A stretch of DNA of 64,000 nucleotides from Verrucomicrobiia bacterium. Its GTDB lineage: Bacteria > Verrucomicrobiota > Verrucomicrobiia > Limisphaerales > CAIMTB01. A program made the position numbers and the translations under genes. This document shows positions 1 to 64,000 of this stretch, piece by piece; position 1 is the first letter of the stretch; each line of letters begins with the position of its first letter. The stretch spans positions 1 to 64,000 of the forward strand of contig JAHCBA010000036.1 of NCBI GenBank assembly GCA_019634625.1, in the 5' to 3' direction. The notes below the pieces were generated by a model that was not told the origin of the DNA, made no database searches, and worked only from the letters and a program-made list of their open reading frames with translations.

Positions 1-2
1 CA

Positions 3-425
3 ATGATCTACCTTCTCGACGCCAACGTGCTGATCGCCCTGATCGATACCACCCACGCCCATCACGCGGCAGCGGTGCGCTTTTTCCCCATCGCGCAGAG
101 AACCGGGTGGGCAACCTGCCCGATCGTCGAGAACGCCTTCATCCGCATCTTCGGTCGTCCGGGCTACCGGAACGGGCCGGGCACCCCGGATCTGGCCCGG
201 ACGCTCCTCGCCCAATACTGCGCTGCCCCGGGCCACCGATTCCTACCGGACGACGCCACCCTCCTCGACCTGCCCCGGTTTCCGTCGCTACGGGGATCCA
301 TGTCGCTGACCGACCTCTACCTCCTCGGCCTTGCCGTCAAACACGGAGGGCGCTTTGCGACTTTCGACGCCGGCATCGACGCTTCGCTGGTCCCGGGCGG
401 GGAAACGGCACTCTTGAAATTGTGA
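3..425 (+). CDS. PIN-domain toxin, VapC family
   Basis: A 140-residue PIN-domain protein, the usual VapC size. VapC toxins are Mg-dependent ribonucleases that cut tRNA or rRNA and are held in check by a cognate antitoxin. The acidic residues expected of the PIN site are visible: D6 in LLDANVL, E43 in VENAF, D104 in LTDLYLL and D122 in TFDAGI. The ATG lies only two bases from the window edge, so the antitoxin, normally just upstream and often overlapping, would be outside the window. Downstream lies a non-coding stretch with a long inverted repeat. The family call is secure; the RNA target cannot be told from sequence. Confidence 0.85.
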   Translation: MIYLLDANVLIALIDTTHAHHAAAVRFFPIAQRTGWATCPIVENAFIRIFGRPGYRNGPGTPDLARTLLAQYCAAPGHRFLPDDATLLDLPRFPSLRGSMSLTDLYLLGLAVKHGGRFATFDAGIDASLVPGGETALLKL

Positions 426-544
426 AGGAGGGACGATCGGGAAAAGGCCGCGCGACATCGCACATCGACGATTGCCGTTCCGATGCCACCGCCCCGGCTC
501 GATCCAAAGTGTCGAATGTGCAGGTTTGACCCCAACTCTGCCCC

Positions 545-624
545 GGGGTCAGATCTCTGAATTTGACATTCTCCTCGCCCGCCCGATCCCGGGCCTGATT
601 TGTCAAATTCACAGATCTGACCCC
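545..624. repeat. REP-like long inverted repeat
   Basis: Two 24-base arms, 545-568 and 601-624, are reverse complements with a single mismatch and are separated by 32 bases that hold a smaller palindrome (CCCGATCCCGGG-like). The arms begin GGGGTCAGATCT. Such GGGGTCAGA...TTTGACA ends are typical of REP-like elements mobilised in trans by REP-associated tyrosine transposases (family knowledge). No transposase is present in the window. The element occupies the 426-810 gap, in which no convincing gene was found. Confidence 0.7.
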
Positions 625-810
625 GATCACTCCTCGACAACCCGGGGATGCGCCGGGATGGGAGCGATGGATTGCGCATTGGGGCGGCGTATGCGTATCT
701 AGCGGGGCATGCCACGCCCGGAAGCTCCGCACAGCCGCCTGCGCCGCAATCGGTTCTTGCCATTCACCGACGCACCCCTTCCTTTGGGGGGGAACACACG
801 CGACGCCGCC

Positions 811-2415
811 ATGGGTACGAAGAGGATTTCGGATTGGTGCTGGAGCCGGGTTTGGAGTCGGGCGTTTCCGGGGTGGGTGGCCGGGGTGCTGGCGGCCGCC
901 GCGGCCGGGTTGTCGCACGGGGCGGCGCATGGGGCAGGTCTGCCCCCCGGGGTTTCGCCCTGCTTCACGTCCTCGATCCCGAGCGGGTACGGAACGTTCG
1001 TGTGGGTCAGGGGAGGGTTGTATCAGCAGAGCGGCGACACCGCGCCGGTTCCGGCGGCCAGCGGGGCGGGCTTTGCGAGTCTGGAACTTTTATCTCCCTC
1101 GGCGTTCGCCGTATCGAACGTGGTGGTGAGCGGGCCGGGCGGGTTTCAGGCGCCGTTGACGGCGCGACCGGGCGGGATGTCGGAGTGGAACGCCACGTAC
1201 GAATCGGAGCCGGCCGTGGAGGAGGCGCTCCGGGCGGGATCGTGGATCACGCGGTTTCAGGTGATCTTTCCGGGCGCAGACCCGTTCATCGGCTTTTTTC
1301 CGTTTCTCATCGCCTCGAACACCCCGCCGGTGCCGCAGGTGGCCAATCTGGCGGCGGCTCAGGCCATTCCCGCGGGAGGGGCGTTTGCGTTGAATTGGGT
1401 GCCCTGGGCCGGATCGGGGGCTGCGGATCGCGTGGCGGTGGCGTTGACGGATGGGGCGGGGAACACGGTGTGGTCGGCGGCGACGGATTGCGGAGGCGAG
1501 ACGCCCATCGTTCCGGGGGCCACCTCGGTGGAGATTCCGGCCGGGCGCCTGGCGGCGGGGACGACCTACACGGGGCACCTGACGTTCGGGGGCTCCGTGC
1601 TGGCCGCTCAGGACGAAAGTTCACTGCTGGTGGAGCGGGGATTCCAGACGCGGACCACGAGGTTCACGGTGCGGACGACGGGATCGGGCGGAGGTCCGCC
1701 GGCCAGCCTGGGTGGTGTGAGGGTCGTGGATGGCAGTCTGGTGCTGACCCTGACGGGCGGGCCTGGAACGAGCTACCTGGTGCAGTCGTCGCCCGACTTC
1801 ACGGCCTGGACGGACGAGACGACCGTGGTTGTTCCGGCGGGCGGGAGCGTGGAAGTCACGCTGCCGCTGGCGGCGGACGGAGGACCGCGCTTCCTGCGGG
1901 CGATTGCGCTGGGGGGAGGAGATCCTTCCGGGGGCGAAGCGGCGCAACTGGTGCTGGCGGCGACGGGCGCGGGGGAGTTGGCACTGACGTTGACCGGAAC
2001 CCCCGGTGCCACGTACACGATCGAGTCCAGCAGCAACTACGTGGCGTGGGCGACCGTTCGCGAAGTCACAGTGCCGGCCGGGCAGTCGAATGTGGTGGTC
2101 GCGGTGAGTGTCGTGGCGGGTCGGCCGTTGGAGGTTTTTCGGGCGGTGTCGGCCGCTGGACCGCCACCCCCGCCGCCGCCCACGGGAGAGCAGCCCACGT
2201 TGGTGCTGGCGCGCGACGCAGGGGGAGGCTTTCGGTTGACGGCCACGGGGGGGGATGCCAACCGGACGTATGGGATTCAGCGGACGGATGCGACCTTCGG
2301 GACATGGACGGATGTGGCGGAGACGCTGACGACCGATGCCAGCGGGACGGGTTCGGTGTTGCTGCCGGCGGCCGGCGAGTTGAGGGAGGGGTTCTTCCGG
2401 ACGATCGGGCGGTAA
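811..2415 (+). CDS. Secreted protein with C-terminal beta repeats
   Basis: Function unknown. Starting at the ATG at 811 gives 534 residues with a positively charged N terminus and an Ala/Gly-rich hydrophobic segment (VAGVLAAAAAGLSHGAA) that looks like a signal peptide; an in-frame start further upstream (709) would bury that signal. The C-terminal half carries three diverged repeats of about 70-80 residues. Each has a YxxxxSxDxxxWT-like core (SYLVQSSPDFTAWTD, TYTIESSSNYVAWAT, TYGIQRTDATFGTWTD) and ends in a hydrophobic-Phe-Arg motif such as RFLRAI or FFRTI. A PPPPPPP linker precedes the third. Comparable modules end many exported verrucomicrobial proteins, including the giant protein at 45148-50286. 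Probably a surface or secreted beta-sandwich protein. Confidence 0.75.
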   Translation: MGTKRISDWCWSRVWSRAFPGWVAGVLAAAAAGLSHGAAHGAGLPPGVSPCFTSSIPSGYGTFVWVRGGLYQQSGDTAPVPAASGAGFASLELLSPSAFAVSNVVVSGPGGFQAPLTARPGGMSEWNATYESEPAVEEALRAGSWITRFQVIFPGADPFIGFFPFLIASNTPPVPQVANLAAAQAIPAGGAFALNWVPWAGSGAADRVAVALTDGAGNTVWSAATDCGGETPIVPGATSVEIPAGRLAAGTTYTGHLTFGGSVLAAQDESSLLVERGFQTRTTRFTVRTTGSGGGPPASLGGVRVVDGSLVLTLTGGPGTSYLVQSSPDFTAWTDETTVVVPAGGSVEVTLPLAADGGPRFLRAIALGGGDPSGGEAAQLVLAATGAGELALTLTGTPGATYTIESSSNYVAWATVREVTVPAGQSNVVVAVSVVAGRPLEVFRAVSAAGPPPPPPPTGEQPTLVLARDAGGGFRLTATGGDANRTYGIQRTDATFGTWTDVAETLTTDASGTGSVLLPAAGELREGFFRTIGR

Positions 2416-2435
2416 TGGGGGGCGGAGTTCGGGGG

Positions 2436-2461
2436 GCCGGCTGAAGCCGGGACACCGAACG
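2436..2461 (+). repeat. Short dispersed repeat, 26 bp, copy 1
   Basis: A 26-base element containing the hairpin CCGGCTGAAGCCGG, identical to the copy at 28185-28210. It lies between the stop of the secreted repeat protein and yajQ and could act as an RNA hairpin, but there is no T-run after it. Confidence 0.7.
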
Positions 2462-2525
2462 CTTGGGGGCGGGGTGTCCACCCTTTGCCATCGCCAGGTG
2501 GGGAGGGGTGGATAAAGTCGGGCGC

Positions 2526-3011
2526 ATGCCGAGTTTCGACATTGTTTCGGAAGTGAACTCGATGGAGATCGAGAATGCGGTGAACCAGGCGAAGAAGGAG
2601 TTGTTGAACCGGTTCGACTTCAAGGGCAGCCCGGCGGAGATCGTCCTGGAGAAGAACGAGATTCGGTTGAGCGCCCAGGATGCGTTCAAGATCAAGGCGT
2701 TGGAGGAGATTGTGATCGGGAAGATGGCCAAGCGATCCATCAGCCTGAAGAACGTGGATCGTCAGGACCCAGAGATCTCGCCGCTGGGGCATGCGCGCCA
2801 GACCCTGCGGATCAAGCAGGGGATCGAGGCACCGGTGGCGAAGGAGGTGAGCGGGTTTGTGCGGGGTCTGGGGCGGAAGGTGACGGTGCAGATTCAGGGG
2901 GAGGCGTTGCGGGTCACCGGCAAGAGCCGGGACGATTTGCAGGCGGTGATGGCGGCGGTGCGGGCGGGGGATTTTCCGGTCGAATTGAGTTTCACGAACT
3001 TCCGGGACTAA
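2526..3011 (+). CDS. yajQ: YajQ family nucleotide-binding protein
   Basis: A 161-residue protein with the family's invariant opening MPSFDIVSEV and typical ending VELSFTNFRD. The ATG at 2526 is chosen because it gives exactly this start; an earlier in-frame codon at 2463 would add unrelated residues. YajQ-like proteins are small cytosolic proteins with two RRM-like ferredoxin folds that bind nucleotides or RNA; some homologues bind cyclic di-GMP and act with transcription factors. Conserved blocks such as FDFKGS and GHARQTLRIKQGI are present. It appears to be a single-gene unit, and its role in this organism is unknown. Confidence 0.95.
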   Translation: MPSFDIVSEVNSMEIENAVNQAKKELLNRFDFKGSPAEIVLEKNEIRLSAQDAFKIKALEEIVIGKMAKRSISLKNVDRQDPEISPLGHARQTLRIKQGIEAPVAKEVSGFVRGLGRKVTVQIQGEALRVTGKSRDDLQAVMAAVRAGDFPVELSFTNFRD

Positions 3012-3396
3012 GAGAACGAGGGGCGTGGGCGGTGATGGTTTGGAGGCCTGGCAATCCCATGGGGAGGCGCTGTTGGGGATCGTTACACGACGGGTGTCGG
3101 AAATCTTGACACTTTTCCGGGTGGCTGTTCTGGATTCATAAGATCCTTGAGTTGAGGAGGATGGAGAAGTGGATCAATGGGTTAGGTGAATTGACTACGT
3201 CAGATTTCATTACAACCCTTGGCTTAGGACCTTGGGGGGATTGGTAGATCCACCGAGTTTATAAGGTGTTTGCTGGGAGAGGGTTGGGATGCGGTTTCGG
3301 GTTAGTTTTGGCCTTTTGGCATTGATTGTGCTTGCCCGGGCTTGGTCCACAGAAGCGCGGAATTCAACTCCACCCATCTGAACCAAGGCTAGTGCA
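3012..3396. other. Intergenic region, lower GC, no gene seen
   Basis: This 385-base stretch is visibly less GC-rich than its surroundings. Neither strand offers a convincing coding sequence. A TTGACA hexamer lies at 3106-3111, but no good -10 box sits at the right distance, so no promoter is called. It probably holds the upstream region of the vWA/CTERM gene. Confidence 0.5.
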
Positions 3397-4479
3397 ATGA
3401 AATACCTATCCAAACTGATGCTTGTAACGGGCGGATTGGGGATGCTCGGGACGGCGGTTCTCGCCGACTCGATCTCCCCGTCCGTGTTCACCGCCGACCT
3501 GAACGTCGGCGAATCGGTCACCGTGCGGAAGACCGTCACGGTGGATGAAGGACGGCCCACCACCTCGAAGGTTGATGTGTACTTCCTGGCGGACACGACA
3601 GGGAGCATGGGCGGTGCGATCAACGGGGTGAAGGCCTCGGCGGGAGCGCTGCTGGCTTCGATTTCGGGCCTGGGCGACGTGCAGTTCGCGGTGGGCGAGT
3701 ACAAGGATTTTGCCATCAGCCCATATGGCAGCCCCGGCGACTTTCCGTACCGCCTGAACACGCCCATGACGGCCAATCAGGCTTCCGCCCAGGCTGGCAT
3801 CAACATGTGGGGTGCCTCGGGCGGGAACGACTGGCCGGAGAGCAACCTGCATGCGTTGAAGACCCTGGCTGAAGATCCTGCGACCGGATGGCGGGATGGA
3901 TCCAAGCGCCTGGTGGTCTGGTTCGGGGATGCGTATGGGCATGATTCCGTGGCCCATCCCGGGCCCACGGAGGCGGCCACCATCGCGGCACTGCAGGCTG
4001 CCAGCATCCAGGTCGAGGCGATCGATGTCGGCTCGGCCGGGTCCGGGCTGGACGCGACGGGTCAGGCGACCCGCATCACGGCGGCGACCGGCGGACACAA
4101 GTACACGGGGCCCAACAACGCGGCGATTGTCGCCGTGATTGCGGATGCCATCGAAGCGGCATTTGCCACGTACAACACGGTGACCCTGGACCTTTCCGAG
4201 GTGCCCGCCGGGTTGCTGGCGTCGATCGTGCCCGGTTCGTATGTCGGGGACTACGATCGTGAGGAGACCCGAACCTTCGAGTTCGATCTGACCTTCACCG
4301 GGGTCGCGCCGGGCGACTACAGCTTCAACGTGTACGGCCTGGTGGATGGCGGACGCGTGGCGACGGAGTCGGATCGGATCCGGGTGTTCAACGGCACCCC
4401 GGTTCCCGAGGGCGGGATGACCCTGCCGCTGCTGGGCATGGCGGCGGTGCTGTTCGGGCTGCTGCGCCGGGCGAAGTAA
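3397..4479 (+). CDS. Exported vWA-domain protein with VPEGG C-terminal sorting tail
   Basis: A 360-residue protein. It opens with a signal peptide (MKYLSKLMLVTGGLGMLG, cleavage probably after VLA). A von Willebrand factor A domain follows, with the MIDAS motif D66-T-T68-G-S70-M and later GDAYGHD. The last 25 residues are a sorting tail: VPEGG, a short hydrophobic helix (LPLLGMAAVLFGLL) and the basic end RRAK. This matches the plan of PEP-CTERM/VPEGG-type signals, which are recognised by exosortases in exopolysaccharide-producing Gram-negatives and in Verrucomicrobiota. No exosortase gene is in the window. Probably surface-anchored and metal-dependent in ligand binding. A strong terminator follows. 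Confidence 0.88.
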   Translation: MKYLSKLMLVTGGLGMLGTAVLADSISPSVFTADLNVGESVTVRKTVTVDEGRPTTSKVDVYFLADTTGSMGGAINGVKASAGALLASISGLGDVQFAVGEYKDFAISPYGSPGDFPYRLNTPMTANQASAQAGINMWGASGGNDWPESNLHALKTLAEDPATGWRDGSKRLVVWFGDAYGHDSVAHPGPTEAATIAALQAASIQVEAIDVGSAGSGLDATGQATRITAATGGHKYTGPNNAAIVAVIADAIEAAFATYNTVTLDLSEVPAGLLASIVPGSYVGDYDREETRTFEFDLTFTGVAPGDYSFNVYGLVDGGRVATESDRIRVFNGTPVPEGGMTLPLLGMAAVLFGLLRRAK

Positions 4480-4530
4480 TCCGGGATTGCCCGAGACTCC
4501 ATCGGGGTCCATGGGAGTCCATTCGAGCGA

Positions 4531-4568
4531 GGGACAGGGGTTGTGCGGCCCTGTCCCTTTTGCTTTTC
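4531..4568 (+). terminator. Rho-independent terminator
   Basis: A perfect 9-bp stem, GGGACAGGG (4531-4539) with CCCTGTCCC (4549-4557), closes a 9-base loop and is followed by TTTTGCTTTT. It lies 52 bases past the vWA gene stop. It is the clearest plus-strand terminator in the window. The rest of the 4480-4785 gap shows nothing else. Confidence 0.9.
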
Positions 4569-4785
4569 TCGGGGACGTTCCGGACAGCGATGACTGTCCG
4601 AACGGGGCGCCGAGGGAGGGGTGGCCCGGGCACGGGATGAATCCGTATGCGACCCGACTTCCGCGGCATGGATGCCGGGTGGGGAATCGAGGAACCCTTC
4701 GACGTCAACTTGAATCAGGAAACCGCACCATCTGCCGATGCCAACCGGAGCCTCCGAGTGCGGGCGCGCGACCTTTTGATCCACC

Positions 4786-6642
4786 ATGAAACCGACTTCG
4801 ATCCCTGCGGTGATCTGCCTATCGATCCTGACCTGTTTGCCGGCCTGCCTGCCCGGGGGTGTGGGCGTGGCGGCGCGGGCGGCGGAGATGGACCTGCTGC
4901 GTGAGCCATTGAGTGCCGAAGTGGCGGAACCGTCGGCCCTGCCGGAGATCATTGCGGAGCTGGCGACGGCGGCGTTGCGGGAGGCGTATGCGCGGGTGCA
5001 GCAGGGGGATTTCGACGGGGCGTTGAGCGCCGCACGGCGGGCGGCATCGGCGGACCCGAGGTCGGCACCGGCGGCGGAGTTGGTCGGGGTGGCCCTGGCC
5101 AAGCGGGGGGAGCTGGACGATGCGCTGCGGTGGTTTCAGCGGGCCGTCGAGATCGATGCGAGGCAGGGCACGGCGTGGACCAAGATCGGGGACGTGCAAC
5201 TCAGTCGTCAGGATGGGGAGGCGGCGCGAGCGGCCTACATTCGGGCCTTGGAGGTCAACCCATCGGATCGGCGGGCGCACCAGCGGTTGGGTCTGCTGCT
5301 CGAACAGGATGGGGATGTGGCGGGGGCGATCCGGCACTTTGAGCGGGGGCTGGTGGGCACGCCGGCGGATTACGTGGGGATCAAGGTCAATCTGGGGCGG
5401 CTCTACAACCAGGTCCGGGCCTACGACCGCGCGGTGGCGCTGCTGGCGCCGGTGGTGCCGGCCGGGTATCCGAGCGCCACGGCCCACCTGGTGCTTGGAA
5501 CCGCCTATCTCGCCATGGGTCGGAACGCCGAGGCGATCGCGGCGTTCGAGCGGATGCGCGAGGTTGAACCCGGAACCGCGGTGTCGGAACTGGCATTGTC
5601 GATGGCCCACCAGCGTTCCGGCGAATGGCGGCGGGCGCTGGAGACCGTGGAGGGGCTGATCCGGCGGCAGCCGGAACTGGGGGACGCCTACGTGCAGCGC
5701 GCGGAGATCCGGCTTTCGATGGGGCAGACCAACCAGGCGATGGCCGACCTGACGAAGGCGATCGAGACTTCGGCCCGGCCGGTGGGCGTCCGCCATCGCC
5801 TGGCCGAGGTATGGCTGGCCCAGGATCGGCAGGAGGAGGCGATCGCGATCTACCGGGCGATGGTGACGGATGGCAGCGCCGTGCCGGGGACCTACGATCG
5901 ACTGGCGTTGCTGCATCAGGTGCGGGGCGAGATCGGGCTGGCGGAGGAGGCGATCGAAGCGGGTTGCCGGGCCTTTCCGAGGAGCGGCCTGCTCCGGCTG
6001 CGGCAGGGGCTGCTCTATGGATTCATCCAGCGGTATGATCGATGCCGCGACGCGCTGCTGGAGGCGGAACGATTGTCGCCCGGGGATCCGCGGGTGGGCA
6101 AGGCACTGGCCGGCGCCTATCTGCGGCTGGGTGACCGGACGGAAGCGGTTCGCTGGGCGCGGCGGGTGGTGGAGATGGCGCCGGAGAGCGTGGACGACCG
6201 GTTCTTCCTGGGCGGGTTGCTGGAGGAGCAGGGGGAGCTTGAAGGCGCGATCCGGGAGTACCGGTGGATTCTGGAGCGGCAACCGAGGCACGTGGCGGCG
6301 TTGAACAACCTGGCCTCCGCCCTGGCCGCGGCCGGGCGTATGGAGGAGGCGCTGGGACCGGCGGGGGAAGCGGTGTCGCTGGCACCCGGGAGCGCGACGG
6401 TTCTGGATACGCACGGATGGATTCAATTTCGGCTGGGGCGGTATGCGGAGGCGCGACAGACGTTGGAACGGGCGGCCGGACTGGCGGATGTCCGACCGGT
6501 GCATCGGTATCATCTGGGGCTGGCGCGGTGGAAGGCGGGGGATCGGGTTGGGGCGATTGAAGCGCTGGAACAGGCACTGGCGGACGGGACAGCGTTTCGC
6601 GGGCGGGACGACGCCGAGCGTGTGCTGGGGTCGTTGCGCTGA
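4786..6642 (+). CDS. Exported tetratricopeptide repeat protein
   Basis: A 618-residue protein starting with a signal peptide (MKPTSIPAVICLSILTCLPACLPGG). The remainder is almost entirely TPR units: 34-residue helical pairs with the G/A/Y pattern, for example LVGVALAKRGELDDALRWFQ, AWTKIGDVQLSRQDGEAARA and LNNLASALAAAGRMEEALGP. About 15 units can be followed from residue 50 to the end. TPR arrays are protein-interaction scaffolds; no enzymatic domain is attached. The cysteine in the signal region raises the possibility of a lipoprotein, but the lipobox is not canonical. It is convergent with dnaG, with only 6 bases between the stops. Confidence 0.9.
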   Translation: MKPTSIPAVICLSILTCLPACLPGGVGVAARAAEMDLLREPLSAEVAEPSALPEIIAELATAALREAYARVQQGDFDGALSAARRAASADPRSAPAAELVGVALAKRGELDDALRWFQRAVEIDARQGTAWTKIGDVQLSRQDGEAARAAYIRALEVNPSDRRAHQRLGLLLEQDGDVAGAIRHFERGLVGTPADYVGIKVNLGRLYNQVRAYDRAVALLAPVVPAGYPSATAHLVLGTAYLAMGRNAEAIAAFERMREVEPGTAVSELALSMAHQRSGEWRRALETVEGLIRRQPELGDAYVQRAEIRLSMGQTNQAMADLTKAIETSARPVGVRHRLAEVWLAQDRQEEAIAIYRAMVTDGSAVPGTYDRLALLHQVRGEIGLAEEAIEAGCRAFPRSGLLRLRQGLLYGFIQRYDRCRDALLEAERLSPGDPRVGKALAGAYLRLGDRTEAVRWARRVVEMAPESVDDRFFLGGLLEEQGELEGAIREYRWILERQPRHVAALNNLASALAAAGRMEEALGPAGEAVSLAPGSATVLDTHGWIQFRLGRYAEARQTLERAAGLADVRPVHRYHLGLARWKAGDRVGAIEALEQALADGTAFRGRDDAERVLGSLR

Positions 6643-6648
6643 GGAAGG

Positions 6649-8535
6649 TCAGATGCGGGCGACGAGGGGTTCGCGGCGGGAGCGGCGGAGTTCCTGGAGA
6701 CGCTGCATGCCGGCGAGGCGGTTGGAATCATCGAGGTCGGGGCGGGCCACGGTGAGGGTCAGGCGGGCGATTTCGCGGTCGATCCACCTGTTTCGGAGGC
6801 TGAGGGCGAGGTCCTGCGGGTGGCGGTCCGGGTCGAAGGTGATGTCCTTCCGGGCGAAGCGGGTGCCATCGAGGTTTTCGCTGAGGGGGCGGACCAGGGC
6901 GACGATGCCGAGGCGGCGGCAGGGTTCGTCGTCGAGACCATCGAGGAAGGCATGGGCGCCGGCCCAGTTGCCGGAGGCATGGGACTCGATCAGGGCGGCG
7001 AAGATTCTTCGGACCTGGGGGTGGAGGATCCATTCGGGATCGACGTGGAGGCCGAGCCAGCCGACGACGACATCCATGGTGAGGGCCATTTTGAGGAGGA
7101 GAAACTCCTCGTCGGGGATGCCCTGACGCGGGTCGGCGTCGGGTTCTGACCGGGAAGAAGCGTCGGGGTCGGGATCGGGTTCGCGAGGGGTGGGGGCGGG
7201 GCGTTCGGGGCGGCGCAGGCGGCGATGGAATTCGGCACGGACGGCATCGGGGGACAGCGGGACGCCACCGGAAGCGGCGAGGACCATGGCGGTTCGTTGG
7301 GCGTAGCGATCGAGGAGGACCTCGTTGCCGGCCTTGCGAAGCGCGGTGGCCATGGCTTCGAGGAGGCCAAGGCGTCCGCGGTCGGTGCGGACGTCGTGCC
7401 GGGTGGTCAGGTGATCGAGGTAGAACTCGAAGAAATCGCGGGCGTTGGCGGCGAGCTGGCGGAAGGCCTCGGGGCCGTGGGCCTTGATGTAGCTGTCGGG
7501 ATCGTGGGGGGCGGGGATGGCGATGACGCGGAGGGTGAGGCCGCTGGCGAGCAGTTCATCGAGGGCACGGGCGATGGCCTTTTGTCCGGCGGCATCGGAA
7601 TCGAAGCAGAGGATGATTTCCTTGGCGTAGCGGCGGAGGACGCGGAGGTGCTCTCCGGTCAGTGCGGTTCCCTGGGGGGCGACGACATGGCGGACGCCGG
7701 CGGCGAAGCAGGCGATGAGATCGAGCTGGCCTTCGCAGAGGATGACCGAGCCGGCGTCGAGGATGGCGCGTTTGGATTTGTCGAGGCCGTAGAGGACGCG
7801 GCTCTTGGAAAAGATCGGGGTTTCGGGGGAGTTGATGTACTTGGCGGTCTTTTCCTCGGGTTTCAGGGTGCGGGCGCTGAAGCCGATGATGCGACCCTGT
7901 TCGTCGGCGATGGGAAAGACGAGGCGTCCGCGGAAGCGATCGTAATGGCCGCGGGACGGGTCGTTGGGGTCGCGGGGCAGGACGAGGCCGCCCTGTTCGA
8001 GCAGGGGGGTATCCCAGTTCCTGGACCGGGCCCAGCGGAGGGTGTCGTCCCAGGCGTCGGGGGCATAACCGAGGCGGAAGAGGCGTATGGATTCCGCAGT
8101 GACGCCGCGTTGGGCGAGGTATTCGCGGGCGGGTTCACCGGCGGCATCGTTGCCGAGGGCCTGCTGCCAGCGCTGGGTGATCTGCTCATGGAGATCGAGA
8201 AGCCGGTCGCGGAGGCGTTGCGCATCGCGCTGGCCGGGGGACTCGTCGAACTCGATGCGGATGCCGGAGCGTTCGGCGAGGCGCCGGGCGGCCTCGACGT
8301 AGGTAAGGCCCTCGTGTTCCTGGAGGAATCGGAAGACATCGCCGCCCTTGTGGCAGCCGAAGCAGTGGAAGGCCTGGCGGCCGGGGCTGACGTGGAAGCT
8401 GGGGGTCTTCTCCTTGTGGAAGGGGCAGAGGGCGACGTAATTGGTGCCCGATCGGCGGAGGGGCACGTACGCGCCGATAACCTCCACGATGTCATTGGCG
8501 GCGCGGATCTGTTCACGGACATGGTCTGGGATCAT
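6649..8535 (-). CDS. dnaG: DNA primase DnaG
   Basis: Makes RNA primers at the replication fork. From the ATG at 8535 (MIPDHVREQIRAANDIVEVI, the classic DnaG opening) the protein has 628 residues. The N-terminal CHC2 zinc finger is complete: C37, H40, C58 and C61, in CPFH and CFGC. The catalytic core follows, with YINSPETPIFSKS and a Toprim domain from about residue 265 to 345: the metal-binding Glu in ILCEGQLD and the acidic pair in CFDSDAAG. The C-terminal part is the less conserved helicase-binding region. An in-frame GTG at 8601 would add 22 unusual residues, and an ATG at 8541 adds two. It stands alone and convergent to the TPR gene, outside the common rpsU-dnaG-rpoD arrangement. Confidence 0.96.
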   Translation of the reverse strand: MIPDHVREQIRAANDIVEVIGAYVPLRRSGTNYVALCPFHKEKTPSFHVSPGRQAFHCFGCHKGGDVFRFLQEHEGLTYVEAARRLAERSGIRIEFDESPGQRDAQRLRDRLLDLHEQITQRWQQALGNDAAGEPAREYLAQRGVTAESIRLFRLGYAPDAWDDTLRWARSRNWDTPLLEQGGLVLPRDPNDPSRGHYDRFRGRLVFPIADEQGRIIGFSARTLKPEEKTAKYINSPETPIFSKSRVLYGLDKSKRAILDAGSVILCEGQLDLIACFAAGVRHVVAPQGTALTGEHLRVLRRYAKEIILCFDSDAAGQKAIARALDELLASGLTLRVIAIPAPHDPDSYIKAHGPEAFRQLAANARDFFEFYLDHLTTRHDVRTDRGRLGLLEAMATALRKAGNEVLLDRYAQRTAMVLAASGGVPLSPDAVRAEFHRRLRRPERPAPTPREPDPDPDASSRSEPDADPRQGIPDEEFLLLKMALTMDVVVGWLGLHVDPEWILHPQVRRIFAALIESHASGNWAGAHAFLDGLDDEPCRRLGIVALVRPLSENLDGTRFARKDITFDPDRHPQDLALSLRNRWIDREIARLTLTVARPDLDDSNRLAGMQRLQELRRSRREPLVARI

Positions 8536-8617
8536 CGCCATCGCCGCGCCATTGCTACCGGCAACGCGTGGAGGGTTCGATTCTTTCTGCGGGAGGGCCA
8601 CTGCTTTGACCGCTGAG

Positions 8618-8780
8618 CGTCAACAATTAAGTGACTGACAGACTATTTGGAACCGGGGTCGGGTGTTCTGGAGGCATCAACAATGAAATGCCTGACCTAA
8701 TATTGAAATCGTCAACAAATGGGGTGCCTGACCGACTATTTGGAAGTGTCAACAATAGAGGGCCTGACCGACTATTTGTG
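8618..8780 (+). repeat. Four tandem-like copies of a short repeat
   Basis: Four diverged copies of a roughly 33-base unit lie at 8618-8650, 8675-8708, 8710-8743 and 8748-8780. Their consensus is CGTCAACAATnnnnTGCCTG followed by ACCGACTATTTGG. The same motif occurs, partly inverted, at 51046-51203. The array sits between dnaG (-) and the TIM-barrel gene (+). The remainder of the 8536-8984 gap shows no convincing gene. Confidence 0.75.
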
Positions 8781-8984
8781 TCGATGTCCCGGCTTCCGTC
8801 GGCCACAGACATGACCCAGAGCATTGCTCTCATTGCCGGCCCCGAGACGCTCAAGCGTGGACGCCCCAAATGGGAGATGATCGATCGTTGGAAGACGCAT
8901 CCGGAAACGCATTTCCCCGATGCTCGCCAAGGATTCAGGGAAGGGTTGCCTTTGCGCTTTGCGGGTGGCGCGGACGCCGCAATG

Positions 8985-9809
8985 ATGGCGCCAGTGCCAT
9001 TTGCCATCTGCAACGAGATCTATCGGGATTGGTCCCTGGCCGACGCGTGCGCGCATGCGGCGAAGGTGGGGTATGACGCGATCGAACTGGCGCCGTTTAC
9101 GCTGGCTCCGCGGATCACGGATTTGTCGGCGACGGAGCGGGGAAGGATTCGGGAGACGGTGGAGCGGGCGGGTCTGGAGGTGGCGGGACTGCACTGGTTG
9201 CTGGCGCAGACGGAGGGGTTTCATGTGACCCATCCGGACGCGGGGGTGCGGGCGCAGACGGCGGCGTACCTGCGGGCGCTGGTGGTGGCGGGCGGGGAGA
9301 TGGGGGGGCGGGTGCTGGTGTTCGGGTCGCCGAAGCAGCGGAGTCTGATGCCGGGCGTGAGCCCTGAGCAGGCGTGGGGATGGGCGACGGAGGTGTTTCG
9401 GGATGCGGTGCGGGAGGGGGAAGATCGCGGGGTGACGCTTTGCATGGAGCCGCTGGCACCGTCGGAGACGGATTTCATCAACACGGCGGCGGAGGCGCGG
9501 CGGTTCGCGGCGCAGTTTGGGAGTCCGGCGATGAAGATCATCCTGGACGTGAAGGCGATGAGTTCGGAGGCGACGCCGCTGGAACAGATTGTGCGGGAGT
9601 CGGCGGGGGTCTTCGCGCATTTCCACGCGAACGATCCGAATCTGAAGGGGCCGGGGTTCGGGGAGGTGGATTTCAGGCCGATTGCCTCGGTGCTGAGGGA
9701 GGTGGGCTACGGGGGTTATGTGTCGGTGGAGGTGTTCCGCTTCGAGGAGGGGGCGGAGGCGATCGCGGCGCAGAGCCGGGAGAATCTGCGGGCGGCCTTT
9801 GGGGAGTGA
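8985..9809 (+). CDS. Sugar phosphate isomerase/epimerase, TIM barrel
   Basis: A 274-residue protein of the xylose-isomerase-like TIM-barrel family (AP endonuclease 2 superfamily), which includes hydroxypyruvate isomerases and sugar epimerases. The expected metal ligands can be placed: Glu in CMEPLAPSETDF, Asp in IILDVKAM, His in FAHFHANDPN and Glu in YVSVEVF. The start at 8985 (MAPVPFAICNEIYRDW) fits homologues; an ATG three bases earlier is equally possible. Extending further upstream would translate the dispersed repeats and is rejected. The next gene begins 25 bases after its stop, so it may be co-transcribed with the DUF58/vWA cluster, though a functional link is not evident. The substrate is unknown. 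Confidence 0.88.
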   Translation: MAPVPFAICNEIYRDWSLADACAHAAKVGYDAIELAPFTLAPRITDLSATERGRIRETVERAGLEVAGLHWLLAQTEGFHVTHPDAGVRAQTAAYLRALVVAGGEMGGRVLVFGSPKQRSLMPGVSPEQAWGWATEVFRDAVREGEDRGVTLCMEPLAPSETDFINTAAEARRFAAQFGSPAMKIILDVKAMSSEATPLEQIVRESAGVFAHFHANDPNLKGPGFGEVDFRPIASVLREVGYGGYVSVEVFRFEEGAEAIAAQSRENLRAAFGE

Positions 9810-9834
9810 GGAGGAACGGGCGCCTTACGACGCG

Positions 9835-10755
9835 ATGGCCTCGACCCCACCGGACGATCTGCTGGACCCGCAGGCGCTGGCGCATGCGGAGTTGCTGGGC
9901 TTGCATGCGCGGCAGGTGGTGGAGGGGTATCTGGCGGGGGAACACCGGTCGCCGTACTTCGGGTTTGCCACGGAGTTCGCTCAGCACCGGGAGTATTCGC
10001 AGGGGGACGATCCGCGTCATCTGGACTGGAAGGTGCTGGGCCGGACCGACCGGTATTATGTGAAGCAGTACGAGCAGGAGACGAACTTCGTGGCGCAGGT
10101 GCTGCTCGATGGGAGCGAATCGATGCGGTACGGGTCGGGGGCGGTGACGAAGCTGCATTATGGGAAGCAACTGGCGGCGTGCCTGGCGTACCTGATCTTG
10201 TTGCAGCGGGATGCGGTGGCGGTGGGGTTGTTCGATGCGGCGTTGAGGCGCTATCTGCCGCGGAGCAACAACCGGGCGAACATTCATCTGATCATGAGCC
10301 AGCTGGCGGCGTTCGACGGGGGCGAACGGACGCAGATCGGGCCGGTGCTGCACGAGATGGCGACGCAGACGCCGCGGAAGGGGATGGTGGTGTTGATCAG
10401 CGACCTGTTCGACGAGGAGGCGGCGATTCTGGAGGGGATCCAGCATCTGCGGTTTGTGGGGCACGAGGTGATCGTGTTTCACGTGCTGGACCCGGCGGAG
10501 CTGGAGTTCCCGTTTCGGGGGAACATCGAATTTGTGGGGCTGGAGGGGCTGCCACCGCAGCAGACGCGGGCGGCGGAGATACGGAAGAGCTATCGGCGGG
10601 AGGTCGAGGCGTTCTGCGGGCGTCTGCGGGAGGGTTGCGAGCGGAACCAGTCGCATTACGTGCTGGTGAACACCGGGGAACCGCTGCGTGAGACCTTGAG
10701 CGGGTACCTGGCCTTCCGGAGGAAGACCGGCCGGGTGCGACGGCAGGGGTATTGA
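9835..10755 (+). CDS. DUF58 domain protein
   Basis: A 306-residue DUF58 protein, preceded by GAGGAGG. The conserved DUF58 segment is clear: YSQGDDPRHLDWKVLGRTD, then a vWA-like MIDAS segment LLDGSESMRYG. DUF58 proteins usually sit with a MoxR AAA+ ATPase and vWA membrane proteins, and are thought to act in chaperone-like or envelope-stress systems (Bat/aerotolerance type). Here the two following genes are such vWA membrane proteins, 7 and then 13 bases apart, so the three form an operon. The MoxR ATPase is not in the window. It has no signal peptide and is cytosolic. Confidence 0.92.
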   Translation: MASTPPDDLLDPQALAHAELLGLHARQVVEGYLAGEHRSPYFGFATEFAQHREYSQGDDPRHLDWKVLGRTDRYYVKQYEQETNFVAQVLLDGSESMRYGSGAVTKLHYGKQLAACLAYLILLQRDAVAVGLFDAALRRYLPRSNNRANIHLIMSQLAAFDGGERTQIGPVLHEMATQTPRKGMVVLISDLFDEEAAILEGIQHLRFVGHEVIVFHVLDPAELEFPFRGNIEFVGLEGLPPQQTRAAEIRKSYRREVEAFCGRLREGCERNQSHYVLVNTGEPLRETLSGYLAFRRKTGRVRRQGY

Positions 10756-10762
10756 CGTCGCG

Positions 10763-12916
10763 ATGTCGTTTCTGAATCCAGTTCTGCTTGCGATGACCGC
10801 CGCGGTGGCGGTGCCGATCCTGATCCACCTGTTGAACCGGCGCCGTTTTCGCCGGGTGTCGTGGGCGGCGATGCGGTTTCTGCGGGCCAGCATCGAGAAG
10901 AACCGGCGCCGGATGGAGCTGGAGGACTGGATCCTGCTGGCGCTGCGGTGCCTGATGGTGCTGTTGCTGGCGCTGGCGCTGGCCCGGCCGGCGTTGCGGT
11001 CGGCGGCGGCGTTTCTGGAGACGGGCCGGGCGGCGGCGGTATTGGTGTTGGATCGTTCGGGGAGCATGCAGGCGGGGGATGGGGTCCGGACGCGCTTCGA
11101 TCTGGCGAAGGAGGCGGCGGAGGCGGCCCTGGAGGCGTATCCGGCGGGATCGACGGTGGCGATGGTGCTGGGGGCGGACCGGTTGGAGGAGCCGGTGGGG
11201 GAACCGGCGTTCGATCTGGCGCGGGTCCGGCAGGCGGTACGGGAGGCGACGGTGAGCGAGTTGGGGACGGACCATGCGGTGGGACTGCTGCGGGCGCTGG
11301 AGGTATTGGGGGGGCAGACGGCCTTGCGGAAGGAGATCGTGCTGGTGACGGACCGGCAGGGCTGGGGATGGCGTCGGTGGCCTGAGGTGGAGGCGGCGCT
11401 GTTGGAGGTGGCGCAGGACACGCGGTTGCGGGTGGTCCTGGTGGGCGCGCCGGTGGAGGAGAACCTGTCGGTGGTGGAACTCAGCCGGTCGGCGGGGTTT
11501 GCGACGGCGGGTGAGCCGGTGCGGTTCCAGGCGGAAGTGGCCTACCGCGGGGGGCAACCGATGCGGCAGGTGCGGGCGACGCTTCACGTGAACGGGGGGC
11601 CCGCGGTGGACGAGGCGTTGGCGGAGGAGATGATGCCTGGAGAATCGCGGCGGCTGACCTTTTTCGCGCGGCTGCCTTCGCCGGGCTGGCATGCGGTCAG
11701 TGTGCGGCTGCCGGCGGATCGGATGCCGGCGGACGATGGGGGGACGCGGATGGTCCGTGCGGTGGAGCGGGTGCGAGTCCTGGTGGTGGACGGGGATGCG
11801 GAGTCGAACGGGGCGTTCTTTCTGAGGCAGGCGTTGCAGCCGGTTCCGCGGGAGGTGGCGCCGGAGTATTTCCTGCAGCCGCGGGTGGTGGCGGCGGGGC
11901 AACTGGCCTTCACGCGGCTGGGGGATTTCGATGCGGTGATCCTCTCGGATGTGCCGCCGCTGGCGTCCGGGGCTGTGGACGCGCTGGCGCGATATGTCCG
12001 GGAAGGCGGGGCGCTGATCGGGTTTGCCGGGCCGCAGGCGCAGGAGGCGTTTTATCACGGGGAGCTTCGTGACCGGACGGGGTTGCTGCCGGCGTCGCTG
12101 GGGGGGCTGAAGGGCAATCCCGAGTCGGAAGAGGGGGTGTTGCACTGGGAGCAGGGGCCCTACCGGCACCCGGTGTTGACCCTGTGGAACGAGGCGGGTG
12201 CGGGGACGCTGGCGGGGGTGCGATTCCTGGCGGGCTGGGAATGGGTGATGCCGTTGGCGGAGGCGGGGAGGGCGGGAATGGACTCGGAGGTGATTGTGCG
12301 CTGGGCGGACGGGACTCCGGCGGTGGTGGAGCGGCGGTTGGGCCGGGGACGGGCGATGTGGTTTGGGAGCACGGCGGGGACGGGGTGGAACGACCTGGCG
12401 GTCCGGCCGGCCTTCGTGCCGTTGTTGCACCGGGCGGTGGGGTTGCTGGCGGAGACGGCCGAGGCGCAGCGGAATGGCCGGGTGGGGATGGCGATGGGGG
12501 TGCGGATGGCACCGGAATGGACTGGGAGGGACGTGGTGGTGACGGTTCCGGGGGTGCCGGAGCGTCGGGTGACGCGGCTGGTGGGGGCGGGGGAGGACGG
12601 GGCACAACTGGTTTTCGAGGAGACGGTTCGGGCGGGGGTGTACGGGGTGGCGGCGCCCGGGGATCCGACGGTGCTGGCGCAGTTCGCGGTGTGGCCCGAT
12701 CCGGCGGAATCGGATCTGACGGACTGGACGCCGGAGCAGCGTGAGGAGGTGGAGAAGCGGGCCCAGGTGATCGACTGGGAGCCGGGTCAGGATCTGCGTG
12801 CGCTGTTCGAGCGGGAGCGGGTCGGGGTGGAGATCTGGTGGCCGTTGATCCTGGGGGTGCTTGTGTTGGGGTGTGTGGAGAGTTGGCTGGCGCAGCGGTT
12901 CAGCCGTTCCAAGTGA
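10763..12916 (+). CDS. BatA-type membrane vWA protein
   Basis: A 717-residue protein that begins with the BatA/aerotolerance N-terminal domain (MSFLNPVLLAMTAAVAVPIL, HLLNRRRFRRVSWAAMRFL) and a second membrane helix (LALRCLMVLLLALALA). The vWA domain follows, with MIDAS D97-R-S99-G-S101-M. The middle holds beta-rich domains and a region resembling glutamine-amidotransferase folds (VLVVDGDAESNG). A final helix (WWPLILGVLVLGCVESWLA) anchors the C terminus. Predicted to expose most of its mass to the periplasm. It is the second gene of the DUF58 operon. Verrucomicrobial and planctomycete homologues are common, but none is functionally well defined. Confidence 0.9.
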   Translation: MSFLNPVLLAMTAAVAVPILIHLLNRRRFRRVSWAAMRFLRASIEKNRRRMELEDWILLALRCLMVLLLALALARPALRSAAAFLETGRAAAVLVLDRSGSMQAGDGVRTRFDLAKEAAEAALEAYPAGSTVAMVLGADRLEEPVGEPAFDLARVRQAVREATVSELGTDHAVGLLRALEVLGGQTALRKEIVLVTDRQGWGWRRWPEVEAALLEVAQDTRLRVVLVGAPVEENLSVVELSRSAGFATAGEPVRFQAEVAYRGGQPMRQVRATLHVNGGPAVDEALAEEMMPGESRRLTFFARLPSPGWHAVSVRLPADRMPADDGGTRMVRAVERVRVLVVDGDAESNGAFFLRQALQPVPREVAPEYFLQPRVVAAGQLAFTRLGDFDAVILSDVPPLASGAVDALARYVREGGALIGFAGPQAQEAFYHGELRDRTGLLPASLGGLKGNPESEEGVLHWEQGPYRHPVLTLWNEAGAGTLAGVRFLAGWEWVMPLAEAGRAGMDSEVIVRWADGTPAVVERRLGRGRAMWFGSTAGTGWNDLAVRPAFVPLLHRAVGLLAETAEAQRNGRVGMAMGVRMAPEWTGRDVVVTVPGVPERRVTRLVGAGEDGAQLVFEETVRAGVYGVAAPGDPTVLAQFAVWPDPAESDLTDWTPEQREEVEKRAQVIDWEPGQDLRALFERERVGVEIWWPLILGVLVLGCVESWLAQRFSRSK

Positions 12917-12929
12917 GGGAGCCCTGGCG

Positions 12930-15365
12930 ATGAACGATTTGTTTTTGCGATGGGCGGGGACGGGGTTGGAACCCGGGGGCGAGGTGGTGGGGATGCAGTT
13001 CGGGCTGCACCCGGCGGTGGGCTGGGGCTGGTTTGCGCTGCTGGTGGGGGTGGCCGGGGCGGTGGCCTGGGGGAGCTATCGTCGGCGGGATGTGGAGCTG
13101 ACGCCTGGCCGGCGCCGGGTGCTGACGGGGTTGCGGGCCCTGGCATTGCTGGCCATCGCGGGAGTGCTGCTGCGTCCGGGGCTGGTGTTGAGCGTCGAGG
13201 GGTTGGTGCGGCAGGGGCTGGTGTTGCTGGTGGATCAGAGCGCCAGCATGGCGCTGCAGGATCCGCGGACGGAGGAGCGGGACCGGTTGCGGGCGGCGAT
13301 GATGGACGGGCGGGTGTCGGCCCGGGGGGGGTGGGAGCAGTCGATCCCGCCGGGGGAGGAGCGAAGGCCGGCGCGGGTGGAAATGGTACGGGCGGCGCTG
13401 ACCAACCGGGAACTGGCGCTGGTCGAGCGCCTGGGGCGTGGTTTCGAGGTGCGGGCGGCGGGTTTTTCGGGAGCGCTCGAACCGCTGGCGGGCGGCGAGC
13501 CGGAGGCGGGGACTCAAGGGACGCCACGCGGAGCGGTGACCGGGGAGGGATTGGCGTTGCAGTTGCGGGCGGACGGCCGCGAGACGGCCCTGGGGACGGC
13601 CTTGCGGGAGTTGCTGGAACGGGAGCAGGGACGGCCCTTGGGCGCGGTGGTGATGTTCACGGACGGGATTCGGAATGCCGGGATGGATCCGAGGGAACTG
13701 GCGGAACGGATGCGTGAGGCGGGGGTGAGGATCTACCCGGTTGGCGTGGGGACGACGGCGCCGCGGGATTTGCAGGTGGTGGAACTGGGGGCGCCGGAGG
13801 TGGCGTTTGCACGGGACGAGGTGCCGGTGACGGTGCGGGTGCTGGGTCGGGGGTATGCGGGCCAGACGACGCCGGTGAGGCTCCTGTTGGACGGGGAGCG
13901 GGTGGACGAGCGGGACGTGACCTTCGACGGGGAGGGCGAGGTGGAATTGACGATGAGGCTGGCGCCTGAGTCGGTGGGAGATTTCGAACTGGCGGTGGAG
14001 CTTCCGGTGCGGGCCGACGAAATTCTGGGCGAGAACAACCGGGAGGCGCGGCGTCTGCGGGTGGTGGATGACCGGGTGCGGGTGCTGCTGCTCGACCAGT
14101 CGCCGCGGTGGGAGTTTCGATATCTCCAGGCGCTGTTGCTGCGGGACCGTCGGGTGACGCTGAAGTGTGTGTTGTTTGACGGGGACCCGGCGATTGCGAG
14201 GGGACCGGACACCCCGTACCTCGACGGGTTTCCGAGCCGGCGCGAGGAGTTGTTCGAATACGACCTGGTAGTCTTCGGGGATGTCGATCCGAGGAACTTC
14301 ACGGCATCGCAGTTGGAGATGGTGGCGGAGTTCGTGTCCCGCACGGGCGGGGGATTCCTGATGGTGGCCGGGCGGCGGTTCAGTCCGTGGTCCTACCGGG
14401 ACACCCCGATCGAGCGGTTGCTGCCGGTGGAGTTTGACCGGCCGCTGGTGGACCACGCGGGGACGGCGTTGCATGAGCGGCCGGTGATGTTGGGGATGAC
14501 GGCGGCGGGTCGGGCGAGCCGGTTCTTCCGGGTGAGCGAGGACGAGGAGGAGAACGAGCGGCGGTGGGCGGCGCTGCCCTCATGGTACTGGGTGGCGCCG
14601 GTGGGGAGGGCCAAGCCGGCAGCGGAGGTCCTGTTGATCGACGAGGGACGGTCGGGTCCGGGCGCGCCGGCCCCGGTGGTGGCTCGGCAGCAGTATGGGG
14701 TGGGGCAGACGATGTTCATCGGGACGGACAACGTGTGGCGGTGGCGTCGGAACGAGGGGGAGGCGTTCTATACGGCCTTCTGGGGGCGGGTGGTGCAGAG
14801 GATGTCGATTCAGCATCTGGTGAGCGGGAGCCGGCGCACGCAACTGGCGCTGGACCGGGCGGCGGTGACGCCGGGGGAGAGGGTGGGGGTGACGGCGCGG
14901 ATGTATTCGAGCGCGTTCGAGCCGCTGACCGAGGATTCGGTGGTGGCGCGGATCGAGCGGGATGGGGAGGACGTCCGGCTGATTTCGGAACTGGTGCTCA
15001 GGGCGGTGCCGGATCAGGCGGGGCTTTACCAGGCGGATCTGGTGGCGCCGGGGCCAGGGCGGTACCGGCTCCGGTTGGGGGACGAGGCTCCGGCGGCGGT
15101 GGATTTCACGGTGGACGAGCGGCGGATCGAGGCGGGAGAGACGGCGTTGCAGGAGGGATTGCTGCGGGAGCTGGCGGAGATGACCGGGGGGGGGTTCTTC
15201 CGGGAGGAGGATCTGCACCGGTTGCCCGATGTGGTGGAGAGCGGGGCGGACCGGGTGCGGTCGCGCCGGGGCGTGGATCTCTGGTCATCGCCGTTGTACT
15301 ACCTGGCGATCCTGGGGTTGCTGGCCGTGGAGTGGGTGTTGCGGAAGTGGTGGCAGCTCAAGTGA
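12930..15365 (+). CDS. Large membrane vWA protein with GATase-like region
   Basis: An 811-residue protein with two N-terminal helices (WGWFALLVGVAGAVAWG and GLRALALLAIAGVLLRPGL), a vWA domain with MIDAS D102-Q-S-A-S-M, and further conserved vWA blocks (VVMFTDGIRNAG). A beta-sandwich segment follows, and then a class I GATase-like region (VRVLLLDQSPRWEFRYLQALL, YDLVVFGDVDP). A C-terminal helix LYYLAILGLLAVEWVLRKWW closes it. The ATG at 12930 is used; it follows the BatA-type gene by 13 bases. It is the last gene of the operon. The paired vWA proteins of this class are presumed to form a membrane complex; the target is unknown. Confidence 0.88.
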   Translation: MNDLFLRWAGTGLEPGGEVVGMQFGLHPAVGWGWFALLVGVAGAVAWGSYRRRDVELTPGRRRVLTGLRALALLAIAGVLLRPGLVLSVEGLVRQGLVLLVDQSASMALQDPRTEERDRLRAAMMDGRVSARGGWEQSIPPGEERRPARVEMVRAALTNRELALVERLGRGFEVRAAGFSGALEPLAGGEPEAGTQGTPRGAVTGEGLALQLRADGRETALGTALRELLEREQGRPLGAVVMFTDGIRNAGMDPRELAERMREAGVRIYPVGVGTTAPRDLQVVELGAPEVAFARDEVPVTVRVLGRGYAGQTTPVRLLLDGERVDERDVTFDGEGEVELTMRLAPESVGDFELAVELPVRADEILGENNREARRLRVVDDRVRVLLLDQSPRWEFRYLQALLLRDRRVTLKCVLFDGDPAIARGPDTPYLDGFPSRREELFEYDLVVFGDVDPRNFTASQLEMVAEFVSRTGGGFLMVAGRRFSPWSYRDTPIERLLPVEFDRPLVDHAGTALHERPVMLGMTAAGRASRFFRVSEDEEENERRWAALPSWYWVAPVGRAKPAAEVLLIDEGRSGPGAPAPVVARQQYGVGQTMFIGTDNVWRWRRNEGEAFYTAFWGRVVQRMSIQHLVSGSRRTQLALDRAAVTPGERVGVTARMYSSAFEPLTEDSVVARIERDGEDVRLISELVLRAVPDQAGLYQADLVAPGPGRYRLRLGDEAPAAVDFTVDERRIEAGETALQEGLLRELAEMTGGGFFREEDLHRLPDVVESGADRVRSRRGVDLWSSPLYYLAILGLLAVEWVLRKWWQLK

Positions 15366-15376
15366 GCGGGGGGCGG

Positions 15377-15531
15377 TGCATCCCGGAGTTGGGGGGAGGT
15401 GCGAGCTCCGCCAAGCGGTGCTTCGGGGGGCCGAGTTCCACGAGGCCGCAACGGAGTGGAGCGTTGGATTGAGGACTCGCGGAGCTCGTCCCTCCGATTT
15501 GCTGCCTCCTCACCCACAACTTCGGGATGCA
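15377..15531. repeat. 155-bp palindromic intergenic repeat, copy A
   Basis: A near-complete copy of the main dispersed repeat of this window. The ends TGCATCCCGGAGTTG (15377) and CAACTTCGGGATGCA (ending 15531) are inverted repeats with one mismatch. Inside are two recurring blocks: AGTTCCACGAGGCCGCAA-like near 15432 and GACTCGCGGAGCTCGTCCCT near 15474. It fills most of the gap between the vWA operon and the acyltransferase gene. Other near-complete copies: 24268-24425 and 60951-61108. Confidence 0.85.
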
Positions 15532-15609
15532 CGGGAGCTGGGGGGGGTGACGGGCCGTGTCTTGGCTCCTTGTCGGGGCGGTTGCTAGCATGGGGGGGTG
15601 CGGGCGGTG

Positions 15610-16398
15610 ATGCGTCATCCGATTCGGGTCCTTCGGCGGTTGGGGGCGTTCCTATGGATTACGACGGGTGCGGTGATGGGGCAAAGGAAGGAGCGGCGTC
15701 GCGTGGAGGGGAGGGACGAACCGGCGCGGCGCGCTGCCTGGATGCACGGGACCAGCCGGCGGGTGTTGCCGGCGATGGGGATGCGGATGGAGCATGCGGG
15801 TCGGGTGCCGGGGCGGGGGTTGGTGGTCTGCAATCATCTGGGCTACCTGGACATTCCGGTGCTGGCGGCGACGGGGCCGATGGTGTTTGTGTCGAAGGCG
15901 GAGGTGCGGTATTGGCCCGGGCTGGGGACGCTGGCGCGCTGCGGGGGAACGTTGTTTCTGAAGCGGGAGGCGCGGGGGCAGGTGGCGGCGATTGGCCGGG
16001 CGATCGAGCCGATGGTGGAGGCGGGCACGGTGGTGACGTTGTTTCCGGAGGGGACGAGCACGGGGGGGGACCGGGTGCTGGCGTTCGGGTCATCGCTGCT
16101 GGAACCGGCGGCGGCGCGGGGGTGGCCGGTGACGCCGGCGTGGATTTCGTACGAAGTGGATGAGGGGACCGTGGCGGAGGATGTCGCGTACTGGCGGGAC
16201 ATGACGTTTGTGCCGCACTTTTTGAACCTGCTGGCACGGGGGCGGGTGGTGGGGCGGGTGCGATACGGGGAACCGCTGGTGGGGGCTGGGGACCGGAAGG
16301 CATTGAGCCGGGGATTGCACGAGGCGGTTTGCCGGCTGCGGGAGGAGGGTTGGGGCGGGGTGGGGGCGGTTGCGGGCGGGAGCGGCGCCGCGCTCTAA
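15610..16398 (+). CDS. 1-acylglycerol-3-phosphate acyltransferase, PlsC family
   Basis: Phospholipid acyltransferase of 262 residues. The catalytic NHx4D motif is N75-H-L-G-Y-L-D81 and the substrate-binding motif FPEGTS starts at residue 145. An N-terminal hydrophobic stretch (RLGAFLWITTGAVMG) could associate with the inner membrane. PlsC-type enzymes acylate lysophosphatidic acid to phosphatidic acid; family members can also use other lysolipids, so the exact acceptor is not fixed by sequence. The ATG at 15610 is preferred to an in-frame GTG at 15598. The stop codon abuts a perfect 42-bp palindrome. Confidence 0.9.
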   Translation: MRHPIRVLRRLGAFLWITTGAVMGQRKERRRVEGRDEPARRAAWMHGTSRRVLPAMGMRMEHAGRVPGRGLVVCNHLGYLDIPVLAATGPMVFVSKAEVRYWPGLGTLARCGGTLFLKREARGQVAAIGRAIEPMVEAGTVVTLFPEGTSTGGDRVLAFGSSLLEPAAARGWPVTPAWISYEVDEGTVAEDVAYWRDMTFVPHFLNLLARGRVVGRVRYGEPLVGAGDRKALSRGLHEAVCRLREEGWGGVGAVAGGSGAAL

Positions 16399-16399
16399 A

Positions 16400-16441
16400 A
16401 ACGCCCAAACTTTCGTGCATATGCACGAAAGTTTGGGCGTT
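16400..16441 (-). terminator. Perfect 42-bp palindrome at a convergent gene boundary
   Basis: Positions 16400-16420 and 16421-16441 are exact reverse complements with no spacer; the centre is GTGCATATGCAC. Read on the minus strand the hairpin runs straight into TTTTTAGAG, so it can terminate the operon that ends at 16499. On the plus strand it begins two bases after the acyltransferase stop, but lacks a downstream T-run. Probably a one-sided terminator that also protects 3' ends. Confidence 0.75.
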
Positions 16442-16498
16442 GAGGGGGTCCGTTTTTGGGCGGCAGGGGATGGAGACGGGTGGCGATGGCGATTTCGA

Positions 16499-17500
16499 TC
16501 AGAGCTGGCGGAGGGTACGGACGCCGACGGCGCGGAGGTATTGGGCGCGTTCGAAGGCGGAGGGGTCGGCGCAGTATTTCTGGCTGAGGCTGCCCTTGAG
16601 TTGTTCCACGGAGCTGTATTCGTGTTCGTTCATCCACTCGCGCATTTCCTGTTCGATGACGCGGAGATGTTTGATGCCGTGGCGGAGGAGGGCGGAGCAG
16701 AGCATGGCGACGCTGGCGCCGGCCATGAGCATTTTGAGGGCGTCGGTGCCGCGGTGGATGCCGCTGGTGGCGGCGAGGTCGGCGCCGACGCGTTCGTAGA
16801 GGATGGCGATCCAGCGCATGGGGAGGCGCATGGCCATGGGGGTGGAGTACATGACGTGGGGGACCACCTCGAGGGATTCGAGTTCGATATCGGGCTGGTA
16901 GAAGCGGTTGAAGAGGACGAGGCCGGCGGCGCCGGCGGCATCGAACTGGGCGGCCATGTGGGCGAAGTTGGTGAAGAAGGGGCTGACTTTGACGGCGACG
17001 GGGATCTGGACGGCGGCTTTGACGGCGCGGAGGACCTCGACGTACTGGCGTTCGATATCGGCGCCGGGCTGATCGGGTCGGGTGGGGATGTGGTAGAGGT
17101 TGAGTTCGATGGCATCGGCGCCGGCCTGCTGGATCTGGCGGGCGAAGTCGGTCCAGCCGCCGAGGGTGGAGCCGTTGAGGCTGGCGATGATGGGGATGAC
17201 GGTGGCGGCCTTGGCGCGCTGGATGTGGCGGAGGTAGTCCTCGGCGCCGATGAAGAGTTCGGCGGGATCGGGGAAGTAGCTGAGGGCCTCGGGGTAGCTT
17301 TCGGTGCCCTGGGTGAGGTGATGATGGAGTTCGTGGCGTTCGAGGCGGATCTGTTCCTCGAAGATGGAGTAGAGGACGATGGCGGCGGCGCCGGCGTCCT
17401 CGAGGCGCTTGATGTTGTCGAGGTCCTCGGAGAGCGGGGAGGCACTGGGGACGAGGGGGGATTTGAGGCGGAGCCCGAGGTAGCGCGTGGCGAGGTCCAT
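16499..17500 (-). CDS. Dihydroorotate dehydrogenase-like flavoprotein
   Basis: A 333-residue TIM-barrel FMN protein of the class 1 DHODH superfamily. It opens MDLATRYLGLRLKSPLVPSA and has the flavin/substrate segments IELNLY, PVAVKVSPFFTNF and GLVLFNRFYQPD. It lies 53 bases after nifJ on the same strand. In many anaerobes and in Planctomycetes/Verrucomicrobiota, a DHOD-like protein of this type is encoded next to pyruvate:ferredoxin oxidoreductase. It is unlikely to be the pyrimidine enzyme; I infer a flavin redox role with ferredoxin, reaction unknown. The 42-bp palindrome downstream likely ends the transcript. Confidence 0.85.
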   Translation of the reverse strand: MDLATRYLGLRLKSPLVPSASPLSEDLDNIKRLEDAGAAAIVLYSIFEEQIRLERHELHHHLTQGTESYPEALSYFPDPAELFIGAEDYLRHIQRAKAATVIPIIASLNGSTLGGWTDFARQIQQAGADAIELNLYHIPTRPDQPGADIERQYVEVLRAVKAAVQIPVAVKVSPFFTNFAHMAAQFDAAGAAGLVLFNRFYQPDIELESLEVVPHVMYSTPMAMRLPMRWIAILYERVGADLAATSGIHRGTDALKMLMAGASVAMLCSALLRHGIKHLRVIEQEMREWMNEHEYSSVEQLKGSLSQKYCADPSAFERAQYLRAVGVRTLRQL

Positions 17501-17553
17501 GTGGGGAGGGGGTTGGCGTTGGAGGGATGGGAAGGGGGGTGGGGGGTTGGGGT

Positions 17554-20500
17554 TCAGTCGGCGCCGGGTTCCTGGGGGTTGTCGCCGTTGCCATTGCCGG
17601 TGCCCTGGGGGGAGGCGGCGTCAGGCCGGACGGGGGTGAACTCGCGGGAGGCGAGCTGGCGGTAGAGGGAGAAGCGGGCGTGGGCATCGGCCTGGGCGCG
17701 CTTGAAGAGGTCGCGTGCGGCGTCGGGGTGGCTCTTGGAGAGCATGCGGAAGCGGTTTTCGGACTGGAGGTAGTCGCCGAGGGGGAGGTGGGGTTGGGGG
17801 GAGTCGAGGTGGAGGGGGTTGGTGCCGTTGGCGGCGTGGTCGGGGTGATAGCGGTAGAGGAGCCAGTGACCGGTCTGGACGGCGGCTTTCTGGTGGCGGA
17901 GGCCGGCGGCCATGTCGATGCCGTGGGCGATGCAATGGCTGTAGGCGATGATGAGGGCGGGTCCGTCGAAGGCCTCGGCTTCGAGGAAGGCGCGGAGGGT
18001 GTGTTCGTCCTTGGCGCCCATGGCGACGGAGGCGACGTAGGCGTGACCGTACTGCATGGCGATCATGCCGAGGTCTTTTTTGCCGAGGGGTTTTCCGCCG
18101 GCGGCGAACTTGGCCACGGCGCCGCGCGGGGTGGATTTGGACATCTGGCCGCCGGTGTTGGAATAGACCTCGGTATCGAGGACGAGGATCTTGACATTAC
18201 GACCGCTGGCGAGGACGTGGTCGAGGCCGCCGTAGCCGATGTCGTAGGCCCAGCCGTCGCCGCCGACGACCCAGACGCTTTTGCGGACGAGATGGTCGGC
18301 GAGGGCGGCGAGGCGGATGGCCTCGGGGGAGTCGAGGGACGCGAGGACTTGTTTGAGGGCGGCGACGTTCTCGCGTTGGTCGTGGAGGTCGGCTTCGTCC
18401 TTCTGGGGGTTGGTGAGGAGGCGGCGGGCGAGGGCGTCGCCGATTTTGGGGGCGAGATGACCGACGAGTTCGAGGGCGAACTCGCGTTGTTTATCGAGGG
18501 AGACGCGGAAGCCGAGACCGAACTCGGCATTGTCTTCGAAGAGGGAATTGGACCAGGCGGGGCCGCGTCCTTCGGCGTTGGGGGCGTAGGGGGTGGTGGG
18601 GAGGTTGCCACCGTAGATGGAAGAGCAGCCGGTGGCATTGGCGATGATGAGTCGGTCGCCGAAGAGCTGGGTGAGGAGTTTGAGGTAGGGGGTTTCGCCG
18701 CAGCCGGAGCAGGCGCCGGAGAACTCGAAGAGGGGTTCGGCGACCTGCATTTCGCGGACGGAGGCGGTGGAGAGGCGGCGCCGGTCGAACTCGGGGAGTT
18801 TGAGGAAGTAGTCCCAGTGCCGGTTGCCGGCATCGTGATCGGGATCGAGGGGCGTCATGTGGATGGCTTTTCGCCGGGCCTCGGACTTGCTGCGGGCGGG
18901 GCAGATATCGACACAGAGGGCGCAGCCGGTGCAGTCCTCGGGAGAGACCTGGAGGGTGAACTGGAGTCCCTTCCAGATGGGGATGCGGGAGGGGGCGGCG
19001 AGGAAGTCGGGCGGGGCATCGGCGAGGCGTGCGGGATTGCAGACTTTGCTGCGGATGACGGCGTGGGGGCAGACGAAGACGCACTTGCCGCACTGGATGC
19101 AGATGGAGGGATCCCAGACGGGGATTTCGAGGGCGAGGTTGCGTTTCTCCCAGCGGGCGGTGCCGGTGGGGAAGGTGCCGTCGGCGGGGAGGGCGCTGAC
19201 GGGGACACGATCGCCGCGGCCGGCGATGATGGGGCCGAGGACATTGCGGACGAAGGGGGGTGCTTCGGGGGGGACGGGGGGGCGCAGGGTGGCGGTGGAG
19301 GAGGGGGTGGCGGGGAGGGGGATTTCGAAGAGGTGATCGAGGGTGCTGTCCACGGCGCGTAGGTTCATCTGAACGATCTCCTCGCCTTTGCGGCCGTAGG
19401 TATGGCGGATGGAGTCCTTGATGGCGTGGATGGCTTCCTCGCGGGGGAGGACCCCGGAGACGGCGAAGAAGCAGGTCTGCATGATGGTATTGATGCGACC
19501 GCCCATGCCGGCATCGCGGGCGACGCGGGTGGCGTCGATGGTATAGAGGCGGGCGCGGCGGGAGATGAGGCCTTCCTGGAGGGGGCGTGGGAGGTGGTTC
19601 CAGACGTCCCCGGGGGTCCAGGGGGTATTAAGGAGGAGGGTGCCGCCGGGGGCGAGGGCTTCGGTGAGGTCGAAGCGTTGGAGGAAGACGGGCTGGTGGC
19701 AGGCAACGAACTGGGCCTGGGAGATGAGGTAGGTGGAGCGGATGGGGCGGCGTCCGAAGCGGAGGTGGGAGATGGTCACGGCGCCGGACTTCTTGGAGTC
19801 ATAGACGAAGTAGGCCTGGGCGTAGTGGTCGGTGTTTTCGCCGATGATCTTGATGCTTTCCTTGTTGGCACCGACGGTGCCATCGGCGCCGAGGCCGTAG
19901 AAGACGGCGCGGCGGACGTCATCGGGTTCGATGGAGAGGTCGGGATCGACATCGAGGCTGGTATGGGAGACGTCGTCGAGGATGCCGACGGTGAAGGGGT
20001 TTTTGGGTTCGGGGTGGGTGAGGTGATCGAGGACGGCATGGACCATGGCGGGAGTGAACTCCTTGGAGGAAAGGCCGTAGCGCCCACCGACGACGCGGGG
20101 GAAGGGGGTGGAGCGGGAGGGGTTTTGGAAGAGGGCATGGACGACATCGAGGTAGAGGGGATCGCCGGCGGCGCCGGGTTCCTTGGTACGATCGAGGACG
20201 GCGATGGCGCGGGTGGAGGCGGGGAGGGTGGCGAGGAAGGCGGCGGTGTCGAAGGGGCGGTAGAGGCGGACTTTGAGGAGGCCGACTTTCTCGCCGCGGG
20301 CGACGAGGTAATCGACGGTTTCGTGGGCGGTTTCGCAGCCCGAGCCCATGAGAATGACGACGCGTTCGGGGTCCGGGGCGCCGACGTATTCGAAGAGGCG
20401 GTACTGGCGTCCGGTGAGGCAGGCGAAGCGGTCCATGGCGGCCTGCACGATGCCGGGGCAGCGCTGGTAGAACGGGTTGACGGTTTCGCGGGCCTGGAAA

Positions 20501-21177
20501 TAGACGTCGGGGTTTTGGGCGGTACCGCGGAGGACGGGGCGGTCGGGGGAGAGGGCACGGGCGCGGTGATCGCTGACGAGGGATTCGTCGATCATGGCGC
20601 GCAGGACGTCGTCGGGGAGGGTTTCGATTTTGGCGACCTCATGGGAGGTACGGAAGCCATCGAAGAAGTGGAGGAAGGGGATGCGGGATTCGAGGGTGGC
20701 GGCGTGGGCGACGAGGGCGAGGTCGTGGGCTTCCTGGACGGAATTGGAGCAGAGCATGGCCCAGCCGGTGGAGCGGGCGGCCATGACATCGGAATGATCG
20801 CCGAAGATGGAGAGGCCCTGGGCGGCGAGGGAACGGGCGGCGATGTGGAAGACGGCGGGGGTGAGTTCCCCGGCGATCTTGAACATGTTGGGGAGCATGA
20901 GGAGGAGCCCCTGGGAGGCGGTGAAGGTGGTGGCGAGGGTGCCGGTCTGGAGGGCGCCATGGATGGCTCCGGCGGCACCGCCTTCGGACTGCATTTCGAT
21001 GACGGAAGGGACGGTACCCCAGAGGTTGGGTTGATCGGCGCTGGCCCAGGCATCGGCCCATTCGCCCATGGGGGAGGACGGGGTGATGGGGTAGATGGCG
21101 ATGACCTCGCTGAGGGGGTAGGCGACGCGGGCGACGGCCTCATTGCCGTCGAGGGTGTAGAAGCGGTTGGGGGTCAT
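17554..21177 (-). CDS. nifJ: Pyruvate:ferredoxin (flavodoxin) oxidoreductase
   Basis: A single-chain PFOR of 1207 residues, the usual size. It converts pyruvate and CoA to acetyl-CoA and CO2 and passes electrons to ferredoxin or flavodoxin. The start at 21177 gives the typical opening FYTLDGNEAVARVAYPLSEV with YPITPSSPMGEWAD. Domains in order: pyrimidine-binding PFOR domain I, domain II, a central domain, and a 2x[4Fe-4S] ferredoxin domain from about residue 690 (CIQCGKCVFVCPHAV and CTGCALCVDICPARS). The TPP-binding domain then has CSGCGETPYLKLL, GCSSIYGGN and GDGWAYDIGYGGLDHVL. It is the middle gene of a three-gene operon. An anaerobic or micro-oxic lifestyle is implied, as PFOR is oxygen-sensitive in most organisms. 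Confidence 0.97.
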   Translation of the reverse strand: MTPNRFYTLDGNEAVARVAYPLSEVIAIYPITPSSPMGEWADAWASADQPNLWGTVPSVIEMQSEGGAAGAIHGALQTGTLATTFTASQGLLLMLPNMFKIAGELTPAVFHIAARSLAAQGLSIFGDHSDVMAARSTGWAMLCSNSVQEAHDLALVAHAATLESRIPFLHFFDGFRTSHEVAKIETLPDDVLRAMIDESLVSDHRARALSPDRPVLRGTAQNPDVYFQARETVNPFYQRCPGIVQAAMDRFACLTGRQYRLFEYVGAPDPERVVILMGSGCETAHETVDYLVARGEKVGLLKVRLYRPFDTAAFLATLPASTRAIAVLDRTKEPGAAGDPLYLDVVHALFQNPSRSTPFPRVVGGRYGLSSKEFTPAMVHAVLDHLTHPEPKNPFTVGILDDVSHTSLDVDPDLSIEPDDVRRAVFYGLGADGTVGANKESIKIIGENTDHYAQAYFVYDSKKSGAVTISHLRFGRRPIRSTYLISQAQFVACHQPVFLQRFDLTEALAPGGTLLLNTPWTPGDVWNHLPRPLQEGLISRRARLYTIDATRVARDAGMGGRINTIMQTCFFAVSGVLPREEAIHAIKDSIRHTYGRKGEEIVQMNLRAVDSTLDHLFEIPLPATPSSTATLRPPVPPEAPPFVRNVLGPIIAGRGDRVPVSALPADGTFPTGTARWEKRNLALEIPVWDPSICIQCGKCVFVCPHAVIRSKVCNPARLADAPPDFLAAPSRIPIWKGLQFTLQVSPEDCTGCALCVDICPARSKSEARRKAIHMTPLDPDHDAGNRHWDYFLKLPEFDRRRLSTASVREMQVAEPLFEFSGACSGCGETPYLKLLTQLFGDRLIIANATGCSSIYGGNLPTTPYAPNAEGRGPAWSNSLFEDNAEFGLGFRVSLDKQREFALELVGHLAPKIGDALARRLLTNPQKDEADLHDQRENVAALKQVLASLDSPEAIRLAALADHLVRKSVWVVGGDGWAYDIGYGGLDHVLASGRNVKILVLDTEVYSNTGGQMSKSTPRGAVAKFAAGGKPLGKKDLGMIAMQYGHAYVASVAMGAKDEHTLRAFLEAEAFDGPALIIAYSHCIAHGIDMAAGLRHQKAAVQTGHWLLYRYHPDHAANGTNPLHLDSPQPHLPLGDYLQSENRFRMLSKSHPDAARDLFKRAQADAHARFSLYRQLASREFTPVRPDAASPQGTGNGNGDNPQEPGAD

Positions 21178-21215
21178 ATGGGGATGGGCGGTGGGCGGTT
21201 GGGTTGGCGGGGACC

Positions 21216-24065
21216 TTAGAGCGGGAGTTCGGCGAGGCAATCGCTGTCGCCGGGGCGATGGCGGATGCGGAATCCGAGTTTGCGGCAGACGTGCTGCATT
21301 TCGCGATTCCCGACGAGGATATGCCCGAAGAGGCGGGGGAGTTTCTCGTCGCGGGCGATCTGGATGAGGAGTTCGAGGAGTTGACGGCCGAGGCCGCGGC
21401 CCTGCCAGGCGTCGGAGATGACGATGGCGAATTCGGCCTGGTCGAGGAGGTGTTCCTTGCTGAGGCGGCCGATACCGATGATTTGGGCGGGGGCGGCGGG
21501 AGCGGGACGGAACTCGGTGACGAGGGGGATTTCGCGATCGTAGTCGCTGAAGCAGACGCGGACGAGGCGTTCGTGGGCGATGCGTTCGCTGAGCTTGAGG
21601 GGGACGAAGTAGCGATTGTAGACGCTGCGGTCCGAGAGGGTCTTATGGAAGGCGACGATGCGGGGTTCGTCCTCGGGGAGGATGGGTCGGATGACGACCG
21701 GGGTGCCGTCCTTGAGGGAGCGTTTCAGGACGTATCGGGAGGGGTAGGGGCGGATGGCGGGGCGTGGGAGGGAATCGAGGTCGGTGCCGGGCGGATGAAG
21801 GACGATACGGGCATCGGCGGCGGCGAGGGTATCGGCGTCGGCGATGAGGGGATTGATGTCGATTTCGGCGATGCGGGGTTGTTCGAGGACGAGGTAGCTG
21901 AAGCGGACGAGGAGGGACTGGAGGGCGGGGAGGTTGACGGGGCGCCGGGTGCGTTGGGCACGGAGGCCTTGGAAGGCGCGGGTTTGTTCGATCCAGCGCA
22001 GGGCGAGGGTATGGGTGAGCGGGGGGAGGGCGAGGGCGCGATCGCGGAAGACATCGGTCCAGGGTCCGCCGGTGCCGAAGACGAGGACAGGACCGAAGTC
22101 GAGGTCGAGGCGGCTGCCGAGGAGGAGTTCGCAGCCGTTGTGGACGACCATGGGTTGAACGGTGACGCCGAGGAAGTCGTTGCGGTGGGCGCGTTCGATG
22201 ACGTGGGTTTCGATGGAGCGCCAGGCTTCGCGGACGGCGACGGGATTGCCGAGGTTGAGCTGGACGCCGCCGACCTCGGTTTTGTGGGTGAGGGTTTGGG
22301 AGAAGAGTTTAACGACCACGGGGTAACCGATGCGGTTGGCGAGTTTGACGGCGTCACTGGCGCTGAGGGCGACCTGGGTGGGGACGACCGGGATGCCGTA
22401 GCTGGCGAGGACGGCCTTGGATTCGACCTCGGTGAGGAGGGTACGGTCGGCATGGAGGGCTTCGTCGAGGATGACGGTGGCGCGACCGCGGTCGGTGGGG
22501 GCATCGCCGGGGGCGGCGGGATCCTGGAGGGGCGTTTCGTACAGGGACCGGAGGTGGTAGCTGTAGCGCCACATGTGGCAGAAGGCGGCGGCGGCGGCGT
22601 CGGGGTAGTCGGTGGTGGGAAAGCCGGCCTCATTGAGGGCACGGCGGGCGCCTTCGACGGTGCGGCCGCCCATGCAGTTTACGAGGACGGGTTTGGAGGG
22701 GGGGCGGGCGGCCTTGCGGATGGCCTTGGCGGTGCCCATCGGGTCGGTTTTCCACTGAGGGGTGAGGATGACGAGGACGCCGTCGTTGCCGGGGTCGGCG
22801 GCGACGGTTTCGAGGGCACTGGCGAAGGTTTCGGGGGTGGCGTGATTGCGGAGGTCGATGGGGGAACCGGGTGCATCGAGGGTGGCACCCAGGGATTCGA
22901 GGGCGACCAGGCTTTCCGGATTGAGGGCGGCGGGTTCGCCACCGGCGGCGAGGAGGGCATCGTTGGCGAGCACGCCGGGGCAGAGGGCATTGGTGAGGAT
23001 GGCGAGTCTGGGGCCGGCGGGGCGCGGTTGTTTGCCGAGGGTTTCCGCCATGTCGAAGAGTTCGGCGAGGGTGGGGACGCGGAGGATACCGACGCGGCGA
23101 AAGGCGGCATCGAGGACTTCGTCGCCCTGGTGGAGGGTGGGGTACGAGGCGGCGCTGTGGGTGTCGGGAAGGGCGGTGCCCCGGCCGGTCTTGATGGCGA
23201 TGACGGGTTTGGCGAGGGCGACTTCGCGGGCAGCGGAGAGGAAGCGACGGGCGTCCCCGAGGGGGCCCATGCAGAGGACAATGCTGCGGGTATGAGGATC
23301 GTCTCCGAAGTAATCGATGAGGTCACCCCAGCCGACATCGATCATCGAACCCATGGAGACGACACCGCTGAAACCGACGTGTTCCCGCTGGCTCCAGTCG
23401 AGCACCGAGGCGCAGAGGGCGGCGCTTTGGGTGAGGAAGGCGACATTACCGGGGCGGGCCTTTCCGGGGAGGAGGGAAGCGTGGTATGAACGGGAGGGGA
23501 TGAGGATTCCGAGGGCGCTGGGGCCGAGGATCCGCATGCGGGCGGGGCGTGCGGCGCTGCGGATGGCCTCATGCCACTGGGCGGGCGGGACGTGGGGTTT
23601 GGGGGATTCCGGGGTGAGGATGAGGGCGGCCCGGACCTGAGTGCGGGCGCAGTCGGCAATGGTCTCCGGGACGGTGCGGGCAGGGGCAACGACGATCGCG
23701 AGGTCCACGGGTTGACCGATGGCGGAGACGCGCGGGGCGCAGGGTCTTCCGAAGACGGACCGATGAGCGGGGTGAACGGGGAAGACGGAGCCGGGAAAGG
23801 AGGCGAGGTTGTTCCAGAGCGCATGACCGGGGCTATCGGGACGTTCCGACGCGCCGACGAGGGCGATGGTGCGCGGGGCCAGCAGGGCATCGAGGGCGCC
23901 ACCGTGTCCATTCGGGATCTCGATGGGATGCGGCGCGGGCGATGGGGGGGCGGCCTTCACCTTGGGGGAGGGGTCACGCGGGCCATGCGCGGGATGGGGC
24001 GGTTGGGATCGTGGCACCGCCGGGTTGAGGGTGAGTGGCGTGCGCGCATCGGGACGCTCTGGCAA
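21216..24065 (-). CDS. Acyl-CoA synthetase (NDP-forming)-GNAT fusion, Pat-like
   Basis: A 949-residue fusion. Residues about 55-500 are the CoA-binding and succinyl-CoA-ligase-like domains (TIALVGASERPDSPGHAL, HASLLPGKARPG, GVVSMGSMIDVGWGD). Residues about 520-760 are an ATP-grasp domain (SKAVLASYGIPVVPTQVA, GYPVVVKLFSQTLTHKTEVGG). The last 160 residues are a GNAT acetyltransferase (GIGRLSKE, DAWQGRGLGRQLLELLIQIA). In active ADP-forming synthetases the ASHTGA motif carries the phosphorylated His; here the aligned segment reads AASYPTLHQGD with Tyr308 in that place. This suggests a Pat-like protein lysine acetyltransferase using the synthetase part as a sensor. The start is uncertain: 24065 is a TTG and the first 50 residues are Pro-rich. 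Its stop precedes nifJ by 38 bases. Confidence 0.85.
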   Translation of the reverse strand: MPERPDARTPLTLNPAVPRSQPPHPAHGPRDPSPKVKAAPPSPAPHPIEIPNGHGGALDALLAPRTIALVGASERPDSPGHALWNNLASFPGSVFPVHPAHRSVFGRPCAPRVSAIGQPVDLAIVVAPARTVPETIADCARTQVRAALILTPESPKPHVPPAQWHEAIRSAARPARMRILGPSALGILIPSRSYHASLLPGKARPGNVAFLTQSAALCASVLDWSQREHVGFSGVVSMGSMIDVGWGDLIDYFGDDPHTRSIVLCMGPLGDARRFLSAAREVALAKPVIAIKTGRGTALPDTHSAASYPTLHQGDEVLDAAFRRVGILRVPTLAELFDMAETLGKQPRPAGPRLAILTNALCPGVLANDALLAAGGEPAALNPESLVALESLGATLDAPGSPIDLRNHATPETFASALETVAADPGNDGVLVILTPQWKTDPMGTAKAIRKAARPPSKPVLVNCMGGRTVEGARRALNEAGFPTTDYPDAAAAAFCHMWRYSYHLRSLYETPLQDPAAPGDAPTDRGRATVILDEALHADRTLLTEVESKAVLASYGIPVVPTQVALSASDAVKLANRIGYPVVVKLFSQTLTHKTEVGGVQLNLGNPVAVREAWRSIETHVIERAHRNDFLGVTVQPMVVHNGCELLLGSRLDLDFGPVLVFGTGGPWTDVFRDRALALPPLTHTLALRWIEQTRAFQGLRAQRTRRPVNLPALQSLLVRFSYLVLEQPRIAEIDINPLIADADTLAAADARIVLHPPGTDLDSLPRPAIRPYPSRYVLKRSLKDGTPVVIRPILPEDEPRIVAFHKTLSDRSVYNRYFVPLKLSERIAHERLVRVCFSDYDREIPLVTEFRPAPAAPAQIIGIGRLSKEHLLDQAEFAIVISDAWQGRGLGRQLLELLIQIARDEKLPRLFGHILVGNREMQHVCRKLGFRIRHRPGDSDCLAELPL

Positions 24066-24267
24066 CCGTCCGGGTGAGGTCCGACCCTGACGGCGGGAGG
24101 AGGATCGGTGTGAAAGCCGGGGCGGGCTCTACCGGGATTGTTCAACCCTGACCGGAACTTGCGGTGCACGGATCGACGGGGCGGGATGAGGGAGGGGTTA
24201 GGCTTCAGGTCTTCCGGGCTTCCGGGCTCATCGGTCCGACGTGGTGGAGCACCTGCGTTTGCGGTGG

Positions 24268-24425
24268 TGCATCCCGGAGTTGTGGGTGGGGCGGCAGCGA
24301 ATTGGAGGGACGAGCTCATCGAGTCCGCAATCCATTGCACCAACTCCGCAGCGGGCTCGTGGAAGTCGGCCCTCCGAGACGACGTTTCGCGAAATGCGCA
24401 CCTCTCCCCACAACTTCGGGATGCA
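24268..24425. repeat. 155-bp palindromic intergenic repeat, copy B
   Basis: A near-complete copy in the opposite orientation to copy A at 15377. Ends are TGCATCCCGGAGTTGTGGG and the inverted CCACAACTTCGGGATGCA. The internal block GGAGGGACGAGCTCATCGAG is the reverse complement of the GACTCGCGGAGCTCGTCCCT core. It occupies the 24066-24480 gap between divergent genes; nothing else recognisable is in that gap. Confidence 0.85.
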
Positions 24426-24480
24426 TGACGTTTGCGGTGACCGATCCCGGCAATCTTGACGCCTCACGGCCGCCCGATTC

Positions 24481-26406
24481 ATGGATGGGGTCATGAGTCC
24501 TGCTGCGCTCCGAAGGATGCTTGCGGTCGCGGTCATCACGGTCCTGCCTTCCCTTGCCTCCGGCGCTGTCGAGGCCGGGCGATCGAACGGACTTCCGGCG
24601 ATGGCGTCGTCCGTGACCGGGGCGATCCACACGTTCGACGCCACGCAATGGCGGCGGATCGATCTTGAAGACGAAGCCGCGAGGCGAGACGCGTGGGACA
24701 GCCTGCATGTTCTGGCGGCGCTTCAGGGTCTCGCGAACCGGGGTCGGCCGAGCCTGTATCTGTTCTTCTGCCGCGAATGGGGGATCGAGACCGACCGCTT
24801 CTGGTGGGACTGGTATCGCGAGCCCGGCGGCTGGCTGGCGGACGCCGACGTGAGGCCCCTTGCCGATCTCGATGCGGTGCTGGACACGTTTCGAGAGGTG
24901 TATGAGGGGCTGGTGGTGTACGACGGCGAGGTTCCGGCGACGTCCAACCTCGCGTCCACGGCTGCGGGCATCGAGGGTCTTCTGCCGGTCCGCTGGGATC
25001 CGCATCCCCAGTCCCTGTACCAGCGCCTGACACGGGATCGCGGCCTGCCGGTACGCCGCTGGTTGGTGGAACCGGACGGTTCCCCACGTTTCAAGGGGCC
25101 AAGCCCGAAGAATGATGCATACCGATGGGCTCTTGAGACATGGCTTCATCCGCGACATCCCCAGGCGAATGCACTTGGGGCTCATTACCTGGACGCATGG
25201 TGGCTGCGCGAGGCCCGTCGAGCCGGGGCCGACATGCATACCCTGTCCAACCACGACTGGTTCATCTCCCGCCAAGCCTTCTTCTTCGATCTATGCCCCT
25301 GGGGCGATGAAACGCCCATCGACGAACCGTCGCAGCCGATTGGGTCCGACCGCGAAACCCTGCTGACCATTCTCGGTCGGCTCCACGACCGCGCCGGCGG
25401 GGGCATCGTGAAGATCGGCGGGTTTCCTCCATGGCCCTTCAAGTACACGACCCACGGTGGGGCTGGCAGGCACGAGCCGGTTCCCACGGAGTGGGAGTTC
25501 ACCCGTCTGATCTCCCAGTTCAATGCCTACAAGGAGGCCGACGCCGCCGGGCTGGGAGCCATGGCCAACGCCTCATTCCACACCCACTTCCCTCTGCTCC
25601 CCCGGTATCCGCAGCCTGCCCGTCCCCCTTCGGAGGACGATATGCGGAGGCGTGGATGGATCGATGCCGATGGGCGTATGGCTCCCCGCTTTTTTGTCGG
25701 CCACTACGTCGGCGACTACGACGCGCCCTCCTGGCTGTACAAGTCCGTGCCTGCCTTCTTCCACGACCCGCACCTTGGCGAGGTTCCGCTGGGCTGGGCC
25801 TTCAATCCTGGCCTGGCCGATCGCGCCCCGCAGGCCCTTGCCTACGCCCGCGTCCGTGCCACGACCAACGACTATTTCATCGCGGGCAATTCCGGGGCGG
25901 GGTACCTCAACCCCAGGGCTCTGACCCACCGCCCGGACTCCGGGTTGCCCCCAGCACTGGCCGCGTGGGAAGCCTACTGCCAACCCCGTTTTCGACGATG
26001 GGATCTCAGCATCACGGGGTTCATTCTGGACGGTTCGGCGGGAGCCTCCACCGACGTCGAGTTCGCCCGCTTCCGATCGTTCAGCCCCGACGGTTTTGGC
26101 ACGCACTTCGATCCGGGTCCCAGATTGCGCGCAGGTGTCCCTGCGTGTCCCGAGCGGGATCTTCCGGATGGCGTGGACGCCGCCGTCCGCGTTGTTGTCG
26201 AGAGCGCGCGCGCCCGCACCCCAGGTCAACCCGGGTTTCTTTGGGCTCGCAGCATTCTCAAGTCGCCGCGCTGGTACGCGGAAGTGTCCCGCCGTCTGCG
26301 CGAAGATCATCCGGATCTGCCGATCGATGTCGTCGATCCCTTCTCGTTCTTCGCCCTGATCCGTCACCACGTTGGCTTCGACCGGATGGACCCGACTGGG
26401 CGATGA
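24481..26406 (+). CDS. GxGYxYP-family putative glycoside hydrolase
   Basis: A 641-residue exported protein. Signal peptide: MSPAALRRMLAVAVITVLPSLASG. Residues about 45-270 fit the GxGYxYP N-terminal domain (WDSLHVLAALQGLANRGRPSL, ETDRFWWDWY). The signature of the family appears near residue 468 as GNSGAGYLNPRAL, with Leu-Asn where Tyr is usual. The later WDLSITGFILDGSAG and PDGFGTHF also fit. The family is predicted to be a carbohydrate-active beta/alpha barrel, but biochemical proof is scarce. An in-frame ATG at 24493 (MSPAAL) is an equally good start. It is convergent with the cysteine-repeat gene across a strong terminator. Confidence 0.82.
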   Translation: MDGVMSPAALRRMLAVAVITVLPSLASGAVEAGRSNGLPAMASSVTGAIHTFDATQWRRIDLEDEAARRDAWDSLHVLAALQGLANRGRPSLYLFFCREWGIETDRFWWDWYREPGGWLADADVRPLADLDAVLDTFREVYEGLVVYDGEVPATSNLASTAAGIEGLLPVRWDPHPQSLYQRLTRDRGLPVRRWLVEPDGSPRFKGPSPKNDAYRWALETWLHPRHPQANALGAHYLDAWWLREARRAGADMHTLSNHDWFISRQAFFFDLCPWGDETPIDEPSQPIGSDRETLLTILGRLHDRAGGGIVKIGGFPPWPFKYTTHGGAGRHEPVPTEWEFTRLISQFNAYKEADAAGLGAMANASFHTHFPLLPRYPQPARPPSEDDMRRRGWIDADGRMAPRFFVGHYVGDYDAPSWLYKSVPAFFHDPHLGEVPLGWAFNPGLADRAPQALAYARVRATTNDYFIAGNSGAGYLNPRALTHRPDSGLPPALAAWEAYCQPRFRRWDLSITGFILDGSAGASTDVEFARFRSFSPDGFGTHFDPGPRLRAGVPACPERDLPDGVDAAVRVVVESARARTPGQPGFLWARSILKSPRWYAEVSRRLREDHPDLPIDVVDPFSFFALIRHHVGFDRMDPTGR

Positions 26407-26411
26407 GGGCA

Positions 26412-26443
26412 CAAAAAAAGGGCGCCCTGGGGAAGGGCGCCCT
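26412..26443 (-). terminator. Rho-independent terminator of the cysteine-repeat gene
   Basis: Two copies of the self-complementary decamer AGGGCGCCCT (26419-26428 and 26434-26443) form a perfect 10-bp stem with a 5-base loop. On the minus strand the stem is followed by seven T residues. It lies 32 bases past the stop of the gene at 26476. It may also help end the plus-strand transcript from the GxGYxYP gene, though it lacks a plus-strand T-run. Confidence 0.92.
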
Positions 26444-26475
26444 CGATGGGTTGATCGACCCCCGGGGAGGGAACT

Positions 26476-28053
26476 TCAGTTGATCGCTTCCGTCGCCTTG
26501 AAGCCACTCGCCTCGATGGCCGCCATCACTTTCGCCGCCGAGATCTTGTTCGGATCGAAGTCCACCACGGCCTTCTTGCCTTCGTGGGAGACCTTGGATT
26601 CCACGACGCCCGTCACCTGGGTGAGGGCCTTGCTGACCTTGGAGGAGCAGGCACCGCAGGCCAGGCCGTTCACGGCGTAGGTGACACGTTGCGCTTCCAC
26701 CTTGTAGCCGGCGTCCTTCAGCGTGGCCATGATCTTGTCCGTGCAAACCTTCTCCTTGCTGAAGGTGACCTTGGTGAACTTGCTGGAATCGCAGGTGGCC
26801 ACGTCGCTGACACCGTCGAGGCGGGTCAGGTTCTTCTTCAGGGTCTCCGCGCAGTCAGCCCCTTTGACCTTCAACATCACGTGCTGACCCTTGGAGGCGT
26901 CGCAGGTGGCGGCGTCCTTCGCCTGGACGGAGGTTGCCTCGGTGGCAGAGCAGTCGGCCTTGGCTTCGGCGGAGGTTGCCTCGGTGGCGGAGCAGTCGGA
27001 CTTGGCGGAGGTGGCTTCAGTCTTGGCGCAGTCGGCCTTGGCTTCGGCGGAGGTTGCCTCGGTGGCGGAGCAGTCGGACTTGGCGGAGGTGGCTTCAGTC
27101 TTGGCGCAGTCAGCCTTGGCTTCGGTGGAGGTTGCCTCGGTGGCGGAGCACTCGGCCTTGGCGGAGGTGGCTTCGGTCTTGGAGCAGTCGGCCTTGGCTT
27201 CGGCGGAGGTTGCCTCGGTGGCGGAGCAGTCGGACTTGGCGGAGGTGGCTTCGGTCTTGGAGCAGTCGGCCTTGGCTTCGGTGGAGGTTGCCTCGGTGGC
27301 GGAGCACTCGGTCTTGGCGGAGGTGGCTTCGGTCTTGGAGCAGTCGGCCTTGGCCTCGGCGGAGGTCGCCTCGGTGGCGGCGCAATCGGACTTGGCAGCG
27401 CAGTCAGCCTTGGCGGAGGTGGCCTCGGTCTTGGCGCAGTCGGCCTTGGCCTCGGTGGAGGTCGCCTCGGTGGCGGCGCAGTCGGACTTGGCAGCGCAGT
27501 CAGCCTTGGCGGAGGTGGCCTCGGTCTTGGCGCAGTCGGCCTTGGCCTCGGTGGAGGTCGCCTCGGTGGCGGCGCAATCGGACTTGGCAGCGCAGTCAGC
27601 CTTGGCGGAGGTGGCCTCGGTCTTGGAGCAGTCGGACTTGGCCTCGGCGGAGGTCGCCTCAGTGGCGGCGCAGTCGGACTTGGCCGCGCAGTCAGCCTTG
27701 GCGGAGGTGGCCTCGGTCTTGGAGCAGTCGGCCTTGGCCTCGGTGGATGTCGCCTCGGTGGCGGCGCAGTCGGCCTTGGCTTCGGTGGAAGTCGCCTCGG
27801 TGGCGGCGCAGTCGGACTTGGCCGCGCAGTCAGCCTTGGCGGAGGTGGCCTCGGTCTTGGCGCAGTCGGCCTTGGCCTCGGTGGAAGTCGCCTCAGTGGC
27901 GGCGCAGTCGGACTTGGCCGTACAGTCGGCTTTGACGGAGGTGGCTTCAACGGCCGGCTTGGCATCGGGACACGGAGCCGGATTGGCATGGAGGCTAACC
28001 TGGAGGGCCAGGAAGGCCGCCGACGCCAACGCGATCGACAGGGGCTTTTTCAT
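26476..28053 (-). CDS. Exported cysteine-repeat protein with two HMA domains
   Basis: A 525-residue protein I do not recognise as a whole. Residues 1-24 are a signal peptide (MKKPLSIALASAAFLALQVS, cleavage near HANPAP). Residues 41-378 are 23 tandem units of 12, 14 or 20 residues built from KADCAKTEATSA, KADCSATEATSAEA and KADCAAKSDCAATEATSTEA, carrying 29 cysteines, almost all as D-C or E-C. Residues about 391-455 are a degenerate heavy-metal-associated domain (KVKGADCAETL: one Cys of the pair is lost). Residues 456-522 are an intact HMA domain with C466-G-A-C469 (VNGLACGACSSKVSKAL). HMA domains bind Cu, Hg or similar soft metals. Predicted periplasmic or secreted; I infer a multi-thiol metal or redox buffer with an HMA delivery end. 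No metal transporter gene adjoins it. Confidence 0.85.
   Translation of the reverse strand: MKKPLSIALASAAFLALQVSLHANPAPCPDAKPAVEATSVKADCTAKSDCAATEATSTEAKADCAKTEATSAKADCAAKSDCAATEATSTEAKADCAATEATSTEAKADCSKTEATSAKADCAAKSDCAATEATSAEAKSDCSKTEATSAKADCAAKSDCAATEATSTEAKADCAKTEATSAKADCAAKSDCAATEATSTEAKADCAKTEATSAKADCAAKSDCAATEATSAEAKADCSKTEATSAKTECSATEATSTEAKADCSKTEATSAKSDCSATEATSAEAKADCSKTEATSAKAECSATEATSTEAKADCAKTEATSAKSDCSATEATSAEAKADCAKTEATSAKSDCSATEATSAEAKADCSATEATSVQAKDAATCDASKGQHVMLKVKGADCAETLKKNLTRLDGVSDVATCDSSKFTKVTFSKEKVCTDKIMATLKDAGYKVEAQRVTYAVNGLACGACSSKVSKALTQVTGVVESKVSHEGKKAVVDFDPNKISAAKVMAAIEASGFKATEAIN
26920..27933 (-). repeat. Coding tandem repeat, cysteine-repeat region
   Basis: About 1 kb of in-frame tandem DNA repeat encoding residues 41-378 of the HMA protein. 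Two higher-order forms are visible: a 96-bp form (20+12 residues) in the N-terminal half and a 78-bp form (14+12 residues) in the C-terminal half. Unit lengths are all multiples of 3, so unit gain or loss keeps the frame. All six frames are open here, which creates several long spurious reading frames. Confidence 0.95.
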
Positions 28054-28184
28054 GGTTTGTATCAGAACTGAGTTCAGGACGACCCGTTCGTTGTAGCGTG
28101 CGGGTTGGGAGAATCAAGCGGCGTTGTTGGATGTCAGCGGTTTCCTGGTGGGTAGCCGGAGCCGGGAGCTGCAGCGGGGCTGTG

Positions 28185-28210
28185 GCCGGCTGAAGCCGGG
28201 ACACCGAACG
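28185..28210 (+). repeat. Short dispersed repeat, 26 bp, copy 2
   Basis: Identical over 26 bases to 2436-2461, with the hairpin CCGGCTGAAGCCGG. It lies upstream of the cysteine-repeat gene in a gap (28054-28581) made mostly of repeat pieces. Confidence 0.7.
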
Positions 28211-28278
28211 GGGAGACACGGGACTTGGTCAACGGCCCTCGATCCGGAGCTTCTGGCAAGGACGCGGACCTTCAAACC

Positions 28279-28471
28279 GTGCATCCCGGACTCGCGGAGC
28301 TTGTCCCTCCGAAAGGTGGAGCCGGGTGGGTACATCTGGAGGGCCGGGTTCGAGGAGGCTGAAGGGGGGCGGTGCCGTGGATGGAGGACTCGCGGAGCTC
28401 GTCCTTCCGAGAGGTGTGCCTGCGGGTTCGAGGGCGGGGACGAGTACCGTCCTTCGGGCTGGGCACGAGTC
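28279..28471. repeat. Composite of dispersed repeats
   Basis: Begins with GTGCATCCCGGACTCGCGGA (part of the 155-bp repeat), continues with a diverged AGTTC-ACGAGGCCG-like block (about 28336) and a second GGACTCGCGGAGCTCGTCC core (28386). It ends with a 54-base element, 28418-28471 (CTGCGGGTTCGAGG...CCTTCGGGCT), repeated at 39959-40013. No gene is seen between 28054 and 28581. Confidence 0.7.
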
Positions 28472-28581
28472 CCCACGAGGAATGGCTTGGGCGAGTTCCA
28501 AGAACCTGGGATGCGCCCGCCTTCCAAGGGGGGGCAGCATTTTGATGGCAGGTGGGCGGGGCGCAGCGGCAATGTCCGGGC

Positions 28582-29319
28582 ATGGACCGACGCAAATGGA
28601 TTTCTGGAACCGGACCCGGCAGGAGACTGATTGGGATGGGACTGATCATCGGACTGGGGTTGGGGATGAGTGCGATGTCGGAGGAGCCGCGGGTGGTGAC
28701 GCCAGGGGCGACGTTCAGTCATGGGGCGCCGCCGCCATCGGACGCCGTGGTGTTGTTCGATGGGCGGGACCTGTCGGCGTGGGTGGGGCCGCGGGGCAGT
28801 GCGCCGGCGTGGAAGGTGGAGAACGGATACGCGGAGGTGCGGGGCGGGGGGATCACGACCCGGGAGGAATTCGGCGACATCCAACTGCACATCGAGTGGG
28901 CTGCGCCGGCGGAGGTGACGGGGCAGGATCAGGGGAGGGGGAACAGCGGGGTGTACTTCCAGGGGCGGTATGAGATCCAGGTGTTGGATTCCTTTGAGAA
29001 CCCGACCGCGCCCACGGGGCAGGCGGCGGCGTTCTATGGAATTGCGGCACCGCTGGTGAACGCCTCGAAGCGGCCGGGGGAATGGCAGACGTACGACATT
29101 GTATTTCGGGCGCCGAAGGTGGGAGAGGACGGCGCGGTGATTCCCGGATCCTTCACGGTGTTCCACAACGGCGTGCTGGTGCTGGACCGGGTGCCGATCA
29201 CGGGCGGTGCGACGACGGCGGCACCGGGACGCGGGGTTGTCGCGAAGGGCCCGTTGCATCTGCAGGACCACGGCAACCCGGTCCGGTTCCGGAACATCTG
29301 GTTGCGGAAGCTGGAATGA
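28582..29319 (+). CDS. DUF1080 (3-keto-disaccharide hydrolase-like) exported protein
   Basis: A 245-residue protein from the ATG at 28582; a second ATG at 28636 is possible. Both leave an N-terminal hydrophobic segment (MGLIIGLGLGMSAM) as a signal. The DUF1080 beta-sandwich shows its usual blocks: VVLFDGRDLSAWVG, TTREEFGDIQLHIEW, GNSGVYFQGRYEIQVLDS, WQTYDIVFRAP and RFRNIWLRKLE. The fold is concanavalin-like. Members are abundant in Verrucomicrobiota and Planctomycetes and some hydrolyse 3-keto-glycosides. A second copy lies at 36846-37682. It is followed by rarA after 12 bases; this looks like proximity rather than a shared pathway. Confidence 0.9.
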   Translation: MDRRKWISGTGPGRRLIGMGLIIGLGLGMSAMSEEPRVVTPGATFSHGAPPPSDAVVLFDGRDLSAWVGPRGSAPAWKVENGYAEVRGGGITTREEFGDIQLHIEWAAPAEVTGQDQGRGNSGVYFQGRYEIQVLDSFENPTAPTGQAAAFYGIAAPLVNASKRPGEWQTYDIVFRAPKVGEDGAVIPGSFTVFHNGVLVLDRVPITGGATTAAPGRGVVAKGPLHLQDHGNPVRFRNIWLRKLE

Positions 29320-29331
29320 AGGGGTGCCGCC

Positions 29332-30759
29332 ATGGGCCAAGCCGACCTTTTTGCCGCTTCGCCGACACCGGCGCGACCCGCCGGGACAGGGGCGGGGGGC
29401 GGGCCGGAGGCTGGGGCATCAGGAGGGTTTGAGGGGGGCGAGCGGCGGACGGCGCGTCCGGCACCCTTGGCGGCACGGATGCGGCCCCGGACGCTGGAGG
29501 AGTACGCGGGGCAGCGGCACATCCTGGCGCCGGGCCAGTTGTTGCGACGGGCGATTGAAGCGGACCGGGTGCAGTCGGTGTTGTTCTACGGTCCGCCGGG
29601 GACGGGGAAGACGTCGCTGGCGCAGATCATTGCGCGGCAGACGCGGTGCCGGTTCGAGCGGTTGAGCGGGGTGGAATCGAACGTGGCGGACATCCGGCGG
29701 ATTCTGGCGACGGCATCGAACCGTCTGGCGAATGCGGGCGAATCGACGCTGCTGTTCATCGACGAGATCCACCGGTTCAACAAGGCGCAGCAGGACGTGC
29801 TGCTGCCGGATGTCGAAGCGGGAGTGGTACGGCTCATCGGAGCGACGACGCACAATCCTTTCTTCTTCGTGAACGCGCCGCTGGTGTCGCGTTCGCAGAT
29901 CTTCGAATTGCGGCCGCTGGACGAGGAGGCGATCCGGGGATTGCTGGAGCGGGCCCTTGGGGATGAGGAGAGGGGATTGGGACATCTGCGGGTGCAGGCG
30001 GATGCCGGGGCGCTGTCGCACCTGGCGCGGGTATCGGACGGCGACGGCCGCAAGGCGCTGAACTCGCTGGAGATTGCGGTACTGACCACGCCGCCGGACG
30101 GGGAGGGGATCATCCGGGTGGATCTGGCGGTGGCGGAGCAGTGCATCCAGCGGAAGGCGGTGGTGTACGACGGGGACGGGGATGCGCATTACGACACCAT
30201 CTCGGCCTTCATCAAGTCGGTGCGTGGAAGCGACGCGGACGCGGCGCTGTACTGGCTGGCGAAGATGATTCATGCGGGGGAGGACCCGAGGTTCATCACG
30301 CGGCGGCTGATGATTCTGGCGGCGGAGGACATCGGGCTGGCGGATCCGATGGGACTGATGGTGACGGTGGCGGCCCATCAGGCGGCGGAGTTTGTGGGGT
30401 GGCCGGAGGCGCGGATTCCGGTGGCGGAGGCGACGGTGTACCTGGCGACGGCGCCCAAGAGCAACTCGTCGATCGTGGCGATCGATGCGGCGCTGGAGGA
30501 CGTGCGGTCGGGCCGGACGCTGCCGGTGCCGGAGCATTTGAGGGACGGGCATTATGCGGGGGCGGAGCGGCTGGGCCATGGGGTGGGGTACGCCTACGCG
30601 CACGGGCACGAGGGACATTTCGTGGCGCAGGATTACCTGGGGTCGAGCCGGCGTTACTACGAGCCGACGGAGCAGGGATTCGAGAAGAAGATCCGGGACC
30701 GGGTGGCGCAATGGCGCGCGCAGTTCGAGGCGGCGCGGGGGCAGGGGGGGCCGGGTTGA
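29332..30759 (+). CDS. rarA: Replication-associated recombination protein A (RarA/MgsA)
   Basis: A 475-residue AAA+ ATPase acting at stalled replication forks, related to clamp-loader subunits. Walker A GPPGTGKTS lies at residues 88-96, Walker B LLFIDEIHRFNK near 141, and sensor 1 in LIGATTHNPFF. The C-terminal tetramerisation part is conserved (VYDGDGDAHYDTISAFIKSVRG, YLATAPKSNSS, YRPTEQG-like YEPTEQGFE). The first 40 residues are a poorly conserved Gly/Ala-rich extension. The next gene begins 11 bases after the stop, so the two are probably co-transcribed. Confidence 0.96.
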   Translation: MGQADLFAASPTPARPAGTGAGGGPEAGASGGFEGGERRTARPAPLAARMRPRTLEEYAGQRHILAPGQLLRRAIEADRVQSVLFYGPPGTGKTSLAQIIARQTRCRFERLSGVESNVADIRRILATASNRLANAGESTLLFIDEIHRFNKAQQDVLLPDVEAGVVRLIGATTHNPFFFVNAPLVSRSQIFELRPLDEEAIRGLLERALGDEERGLGHLRVQADAGALSHLARVSDGDGRKALNSLEIAVLTTPPDGEGIIRVDLAVAEQCIQRKAVVYDGDGDAHYDTISAFIKSVRGSDADAALYWLAKMIHAGEDPRFITRRLMILAAEDIGLADPMGLMVTVAAHQAAEFVGWPEARIPVAEATVYLATAPKSNSSIVAIDAALEDVRSGRTLPVPEHLRDGHYAGAERLGHGVGYAYAHGHEGHFVAQDYLGSSRRYYEPTEQGFEKKIRDRVAQWRAQFEAARGQGGPG

Positions 30760-30770
30760 GCGCTGGCGCG

Positions 30771-31361
30771 ATGGGGGGCGTTGCCGAGGCGAAGCGGGCG
30801 TTGCGGCAGGCGATGCGGGAGCGTCTGTCGGGGATGGGGTTGGAGGAAAGGCGGGACGGATCCGCGGCGGTCTGCCTGCGGCTGCAGGGATCGGAGGAAT
30901 GGGCGGGGGCGGGGGTGGTGCTGGGGTATCTGGCGCTGCCTTCGGAGCCGGAGGTCACGGAGGCGATGCGGGCGGCGGTGGCGGGCGGCAGGGTGGTGGG
31001 GGTGCCGCGATGGAACCGGGACCGGGGCGAGTACGATGCGGCGCGGTGGACGCCGGACGCGGCGTGGCAGCGGGGTCCGGACGGGGTGATTGAGCCGGCG
31101 GCGGAGGCGGAGGCGGTGAACCTTGAACGACTGGACTTGGTGTTGGTTCCGGGCCTAGCCTTCGACTTTGGCGGGCGGCGACTGGGCAGGGGCAGAGGGC
31201 ATTTCGACCGCCTGTTAATCCGTGCGCGGCGGGCGCGCCGCTGGGGCGTCGGTTTTGACGGACAACTCGTGGCCGAGGTGCCGTCCGAGCCCCATGACGT
31301 GAACGTGCAGGTGGTGGTGACCCCCGGGCGATGGTGGACGGTGAAGCCTGGCGGGTGCTGA
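30771..31361 (+). CDS. 5-formyltetrahydrofolate cyclo-ligase
   Basis: A 196-residue enzyme that converts 5-formyl-THF to 5,10-methenyl-THF with ATP. Landmarks: KRALRQAMRERL at the N terminus, GYLALPSEPEV, and the substrate/ATP motif LGRGRGHFDRLL (family GxGxGYYDR; Tyr-Tyr replaced by His-Phe). LVLVPGLAFDFGG matches the conserved LVPGVAFD block. The ATG at 30771 is the first good start after the rarA stop. It is separated by 6 bases from rny. Folate use links it to FolD at 57519, but that gene is distant. Confidence 0.93.
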   Translation: MGGVAEAKRALRQAMRERLSGMGLEERRDGSAAVCLRLQGSEEWAGAGVVLGYLALPSEPEVTEAMRAAVAGGRVVGVPRWNRDRGEYDAARWTPDAAWQRGPDGVIEPAAEAEAVNLERLDLVLVPGLAFDFGGRRLGRGRGHFDRLLIRARRARRWGVGFDGQLVAEVPSEPHDVNVQVVVTPGRWWTVKPGGC

Positions 31362-31367
31362 CGAACC

Positions 31368-32939
31368 ATGGATCCGGCGGTATCGGTCAACCTGCTGATA
31401 GGCGGCGCCGGGCTTCTGGCGGCGGGCTCGGTGCTTCTCTTCGTGCATCACCGTCGGGAGACGGTGCGACTGCGGCGGGAGATGGAGGAGAAGGCGGAGG
31501 GATTGCTGGCGGCGGCGCGCAAGGAGGCGGAATCGATCACGCGGGAGGCGCGGCTGCTGGCGAACGAGGAGGTCCACAAGCTGCGGGAGCAGGCGGATCA
31601 GCACCAGGCGCGGCGTCGTCTGGAGCTCGAGGATATTGACCGGCGGATCGGGGAGCGGGAGCGGCTGGTGAACCAGCAGTTGGAACGGCTGGCGGTGGAG
31701 GAGGAACGGTTGCGGGGTCGGGCGGAGGAGTTGCACCGGCAGCGTCTGGAACTGGACCGGCGGGCGGAGGATCACGGCCGGCTCTGCGAGCAGTTGAAGG
31801 AGGAACTGGGGCGGGTGGCGCGCCTGACGCCCGAGGAGGCGCGGGAGCGGGTGATGGAGCGGGTGCAGAGCGAGGCTGAGCGCGAGGCGGCGGAGCGGGT
31901 CCGGCACGTGCTCGAGGAGGCGCAGTTCCGGGCGGAGGAGAAGGCGCGTCGGATTCTGGCGACGGTGGTGCAGCGTTATGCCGGGGAGTACACCTTTGAG
32001 AGCACCACGACTTCGGTGGCGATCCACAGCGACGAGGTGAAGGGGCGCATCATCGGGAGGGAAGGCCGGAACATCCGGGCCTTCGAGACGGCGACGGGGG
32101 TGACGGTGCTGATCGATGACACGCCGAACGCGGTGGTGATCTCGGGGTTCGATCCGGTGCGGCGGGCGGTGGCGCGGGAATCGATGTCGCGGCTGATCGC
32201 CGATGGACGGATTCATCCCACGCGGATCGAGGAGGTGGTGGCGCAGGTCCAGAAGGAGATGGAGGACAGCATTCTCCGGCTGGGGGAGGAGGCGGTCACG
32301 CGGGTGGGGCTGGCGCCGCTGCACGTGGAGACGATGCGGTTGCTGGGGCGGCTGCGGTTTCGTCACAGCTACTCGCAGAACATCCTGGATCACTCCATCG
32401 AGGTGGCGCACCTGTGCGGATTGCTGGCGGCGGAGCTGGGGGTCGGGGTGGAGGCGGCGAAGCGGTCGGGACTGTTGCACGACATTGGGAAGGCGGTGAG
32501 CCACGAGGTCGAGGGTCCGCACGCGCTGGTGGGGGCCGAGTTGCTGCGGCGGCACGGAGAGGATCCCGCGATTGTGAACGCGGTGGCGTCGCATCATCAG
32601 GAGGTGGATTCCGAGGGGCCGCTGGGAGTGCTGGTGAGCGCGGCGGATGCCATCAGCGCCTCACGTCCCGGGGCGCGATCGGAGACGATGGCGACCTATT
32701 TGAAGCGGGTGGAGCATCTTGAACGGCTGGGCCGGTCGTTTGAGGGCGTGGAGAAGTGCTTTGCGGTCCAGGCGGGTCGGGAATTGCGGGTGATCGTGCG
32801 GTCGGAGGTGGTGGACGACACCGCCAGTTTCCAGCTGGCGCGAACGATCTGCCGGAAGATCGAGGACGATTTGCAGTATCCGGGGCAGATACGGGTGACG
32901 TTGATCCGGGAGACGCGTTGCGTGGAGTACGCGAAGTAG
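31368..32939 (+). CDS. rny: Ribonuclease Y
   Basis: A 523-residue membrane-anchored endoribonuclease that starts decay of many mRNAs. Order of domains: N-terminal transmembrane helix (VNLLIGGAGLLAAGSVLLFV), a long coiled coil rich in Glu/Arg (residues about 30-190), a KH RNA-binding domain (GRIIGREGRNIRAFE, from about 223), and an HD domain with the catalytic pair H371-D372 in LLHDIGKA and the later ASHHQEV. The C-terminal end (VTLIRETRCVEYAK) is typical. Length and architecture match the family fully. It is the last gene of the run that starts with the DUF1080 gene at 28582. Confidence 0.97.
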   Translation: MDPAVSVNLLIGGAGLLAAGSVLLFVHHRRETVRLRREMEEKAEGLLAAARKEAESITREARLLANEEVHKLREQADQHQARRRLELEDIDRRIGERERLVNQQLERLAVEEERLRGRAEELHRQRLELDRRAEDHGRLCEQLKEELGRVARLTPEEARERVMERVQSEAEREAAERVRHVLEEAQFRAEEKARRILATVVQRYAGEYTFESTTTSVAIHSDEVKGRIIGREGRNIRAFETATGVTVLIDDTPNAVVISGFDPVRRAVARESMSRLIADGRIHPTRIEEVVAQVQKEMEDSILRLGEEAVTRVGLAPLHVETMRLLGRLRFRHSYSQNILDHSIEVAHLCGLLAAELGVGVEAAKRSGLLHDIGKAVSHEVEGPHALVGAELLRRHGEDPAIVNAVASHHQEVDSEGPLGVLVSAADAISASRPGARSETMATYLKRVEHLERLGRSFEGVEKCFAVQAGRELRVIVRSEVVDDTASFQLARTICRKIEDDLQYPGQIRVTLIRETRCVEYAK

Positions 32940-32985
32940 GCGGGGAGGTGGGTTCGTGGAGGGGGTTGGTGTGGGGAGGTGGGAA

Positions 32986-33012
32986 GCGGACTCGCGGAGC
33001 TCGTCCCTCCGG
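32986..33012 (+). repeat. Core of the 155-bp repeat, solo copy
   Basis: A 27-base solo copy of the GACTCGCGGAGCTCGTCCCT core lies in the 94-base gap between the convergent rny and DUF1501 genes. It shows that the core spreads or survives without the rest of the element. Confidence 0.65.
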
Positions 33013-33033
33013 GGAGGTGGGAAGGTGGGGGGG

Positions 33034-34503
<1,470 letters not shown>

Positions 34504-34512
34504 TCCGGGGGA

Positions 34513-36792
34513 CTATTCGCGGGTGATGGTTTCGTCGAGGTTGAGGAGCACACGGGCGACGGTGTCCCAGGCGGCGGAGGGGCCGTGGTCGCGGGATTCC
34601 AGTGCGAGGAGATCGCGGAGGCGATCGAGTTCGGTGGGGGAGGGTGGACGGGCGAGGCAGAGGCGGAAGGCGTGGGTGAGGCGCTGGTCGTCGTGTTCGG
34701 CGGGGAGATGGCGGAGACGTTCGGCGAGGGCCTGGGCGAGTTCGACGAAGGCGTGGTCGTTCAGGAGGGTGAGGGCCTGGAGAGGGGTGTTGGAGCGGGG
34801 ACGGCGGGTGCAGGCGCTGAAGGAGTCGGGGGCGTCGAAGACGGTGAGGGCCGGGTGCGGGGTGGCGCGCCAGAAGTAGGTGTAGAGGCCGCGCCGGTAG
34901 CGGTCGGGACCTTCGCTGGGGGTCCAGGGGCGGCGGGACTGGCCGAGGTTCATGACGCCGTCGGGTTGGGGCGGGAAGACGCCGGGGCCGCCGATGGCGG
35001 GATGAAGTTTGCCGGAGGCGACGAGGGCGACATCGCGGATGATTTCGGCATCGAGGCGGAGGCGTTTCTGGCGGGCGAGCAGCCGGTTGGAGGCGTCGAT
35101 GTCGGCGAGGTCGGGCCGGGCGCGGGAGGACTGGCGATAGGTGGCGGAGGAGACGATGAGGCGGTGCATGGCCTTGAGGCTCCAGTCGCGGGATTGGAAC
35201 TCGATGGCCAGCCAGTCGAGCAGGTCGGGATGGGAGGGGGGCGAGCCCTGGGTGCCGAAGTCGTTCTCGGTCTCGACGAGGCCGCGCCCGAAGTACTGCT
35301 GCCAGACCCGGTTCATGGTGACGCGGGCGGTGAGGGGGTTGGCGGGATCGACGATCCAGCGTGCGAGGTCGAGGCGGTTGGGGGGGCGGGCGGAACCGTC
35401 GTGGGTCGGGTTGGGCCGGAGGGGATGAAGGATGGCGGGAGTGCCGGGCTGGACATCGGGGCCGCGCCGGGTGAAGTCGCCCTGGATGTGGATGTAGGAT
35501 TCGCGGGGTTCGGCGCGTTCGGTGAGGACCATGGTGGTGGTGACCGGCGGGGCTTTGCGGCGGAGCGCGGCGAGTTGGCGTTCGAGGGCCTGGCGACGGG
35601 TGGCGACGTCCTCTGCCTCGTGCTCGGCGAGGGCGGCGAGGGCGGCTTCGAGTTCGCTGACGTGGCGGCGGTGATCGGCGAGGGCGGCCTGCTGGGCGGG
35701 GTTGGGCAGGGGCAGTCCGGGTTCGTCCTGGTTATTGAAGAAGGCGAAGAGCTGGAAGTACTCGCGGTGGGAGATCGGATCGAACTTGTGGTCGTGACAC
35801 TGGGCGCAGGCCACGGTGAGGCCGAGGTAGGCGGTGGCGGTGGTGTTGACGCGGTCCACGACGGATTCGATGCGGAACTGTTCGGGATCGATGCCGCCCT
35901 CCTGGTTGATCTGGGTATTGCGGTGGAAGCCGGTGGCGACGCGCTGGTCGAGGGAGGCATCGGGGAGGAGATCGCCGGCGAGTTGCTCGACGGTCATGCG
36001 ATCGAAGGGGAGGTCGTCGTTGAAGGCGCGGATCACCCAGTCGCGCCAGGGCCAGATCGAGCGGGGCGCGTCGATGCTGTAGCCGTGGGAATCGGCGTAG
36101 CGGGCGACATCGAGCCACCATCGGCCCCAGCGTTCGCCGTAGTGGGGGGAGCGGAGGAGGGAATCGACCGCCCGTTCGTAGGCGTCCGGCCGGGAGTCCG
36201 CGAGGAACGCATCGACCTCTTCCGGGGAGGGCGGCAGGCCGGTGAGATCGAGGGCGACGCGGCGCAACAGGGTGATGCGGTCGGCTTCTGGCGAAGGATG
36301 GAGCTGGCGGGATTCGAGGCGGGCGAGAATGAAGGCGTCGATGGGATTGCGGACCCAGGCGGTGTCGCGGACGGGTGGGAGCGGCGGGGGCGTGGGGGCC
36401 TGGAAGGCCCAGTGCGTCCGGCCTCCCGGGGTTTCATCGGCGGGGGCGGGGGCACCGGCGGCGATCCATTCTCGGAAGACTTGGACAATGTCAGGGGACA
36501 GCGCCGGTCGGCGATAGGGCATCCGGGAGATCTCGTCGTGGGAATCTTCGAGGACCTGGATGAGGAGACTGTCCGACGGGTTGCCGGGGACGTAGGCGGG
36601 TCCGAATTCGCCGCCGGCGAGGGCGGCGGCGGCGGTATCGAGGCGGAGGTCACCTTTCTGCTGGTCGGTGCCGTGGCAGCCGGTGCAGTGCTCGGTGAGG
36701 AGGGGCTTGATCTGGGAGAGGTAGTCCGGGGCTGCGATTGCGGATGCGAGGTTGAGGCCGAGCCAGAGGCTGCACCACCGGATCAAGGGCAT
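34513..36792 (-). CDS. PSD1 / DUF1549-DUF1553 protein with planctomycete cytochrome c domain
   Basis: From the ATG at 36792 (MPLIRWCSLWLGLNLASAIA, signal peptide) the protein has 759 residues. A planctomycete-type cytochrome c domain comes first, with the haem site CTGCH in HCTGCHGTDQQKGDLRLD. DUF1549 follows (FILARLESRQLHPSPEAD, RVALDLTGLPPSPEEVDAFL, DVARYADSHGY). A second CxxCH lies in VACAQCHDHKFDPI. DUF1553 ends it (NPLTARVTMNRVWQQYFGRG, SHPDLLDWLA, SSATYRQSS, RRPRSNTPLQALTLLND). An exported haem protein of unknown reaction. It lies between the DUF1080 gene (53 bases upstream) and DUF1501 (9 bases downstream), forming a three-gene unit. Confidence 0.94.
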   Translation of the reverse strand: MPLIRWCSLWLGLNLASAIAAPDYLSQIKPLLTEHCTGCHGTDQQKGDLRLDTAAAALAGGEFGPAYVPGNPSDSLLIQVLEDSHDEISRMPYRRPALSPDIVQVFREWIAAGAPAPADETPGGRTHWAFQAPTPPPLPPVRDTAWVRNPIDAFILARLESRQLHPSPEADRITLLRRVALDLTGLPPSPEEVDAFLADSRPDAYERAVDSLLRSPHYGERWGRWWLDVARYADSHGYSIDAPRSIWPWRDWVIRAFNDDLPFDRMTVEQLAGDLLPDASLDQRVATGFHRNTQINQEGGIDPEQFRIESVVDRVNTTATAYLGLTVACAQCHDHKFDPISHREYFQLFAFFNNQDEPGLPLPNPAQQAALADHRRHVSELEAALAALAEHEAEDVATRRQALERQLAALRRKAPPVTTTMVLTERAEPRESYIHIQGDFTRRGPDVQPGTPAILHPLRPNPTHDGSARPPNRLDLARWIVDPANPLTARVTMNRVWQQYFGRGLVETENDFGTQGSPPSHPDLLDWLAIEFQSRDWSLKAMHRLIVSSATYRQSSRARPDLADIDASNRLLARQKRLRLDAEIIRDVALVASGKLHPAIGGPGVFPPQPDGVMNLGQSRRPWTPSEGPDRYRRGLYTYFWRATPHPALTVFDAPDSFSACTRRPRSNTPLQALTLLNDHAFVELAQALAERLRHLPAEHDDQRLTHAFRLCLARPPSPTELDRLRDLLALESRDHGPSAAWDTVARVLLNLDETITRE

Positions 36793-36845
36793 GATGGGAA
36801 TCACCTTAGAAAGAGAGGATCCGAAGGCAACCCCGGATCGTCCGG

Positions 36846-37682
36846 TCATTCGGAGAAATCGGTGTCGCGTTCGGTGAGGTCGAGTTCGCGGATCCAGATG
36901 TTGCGGTAGCGGACGTCGTGGCCCTCGGCCTGGAGTTTGAGGCCGCCGGGGGTGTCGGTGATGCCGCGGCCGCCGTCGTTGCCGCCGTCGATACCGGAGC
37001 GGGGGCCGCCCCAGACCTGGTTGATGGGCTGGTTGGTGTGAACCTTGATTCCGTTGAAGTACATCGTCACGAGGGCGGGTTCGGTGCGGCGCCCGTCCTG
37101 GAATCGCGCGGCGCGGAAGGTGATGTCGTAGGCATTCCATTTCCCGACCCCGTTGTAGGCGTGATAGGGGGAGGGGGTTTCGTTGATGACGGCGCCCATG
37201 CCGTGCTGGGTGCGGTCGCCGTCGAGGATCTGGATTTCGTAGCGGTTCTGGAGGTACACGCCGCTGTTGCCCCGGGGCTGCATCACGAGGAACTCGATAT
37301 GGAGGCGGAAGTCGCGGAACTCCTTTTGGGTCACGATGTCGGCGGCGCCGTAGCGGCCCCCGGCGGCGGCGGGGTCATCGCTCATGACGACGGTTCCGGG
37401 GTCCACGGGGTCTTCGACGATCTTCCAGCGGATGGGGAGGGAGGAGGCGAAGCCGGGTCCCTGCCAGTAGGTCCACTTCTCGTCCAGCATGGCGCGGGAG
37501 CCGTCGAAGAGGACCTCGGCTCCGGGCGGGGGCGGGGCTCCGACGCCGAGGGTGGCGGGGGCGGCGGCAGTCGGGAACGAAACGTGGAGGGCGTACGTCA
37601 GGGCAAAGAGGATGGCGGCGCGTGCGGTGTGGAGGGAACGGCGGCCCTCGAAGAGGGGGGAGGGAGAAGGGATGCGGGGCAT
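36846..37682 (-). CDS. DUF1080 exported protein
   Basis: A 278-residue DUF1080 protein. The ATG at 37682 leaves a signal peptide (AAILFALTYALHVSFPTAAA); a longer reading from a TTG at 37757 is unlikely. Conserved blocks: AEVLFDGSRAMLDEKWTYW, VTQKEFRDFRLHIEFLV, GNSGVYLQNRYEIQILDG, WNAYDITFRAARF and RYRNIWIRELDL. The family fold is concanavalin-like and some members act on 3-keto-glycosides. It is the first gene of the DUF1080-PSD1-DUF1501 unit, which suggests a joint periplasmic role in carbohydrate breakdown. Confidence 0.92.
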   Translation of the reverse strand: MPRIPSPSPLFEGRRSLHTARAAILFALTYALHVSFPTAAAPATLGVGAPPPPGAEVLFDGSRAMLDEKWTYWQGPGFASSLPIRWKIVEDPVDPGTVVMSDDPAAAGGRYGAADIVTQKEFRDFRLHIEFLVMQPRGNSGVYLQNRYEIQILDGDRTQHGMGAVINETPSPYHAYNGVGKWNAYDITFRAARFQDGRRTEPALVTMYFNGIKVHTNQPINQVWGGPRSGIDGGNDGGRGITDTPGGLKLQAEGHDVRYRNIWIRELDLTERDTDFSE

Positions 37683-37921
37683 GGAGGCAGCATGGCGACG
37701 TGGCGGGGTGCCGGTCGAGTCCGGAGGTGACGCCGTGTGGAATCCGTGCCGGATCAACGGGCCGGGAAGGCGCCGAGATGGAGGGTATGTTTGGCGCGAT
37801 GAAGCAGTTCGGCGGGAAGCTCAATGGTCGTCTTCATGGGCAGTGGATACAGGCATGTGGCCGCATTATCAATTCAGGCGCCAGCGGAGGGTGAACCGCA
37901 TTTGCAGTCCGCGTTTCTGCT

Positions 37922-39598
37922 TCAGCCTGCCTTCGATCTTGGAGATCCGTCCCTCGCGTTGCTGGTGCATCTTGTTGCGGTCCTCTTCGCCCACGACGCG
38001 GGAGGAACGGTGCGCGGCGTCGCGCGCGTGACGTCCTGAAGGGCGACCCCAGATGGAAGAATGCTGCCCTGCCCCTGTGCGACCTCGTTCTCCACGAGAG
38101 CTGCGAGGTGCGAGACGATCGTCCTGGTCTCCTCCGCCTGGGCTTTGAGTTCCTCGGCGGCGCTGGCCGTCTCCTCGGCGCCCGAGGCATTGCCCTGGGT
38201 GACGCGATCCATTTGGGCGACGGCCGTGTTGACCTGGGAGATGCCCTGCAACTGCTCGCGGGAAGCGGTCGCGATCTCGGCGACGACCCCGTCGAGCTGC
38301 TTCGCCTTTTCCGCGATCCTGGCCAGCCGTTCGGCGACCTGCCCGCTGAGGCCGGCGCCATGGGAACTTTTCTCGATCGAATCGCCGATGCGCTCGGCGG
38401 TTTCTCGGGCGGCCTGGGCGCTGCGCTGGGCGAGGCTGCGCACTTCGTCGGCGACAACGGCGAATCCCTGACCGGCCTCTCCGGCCCGGGCCGCTTCGAC
38501 GGCGGCGTTGAGGGCCAGGATGTTGGTCTGAAAGGCGATCTCGTCGATGGTCTTGATGATGCGCGAAATGTTGTCGCTGGACGCCTTGATGGCATCCATG
38601 GCGGCGGTCATTGCCGCCATTTCCCGGGTGCCCGCATCGGCCTCCGAGCTGGTGCTTGCGGCGAGCGACTTCGCGTGGTCGGCGCTGTCGGCATTCTTGC
38701 GGGTCGTGCCCGCCATCTCCACGAGAGAGGCGCTCGTCTCCTCCAGCGAGGCCGCCTGCTGGCTGGCTCCTTCGGCCAGATTCTGGCTTGCTCCGGAGAT
38801 CTGCGCCGCAGCGGCCAGGTTCTGTTCGCTGGCCCCCCGTATCCGGGCGATGGCATCACGCAAGGGAGCGACGATCATGCGGCGGTTGAGAAACATGAAG
38901 CCGAGCCCGATGCCGCCGGACAGGGGCAGAACCCAGAACAGACTCTGCACCATGCCTGCCGCGACGACTTCGTCCACGCGGGCGAGGTCCGCCTTCAGGA
39001 CAAAGGCGCCATGCACCTCGCCGGCCTTCCAGTTTTCCATCGCGAATCCGAGGATGTCTTTGCCGTCGCCGGTCGGACTGGTGGCCGGGTCGCCATGGCA
39101 GGCCAGGCAATCCTGGGTGAGCCGGATGGGGCGCGCGTACACGATCTGGTTGGCTTCCCGGTCGATCTTCACCAGTTCGGGTACGTCCCCGCGCTCGAGA
39201 ATGTTCAGGATCTCCCTTTCTGAAGCGGTGGGAGTGTTTTCGGGATTGCGCGCCTGGTTCTTGGGCACGCGAAACTCGAAGCCGGACTCCTCGGCGGCCT
39301 TCGCGATCGCCTCCCACGCCGCAACGACTGGAATCGTCCGGTAGATTGTCGAGCCGCGCAGGTCGCCGGATTGCCGGTATTCCTCGAGGAGCTTGCGACG
39401 ATCGAAGGCACCGCGTTCGCCGAGCAGGGAGATGCTCTCGCGGACGTTTTCCGCTTCGACGACGGCGGCACGCATGGCCTGGACCGTGAGATCGACGCCC
39501 TGTTGCTCGATTACAAATTTTTGCTTTAGCAGGGTGGCCGATACGGCCAGGGCGACGGCGCCCAATGCAGCGAAAACGACCTTGGTTCCGAGTTTCAT
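37922..39598 (-). CDS. Methyl-accepting chemotaxis protein with haem-binding DUF3365-like sensor
   Basis: A 558-residue chemoreceptor. Residues 1-30 hold a membrane helix ([18 protein letters not shown]). The periplasmic domain resembles DUF3365/Tll0287: [49 protein letters not shown] and a c-type haem motif C164-L-A-C167-H168-G. A second helix ([19 protein letters not shown]) leads into the signalling domain, whose tip ([36 protein letters not shown]) is fully conserved. No clear HAMP is seen. The last 25 residues look out of frame: contracting a (CG)4 tract at 38021-38028 by one unit would extend the protein to a stop at 37874. Likely senses redox state or a haem ligand. No che genes are nearby. 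Confidence 0.92.
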
Positions 39599-39883
39599 GC
39601 GATTCGATCGGTGCGGAATGTCATGTGTTGAATCGGAGGTTCTGAGGTCTTCCTGTAGTTTCAGCGGCGGTATCGACGTGCCCCAAATGGGGGCAGCAAC
39701 GCCGTGCGCCTTCGGGGCGTTTGTATCGATATCTTCCGCCCAAGACCGTGCGTTCGAGGGGCTTATGGCCATGATCAACGGGAGTCAATTTCAGGAGGGC
39801 ATGGCCGCCACGATCCGCCCGGTGCTGATTCGCTGGTAAGAAAGACTGGGTTTGGTGCTCGAAACGTGATGGACGAGGAAGCC
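39599..39883. other. Upstream region of the chemoreceptor, no gene
   Basis: No convincing coding sequence on either strand. The stretch holds a short inverted repeat, GCCCCAAATGGGGGC-like near 39680, and ATGGCCATGATCAACGGG-type text that looks like an intergenic repeat, but I found no second copy in this window. It must contain the promoter of the minus-strand chemoreceptor. Confidence 0.35.
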
Positions 39884-39935
39884 TCTCACGGAGGCACGAA
39901 GACACGGGGAAGGATGAGAATGAGATGGAGACCCT
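39884..39935 (+). repeat. 52-bp dispersed repeat, copy 1
   Basis: TCTCACGGAGGCACGAAGAC followed by ACGGGGAAGGATGAGAATGA. It is repeated with few changes at 44930-44981, so the propeller-KAP gene is flanked on both sides by direct copies about 5 kb apart. Confidence 0.8.
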
Positions 39936-39958
39936 TGGGGTCGGCGGGGTGGCCGGGG

Positions 39959-40013
39959 TGTGCCTGCGGGTTCGAGGACGAGGACGAGTACCGCCCTTCG
40001 GGCTGAGTACGAG
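39959..40013 (+). repeat. 54-bp dispersed repeat
   Basis: CTGCGGGTTCGAGGACGAGG followed by ACGAGTACCGCCCTTCGGGC. A second copy with few changes lies at 28418-28471. Its translation in several frames yields spurious reading frames. Confidence 0.75.
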
Positions 40014-40294
40014 TCGGCTCGGATCCCGCGGATGGGTGCTGCGACCCCTGGCGGGGTCGTGTGCGAGGTGGGACTTCTGCCCGGGGGTCGAACCCGCAGA
40101 GCCGGGTCCGACCCCCGGCTAATCTCTGGAAACCCTCCGGGTTTCCGGGACCTGATCGAAGGGGAAGTTGCCAGGCTCGTTGTGCTCGGGCGCAGCTGCG
40201 AGTTATCGGAAGGCGTGTCGGAATCGGTAGCGACAGGAGAGACGAAGGTTCGCTCATCCCCGGGGTTCGTTCCGGTTCGATTCCGATACTGATA

Positions 40295-40348
<54 letters not shown>

Positions 40349-40600
40349 TTCCCCGCGTCGTAGCTGTCGACTGAGCGCATGTCCGACACCATGGAGATGC
40401 GCCCGCCTTGGAACGGGAGCGTGCTGCGGGCTGGACGGGCACCCGGGGGTTGCCCACGCTGCCTGCACACCGGAAATCCGTCCCGACCCAACCTTCCTCA
40501 GGACTTGGATCCGCACTGAAGACCGCCTGTCGCTGGGTGGTGGGATGGCGGACCGGTTCCGTGAGGATCGTTGTCGGAACCCATCAGGATCGAGCCAGCG

Positions 40601-43600
40601 ATGAGTGCCCCGTCTTTCTCCACGAAGCACAAGGGGGCGATGTCCGCCTCCGACCCGAGGGATGGGCGGCGTCGGAACTGGGAGGTGAACCGGGCCCGGC
40701 TGCGATGGTTTGGGGCGGGGTTGGCGGTGTTGCTGGTGTCGGGAGGGTGGTTTTGCTGGCTGCAGCCTCCGCTGCCGGTTGGCCTGGTTCGTGCGGGGTT
40801 TCCTTCGTGGAGTTGGTGGTGGCAACCGCGTGAGGAGCATGCGGCGATGCGGCTGCCCCGGCTGCCATCGGCCCGATACAACGCCTCTTTCTTCATCAAG
40901 AGGTCGGGCTGGGTGGTGGGGGAGGCAGGGTTGCTTGTCCGTACCATGGATGGGGGCCGGTCCTGGACGGTTCCGTCGGAGGTCACGTGGGAGGCACCTG
41001 CGGGCGTGGAGCCGGAGGCAAGCGCAGCCACAGAGGCATACGGCGAGAAGGCGGGAGACATGCCGCCGAACGTCGAGCAGCGTTCCTTGCCGGCGGAGCA
41101 ACGTGGGGTCCGGCAACCGGACGCCGAAACACCGCGGGGACCGCGAGACTTGTATGCGGTGCATTTTGCCGATGAGCAGCGCGGCTGGGTGGTGGGGGAC
41201 GGGGGGGTAATTCTGCGGACGGAGGATGGCGGGGCGACGTGGCGGAGGCAGATGTCGGGCACCGATGCGGATCTCCGATCGGTGTCCACGGTCGATGGAA
41301 CGAATGGCTGGGCAGTGGGCTGGGATGGGATCGTTCTGCGAACAGCGGATGGGGGGGCGACGTGGGGAGCGCAGACCTCGGGGATCAGGGAGCGCCTATT
41401 GTCCGTGGCGTTCGCGGATGGTCAGCGAGGCTGGGCGGTGGGCGAGGCGGGGACGATTTTGCGGACGGAGGATGGCGGGGCGAGCTGGCGGGAGCAGACC
41501 TCGGGCACCAAGGAGTATCTGATGTCGGTGGCAGTGGCGGACGGGCAGCGCGCCTGGGCGGTGGGTGGGGGAGGGACCCTTCTGCGGACGGAGGATGGCG
41601 GGGAGAATTGGAGGGTGCCGACTTCGGGTTCGGGCGCGAACGAAGAGTTCCGTTCCGTGGCGATGGCCGATGGAACGAATGGCTGGGCGGTGGGTTGGGG
41701 CGGAACAATCCTACGGACGGAGGATGGTGGCGCGACGTGGCGGGCCCAGACTTCGGGCACCCGGGAGCGTCTGGTTTCGGCCGTGGTGGCGGAGGGTCGG
41801 CGTGGCTGGGCCATGGGGCAGGGTGGGACGATTCTGCGGACGGAGGATGGCGGGGCGACGTGGTGGGCACAGACCGCGGGCCCCAGGGAGGATCTCGAGT
41901 CTGTGGCGTTGGCGGACGGGCAGCGCGGATGGGCGGTGGGGAGGGGCGGGACGATTCTGCGGACGGAGGATGGCGGGGCGACCTGGCGGGCCCAGGCAGC
42001 GGGCATGGTGGAGAATCTCCGGTCTGTGGCGTTGGTCGATGGGCGGCTGGGTTGGGCGGTGGGTGAGGCGGGGACGATTTTGCGGACGGAGGATGGCGGG
42101 GCGAGCTGGCGGGCGCAGGACTCGGGCACCGCGGTGAGTCTATCGTCCGTGTCGGCGGGGGATGGGCGGCGTGGCTGGGCGGTGGGTTCGGGCGGGACGA
42201 TCCTGCGGACGGAGGATGGCGGGGCGAACTGGCGGGCCCAGGACTCGGGCACCGTGGTGGATCTACCGTCCGTCTCGGCGCTGGATGCTCTGCGTGGCTG
42301 GGCGGTGGAATCGATCGGGCGAATCCTTCACACCGATGACGGCGGTGGAAGCTGGCGGGTCCAGTACGCGGGAGTGGGGCAGATCCTGCGGGCCGTGTGG
42401 ATGGCGGATGGGCAACGCGGGTGGGCGGTGGGAGAGGAGGGCGCGATTCTGAGAACCGAGGACGGCGGGGCGAGCTGGCAGGGGCAATCGTCGGGCACGC
42501 TTCAAACGCTCCATGCCGCCGCACTGGTGGATGGGCAGCGCGGCTGGGTGGTGGGCAATGGCGGCGCCATCCTGCGGACGGAGGATGGTGGGGCGAGTTG
42601 GCGGAAGCAGAATTCGGGCACGGTGGAGGATCTCCGATCCGTGGCGGTGGCCGATGGGCAGCGGGGATTGGCAGTGGGCAGGGGCGGCACGATTCTGCGG
42701 ACGGAGGATGGCGGGGAGAACTGGCAGCGGGTGGAGATGGGGCGCTACCGCCGATGGCCTGCGCCGGTGTTCTGGGTGAGCCTGGTGGCCGCGGCGGGAC
42801 TTGGGTGGGTGGGCTGGCGGGTGCCGCCGACGGATGCGAGCCGGCGCCGCACCACGGCCATCGAGGATTTTGCCGCATCGGATCGGCCGCTGCGGGCCGG
42901 GGAATTTGACGCGCTGAATCTGGGGCCCCTGGCCGAGGGCATTGCCAATTTCCTGCGACACGAAAAGACGCTGGGACCGCTGACCTTCGCGGTGGAGGGA
43001 CGATGGGGTTCCGGGAAGAGTTCGCTGATGGGGCTGTTGCGGTCGCGATTGGAGCGGCACGGCTTCCGCACCGTCTGGTTCAACGCGTGGCATCACGAGA
43101 GCGAGGCCCAGGTGCTGGCGGCGCTGCTGGAGGCCATACGCAACGAGGCTGTGCCCGCGTGGATGTCATGGGAGGGGTTGCGATTCCGGTGCCGGCTGAT
43201 CCATCGGCGGCTGATTCGACGCTGGGCCATGGTGCTGGCGGGGGTTGGAGCCGTGGCGGCCCTGGGGGCGGTGGTCCACACCTTCGGGCCCGACTGGCGG
43301 CGGTGGCTGGAGGCGTTGGAGCAATCGACCGCGATCATCCTGGGCGGCAAGCTGGCGGTGCTGGCGGTGGGGGTTGCCGCGGCGGTGAAGACGCTGCAGG
43401 GCCTGCGGGCCTTTGGGGTGGACCCGGCCAAGCTCATGGCGTCCATGACGAACAAGGCCCGCGTGTCGGATCTCCAGGCACAGACCAGCCTGCGGCACCG
43501 GTTTGCGGAGGAGTTCGCCGACGTCACCGAGGCGCTGCAACCGAAGACGATGACGGTGTTCATCGACGATCTCGACCGTTGCGAGCCGAAGCAGGTGATG

Positions 43601-44896
43601 GAGGTCATGCGGTGCCTGAACTTCCTGGCGTCGTCGGGCGAGTGTTTCCTGATCCTGGGCATGGAGGAGCAGGTGGTGACCAACTGCGTGGCGTTGTCGC
43701 TGAGCGACCAGTTTGTGATGGAGGACGGGCTGGTGGTGGACAACAAGGGCGCGATGGCGAGGCACCGGCGGGATTACGCCAAGCAGTGGATGGAGAAGTT
43801 GATCCAGATCCGCATCCCGGTTCCGGCCGCCGATGACGCCCAGTTGAAGGCCCTGCTGCGGGGTCCGAAGGAGGGCGGGACCCTGGAACGGAAGGCGTCG
43901 GTGGCGGAGGCCCGGGACTGGCCCGACCTGCTGCGACGGTGGGGCGCCGGGGGGTGGGAGCGGGTGAAGCCGGTCGCGCCGTGGGTGGCGGCGGTGCTGA
44001 CCGCGTCGGTGTGTTTCGGCCTGGTGCACGGGCAGTTGAAGTCGGCGTCCGAGAGGAACCGGAGGCAGGCGGAGGCCAGCGCGGCGGCCCTGCGGGACGC
44101 TGGCCGGCCCCTGGCGACCTGGCCCACGCAAGGCGTGCTGCAGCCGCAGCATCTTGCCGGGCTTGCGCTTGAACTGGCCGAACCGGCATCGGGAAAGGCC
44201 CTGATGACCAACGAGGCGTTGACGGGATGGCTCTCGACGCAGCGGTGGACGGTGCGGATGGAGTTCCAGCCGGGCACGGGCCTTCTGGCGGCTCCGAGGC
44301 TCCCGGAAACGGCCCGCGATCCTGCGAATCAGGGGCCTGTCGTTCGCGACCCGGACCGTGAACGCGATCCGGCTGAGCGGGTCCGGGAATGGCAGGTCGT
44401 GCCGGGACTGACGGATGAGGGTTGGAAGTGGTATCGGGTGGGCCTGGCGGTGGTGCTGGTGCTGGCGGCCGGTGTGAGTGCGGCACGATTGCTGGACTGG
44501 CTGCAGGAGCGAATCGAGGACTCCGAAGATTTTCGCGTGGCGCTGGACGACTGGCATCCGGAGATCGCCCGGCGGGAGCCGACACCGACGCCGCGTGCGG
44601 TCAAGCGCCTGCTGAACAAGCTGCGCTTCTACTCGATGTTGTTGCGAACGTTGTCCGGGCCGCGCGGACGGCCGGTCCTGAGCGACCGGATCATTGTGGC
44701 CTTCGGGATCCTGGAGGAGGAGCACGACGACCTCGGGTCGGTGAGGCTGACCGATCCTTCGGAGGCGCAGGTGGCGGATCTTGCGGCGCTCCAATCGGCC
44801 TTGCGGGAACACGCGGGCGTCTTCGGATTTCTCCAGAGGAGTGTGAGGACCGGCCCGCCGCCGGGGTCGCGACCGGGGTCACCTCCAACGGCCTGA
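40601..44896 (+). CDS. Membrane KAP P-loop NTPase fused to a double YCF48-type beta-propeller
   Basis: A 1431-residue fusion from the ATG at 40601. Residues 37-53 form a first helix (WFGAGLAVLLVSGGWFCWL). Residues about 100-715 hold 14 blades of about 41 residues with the YCF48/BNR signature (GWAVGxGGTILRTEDGGATW). The first blade is separated from the other 13 by a 50-residue Pro/Glu insert. A helix follows (VFWVSLVAAAGLGWVGW, about 722). The KAP NTPase has Walker A G800-R-W-G-S-G-K806-S-S and Walker B FIDDLDRC at 987-994. Two helices lie between them (about 876 and 910), as is usual in KAP proteins, and two more at about 1125 and 1276 bound an extra loop. The KAP end PRAVKRLLNKLRF is present. 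Predicted topology: propellers in the periplasm, NTPase in the cytoplasm. KAP proteins include phage-exclusion factors such as PifA; a sensing or defence role here is inference. Confidence 0.9.
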   Translation: MSAPSFSTKHKGAMSASDPRDGRRRNWEVNRARLRWFGAGLAVLLVSGGWFCWLQPPLPVGLVRAGFPSWSWWWQPREEHAAMRLPRLPSARYNASFFIKRSGWVVGEAGLLVRTMDGGRSWTVPSEVTWEAPAGVEPEASAATEAYGEKAGDMPPNVEQRSLPAEQRGVRQPDAETPRGPRDLYAVHFADEQRGWVVGDGGVILRTEDGGATWRRQMSGTDADLRSVSTVDGTNGWAVGWDGIVLRTADGGATWGAQTSGIRERLLSVAFADGQRGWAVGEAGTILRTEDGGASWREQTSGTKEYLMSVAVADGQRAWAVGGGGTLLRTEDGGENWRVPTSGSGANEEFRSVAMADGTNGWAVGWGGTILRTEDGGATWRAQTSGTRERLVSAVVAEGRRGWAMGQGGTILRTEDGGATWWAQTAGPREDLESVALADGQRGWAVGRGGTILRTEDGGATWRAQAAGMVENLRSVALVDGRLGWAVGEAGTILRTEDGGASWRAQDSGTAVSLSSVSAGDGRRGWAVGSGGTILRTEDGGANWRAQDSGTVVDLPSVSALDALRGWAVESIGRILHTDDGGGSWRVQYAGVGQILRAVWMADGQRGWAVGEEGAILRTEDGGASWQGQSSGTLQTLHAAALVDGQRGWVVGNGGAILRTEDGGASWRKQNSGTVEDLRSVAVADGQRGLAVGRGGTILRTEDGGENWQRVEMGRYRRWPAPVFWVSLVAAAGLGWVGWRVPPTDASRRRTTAIEDFAASDRPLRAGEFDALNLGPLAEGIANFLRHEKTLGPLTFAVEGRWGSGKSSLMGLLRSRLERHGFRTVWFNAWHHESEAQVLAALLEAIRNEAVPAWMSWEGLRFRCRLIHRRLIRRWAMVLAGVGAVAALGAVVHTFGPDWRRWLEALEQSTAIILGGKLAVLAVGVAAAVKTLQGLRAFGVDPAKLMASMTNKARVSDLQAQTSLRHRFAEEFADVTEALQPKTMTVFIDDLDRCEPKQVMEVMRCLNFLASSGECFLILGMEEQVVTNCVALSLSDQFVMEDGLVVDNKGAMARHRRDYAKQWMEKLIQIRIPVPAADDAQLKALLRGPKEGGTLERKASVAEARDWPDLLRRWGAGGWERVKPVAPWVAAVLTASVCFGLVHGQLKSASERNRRQAEASAAALRDAGRPLATWPTQGVLQPQHLAGLALELAEPASGKALMTNEALTGWLSTQRWTVRMEFQPGTGLLAAPRLPETARDPANQGPVVRDPDRERDPAERVREWQVVPGLTDEGWKWYRVGLAVVLVLAAGVSAARLLDWLQERIEDSEDFRVALDDWHPEIARREPTPTPRAVKRLLNKLRFYSMLLRTLSGPRGRPVLSDRIIVAFGILEEEHDDLGSVRLTDPSEAQVADLAALQSALREHAGVFGFLQRSVRTGPPPGSRPGSPPTA
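41150..42745 (+). repeat. Coding tandem repeat, 13 propeller blades
   Basis: Thirteen consecutive copies of a roughly 123-126 bp unit with the near-invariant core GCGGACGGAGGATGGCGGGG. Nucleotide identity between blades is high, so the array probably expanded or is homogenised by recombination. A fourteenth, diverged blade precedes it near 40930. Confidence 0.9.
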
Positions 44897-44929
44897 TCCA
44901 GCACGCCAGGAACGATGCGTGGAGGGGGT

Positions 44930-45060
44930 TCTCACGGAGGCACGAAGACACGGAGAAGGATGGGAATGAGATGGGGACTGGTGGGGAGAGGTGGCAACTC
45001 CGCGAAGCGTCGCCTCGGAGGGTCGAGTTCCATGAGGCCGCAGGGGCGGGGTGCGACGGG
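44930..45060 (+). repeat. 52-bp dispersed repeat copy 2 plus a partial 155-bp repeat
   Basis: Positions 44930-44981 repeat 39884-39935 (CTCACGGAGGCACGAAGACA). From about 44990 a partial copy of the 155-bp element follows (GGCAACTCCGCGAAGCGTCG, then GGGTCGAGTTCCATGAGGCC). Together they fill most of the gap between the KAP-propeller gene and the CotH gene. Confidence 0.75.
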
Positions 45061-45147
45061 AAACTGGAGCGCGATGCATTTCCAAACGGGGTTGGGTGGG
45101 GTACTCGTTTCCGGGCCGGTGGGACGCCGGCGCATTCTTGGGAACGC

Positions 45148-48100
45148 ATGATGATGAAGCACTGGACCGGACTGGCGGCGGCAATCGTGATGATGACGGG
45201 GGCGGTATCGGGGGCGGAGACGCTCTTCCCGCGAGGGGGCGAGTGGCGGTACCGGCTGGGGACTGCGGAGGCGTCGGCGCCGGACCGGACGGCATGGCGG
45301 ATGCCGGGGTTTGACGACTCGGGTTGGGCGCGCGGCGTCACGCCGATCGGGTACGGGCCCGGGGTGGCGACGAGTCTGGGCAGCAGCCAGGCGGGCGGGT
45401 TTCTCACGGTGTACCTGCGGCGGGAGTTCGAGGTGGAGAATCCGGCGGATTATGGGCGGCTGGAACTTCCGGTGCGGGTGGACGACGGATACGTGATCTG
45501 GTTGAACGGGGTGGAGGTGGGGCGGTTCAACGTGCCGGAGGGCGAGCTGGCGTTTGACAGCGTGTCGGTGACGTTCACTTCGGATCCGGTGGAGGCGCCG
45601 GTGACGATTCCGAATGCGTGGGAACTGCTGCGGGAGGGTCCGAACGTCCTGGCGGTTCATCTGCTCAATGTGAACTGGACCAGCAGCGATCTGTATTTCG
45701 ACACCGCGCTGGTGGGGAGCCTGGACACCACGGTTCCGGTGGTGGCGGAGGTGCGACCGCCGGCGAACGCGTGGGTGCGCCAGTTGGGGGTGGTGGAAGT
45801 GCGGTTCAGCAAGCCGGTGACCGGGGTGGAGGCCGGCGATCTCCTGATCAACGGGGTTCCGGCGACGGGGGTGTCGATGGGCGAGCCGGGGCAGTTTGTG
45901 TTCGAGTTTGAGGAGCCGGCGGCGGGCACGGTGACGATGGCGTGGGCGGAGGGGCACGGCATCACCGACCTGACCCAGGCGGCGAACCCGTTCGGAGGGG
46001 GCCCGTGGCAGTACAGTCTCGATCCCGATGCGGCGCCGCCGGGGGTGATGATCACCGAATTCATGGCCTCCAACGGCGGGACCTTGAACGACGACGACGG
46101 GGACCGTTCGGACTGGATCGAGATCCACAATGCCGGCGAGGTGGCGGAGGATCTTGGGGGGTGGTTTCTGACCGACGACGCGACGGATCCGGCGCAGTGG
46201 CGGTTTCCGCCGGTCACGCTGCTGCCCAACCAGTACCTGCTGGTGTTCGCATCGGGGAAGGACCGTCGCGATCCCGGTGCGCCGCTGCACACGAATTTCC
46301 GATTGTCGGCGGAGGGGGAGTACCTGGCCCTGCTGGATGCGCGGACGAACGTGGTGTCGGAATTCGCACCGGAGTTCCCGCCGCAATTCACGGATGTTTC
46401 GTACGGGCGTGACCGGGCGGATTCGCGGAGGCTGGGTTTCTTCTCGGTGCCGACGCCCGGAGCGCCCAACGCCAGCAGCGGGGCGGGGTTTGCGTCCGGG
46501 GTGCGGTTTTCGCGGGCCGGGGGGCTGTTCCGGCAGGCGTTTGCGGTGACGCTGACGGCGGAGTCGCCGGGGGCGCGGATTCACTACACGACCGACGGGA
46601 CGGTGCCCACCGAGGTCTCGCCGCGGTACACGGGGCCGATCACGGTGGGGTCGCGCACCCAGCTACGGGCGCGGGCCTTCGAGGACGGGCTGCTGCCGGG
46701 GCCGCCCGGGACGGAGTTGTACCTGCCGTTGGGAGAGTCCCTGGCGGGGTTCAGTTCGAACCTGCCGGTGCTGGTGTTCGACAACTTCGGGGCGGGCGGC
46801 GTGCCGGGAAGTCCGGTCACGCCGCGCCAGTTTGTGGCGGTGGCGGTGTTCGAACCTGGGGAATCGGGGCGGGCGGGGCTGACGGACGAGGCGGCGTTCT
46901 GCGCGCGGGCGGGCTGGAATGTGCGGGGATCGAGCACGCGCGGACTTCCGAAGTCGAGTTACCGGCTCGAGTTCTGGGACGAATTCGGGGACGGGATGGA
47001 CCGTGAGTTGCTGGGGATGCCGGCGGAGGAGGACTGGGTGTTGTATGCGCCGAACCAGTTCGATGTGCCGCTGATCCACAACCCGTTCGCCTTCCAGTTG
47101 AGCAACGACGTGGGCCGGTATGCGCCGCGGACGCGGATGGTGGAGGTGTTTGTCAACACGACGGGCGGGCCGTTGTCGGGTCCGCTCAGCGCCGGGCATT
47201 ACCGGGGGGTGTACGTGCTGATGGAGAACATCAAGCGCGGGTCCGACCGGGTGGCGATCGAGCGGCTGGCGCCGGAGCACCGGACGCCGCCGGAAGTGAC
47301 GGGGGGCTACCTGCTGAAGATCGACCGGCGCGATGCCAACGAACGGGACTTCAATGCGGCGGCCTTGAGCCTGATCTACCGGTATCCGGACGGGCTGGAG
47401 ATGGTGACCCCGCAGCGTTCCGCGCAGGCGACGTACCTGCGGAACCATTTCAATGCGTTCTACGCGGCGCTGACGGGTCCGAACCCGGACCATCCGGTGT
47501 CGGGTTACGAGGCGTACATCGATGTCGAGTCGTGGATCGATCATCACCTGGTGAATGTGGTGACGTTGAACGTCGATGCGCTGCGGTTGAGTTCGCATCT
47601 CTTCAAGGGGCGGGAACGCCGGATCGAGATGGGGCCGGTGTGGGATTTCGACCGGGCGATGGGGACGAGCAAGGGTGGGGATACGCGGCCGTTCGCGCCG
47701 CGCAACTGGCGGGGACAGACCTGGGACGAGGGGACGGACTTCTTCAATCCCTCGGGGGTGTTCTCGAACCCGTGGTACAGCCGGCTGTTCCAGCGTCCGG
47801 ATTTCTGGCAGCGGTACATCGACCGGTACCAGGCATTGCGCGAGACCGTGTTCTCAGACCGGCACATGGGTGAGTTGGTGGACCGTCTGACCGAGCCGCT
47901 GCGGGAGGCGCAGGTGCGGGAAGTGGCACGATGGGGCGGGAGCGGGGGCTCGGACACGCGGCCGCGCTCGGGGACCTTGTCGTACAATGGGTACAGCCAT
48001 GCCTTTTCCGGAACGTTCCAGGGCGAGATCGACTTCATGAAGCGATGGCTGGCCGACCGGCTGGACTTCATGGATACCAACTTCCTGGCGCGTCCGGTCG

Positions 48101-50286
48101 TGAGCGAGGCGCCGGGTTCGTCCGGGATGGAACCCCGCATCCTGTTGAGCGGGCCGGCCGGGGCGACGCTGTATTACACGGTGGATGGTACGGACCCGCG
48201 GCTTTCCGGGGGCGGGGTTTCGGGAGCGGCGCGGGTGTACGACGGGGCGATTCCCGTGCCGGGTAACACGCGCATTCAGGTGCGGGCCCATGATTCCCGG
48301 CACCGGAATCTGACCGGCGCCAATCGCCCGCCGATCTCGTCGTCCTGGTCCGGGCTGACTGCGGTGGATGTGATTGTGGAGGTGCCGCCGCTGGTGATTT
48401 CCGAGATGATGTTTCATCCGGCGGAACCGACGGAGGCGGAGTCCGCGTTCGGGCGGGAGGACTTCGAGTATCTCGAGTTGTACCACCGTGGAGCGACGCC
48501 GTTGAACCTCGACGGGTTCCGCTTTTCGCGGGGCATCGACTACACGTTCGGGGCGGTCACCGTGGAACCGGGGGGCCGGCTGGTGCTGGCCAAGGATCCG
48601 GCGGCCTTCCGTGCCCGGTACGGGTCGGAGATCCCGGTGCTGGGACCTTATGGCGGGCAGCTCGACAACGCCGGGGAATGCGTGGCGATCGTCGGACGGC
48701 TCGACGAGACGGTCCTCGAGTTTTGCTATGCGCCCGAGTGGGAGCCCCTTGCCAGAGGATTTGGGTTCGCCCTGGCGATCCGGGACGAGCAGGGTCCGAT
48801 CGAGGCATGGAACCAGAGGGAGGGTTGGCGGTTGGGGAGCGTCTGGCAGGGAACGCCGGGGCGGGCCGAACCGCCGCCGCCCGCGTTGCCGGGCGTCTGG
48901 GTCAACGAGGCGCTGGCGCATACCGACCTTCCGCAGACGGACAGCATCGAGCTGCACAATCCCGGCACGACCCCGGCGGACATCGGAGGCTGGTATCTGA
49001 CGGACCGGTTCAGTGATCCCCTGCGTTTCCGGATCCCCGACGGCACGGTGATCCCGGCGGGCGGCTATGTGGTCTTCGATGAGGGCGACTTCAACACGGG
49101 CGCGCCGGGGAGCTTCGCGCTGAGTTCTCTCGGGGAGGAGGTGTATGTGTTTTCGGGGGATGCCGGGGGCCGCTTGACGGGGTACTTCCACGGGTTTGAA
49201 TTCGGCGCCTCGGAAAACGGCGTGTCATTCGGGCGCCACGTCAACTACGCGGGCACGGAGCAGTTCGTGGCCCAGGCGGCAACGACGCTGGGCGGGCCGA
49301 ACGCCGGGCCGCGGGTTGGGCCCGTGATTCTCAGTGAGCTGATGTACCATCCGCCTCCTTTCGCGGGCACGGAGAACAACACGCGGGACGAGTACATCGA
49401 GCTGCACAACATCACGGATCAGCCGGTGCCGCTCTTCGATCCCGAGCATCCTGAGAATGGCTGGCGTCTGCGCAGCGCGGTGCGGTTCGATTTTCCGTCG
49501 GGGACGGTGCTGCCGCCGGGCGGGTTTCTGCTGGTGGTGGGATTCGATCCGGCGACGGCATCCGCGGACCTGGCGGCGTTTCGGGCCCGGTATGGACTGT
49601 CCCCGGCGGTGCCGATCCTGGGACCCTTCGACGGGCGCCTCAACAACAGCGGCGAGCTGACCCGGTTGTTGCGGCCGGACCATCCTCAGAACGCGGTGGA
49701 GGGCGAACCGGGAGAGGTGCCCTACATGCTTGTGGACGCGGTGGACTACACCAACCGATCGCCGTGGCCCGACGAGGCCAACGGAACGGGACGTTCAATC
49801 CAGCGGCTCGTGGCATCCGTGCACGGCGACGAACCGTACAACTGGCAGGCGGCGGATCCGACCCCGGGGGCGCCCAACCTTTCCTCGAACCGCGATTCGA
49901 ATGACGACGGACTTCCCGATGTTTGGAAGCTGAGCCACGGCCTGAGCCCGGTGTCCACGCTCGGCGACGACGGACCCGACGGGGATCCGGACGGCGATGG
50001 ATTCGACAATCGCAGCGAATTCCTGGCGGGAACGGATCCCCGGGACCCGGACAGCGTCCTTCGAATCGGGACGGTGTCGTGGCAGGGGGGCGTGGCGCGG
50101 ATGGGCTTCCGGGCCATGGCCGGGCGCGGGTATCGGGTGGAGTTCCGCGATGCCCTGACGGGGCCGGACTGGCAGGTCCTGGCGGAATTGCCGGCGCGGG
50201 ATGCGCCGTGGGACGCCGTGGTGGAGGACGCAGCGATTCCGGTGGGCGGGCAGCGCTGGTACCGGGTGGTGCTGACGGCGTGGTGA
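45148..50286 (+). CDS. Giant secreted CotH-like kinase / lamin-tail-domain protein
   Basis: A 1712-residue exported protein with a signal peptide (MMMKHWTGLAAAIVMMTGAVSG). In order: a galactose-binding-like beta domain (residues 25-200), a Big-like domain, lamin-tail domain 1 (VMITEFMASNGG, DWIEIHNAGE; about 300), and a chitobiase-like beta domain (IHYTTDGTVPTEVSPRY). A CotH kinase-like domain runs from about 585 to 830 (VRGSSTRGLPKSSYRLEF, YRGVYVLMENIKRGSDRV, GPVWDFDRAMGTS). Then come a second chitobiase-like domain (LYYTVDGTDPRLSG) and three more LTDs (VISEMMFHPAEP, WVNEALAHTD, VILSELMYHPPP). A calcium-type Asp-rich segment (DSNDDGLPDVWKL, DGDPDGDGFDNRSEFLAG) precedes a final YRVEFRD...RWYRVV module. 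CotH folds can phosphorylate proteins; activity here is unproven. Likely surface-attached. Three ATGs (45148, 45151, 45154) compete as start. Confidence 0.92.
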   Translation: MMMKHWTGLAAAIVMMTGAVSGAETLFPRGGEWRYRLGTAEASAPDRTAWRMPGFDDSGWARGVTPIGYGPGVATSLGSSQAGGFLTVYLRREFEVENPADYGRLELPVRVDDGYVIWLNGVEVGRFNVPEGELAFDSVSVTFTSDPVEAPVTIPNAWELLREGPNVLAVHLLNVNWTSSDLYFDTALVGSLDTTVPVVAEVRPPANAWVRQLGVVEVRFSKPVTGVEAGDLLINGVPATGVSMGEPGQFVFEFEEPAAGTVTMAWAEGHGITDLTQAANPFGGGPWQYSLDPDAAPPGVMITEFMASNGGTLNDDDGDRSDWIEIHNAGEVAEDLGGWFLTDDATDPAQWRFPPVTLLPNQYLLVFASGKDRRDPGAPLHTNFRLSAEGEYLALLDARTNVVSEFAPEFPPQFTDVSYGRDRADSRRLGFFSVPTPGAPNASSGAGFASGVRFSRAGGLFRQAFAVTLTAESPGARIHYTTDGTVPTEVSPRYTGPITVGSRTQLRARAFEDGLLPGPPGTELYLPLGESLAGFSSNLPVLVFDNFGAGGVPGSPVTPRQFVAVAVFEPGESGRAGLTDEAAFCARAGWNVRGSSTRGLPKSSYRLEFWDEFGDGMDRELLGMPAEEDWVLYAPNQFDVPLIHNPFAFQLSNDVGRYAPRTRMVEVFVNTTGGPLSGPLSAGHYRGVYVLMENIKRGSDRVAIERLAPEHRTPPEVTGGYLLKIDRRDANERDFNAAALSLIYRYPDGLEMVTPQRSAQATYLRNHFNAFYAALTGPNPDHPVSGYEAYIDVESWIDHHLVNVVTLNVDALRLSSHLFKGRERRIEMGPVWDFDRAMGTSKGGDTRPFAPRNWRGQTWDEGTDFFNPSGVFSNPWYSRLFQRPDFWQRYIDRYQALRETVFSDRHMGELVDRLTEPLREAQVREVARWGGSGGSDTRPRSGTLSYNGYSHAFSGTFQGEIDFMKRWLADRLDFMDTNFLARPVVSEAPGSSGMEPRILLSGPAGATLYYTVDGTDPRLSGGGVSGAARVYDGAIPVPGNTRIQVRAHDSRHRNLTGANRPPISSSWSGLTAVDVIVEVPPLVISEMMFHPAEPTEAESAFGREDFEYLELYHRGATPLNLDGFRFSRGIDYTFGAVTVEPGGRLVLAKDPAAFRARYGSEIPVLGPYGGQLDNAGECVAIVGRLDETVLEFCYAPEWEPLARGFGFALAIRDEQGPIEAWNQREGWRLGSVWQGTPGRAEPPPPALPGVWVNEALAHTDLPQTDSIELHNPGTTPADIGGWYLTDRFSDPLRFRIPDGTVIPAGGYVVFDEGDFNTGAPGSFALSSLGEEVYVFSGDAGGRLTGYFHGFEFGASENGVSFGRHVNYAGTEQFVAQAATTLGGPNAGPRVGPVILSELMYHPPPFAGTENNTRDEYIELHNITDQPVPLFDPEHPENGWRLRSAVRFDFPSGTVLPPGGFLLVVGFDPATASADLAAFRARYGLSPAVPILGPFDGRLNNSGELTRLLRPDHPQNAVEGEPGEVPYMLVDAVDYTNRSPWPDEANGTGRSIQRLVASVHGDEPYNWQAADPTPGAPNLSSNRDSNDDGLPDVWKLSHGLSPVSTLGDDGPDGDPDGDGFDNRSEFLAGTDPRDPDSVLRIGTVSWQGGVARMGFRAMAGRGYRVEFRDALTGPDWQVLAELPARDAPWDAVVEDAAIPVGGQRWYRVVLTAW

Positions 50287-50288
50287 GC

Positions 50289-50308
50289 AATGGCGGAGCT
50301 CCGCCATT
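50289..50308. terminator. Perfect 20-bp palindrome between convergent genes
   Basis: AATGGCGGAGCTCCGCCATT is fully self-complementary and starts two bases after the CotH-gene stop, 23 bases before the vapC stop on the other strand. No T-run follows on either side, so it may be a weak terminator or 3'-end protector. Confidence 0.45.
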
Positions 50309-50330
50309 CCCAGGCAGCGTGCTGGCCGGT

Positions 50331-50744
50331 TCAGTCCGACGCGGAAGGAGACTGGGTGTAGTCCACCACCCGCAGCTTTGGAACGCGCTTGTATTCGTCC
50401 GCGTTGCGGGTCAGCAGCGGCAGGTCGTGTTCGAGCGCACAAACCGCGATCCAGAGGTCGTGGACGCCCACCATTTGGCGGTTTCGTGCGAGTGCGGCCC
50501 ACGTTTCAGAGTAGAGGTGGAGCGTCTGCTCTGTGGGCCACACGACGCGATAGCGATCTAGGAACTGCGCGACGACCGTTGCCGAATGCCCAGCCAATAC
50601 CGCGCCGCGGAGGAACTCGCCCTTCACGACCCAGGGGAACGCAAGCGCCGCGCCCGGATGCTGGTCAATGAACCGCTGCTCAGGGCTGGCAGCCCCCTCG
50701 CGCCAGCGTCCGACCAGAAACGTCGTGTCGCTCAGGTAGTCCAA
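50331..50744 (-). CDS. vapC: PIN-domain toxin VapC
   Basis: A 137-residue PIN-domain ribonuclease toxin. Active-site acidic residues: D6 in LSDTTFL, E43 in KGEFL, D96 in GVHDLWIA, with D116 near the end of the core (LLTRNADEY). The start is a TTG at 50744, preceded by an excellent ribosome-binding site GGAGGG four bases away; there is no ATG that would keep the N-terminal Asp. The gene overlaps the end of vapB by 13 bases, the usual translational coupling of toxin and antitoxin. Confidence 0.9.
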   Translation of the reverse strand: MDYLSDTTFLVGRWREGAASPEQRFIDQHPGAALAFPWVVKGEFLRGAVLAGHSATVVAQFLDRYRVVWPTEQTLHLYSETWAALARNRQMVGVHDLWIAVCALEHDLPLLTRNADEYKRVPKLRVVDYTQSPSASD

Positions 50745-50971
50745 GGATCCCTCCAGTTCTTCCAATCGTTGGCCCAGCCGATGGTCTCCTCCATAAGCCC
50801 TGCCTGGTTCTTTGTGAGCGGCGGCAAGCCATCCATCTCCTTGGCCAAGTCGGCCAGCGTGCCGCGCTTTGGCACCAACTTCAGCACGACCGCCGAAAAC
50901 GATTCCTTGGGAGAACTTTTCCAGTCGGCAAGGCGGCCGTAGGCCTCGTCGGTAAGCGTAATCGTCTTCAT
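50732..50971 (-). CDS. vapB: VapB-type antitoxin (PF02697-like)
   Basis: A 79-residue antitoxin of the PF02697-like VapB group (MKTITLTDEAYGRLADWKSS, ESFSAVVLKLVPKRGTLADL). The N-terminal half should form the DNA-binding ribbon-helix-helix and the C-terminal half wraps the toxin. The ATG at 50971 is preferred over an upstream in-frame start at 51016. It precedes and overlaps vapC. Autoregulation by the VapBC complex is usual; an inverted repeat directly upstream may be the operator. Confidence 0.9.
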   Translation of the reverse strand: MKTITLTDEAYGRLADWKSSPKESFSAVVLKLVPKRGTLADLAKEMDGLPPLTKNQAGLMEETIGWANDWKNWRDPWTT

Positions 50972-50973
50972 GT

Positions 50974-50994
50974 ATGCACGATGACATGGTGCAT
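50974..50994 (-). promoter_or_regulatory. Candidate VapBC operator
   Basis: The inverted repeat ATGCAC (50974-50979) / GTGCAT (50989-50994), with a 9-base spacer, ends three bases before the vapB ATG. A TTGACA hexamer on the minus strand (51007-51002) could be a -35 box, but no good -10 follows. The position fits an autoregulatory operator; the call rests on position and symmetry only. Confidence 0.35.
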
Positions 50995-51045
50995 GTTGTC
51001 GTGTCAAATGATACACGGGTTAGCCTATAATAATAATAAAATAAT

Positions 51046-51203
51046 AAACCTGGCATTATTTGTTGACGCGCTTTTTATATTAAACCTGGCAGTATTTATT
51101 GACGAACCGCAGTCAGGTCGTCCTAGGCGGTCAGAATGGGATTCCTTGGGGAGTTCCGGGCAGGAACATGCTGGCAACAATAAAATATAAAATGCCTGAC
51201 TTA
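51046..51203. repeat. AT-rich copies of the TGCCTGAC short repeat
   Basis: Two direct copies, 51046-51068 and 51082-51104 (AAACCTGGCATTATTTGTTGACG type), and one inverted, 51173-51203 (CAACAATAAAATATAAAATG then CCTGAC). Their reverse complements match the units at 8618-8780. The surrounding 51010-51110 stretch is the most AT-rich in the window, with a run of TAA triplets. No gene is seen between 50972 and 51499. Confidence 0.65.
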
Positions 51204-51230
51204 ATGACTATTGATCCGGGCGACTCCGAT

Positions 51231-51448
51231 TTCGATTCCACGAGGCCGCGAGGGAGTGGAGCGATGGGATGAGGACTCGCGAAGCTCGTCCCTGCGGAAG
51301 ATGAAGCAGGGGGGGTGGACTCGGAGGGCCGAGTTCGACGAGGCCGCAGGGGAGTGGAGCGTTGAAAGGTTCGGATTCTGGCGTCCGCGCCTACAGGGGA
51401 TGGAGGGGGTGCTTGGGATCCGGACTCGCGGAGCGCGTCTGTCCGAAG
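51231..51448 (+). repeat. Partial 155-bp repeats in tandem
   Basis: Two consecutive partial copies: 51231-51296 (TTCCACGAGGCCGCGAGGGA, then GAGGACTCGCGAAGCTCGTC) and 51320-51365 (GGGCCGAGTTCGACGAGGCC). A third core fragment follows at 51420-51448 (CGGACTCGCGGAGCGCGTCT). They precede the Gfo/Idh/MocA gene by about 50 bases. Confidence 0.7.
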
Positions 51449-51499
51449 GATGGCGGCGGAAGACTTGCCTTGGTGGGTGCGAGTGGATAGGAGCTGTCC

Positions 51500-52858
51500 A
51501 TGACCCGCCGCGATTTCTTCCGTCGCACCTCCTCCGCCCTGGCGCTGACCGCTGCGGCGAGCTATTTCCCGACCACCTTCGCCGCCGAGAAGCCGCGCCG
51601 TCTGGGACTGATTGGGTGCGGATGGTACGGGAAGAGTTCGCTCTTCCGGGCCTTGCAGGTTGCGCCGATCGAGGTGGTGTCGGTCTGCGACGTGGACCAG
51701 CGGTTGGTGACGGAAGCGGCGGACATGGTGGCCGGGCGTCAGGCGTCGCGTGGGAAGCCCAAGGTGTATCGGGATTACCGTGAGATGCTCAAGGAGCGGG
51801 ATCTGGACATGGTGATGGTCTCGACGCCGGACCACTGGCATGCGCTGCCGTCGATCGAGGCGATGCAGGCCGGGGCCGACGTGTATGTGGAGAAGCCGAT
51901 CAGCGTGGATGTGGTGGAGGGGGCGGCGATGGTGGCCGCCGCGAAGAAGTACGGGCGGGTGGTGCAGGTGAACACCCAGCGGCGCAGCACGCCGCACCTG
52001 GTCGAGGCCCGCGACCGGATTCTGCGCGAAGGCCGGCTCGGACAGGTGCGCCATGTCGAGATCTGCTGCTACTGGGGGATGGGCCGGGCCGGGAACACCC
52101 CGGACATCGATCCGCCCGAGCACCTGGATTACGACCTCTGGACGGGGCCGGCGCCCATGCGCCGGTTCAACCGGCGGACGCATCCGCGGGGCTGGCGGTC
52201 GTTCATGGAGTACGGGAACGGCATTGTGGGGGACATGTGCATCCACATGCTGGACATGGTGCGGTGGATGCTCGATCTGGGGTGGCCGCGATCGGTCTCC
52301 TCGACGGGCGGCATCCTGGTTGAGAAGGACAGCACGGCGAACACCACCGACACCCAGACTGCGGTGTTCGATTTAGGGGAGCTGCAGGTGGTCTGGAAGC
52401 ACCGCACGTGGGGGCAGATGCCCGATCCGGATTATCCGTGGGCGGCGACGCTGTACGGGGACCGGGGGACCCTCAAGGCGAGCGTGTTCAAGTATGAGTT
52501 CTTCCCGGGCAACCAGCGGACTCCGGCGGCGCAGGGCGAGGCTTTGCTCGAGTACGAGCGGTATCCCGAGGACCGGACCGAGCGGGACCTTGAACGGCAT
52601 GTGGCCTCGGCCATGCGCCATCACTGGCGGAACTTCATCGAGTGTGCAGACGCCCGGACCCAGCCGGTGGCCAACATCGAGGAAGGTTTCATTTCGAGCG
52701 CCGCCTGCATCCTCGCCAACCTGTCGGTGGATCTTGGCGGGCGGACCCTGGCGTACGATCCGGCTACGGGAACGGTGCGGGGCGATGCGGAAGCCACCCG
52801 GTTGCTGCGCCGGCCGTATCGTGCCCCGTGGGTGCACCCGGAACCGGACCGGGTGTAA
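51500..52858 (+). CDS. Tat-exported Gfo/Idh/MocA family oxidoreductase
   Basis: A 452-residue NAD(P)-dependent oxidoreductase of the Gfo/Idh/MocA family. The N terminus is a Tat signal (MTRRDFFRRTSSALALTAAA), consistent with export of a folded, cofactor-loaded protein. The Rossmann part has LGLIGCGWYGKSSLFRAL, VSVCDVD and MVSTPDHWHA; the family motif EKP is in YVEKPISVDV. GDMCIHMLDMVRWML supplies the usual catalytic-region His. These exported oxidoreductases are numerous in Verrucomicrobiota and probably act on sugars or cyclitols. It stands alone and is convergent with the ABC permease gene (10 bases between stops). The substrate is unknown. Confidence 0.93.
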   Translation: MTRRDFFRRTSSALALTAAASYFPTTFAAEKPRRLGLIGCGWYGKSSLFRALQVAPIEVVSVCDVDQRLVTEAADMVAGRQASRGKPKVYRDYREMLKERDLDMVMVSTPDHWHALPSIEAMQAGADVYVEKPISVDVVEGAAMVAAAKKYGRVVQVNTQRRSTPHLVEARDRILREGRLGQVRHVEICCYWGMGRAGNTPDIDPPEHLDYDLWTGPAPMRRFNRRTHPRGWRSFMEYGNGIVGDMCIHMLDMVRWMLDLGWPRSVSSTGGILVEKDSTANTTDTQTAVFDLGELQVVWKHRTWGQMPDPDYPWAATLYGDRGTLKASVFKYEFFPGNQRTPAAQGEALLEYERYPEDRTERDLERHVASAMRHHWRNFIECADARTQPVANIEEGFISSAACILANLSVDLGGRTLAYDPATGTVRGDAEATRLLRRPYRAPWVHPEPDRV

Positions 52859-52868
52859 GAGCTTGGGA

Positions 52869-55800
52869 TCAATCGCCGTGGAGGGCGGTGAGGAGCGAGC
52901 CGCGCAGGGCGGCGCGGGTGGCGGCCCATGCCGTGAGCAGTCCGAGGACGACAACTCCGGCGAGGGTCAGGGATAGCGAGCGGATGGGGAGGGCATCGCC
53001 GGGGGCGGAGAGGAGGGCGGGCAGGATGGCGACGGCGGCGCTGACCAGTCCGATGGCGAGACCGAGGGCGAGGAGGGCCCCGTGTTCGAGGAGAACGAGG
53101 CGTGCGAGGAGGCGGCGGTGGAACCCGACGGCGGTCATGAGGGCGAGTTCGGCGCGGCGTTCGAGGACGTTGCGGAGCACCACCACGCCGAGACCGGCGC
53201 TGCCGAGGAGAAGTCCGAGGCCGCCGAGGATCTGGAAGGTGGTGAGGTAGGTATTCTGGACGGCGTTGAATTCGGCGAGGCGGCGGGGGGCCGGCGTGAG
53301 TTCGAGTCCGGTGTCGCGCAGGGCGCGGGAGAGGGTTTCGGACGTGGCGGCGACGGCGTTGGTGGGGGCGTCGATGAGGAACCATCGATACCCGCTGACG
53401 CCGGGGAAGAGCCGGGCGAAGGCGGATTCGTCGATGACGAGATTGCCCTGGAGGATGGAGTTGGCGACGCCGCCGACGAGGCGGAGCCGGAACGGGCGTC
53501 CGGCTTCGTCGGTGAGATCGAGGGTTTCCCCGATCTTGCGGCCGAGGGCCCACTGGATGGAGGCGGCGTCGCCAATGGCGGGGAACTCGGGGATGGCGTC
53601 CGGGGCGGGCGGAGCTGTGACGGATGGAACGGGGCGCAGGGCGAGCCAGCCGTTGGTGACCTGGAGCCCTTTGGCGAGGGAGGCGAACCGGAATGCCTGG
53701 CGCCGGGCGAGGTCGCCGGGTTGCACGCCGAGGATTCGGGGTTGCTGGGCGCGATCGAGATTGAGGCAACTGGCGTCGTCGCCTTCGCGGACGCGGAACG
53801 GCACGAAGGAGACATCCGGGAGGTCCTCGGGGCTGAGCCCGAAGAACTCGAGGCCTGCGGCGGCATTGAGGTCGTGGTGGACGGGGAGGGCGGATTCGCC
53901 GAGGAGGGCGAAACCGCCGGTGCCGGCGTCGCGTTGCCAGGCATCGAGCTGGGCATCGAGCCGGAAGGCGCCGATGGAGGCGATGAGGAAGGCGCCACAG
54001 GCGAGCAGTCCGGCGGTGGCGAGGCTGCGGGAGCGGCGGCGGGTGGTGCCCCGGAGGGCGAGTCCGGGGACGCCGAAGGAGGAGGAGGCGGGCTGCCGGG
54101 CGAGGAGGCCGGCGGTGAGGGCGAGTCCGGATACGAGAAGGAGGCTGCCGGCCCCGAAGAAGACGCCGGGATTGGCGGTGTTGCCGCTGGCCACGGCGCC
54201 GCCAACGAGTGCGATGGCGAGGACGGCGGCAACGATGGCGATGGGAACGGCGGGGGCGCGGCGGCGGACGGACCCATGCGGGGAGGCGATTTCACCGGCG
54301 AGCAATTCGCGGGCCGGCCGTGTGAACTGCCGGCGCAGGGTGAGGGCGAGGGTCAGGGCGGCGACGGCGATGGCGGCGAGGAGTCCGACGATCACCGTGG
54401 GGCCGGTCAGGTGAAAGGACAGGGCATTGCCGGCGACGGCATCGCTCCAGAGGGTGGTGAGGCCATGGATCATGGCGCGGGCGTAGGCGATGCCGCCGAC
54501 CACGCCGAGGAGGCTGCCGAGGGCGGCAAGGGCGAGGCCTTCGGTGAGCCAGAGCCGGCGGACCTGGCGGGGCTGGAACCCGAGGGCGAGGAGGGTGCCG
54601 ATTTCGGGCAGGCGCTGTTCGAGTCCGAAGCGGAAGAGCAGCCCCATGAGGATGAGGGCGGCGAGGACGAGGAAGAAGCTGAAGCCGAGGAAGAGCTGGC
54701 CGAAGTCCTGTCCCGAGGTGGCGGCGCGGAGGGCCTGCTGGCGGACCGGTTGGAAGGCGAGGCCGACATCGGCGGGGCGGAGATTGGCGCGGAGGTTGGC
54801 GGCGACCGAATGGACAAAGGATTCGGGCCTTTCGTCCGGCGGCACGGCAAAGCGGATCGAGGTGGTGTCGCCGAAGCGGTTGCCCCAGAGGCGGCGTCCG
54901 GTGTCGGGATGGATGTAGGCCTTGGGAGTGCCGCGATGCTCCTCCCAGTAGGTTTCGTCCTGGTCGCGGATGGGATGGACCAGGGGAAAGCCGGCATCCC
55001 ATTCGCTGGTGCTCTCGGCCTTGGCAAGGCTGGGGAACTCCGGCATCAGGGTGCGGTCGGCGTAGAGGCCGTCGAGGGGGACGATCGAGTGGACGGTGAA
55101 GACATTGGTGACCTCGACCAGGCGCGCGCCGGCTTCGGGATCGAAGTGGACCATCTCGATGCGGTCGCCGGGGCCCACTTGCAGATCCCGGGCCAGCCAG
55201 TCGGTGACGACGACATGGTTTGTGGCGAGGTCGGCCGGGGTCCAGGGAGGTCCGGCGGCGGTGACCATCGAGTAGGGTGTCAGGCGGTCGCCGGAGCGAA
55301 GGGAATTGGCGAGGTAGGTGACAAGGGGCGTGCCGTCGTTCATCCAGGACCGGATGGCGCGGTCGGCCTCAGGGAGCGCGGGATCCGGCCGGGTGGCGGC
55401 GGAGACGATCTCGGGGGAGAGAAAGACGCGGCGGGTTAGGATTTCGACCCTCGGGACGGACCCGGCTTCGACGAGGCGCACGTCGAGTTCGCCATCTTCG
55501 AGGCGCCAGGCCCGGGCGAGGGTGTTCTGGTAGGCCTCGAGGGTGCGCCGGGAACCGGCTTCGGACGGCGCTCCCGGCCCGAATGTGCGTCGGAGGATGC
55601 GGACGAACCTGTCAGGCATCCAGGGGGCCTGGGAGAGTCGCTGCCAGAGCGGGCTGGAGGAAGGACCGTTGGAATCGGGGGTGGTGCGGGCGACGACGAG
55701 GTTGACGCGCTGGGTGACGCCGCTGACACGCCAGAGTTCCTCGAGGTTGACGAAGGCATTGAGGGCGGGGCGTTGTCCGGAGCGGAGACTGAATTCGCCG

Positions 55801-56468
55801 AAGCCGTCGGCATCGAGGATGTCGTCCACAACCAGGCGCAGGGCGGCGGCGGCATCGTCGCGGGCGCTGAGGACGGAATCGGAGGAGAGGGAGGAGGGTT
55901 TGGCGAAGCGAAGGATGAGGGTGTCGCCGGGTTTGGCGTCGAGTTGTTGGGCGAGGGGCGCACCGAGCCGGACATGGCCGGGGGCGGGGCGGGTCCAGGT
56001 GGCCATGTGTTCCTGCCAGGTGTGGGCCTGGGCGGCGGAGGCTGTGGCCCAGACCTCGGGAAGCCCGGACAGGCCGGCGTTGCGGAGCCACCGATCGGCA
56101 CCGGGTGACAGGGACCAGAAGTTGGAGTGGACCCCGTAGATCTGGACATCGTTGGCGCGGGCCGAGCCGTCCTGGCGGGCGGCGGTGCCCCGGAGGTGGA
56201 GGGCCCGGGCGTGGGGCGGGGTCAGCGGGTGCAGGAGTCCGTGGAAGGGGAGGTGATCGGTGAAGAGGCGGTCGCCTGAGGAGAGGGCGACCTCGACGCC
56301 GCCGAGCCGGGCCATGGCACGGGCCTTGAGGCTTTCGCGGACGGAATCGCCGACGGCGAGGGCGCCGATGAGGGCGGCGCTGCCGATGGCGGCGCCGAGG
56401 ACCACGCCGAGGTGGGCCCTCCAGAAATGCCGGAGGCTTCGGAGGACCAGGGTGCCGGGTCGGATCAT
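52869..56468 (-). CDS. ABC transporter permease, FtsX/MacB type, duplicated
   Basis: A 1199-residue membrane protein with an FtsX/MacB layout in a long form: an N-terminal helix (HLGVVLGAAIGSAALIGALAVG), a large periplasmic domain, then helix bundles near residues 580-720 (LFLGFSFFLVLAALILMGLLF, ALGFQPRQVRRLWLTEGLAL). A second periplasmic domain and a final three-helix FtsX core follow (ILGGLGLLLGSAGLGVVVLRN, LALMTAVGFHRRLL). This type moves lipoproteins, peptides or envelope factors by mechanotransmission rather than channel transport. The ATG overlaps the stop of the ATPase gene (ATGA), so the two form one transporter. Confidence 0.9.
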   Translation of the reverse strand: MIRPGTLVLRSLRHFWRAHLGVVLGAAIGSAALIGALAVGDSVRESLKARAMARLGGVEVALSSGDRLFTDHLPFHGLLHPLTPPHARALHLRGTAARQDGSARANDVQIYGVHSNFWSLSPGADRWLRNAGLSGLPEVWATASAAQAHTWQEHMATWTRPAPGHVRLGAPLAQQLDAKPGDTLILRFAKPSSLSSDSVLSARDDAAAALRLVVDDILDADGFGEFSLRSGQRPALNAFVNLEELWRVSGVTQRVNLVVARTTPDSNGPSSSPLWQRLSQAPWMPDRFVRILRRTFGPGAPSEAGSRRTLEAYQNTLARAWRLEDGELDVRLVEAGSVPRVEILTRRVFLSPEIVSAATRPDPALPEADRAIRSWMNDGTPLVTYLANSLRSGDRLTPYSMVTAAGPPWTPADLATNHVVVTDWLARDLQVGPGDRIEMVHFDPEAGARLVEVTNVFTVHSIVPLDGLYADRTLMPEFPSLAKAESTSEWDAGFPLVHPIRDQDETYWEEHRGTPKAYIHPDTGRRLWGNRFGDTTSIRFAVPPDERPESFVHSVAANLRANLRPADVGLAFQPVRQQALRAATSGQDFGQLFLGFSFFLVLAALILMGLLFRFGLEQRLPEIGTLLALGFQPRQVRRLWLTEGLALAALGSLLGVVGGIAYARAMIHGLTTLWSDAVAGNALSFHLTGPTVIVGLLAAIAVAALTLALTLRRQFTRPARELLAGEIASPHGSVRRRAPAVPIAIVAAVLAIALVGGAVASGNTANPGVFFGAGSLLLVSGLALTAGLLARQPASSSFGVPGLALRGTTRRRSRSLATAGLLACGAFLIASIGAFRLDAQLDAWQRDAGTGGFALLGESALPVHHDLNAAAGLEFFGLSPEDLPDVSFVPFRVREGDDASCLNLDRAQQPRILGVQPGDLARRQAFRFASLAKGLQVTNGWLALRPVPSVTAPPAPDAIPEFPAIGDAASIQWALGRKIGETLDLTDEAGRPFRLRLVGGVANSILQGNLVIDESAFARLFPGVSGYRWFLIDAPTNAVAATSETLSRALRDTGLELTPAPRRLAEFNAVQNTYLTTFQILGGLGLLLGSAGLGVVVLRNVLERRAELALMTAVGFHRRLLARLVLLEHGALLALGLAIGLVSAAVAILPALLSAPGDALPIRSLSLTLAGVVVLGLLTAWAATRAALRGSLLTALHGD

Positions 56469-57166
56469 GGGAGGTCCTGGAGGGAACCGTCGATCAGTTC
56501 GACAGCGCGGCCCATGTCGCGGGCGAGTTCGAGGGAATGGGTGACCACGATGAGGGTGACCCCTTCTTCACGGTTGATGTTGCAGAGGAGTTGGGCGAGT
56601 TCGCGGGCGGCATGGCGGTCGAGGGCCCCGGTGGGTTCGTCGGCGAGCAGGAGTTTGGGTTGGTTGATGAGGGCGCGGACGACGGCGACCCGCTGGCGTT
56701 CGCCGCCGGAGAGTTGACCGGGCCGGTGGTCGCGACGGGAGGCGAGTCCGACACGATCGAGCAGGCGCAGAGCGCGGTCGGGTGCGGTCCGGCGGGCTTC
56801 CGGGTTGTCGCTGGCGAGGGTGGGGAGGATGACGTTCTCGATGGCGGAGAGGTGGGGAAGCAGGTAGTGGAACTGAAAGACGAATCCGATCGAACGGTTG
56901 CGCACGCGGGCGAGGGCCTCGTCGTCGAGCCGGGCGAGATCCTGTCCGTCGAGGGTAAGTTCGCCGGAATCGGGCCGGTCGAGGGTGCCGAGAAGATTCA
57001 GGAGCGTGGTCTTGCCGGAGCCGGAGGGGCCGACGATGGCGAGGGTATCGCCGCGGCCGATCCGGAGGTGGACATCCCGGAGGATGGACAGCGGGGGGCC
57101 GCCTTCGGAACCGGGGTAGTGTTTGTGGATGGCTCGCAGTTCCAGGAAGGCCTCGTTGCCCGACAT
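56465..57166 (-). CDS. ABC transporter ATP-binding protein, LolD/MacB type
   Basis: A 233-residue ABC ATPase. Walker A is GPSGSGKTT, the Q-loop is FVFQFHYLLPHLSAIENV, the ABC signature is LSGGERQRVAVVRALI, Walker B is LLLADEPTGALD, and the switch His is in VVTHSLELA. The sequence is closest to the LolD/MacB class, which fits its FtsX-type partner. The ATG at 57166 gives the natural start (MSGNEAFLELRAIHKHYPG); longer readings pass through a G-rich low-complexity tract. The 4-base overlap with the permease indicates coupling. Confidence 0.95.
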   Translation of the reverse strand: MSGNEAFLELRAIHKHYPGSEGGPPLSILRDVHLRIGRGDTLAIVGPSGSGKTTLLNLLGTLDRPDSGELTLDGQDLARLDDEALARVRNRSIGFVFQFHYLLPHLSAIENVILPTLASDNPEARRTAPDRALRLLDRVGLASRRDHRPGQLSGGERQRVAVVRALINQPKLLLADEPTGALDRHAARELAQLLCNINREEGVTLIVVTHSLELARDMGRAVELIDGSLQDLP

Positions 57167-57211
57167 GGGGGACAACCTTGGGGACGGGTGGGATGACGCA
57201 AGCGAAAACCG

Positions 57212-57285
57212 TGCGGAGGGCAGAGGGCGGAGGGCGGGGGGCGGAGGGCAGAGGGCCGGGGGGCAGAGGGCGGGGGGACCGGGGA
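57212..57285 (+). repeat. G-rich low-complexity tract
   Basis: About 74 bases of GGGCAGAGGGCGGA-like repeats with many runs of three to six G, on the plus strand, 46 bases upstream of the ABC ATPase start. It could form G-quadruplexes on the non-template strand of the ABC operon. It is non-coding. Confidence 0.75.
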
Positions 57286-57294
57286 TTTTGGAGT

Positions 57295-57556
57295 TCAGAT
57301 TGGAACGTGATCCAACCTGGATTCGAGCGAGGCGATGTCTTCGGTACAGCGAGAGAAAGACATGGACTCCTCCATCCAGCCGCCTTCGTAGAGTCGGGCA
57401 ATGTCGGAGTCGGCCCCGAGTTCCCGCAGGTGTTCGATCCGGTCGAGGGATACCCGCCGGGTCTTCTATGTCCACATCCACCTCGATTCGAAACGCGCTG
57501 GTTCCGAGACGGGCGATCTCACGCAGGCCTCCGCGGATGCCATTCCATTCCCAAGG
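57295..57556 (-). pseudogene. Possible broken small gene between folD and the ABC operon
   Basis: Two minus-strand segments look protein-like in different frames. One, about 57556-57460, reads GGLREIARLGTSAFRIEVDV and then DIEDPAG. The other, 57465-57295, reads SLDRIEHLRELGADSDIARL and YEGGWMEESMSFSRC, ending LESRLDHVPI and a stop. A frame change near 57460 would join them. The first part overlaps the last codons of folD. No family is recognised. It may be a decayed gene or chance high-GC reading; a single intact frame is not present. Confidence 0.3.
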
Positions 57557-58427
57557 ATGCGGCGGCGGCATGGAGGGTATTGCGCATGAGCATGGCGATG
57601 GTCATGGGGCCGACGCCACCCGGGTTGGGGGTGATGCGGCCGGCGACGGGCTGGACGGCGGGGAAATCGACATCGCCGACGAGGCGCGAGCCGCCTTTGG
57701 CGGAGGGATCGGGGATGCGATTGACGCCGACGTCGATGACAGTGGCGCCGGGCTTCACCATATCGGCGCTTACGAAATGCGGGGAGCCGAGGGCGGCGAT
57801 GAGGATGTCGGCGCGGCGGCAGTGTTCGGCGATGCGCGGGGTGCGGGAATGGCAGACGGTGACGGTGGCATCGGCGTGGCGGGCCTTCTGGAGGAGGATG
57901 GCGGCCATGGGTTTGCCGACGATGTTGCCGCGACCGAGGACGACGACCTCGCGGCCTTCGATAGGGATGCCGGAGCGGATGAGCATTTCGTGGACGCCGC
58001 CCGGGGTGCAGGGGACGAAGCCGCCGGGGTCGCCCAGGAGGAGTCGGCCCATGTTGACGGGATGGAAGCCGTCCACGTCCTTGGCGGGGTCCACCCTGGC
58101 GAAGACCGCGGGGGCGTCGATGGAGGGAGGCAGGGGGGCCTGGATGAGGATTCCGTGGACGGCGGGATCGGCATTGAGGAGGCGGATGCGATCGAGCAGG
58201 TCGGCCTGAGGAGTGGTGTCGGGCAGGACGATGGTGGTGGAGCGGATTCCGAGGCGGGAGCAGGTCTGCTCCTTCATTCCGACATAGACCTTGGAGGCGG
58301 GATCCTCGCCGATTCGGAGGAAGACGAGTTGGGGGGTGATGCCGCGCCGGACCAGGGCCTCGACGCGGACGCGGGTTTCCTCGTGGATGCCGGCGGCGAG
58401 GGCGCGACCGTCGATGAGATTGTGCAT
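57519..58427 (-). CDS. folD: Methylenetetrahydrofolate dehydrogenase/cyclohydrolase FolD
   Basis: A 302-residue bifunctional enzyme that interconverts 5,10-methylene-THF, 5,10-methenyl-THF and 10-formyl-THF with NADP. The catalytic Lys lies in the SKVYVGMK segment (YVxxK motif). Other conserved blocks: GILIQAPLPPSIDA, DPAKDVDGFHPVNMG, PCTPGGV and VIDVGVNRI, with the final PNPGGVGPMTIAML. The dinucleotide loop reads LGRGNIVGKPMA, with Gly where Ser is usual (GRSxxVGxP). It follows the SH3b gene with 5 bases between, as part of the 60689-57519 gene run. Confidence 0.96.
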   Translation of the reverse strand: MHNLIDGRALAAGIHEETRVRVEALVRRGITPQLVFLRIGEDPASKVYVGMKEQTCSRLGIRSTTIVLPDTTPQADLLDRIRLLNADPAVHGILIQAPLPPSIDAPAVFARVDPAKDVDGFHPVNMGRLLLGDPGGFVPCTPGGVHEMLIRSGIPIEGREVVVLGRGNIVGKPMAAILLQKARHADATVTVCHSRTPRIAEHCRRADILIAALGSPHFVSADMVKPGATVIDVGVNRIPDPSAKGGSRLVGDVDFPAVQPVAGRITPNPGGVGPMTIAMLMRNTLHAAAASLGMEWHPRRPA

Positions 58428-58432
58428 GCGGA

Positions 58433-59713
58433 TCAGCGGACCGCCTCGATGGCCTCGACGTCGAGGACGGGGATGCCACGCCAGTACGTGCGGCGGTCGA
58501 GGTATTCGCGGCCGGTGACGATCACGACCCGGCCATGATACTCGGTCCAGGGGATGGGTTCGGGGCCGGAGGAGAAGAGGAAATTGATGAACCTGCCGCT
58601 GTCGCGGGCCTGGAGAGCCTGGAAGGTGGGGGCCGCAAAATTGAGGGGGCGGACCACCAGCCCTTCGCGACGCACCCAGCGGGCTTCCCGGGTGTCGGGC
58701 GGCAGTGGATTCCTGTCTTGGGCACCGGCAAGATCGGCGTCGTACCCTCTGTCGGGATCGGCCTGCGCCTGGGTCTCGGTATGGAAGGAGTCCGGTGCGG
58801 CGGTCGCGAGCTCCTGAACGGCGGGTGGCGCGTCAGCGCGGGAGTCGATGAACTGCCGGAACCGGGCGTAATCCTTGGGGCCGTCCGGGGCCGGGGCAGC
58901 CGGAGTCTGGGCCGGGTCTGCAGGCTGGGCGGGAGGCGTCGTGTCGAGGCCGGCAACAGCCAGGGAGGGGGCGGCATCGGCCGGAGGGGGGGGATGAGCA
59001 ACCGATGTGACCTGGGGCAATGCCGGGGTTTGGGTGAGGGGCGTAACGGGCACCTGGGGGATGGCGGGTGGCAGATCGTTGGTGGCGGGGATCGAGGGGG
59101 TGGAAGGAAGCGGCGTTGTGGAAGGTGGCGGTAGGGCGGGGACGGGGGCGATGGCCGGGCTGCTTTCGGGTGCTGGGGGCGGTGGGGGCGGTGGGGCGGT
59201 CGGGGCAGGAGTGGAGACAGCCGCCGGCCGAGGATCGAGGTTCAGGAACCGGGCGGGGACAAAACCATGGGCGTCGGGCGGGGCGGCGATTTCCAGCCAG
59301 CCATCGCGGACGTCGCCGCGCGTTTGCAGGACGGTGTCGTGGGCGACCCTGGCGACCGTTGCGTAATCGTAACCCGGGCCGGCGCGGACATTGAGGACGT
59401 CGGCAGTGACTTTTCGGGACGCGGGATCAACGTAGTCGGCGGCGACCCAGAGGGAGGCGGTTGTCGGAAGTTCGATGCGGTACCAGACGTCGGGCTCGCC
59501 GGGCGAAGGGCGGTCGATGAGGTTGGTGCCGACGATCCGGACGGTTTGACCCTGCTGGAGGTGGGTGATGGGTTCCCCGACGTAACCCGGTCGGGAGCGG
59601 ACATTGACGCGATCGGCAGTCGAGCGACCCTCGATGGCGGCGAGGGCGAACGGCGTCAGGGCCAGTCCGGCGAGTGCAAGCGCCGCCAGGAGAGACCGCG
59701 AACGGTTGGTCAT
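58433..59713 (-). CDS. Exported SH3b-domain protein with proline-rich linker
   Basis: A 426-residue protein. Signal peptide: MTNRSRSLLAALALAGLALT, with cleavage near ALAA. Two bacterial SH3 (SH3b) domains follow (DRVNVRSRPGYVGEPITHL and DVLNVRAGPGYDYATVARV), each with the typical NVRxxPG. Residues about 165-310 are a Pro/Ala/Thr-rich linker. The C-terminal 80 residues form a small conserved-looking domain (YHGRVVIVTGREYLDRRTYW). SH3b proteins usually bind cell-wall peptide or polymer. The ATG at 59713 overlaps the stop of the pseudouridine synthase by 4 bases (ATGA), so the two are coupled. Confidence 0.88.
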   Translation of the reverse strand: MTNRSRSLLAALALAGLALTPFALAAIEGRSTADRVNVRSRPGYVGEPITHLQQGQTVRIVGTNLIDRPSPGEPDVWYRIELPTTASLWVAADYVDPASRKVTADVLNVRAGPGYDYATVARVAHDTVLQTRGDVRDGWLEIAAPPDAHGFVPARFLNLDPRPAAVSTPAPTAPPPPPPPAPESSPAIAPVPALPPPSTTPLPSTPSIPATNDLPPAIPQVPVTPLTQTPALPQVTSVAHPPPPADAAPSLAVAGLDTTPPAQPADPAQTPAAPAPDGPKDYARFRQFIDSRADAPPAVQELATAAPDSFHTETQAQADPDRGYDADLAGAQDRNPLPPDTREARWVRREGLVVRPLNFAAPTFQALQARDSGRFINFLFSSGPEPIPWTEYHGRVVIVTGREYLDRRTYWRGIPVLDVEAIEAVR

Positions 59714-60423
59714 AGCGGGTTCAGTAGAGTTTTCAGCTCCCCGGGTGTCAACGTCCGCCAACGGCCCGGTCGCAGCTCGCCGAGCTTGATGGGGCCGATC
59801 TGGGTGCGGACGAGACGTTCGACCTCGAGGCCCTGGGATTCGAACAGGCGACGGATTTCGCGATAGCGGCCCTCGGCGAGGTCAAGTTCGACGATGGTGA
59901 CGTTGGGGTGGGAGGAGACCACCCGGCCGCGCAGGATCCGGAGCTGGTCTTCGCCGCAGACGATGCCCTTGCGGAAACGTTCGAGCATGGCGACATCGAC
60001 ACGGCCGGCAACGGTGGCGAGATAGCGTTTGGTGATGCCGTAGCGCGGGTGGGTGAGGCGGAGGCAGAACTCGCCGTCGTTGGTGAGGAAGATCAGGCCT
60101 TCGCTTTCGCGGTCGAGGCGGCCGACCGGGTAGAGGTGGCGCCACTCGGCGGGGAGCAGGTCACCGACCTTCCGGGCCGCGTGGGGATCCTCACGGGTAC
60201 AGATGTAGCCGACCGGCTTGTTGAGTGCGATGTGGTGTTTGCGCCGCGTCCGCACCGGCTGGCCGTCAAGGAGTACGCGGTCCTGATCCGGTTCCACCCG
60301 GGTGCCAAGGGTGCGGATGACGGAACCATTGACCGAGACCCGGCCGTCCAGGATCACGGTCTCGGCGGCGCGGCGGGAGGCAACGCCGGCATCGGCGAGG
60401 AACTTCTGGAGGCGGATTTTCAT
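59710..60423 (-). CDS. rRNA pseudouridine synthase, RsuA/RluB family
   Basis: A 237-residue enzyme that isomerises a uridine in rRNA. An N-terminal S4 RNA-binding domain (MKIRLQKFLADAGVASRRAA, DGRVSVNG) is followed by the catalytic domain. The catalytic Asp lies in VGRLDRESEGLIFLTNDGE, the family's GRLDxxTxGLL motif. HPRYGITKRYLATV and EGRYREIRRLFESQGLEV are typical. The exact target (16S versus 23S) cannot be settled from the sequence. The ATG at 60423 gives the standard start; an upstream in-frame start at 60462 is less likely. It overlaps the SH3b gene by 4 bases. Confidence 0.94.
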   Translation of the reverse strand: MKIRLQKFLADAGVASRRAAETVILDGRVSVNGSVIRTLGTRVEPDQDRVLLDGQPVRTRRKHHIALNKPVGYICTREDPHAARKVGDLLPAEWRHLYPVGRLDRESEGLIFLTNDGEFCLRLTHPRYGITKRYLATVAGRVDVAMLERFRKGIVCGEDQLRILRGRVVSSHPNVTIVELDLAEGRYREIRRLFESQGLEVERLVRTQIGPIKLGELRPGRWRTLTPGELKTLLNPL

Positions 60424-60443
60424 GGAGATGGGGGAAGACGCAA

Positions 60444-60485
60444 ATGCGCCGGAGCGGACCACGCCGCCGGCGCATGCGGTGGAAG
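60444..60485 (-). terminator. Hairpin downstream of the small basic protein gene
   Basis: A 9-bp inverted repeat, ATGCGCCGG (60444-60452) with CCGGCGCAT (60477-60485), encloses 24 bases. On the minus strand it is followed by TTGCGTCTTCCCCC, only weakly T-rich. It lies between the small basic protein stop and the pseudouridine synthase start and could attenuate rather than fully stop transcription. Confidence 0.4.
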
Positions 60486-60533
60486 GGGGATGGGCGGCAG
60501 GGCGCCGAAGGTGGCGTCACCCTGGACGTGGGC

Positions 60534-60689
60534 CTACTCCGGCGGCTTGGTCTTGCGGAGGCCGGTGACGCGGTCGCCGGGCTTCCACTGGCCGCGCTTG
60601 CGAAGAAGTTCGACGCGCTCGAAGCGCTTGAGGGTGTTGCGCTTGGCGCCAAGGGTGGAGGCGCCGCGCAGGCTGGGATGCTGTGACAT
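60534..60689 (-). CDS. Chlamydiae/Verrucomicrobia small basic protein
   Basis: A 51-residue, strongly basic protein (MSQHPSLRGASTLGAKRNTL, KRFERVELLRKRGQWKPGDR, VTGLRKTKPPE). It matches the small basic protein family (TIGR04137-type) known only from Chlamydiae and Verrucomicrobiota, with the invariant MSQHPSL start and the LKRFERVELL core. The family is presumed RNA- or ribosome-associated; no function is proven. It is easily missed for its size. It is the first gene of a minus-strand run with an rRNA pseudouridine synthase next, which agrees with a ribosomal link. A hairpin separates the two. Confidence 0.93.
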   Translation of the reverse strand: MSQHPSLRGASTLGAKRNTLKRFERVELLRKRGQWKPGDRVTGLRKTKPPE

Positions 60690-60950
60690 AACAGTGCGAA
60701 ATGACGGTTAGGCGGCGCCCGGGGCGCCAAAAACGAACGGCTTGTCTATCACGCCGGGGCCGGTCGGCAAATGAAATTACGTCGGGAAGACTTGCCGGTT
60801 CACCCGGCGGGCCCCTCTCAGTGATGTGCAGCAGGCCTCGTAATTGTAATCGTAATCGTACTCGCAATCGCCCTTTCCCTTCGCCCTCGCCAGTTCCCAC
60901 GCGGAATGGCAGGTCCGGGCAGGATCGAACCCATCGGACCAGCGATAACG

Positions 60951-61108
60951 GTGCCTCCCCGGGTTGTGGGAGAGGAGGCAGCGAATCGGAGGGACGAACT
61001 CCGTGAGTCTTCCATCCATTGCACCCCTGCCTTGCGGCCTCGTGGAACCCGGCCCTCGGAGACCGCGCTGCGCGAAGCTCGCACCTCTCCCAACCACTCC
61101 GGGATGCA
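60951..61108. repeat. 155-bp palindromic intergenic repeat, copy C
   Basis: A near-complete copy: GTGCCTCCCCGGGTTGTGGG at the left, GGAGGGACGAACTCCGTGAG at about 60987, the AGGCCG-type block at about 61038, and CAACCACTCCGGGATGCA at the right end (61108). The left end is the most diverged of the three copies. The 60690-60950 stretch before it shows a degenerate hexamer tract (60839-60868) and no gene. Confidence 0.8.
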
Positions 61109-61410
61109 CGGACCACGGTGTCCGGGTGGGATTCCATCTGGCCCTGGGTGCTGCGCAAGATCACTCATCGTATTGAGTCAATTGGATGAAGCGACGCGTG
61201 CTGTTGGGTTTCGGCCGATTGTGAAAGACGAGCCCGCTGCCAGCCTCGAAATCCCGAACCGAGCGGCTGGCCAGTACCCCCGAAATGGCAGACCATCGGT
61301 CCGACGGGCCGTCGCTCGGTCCTTGACGCGTCTCCGGAAGGACTTGCAGGAATGTCTGCCGTTCCGATGCCGATTCCCATCACCCTCCACGAAGCCGTCC
61401 ACACCGCCGC
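61109..61410. other. Upstream region of the type I RM locus
   Basis: No secure gene. A 20-codon reading frame from 61352 (MSAVPMPIPITLHEAVHTAA) ends in a TGA that overlaps the hsdM ATG (GCATGATC), so it could be a leader that couples translation of hsdM, or the tail of a decayed upstream gene. The promoter of the operon should lie in this stretch, but I cannot place it. Confidence 0.35.
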
Positions 61411-62652
61411 ATGATCACCGGGGAGCTCAAGAGCCGCATCGACCGCATCTGGGACACGTTCTGGTCCGGAGGGATCTCCAACCCGCTCGAGGTCATCGGG
61501 CAGATCAAGGTGGTGGACATGATCGACCAGGTGCCGATGGAGGACCGCGACGCCAAGGGCGACCTCTACGAGTACATGCTCGGGAAGATCGCGACGGCCG
61601 GGCAGAATGGCCAGTTTCGCACCCCGCGGCACATCATCCAACTGATGGTCGAGTTGACCGCGCCGACACCCAAGGACGTGATCTGCGACCCGGCCTGCGG
61701 TACCGGCGGCTTCCTGGTGGCGGCGGGCGAGTACCTTCGCGCCCGGCATCCGGAGGTTCTCCGCGACACGAAACTGCGCGAGCATTTGCACCACCATCTC
61801 TTCCACGGATTCGACTTCGACAACACGATGCTGCGGATCGGCAGCATGAACCTGCTCCTGCACGGGGTGGAGAATCCGGACATCCGGTACCGGGATTCGC
61901 TCGCGCAGGACCACGCGGGGGAGGAGGACAAGTACACCCTGCTGCTCGCCAATCCGCCGTTCGCCGGGTCGCTCGACTACGAGAACACGGCGAAGGACCT
62001 GTTGCAGATCGTGAAGACGAAGAAGACCGAGTTGCTGTTCCTCGCGCTCTTCCTGCGGCTGCTGAAGCCGGGCGGCCGCGCCGCGGTGATCGTGCCGGAG
62101 GGCGTCCTGTTCGGCTCCAGCAAGACGCACCGTGAACTGCGGCGGATTCTGGTGGAGGAACAGAAGCTCGACGCGGTGATCTCGCTGCCCGGCGGTGTGT
62201 TCCGGCCCTATGCCGGGGTCTCGACGGCGATTCTGCTGTTCACCAAGACGAACTCTGGCGGGACGGATCACGTGTGGTTCTACGATGTCGATGCCGACGG
62301 CTGGTCGCTCGACGACAAGCGCAACGAGCTGCTGCCCGCCGAGAAGCTCGGTCCCACGCCACGCGTCCCGTTGACCCCTGACGATCACACGAAAAACAAC
62401 CTGGCCGACGCCCTCGCCCGCTGGTCGCGTCGCGACGGCGAGGAACGAAAGAACGCGCGCACCGCGCAGAGCTTCTGCGTGCCCAAGGCCGATCTCGTGG
62501 CCCAGGGCTATGACCTTTCGCTGAACCGGTACAAGGAGGTGGTCCACGAGGAGGTGAAGCATCGCGCGCCGAAGGAAATTCTCGGAGAGTTGGCGAGGAT
62601 CGAGGACGAGATCCAGCGGGGGATGCGGGAGTTGGAGGGGATGTTGAGGTGA
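61411..62652 (+). CDS. hsdM: Type I restriction-modification methyltransferase subunit HsdM, internally deleted
   Basis: DNA adenine methyltransferase subunit of a type I system, 413 residues. The N6-MTase motifs are intact: motif I DPACGTGGFL (from D93) and motif IV N181-P-P-F. RTPRHIIQLMVELTAPTPKD and the C-terminal FCVPKADLVAQGYDLSLNRY are typical. The N-terminal HsdM_N helical domain is not: residues 1-32 (MITGELKSRIDRIWDTFWSG, GISNPLEVIGQI) run directly into KVVDMIDQVPMEDRDAKGDL. In homologues known to me about 100 residues lie between these two blocks, including the YLLFLRRLDDL-type segment. The join is in frame, near 61506. The protein may be unable to assemble or recognise DNA normally. 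The stop overlaps hsdS by 4 bases. Confidence 0.93.
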   Translation: MITGELKSRIDRIWDTFWSGGISNPLEVIGQIKVVDMIDQVPMEDRDAKGDLYEYMLGKIATAGQNGQFRTPRHIIQLMVELTAPTPKDVICDPACGTGGFLVAAGEYLRARHPEVLRDTKLREHLHHHLFHGFDFDNTMLRIGSMNLLLHGVENPDIRYRDSLAQDHAGEEDKYTLLLANPPFAGSLDYENTAKDLLQIVKTKKTELLFLALFLRLLKPGGRAAVIVPEGVLFGSSKTHRELRRILVEEQKLDAVISLPGGVFRPYAGVSTAILLFTKTNSGGTDHVWFYDVDADGWSLDDKRNELLPAEKLGPTPRVPLTPDDHTKNNLADALARWSRRDGEERKNARTAQSFCVPKADLVAQGYDLSLNRYKEVVHEEVKHRAPKEILGELARIEDEIQRGMRELEGMLR

Positions 62653-63836
62653 GAAGTCGGCCCCAGGTTTGCATTGAGGAGTGCGCTGCCACCGTTTCAG
62701 GGGCGACGCCGAGCACTTCCGATCCATCCTATTGGGATGGCGATATCTGCTGGGCTACGCCAAAGGACCTTGGCGAACTGGAAGGGCCATTCATTTCGGA
62801 TACACCTCGCAAGATCACGCGGATTGGGCTGGATAGTTGTGCCGCGGCGGTTCTGCCGCCTCAATCCGTACTCTTCAGCTCACGCGCGCCGATCGGACAT
62901 GTCGCCATTAACACGGTTCCAATGGCGACCAATCAAGGATTCAAGAGCTTCATTCCTCGGTCAGACCGACTCATTGCCGGTTTTCTCTATCATTGGCTCC
63001 GATCGAATAGGGCATATCTCGAGAGCCTTGGTAACGGGGCTACGTTTAAGGAGGTTTCTAAGGCGGTTGTCTCGCGACTTGGAATTCCCCTTCCTCCGCT
63101 TCCCGAGCAGCGCCGCATCGCGGACGTGCTGGATCGGGCGGAGGCGTTGCGGGCCAAGCGCCGGGCCGCGCTTGATGAGATCGAGGCACTACCCCAGGCG
63201 ATCTTTCGAGGTCTGTTCGGAGAGGCCACGACTCAAGGCCGTCACCCGTGGGTTGTGCTCGCGGAATGTGCTGAGGTGGTCTCGGTTGTAGCGAAGGGAC
63301 GCAAGCTCGACGGAAGAGGTGCGGTGGAGGTGCCGTACCTTCGAGTGGCAAACGTCCAGGCCGGCTACTTGGACTTGTCGGAGGTGAAGAACATCGAGGC
63401 GCTACCATCGGAGGTGGCTGATCTGGCTTTGAAGGCATGGGATGTGCTGCTCACTGAAGGTGGTGACTTCGACAAGCTCGGGCGCGGTGCCTTGTTTGAT
63501 GGGCAGGTGCAGGGATGCATCCACCAGAATCACGTATTCAGAGTGCGCACGGATGCTTCCAAACTCTTGCCGGGGTACTTCCATGAGTACCTTCAAGGGC
63601 CCGCCGCACGCGCCTATTTCCTTCGTTGCGCCAAGCGAACCACGAACCTCGCCAGTATCAACATGACCCAACTGCGTTCGCTCCCCGTGCCGGTTCCTCC
63701 GATTGGCCTCCAGCTTGAATTCTCCCGCCGGGTCGCCGCGGTGGAGAAGCTGAAAGTCGCGCAACGCGCTTCGCTGGCGGAGTTGGACGCCCTCTTCGCC
63801 TCCCTCCAGCACCGCGCCCTTCGGGGCGAATTGTAG
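62649..63836 (+). CDS. hsdS: Type I restriction specificity subunit HsdS
   Basis: A 395-residue DNA-recognition subunit with two target-recognition domains. The first covers about residues 5-150 (YWDGDICWATPKDLGE, NQGFKSFIPR, NGATFKEVSKAVVSRLGIPL). A conserved coiled coil follows (PPLPEQRRIADVLDRAEALR, AKRRAALDEIEALPQAIF). The second covers about 200-360 (VPYLRVANVQAGYLDL, QNHVFRVR), and a closing coiled coil ends it. The start is a GTG at 62649 that overlaps the hsdM stop (GTGA). The first recognition domain is visibly lower in GC than its neighbours, the usual sign of domain exchange. Length is normal, with no break seen. Confidence 0.93.
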   Translation: MRSRPQVCIEECAATVSGATPSTSDPSYWDGDICWATPKDLGELEGPFISDTPRKITRIGLDSCAAAVLPPQSVLFSSRAPIGHVAINTVPMATNQGFKSFIPRSDRLIAGFLYHWLRSNRAYLESLGNGATFKEVSKAVVSRLGIPLPPLPEQRRIADVLDRAEALRAKRRAALDEIEALPQAIFRGLFGEATTQGRHPWVVLAECAEVVSVVAKGRKLDGRGAVEVPYLRVANVQAGYLDLSEVKNIEALPSEVADLALKAWDVLLTEGGDFDKLGRGALFDGQVQGCIHQNHVFRVRTDASKLLPGYFHEYLQGPAARAYFLRCAKRTTNLASINMTQLRSLPVPVPPIGLQLEFSRRVAAVEKLKVAQRASLAELDALFASLQHRALRGEL

Positions 63837-63843
63837 GAGCACC

Positions 63844-64000
63844 ATGCGCACCGCCGTCCCCGAGAAGATCCTGGCGATCATCGACCAGATCGACGCCGAC
63901 GGAAACGCCCCGCTGACCCGGTTGACGGTCCTGAAGAAGTGGTTCGAGCGGCCTGGGAGGTTGTCGAGGTTCGGTCTGTGGGTGGCCCGGCGTGCCGCCG
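63844..64000 (+). CDS. Type I RM-associated hypothetical protein, 5' part
   Basis: The first 52 codons of a gene cut by the window edge (MRTAVPEKILAIIDQIDADG, NAPLTRLTVLKKWFERPGRL). It starts 7 bases after the hsdS stop. A protein with this opening is often found between hsdS and hsdR in type I loci of this kind (from memory of such operons). Its function is unknown; hsdR would be expected further downstream. Confidence 0.7.
   Translation, partial: MRTAVPEKILAIIDQIDADGNAPLTRLTVLKKWFERPGRLSRFGLWVARRAA

Follow-up and report, generated by a model that had tools for sequence, protein, structure and literature searches.

A putative single-chain membrane receptor joining a 14-bladed propeller to a KAP NTPase

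The window, i.e., the whole stretch of 64,000 nucleotides analysed here, contains a gene that encodes in a single chain a propeller of YCF48/Asp-box blades and a KAP NTPase. We consider it rather likely that the protein is a receptor of the inner membrane whose double propeller, on the periplasmic side, controls the cytoplasmic KAP NTPase, which acts at the membrane. The computed facts behind this reading are the single chain, the 14 blades, the closure of the second ring in the structural model, six conserved hydrophobic helices, the intact Walker motifs, the recurrence of the architecture in other genomes, and the reuse of the same sensor with another cytoplasmic half.

Organisation of the gene and its surroundings

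The gene lies at positions 40601-44896 of the forward strand, as do all its parts given below, and is a single open frame of 1431 amino acids with no internal stop. The frame is open from 40571 (TTG) or 40601 (ATG), and its stop codon is at 44894-44896. A further ATG, at 40640, is preceded by a better Shine-Dalgarno-like, purine-rich stretch, and the true start may lie there, 13 codons later. The order of the parts, established from the open frame, Pfam and homologues of the same architecture, is a first transmembrane helix (TM1), 14 YCF48/Asp-box blades forming a double propeller, a second helix (TM2), and the KAP NTPase, which bears a TM hairpin and, behind it, a further pair of helices. Pfam recognises both halves: YCF48 (PF14870) with an E-value of 3.9e-67, above its cut-off, and KAP_NTPase (PF07693) with an E-value of 1.5e-25 and 90.5 bits against a cut-off of 20.

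TM1 (residues 36-54; 40706-40762), delimited by hydropathy and charge and conserved in the family, corresponds to a helix at residues 19-53 of the structural model and is preceded by an Arg-rich, presumably cytoplasmic tail. It is followed by a juxtamembrane, putatively periplasmic segment (residues 55-92; 40763-40876), modelled with low confidence, in which an alignment of 11 proteins reveals the motif P-x-E-x-x-A-x-x-R-L-P. The 14 blades consist of 13 exact Asp-box matches and a divergent first one (DGGRSW, residues 117-122); after blade 1 come a linker of about 50 residues and then 13 regular blades of about 41 residues each, ending near residue 713. The region between the last blade and the membrane carries the hallmark of the family, a [YW]PAP motif followed by TM2 (residues 716-739; 42746-42817), identified by alignment, motif scan and hydropathy; in the window protein, the motif YRRWPAP leads into TM2 proper (721-739).

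The KAP NTPase core (42929-43861), defined by PF07693, a genome match and invariant alignment columns, has an intact Walker A (GRWGSGKSS, residue 800), an invariant NAWHH (828-832) and an intact Walker B (FIDDLDRC, residue 987). Between the two Walker motifs, hydropathy places a TM hairpin (residues 877-895 and 911-929; 43229-43387), and two helices are likewise found there in the members checked. The second TM pair (residues 1124-1142 and 1280-1298; 43970-44494), also assigned by hydropathy, encloses a predicted periplasmic loop of about 137 residues, and its position is kept in most homologues. These four helices bring the total to six, together with TM1 and TM2; a weaker seventh candidate (1016-1034) was discounted as a membrane helix, since it sits inside the KAP core. 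An earlier note on this DNA had described the uninterrupted frame of 1431 residues, 14 blades of the YCF48/BNR type, six probable membrane helices, the two Walker motifs and the membrane inserts that KAP proteins carry between them. All of this agrees with our reading: the blades are borne out by both the Asp-box count and the structural model, the helix layout recurs in homologues, and the hairpin fits the expected inserts.

The surroundings of the gene in the window contain nothing that points to a defence island. Upstream are a chemoreceptor-like protein (37922-39778) and DUF1080-type, PSD1-like and DUF1501 genes; downstream are a CotH/lamin-tail protein, a PIN-VapB-like pair, an oxidoreductase and FtsX genes. 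A short tandem array of the CGACGC type is found in front of the gene (40278-40348), and an unrelated large frame with a von Willebrand A domain lies at 12861-15365. The direct copies of a 52-bp repeat that the earlier note saw on either side of the gene do exist (39884-39940 and 44930-44986, both on the forward strand and outside the gene, 89% identical over 57 bp), but the repeat is dispersed genome-wide, with 12 copies at up to two mismatches over a 22-base core. A mobile element bounded by the two repeats was rejected, given some ten further copies elsewhere in the genome. An empty site was not demonstrated; the nearest relatives of the flanking gene in the genus are 55-59% identical.

The restriction-modification and vapBC genes signalled in the same note are also present, as a VapBC-like pair (PIN protein at 50334-51056) 5.4 kb from the gene and a type I specificity subunit, HsdS (62649-63833), 17.8 kb from it. 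Their relevance did not hold: ordinary genes lie in between, and we rejected membership of the gene in either locus, which are 5-18 kb away. The hint of a defence role drawn from this neighbourhood was not upheld, given these distances, the dispersed repeat, and the housekeeping neighbourhoods of the homologues, in which no partner is fixed.

Propeller model and membrane topology

We modelled residues 1-760 with AlphaFold2, using 13 sequences, and obtained a mean pLDDT of 76, with values mostly between 85 and 95 in the blades and low confidence in the segment 53-90, the linker 131-180 and the end 714-760. In this model, DSSP delimits 14 four-stranded blades, which fall into two groups of seven. 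Ring B (blades 8-14, residues 427-713; 41879-42739) closes into a seven-bladed ring in the model; VIA-align superposes residues 429-713 on seven-bladed propellers with Z up to 34.3 and an rmsd of 2.1 over 278 residues. Ring A (40877-41875) comprises blade 1 (93-129), the disordered linker 131-180 and blades 2-7 (184-425), as judged from DSSP strands, pLDDT and the match to tandem propellers; it is seven-bladed by count, and the count suggests that it closes as well. Residues 87-702 align with the highly repetitive double propeller 2ymu (VIA-align, Z 32.2, rmsd 11.1, 546 residues), where the high rmsd probably reflects the orientation of the rings. Among the VIA-align rows, the absence of any given family carries no weight.

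Foldseek ranks GH74 enzymes first, whose seven-bladed Asp-box propellers are arranged in tandem, and the search also returned the periplasmic sensor of the hybrid two-component protein BT4663, a weak match with a low TM-score. The modelled propeller region as a whole thus appears to resemble tandem 7+7 propellers. Among solved structures, the best sequence matches of the propeller are to Ycf48 (E-value 5.8e-23). For the KAP half, a prediction from two sequences reached a mean pLDDT of 32 and gave no usable model, and a profile search of the PDB returned just short P-loop stretches (E-value of 0.008 or worse), none of them a convincing relative.

A single helix flanks the propeller at either end, the stretch from TM2 to Walker A has none, the hairpin separates Walker A from Walker B, and the last pair follows after it. 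Because there is one helix on each side of the propeller, an arrangement conserved in the family, the propeller is predicted to lie across the membrane from the NTPase. The use of ATP demands that the KAP domain be cytoplasmic, which would place the propeller in the periplasm, along with the loops of the hairpin and of the last pair. This predicted topology derives from hydropathy and charge: most homologues share the six-helix layout and a positive flank before TM1 and before TM3, whereas TM2 has positive flanks on both sides, which counts against it. The structural model and the hydropathy analysis, both proposed as checks of the earlier note, thus agree with its suggestion of two seven-bladed propellers held across the membrane from a cytoplasmic NTPase: they give 14 blades with ring B closed, a tandem 7+7 match overall, flanking helices, and a prediction of the two domains on opposite sides.

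Distribution and evolution of the family

The architecture is not unique to the window. A scan of proteins from species genomes returned one full-length homologue (L002, 36% identity), and the order of another genome, that of an uncultured Methylococcaceae bacterium (L003), was also searched. Strong matches to the KAP module in large frames were found in 18 of the 301 genomes of this order, and wherever the contig allowed, these loci had TM1, blades, a [YW]PA[PAG]WY-like motif, TM2 and KAP. Pfam confirms the propeller and KAP in three members from the order and in one further protein (L105). Elsewhere, the architecture is present in 2/369 genomes of the gammaproteobacterial class, in 1/146 genomes of the order of L002, and in 1/388 genomes of the window's phylum, namely the window genome alone. 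A search with the KAP-family alignment gave no match in 148 genomes of another phylum (that of L030), a result of low weight since it had no positive control. None of the related genomes covered by the analysis shows the fusion. Overall, it recurs in about 20 genomes besides the window's, which answers the search for other YCF48-KAP chains that had been proposed, and no partner gene is common to the loci of the KAP-type homologues. Among their neighbours, named by sequence reading alone, are ATP synthase, tyrosyl-tRNA synthetase, serine-cycle enzymes and rpsF/RNase R. The genes that lie downstream are the same in one group of four homologues. Neither plasmids nor phages gave a match (near-identity search in plasmids; protein searches in both).

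In the search of the Methylococcaceae order, a gap separates the family (best E-value per genome below 1e-29) from ordinary KAP proteins (E-value around 1e-11 or weaker), and this clade of KAP therefore goes with the propeller within the sample. The KAP alignment of the family shows no variation in Walker A, NAWHH, IDDLDRC or PVP, and the junctions are marked by conserved motifs (P-x-E-x-N-A-F-x-R-L-P after TM1, [YW]PA[PAG]WY before TM2). The number of 14 blades is not strict, since L002 and another protein (G1108) have fewer recognisable ones. We describe these proteins as a small, patchy and apparently undescribed family of putative one-protein receptors, mostly of methane-oxidising gammaproteobacteria. 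As the window genome encodes no further KAP protein and no further YCF48-type protein, the fused gene was probably acquired whole, and horizontal transfer is its likeliest history. Several members are at about the same distance from the window KAP (39-40%), and none of them stands out as a donor.

Several homologues have features of their own. One KAP-type member (L142:7253-12040, G219) has an in-frame TAG after Walker B and is either a pseudogene or affected by a sequencing error. In a subgroup (L140:7357-12069, L141:7769-12460, L143:7139-11857), the loop of the KAP hairpin extends to about 125 residues and contains several conserved Cys, which would suit a loop held by disulphide bonds in the periplasm. 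Many genomes of Poribacteria (L009-L013, L018-L020, L026, L028, L040) encode lipoprotein-like secreted proteins with about 20 YCF48 blades, without a second TM helix and without KAP.

The two halves evolve differently. The propeller diverges faster than KAP in nearly all pairs of homologues, e.g., 55% identity for the propeller and 86% for KAP between L140 and L143. The blades of the window protein are 61% identical to each other but about 42-48% identical to those at the same positions in homologues, and we conclude from this higher identity within the protein that blades have been re-amplified within lineages. These comparisons suggest a sensor rebuilt through blade amplification next to an NTPase that is kept fixed. 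Both halves are under purifying selection, stronger on the KAP core (dN/dS 0.04-0.10) than on blades 2-14 (0.13-0.24), and the latter values led us to reject positive selection for the sensor half. Synonymous divergence, too, is greater in the propeller than in KAP in two comparisons; these values are near saturation and must be read cautiously, but they point to the exchange or replacement of blades rather than to positive selection. The faster divergence of a repeat domain can also be mere relaxation.

The sensor is found with a second type of cytoplasmic half. A search with the module that runs from TM1 to blade 1 brought up a sister class, which four genomes of the Methylococcaceae order encode in several paralogues each (L191:298-4707, L192:4797-9155, L193:215-4324, L194:5206-9810, L195:4871-9406, L196:6660-11069, L197:5932-10467). 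These proteins of about 28 blades have TM1, 14 blades, PAPWY and TM2, followed by 14 further blades and by C-terminal SHOCT domains (Pfam, one member). The sensor module is thus used with at least two cytoplasmic halves, i.e., KAP or blades with SHOCT. A TIR-NACHT gene (Pfam, L191) lies near one sister locus, and a protein with the same TIR-like start near another. The stretches 3' of two sister genes (L191:4837-9000, L196:391-6530) encode a conserved protein of 304 amino acids whose start is signal-like, a small Sel1-like protein, the product of a further conserved gene and the TIR protein, a gene set that may be an operon-like conflict system.

Proposed function and alternatives

PifA and QatA are KAP proteins of phage exclusion or defence, and Kidins220 is a human neuronal scaffold with a KAP NTPase. 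The window protein resembles Kidins220/ARMS, PifA and Tmn in its Walker A and B motifs, the hairpin between them and its KAP_NTPase score. It differs from these proteins in having six helices rather than two and, at its N-terminus, the presumably periplasmic 14-bladed propeller; to our knowledge, no KAP protein with such a propeller N-terminal to the NTPase is known. Searches of the open literature gave no account of a chain that unites a YCF48 propeller and a KAP NTPase. In hybrid two-component sensors such as BT4663, periplasmic double propellers of 14 blades are linked through the membrane to a cytoplasmic output, an arrangement that the window protein may parallel; here the output would be a KAP NTPase, the blades are of the Asp-box type, and Pfam finds no histidine kinase, Reg_prop or Y_Y_Y domain. 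The author of the earlier note knew of no described system with this layout, which is half right: double-propeller sensors are known, but open papers describe none joined to KAP. Each half is known, hybrid two-component systems offer a functional parallel to the sensor layout, and the fusion is apparently undescribed. Outside these sensors, tandem seven-bladed Asp-box propellers characterise the GH74 xyloglucanases, where they are called type 3 (PMC2716378); these are secreted enzymes with 12-17% identity to the window protein. In Vps10/sortilin, an Asp-box propeller is likewise the ectodomain of a membrane receptor, and Pfam reports a Sortilin-Vps10 match over short stretches, but those proteins are eukaryotic and have one ten-bladed ring and no NTPase.

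The receptor we favour would work as follows. Its two seven-bladed Asp-box propellers, arranged in tandem and anchored by a membrane helix at either end, would bind a ligand in the periplasm, by analogy probably a protein or peptide tail (as for Ycf48) or a glycan (as for GH74 and BT4663). Proteins or glycans are what propellers of the Asp-box and Ycf48 kinds bind (PMC10403576 for Ycf48, PMC2716378 for GH74). Binding or release would shift the geometry of TM1 and TM2 and thereby the nucleotide state or the assembly of the KAP NTPase. The output would most likely take place at the membrane, because four more helices of the NTPase lie there, and could consist of remodelling, a change in permeability or the recruitment of a membrane complex. 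We infer the topology in the cell, the binding of a ligand, its coupling to the NTPase and the nature of the output from the computed features.

The propellers could instead recognise a phage as it adsorbs or injects its DNA, or one of its proteins at the membrane, and KAP could respond with membrane damage and abortive infection, as has been proposed for PifA and Tmn. Besides the defence roles of PifA and QatA, this draws on Tmn, a KAP family NTPase with two transmembrane domains that acts in phage defence (PMC11846954), on the patchy distribution of the family with its fast propeller turnover, and on the TIR-NACHT gene near a sister locus. PifA is also the best defence match in PADLOC (84.8 bits), but its best stretch covers only positions 6-206 of the 720 in the profile. 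The match to QatA of the QatABCD system, another KAP NTPase, extends over residues 768-1082 with 79.5 bits, far below the cut-off of 600 (NF041923); no qatBCD-like neighbours were seen within the window, and we know of no QatA fused to propellers. The KAP-type genes have no conserved defence gene or partner beside them and sit among tRNA synthetase-, ATP synthase-, C1 metabolism- and ribosomal-like genes, with no copy in plasmids or phages, stable synteny in several genomes and purifying selection. We hold an anti-phage receptor to be unlikely, if conceivable.

The same housekeeping neighbourhoods and the strong purifying selection on KAP would suit a factor for assembly or quality control, in which the propellers would chaperone a portion of a membrane complex on its periplasmic face, much as Ycf48 acts for photosystem II, and KAP would power insertion or disassembly. 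The propeller is closest to Ycf48 among solved structures, its blades share the Asp-box with the photosystem II assembly factors Ycf48/HCF136, and Ycf48 binds D1 (PMC10403576). However, Ycf48 is one seven-bladed propeller, whereas the window protein has 14 blades set between two TM helices and fused to an NTPase; its score for the Ycf48 equivalog (NF010237, 249.4 bits) falls short of the cut-off of 326. No fixed client gene lies nearby, and a factor of a core complex would hardly be expected in as few as 18 of the order's 301 genomes and in a single genome from the sample of the window's phylum. An assembly role seems to us quite improbable. The evidence favours a general envelope sensor over these two roles, though not decisively, and each of them retains some probability. 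That a secreted YCF48 protein and a KAP NTPase were joined by chance or by a recent accident, with no coupled function, is disfavoured and extremely improbable: both halves do occur separately elsewhere, but in the recurring fusion the junction motifs are conserved, the TM layout is unchanged and each half is under selection, and the window genome encodes neither a second KAP protein nor a second YCF48 protein.

The switch of KAP NTPases and their effect on the membrane are poorly known. With a presumed sensor and KAP in one chain in about 20 genomes, the input side of a KAP NTPase can be studied directly, and the sister class with its swapped cytoplasmic half provides a natural control for which part senses and which acts. 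As a speculative extension, to which we give little credence for now, both classes could be modular envelope receptors, in which a fast-rebuilt sensor of 14 blades with varied cytoplasmic outputs reports threats or damage at the surface (e.g., phage) through a change at the inner membrane. If true, one sensor module would be plugged into different cytoplasmic outputs.
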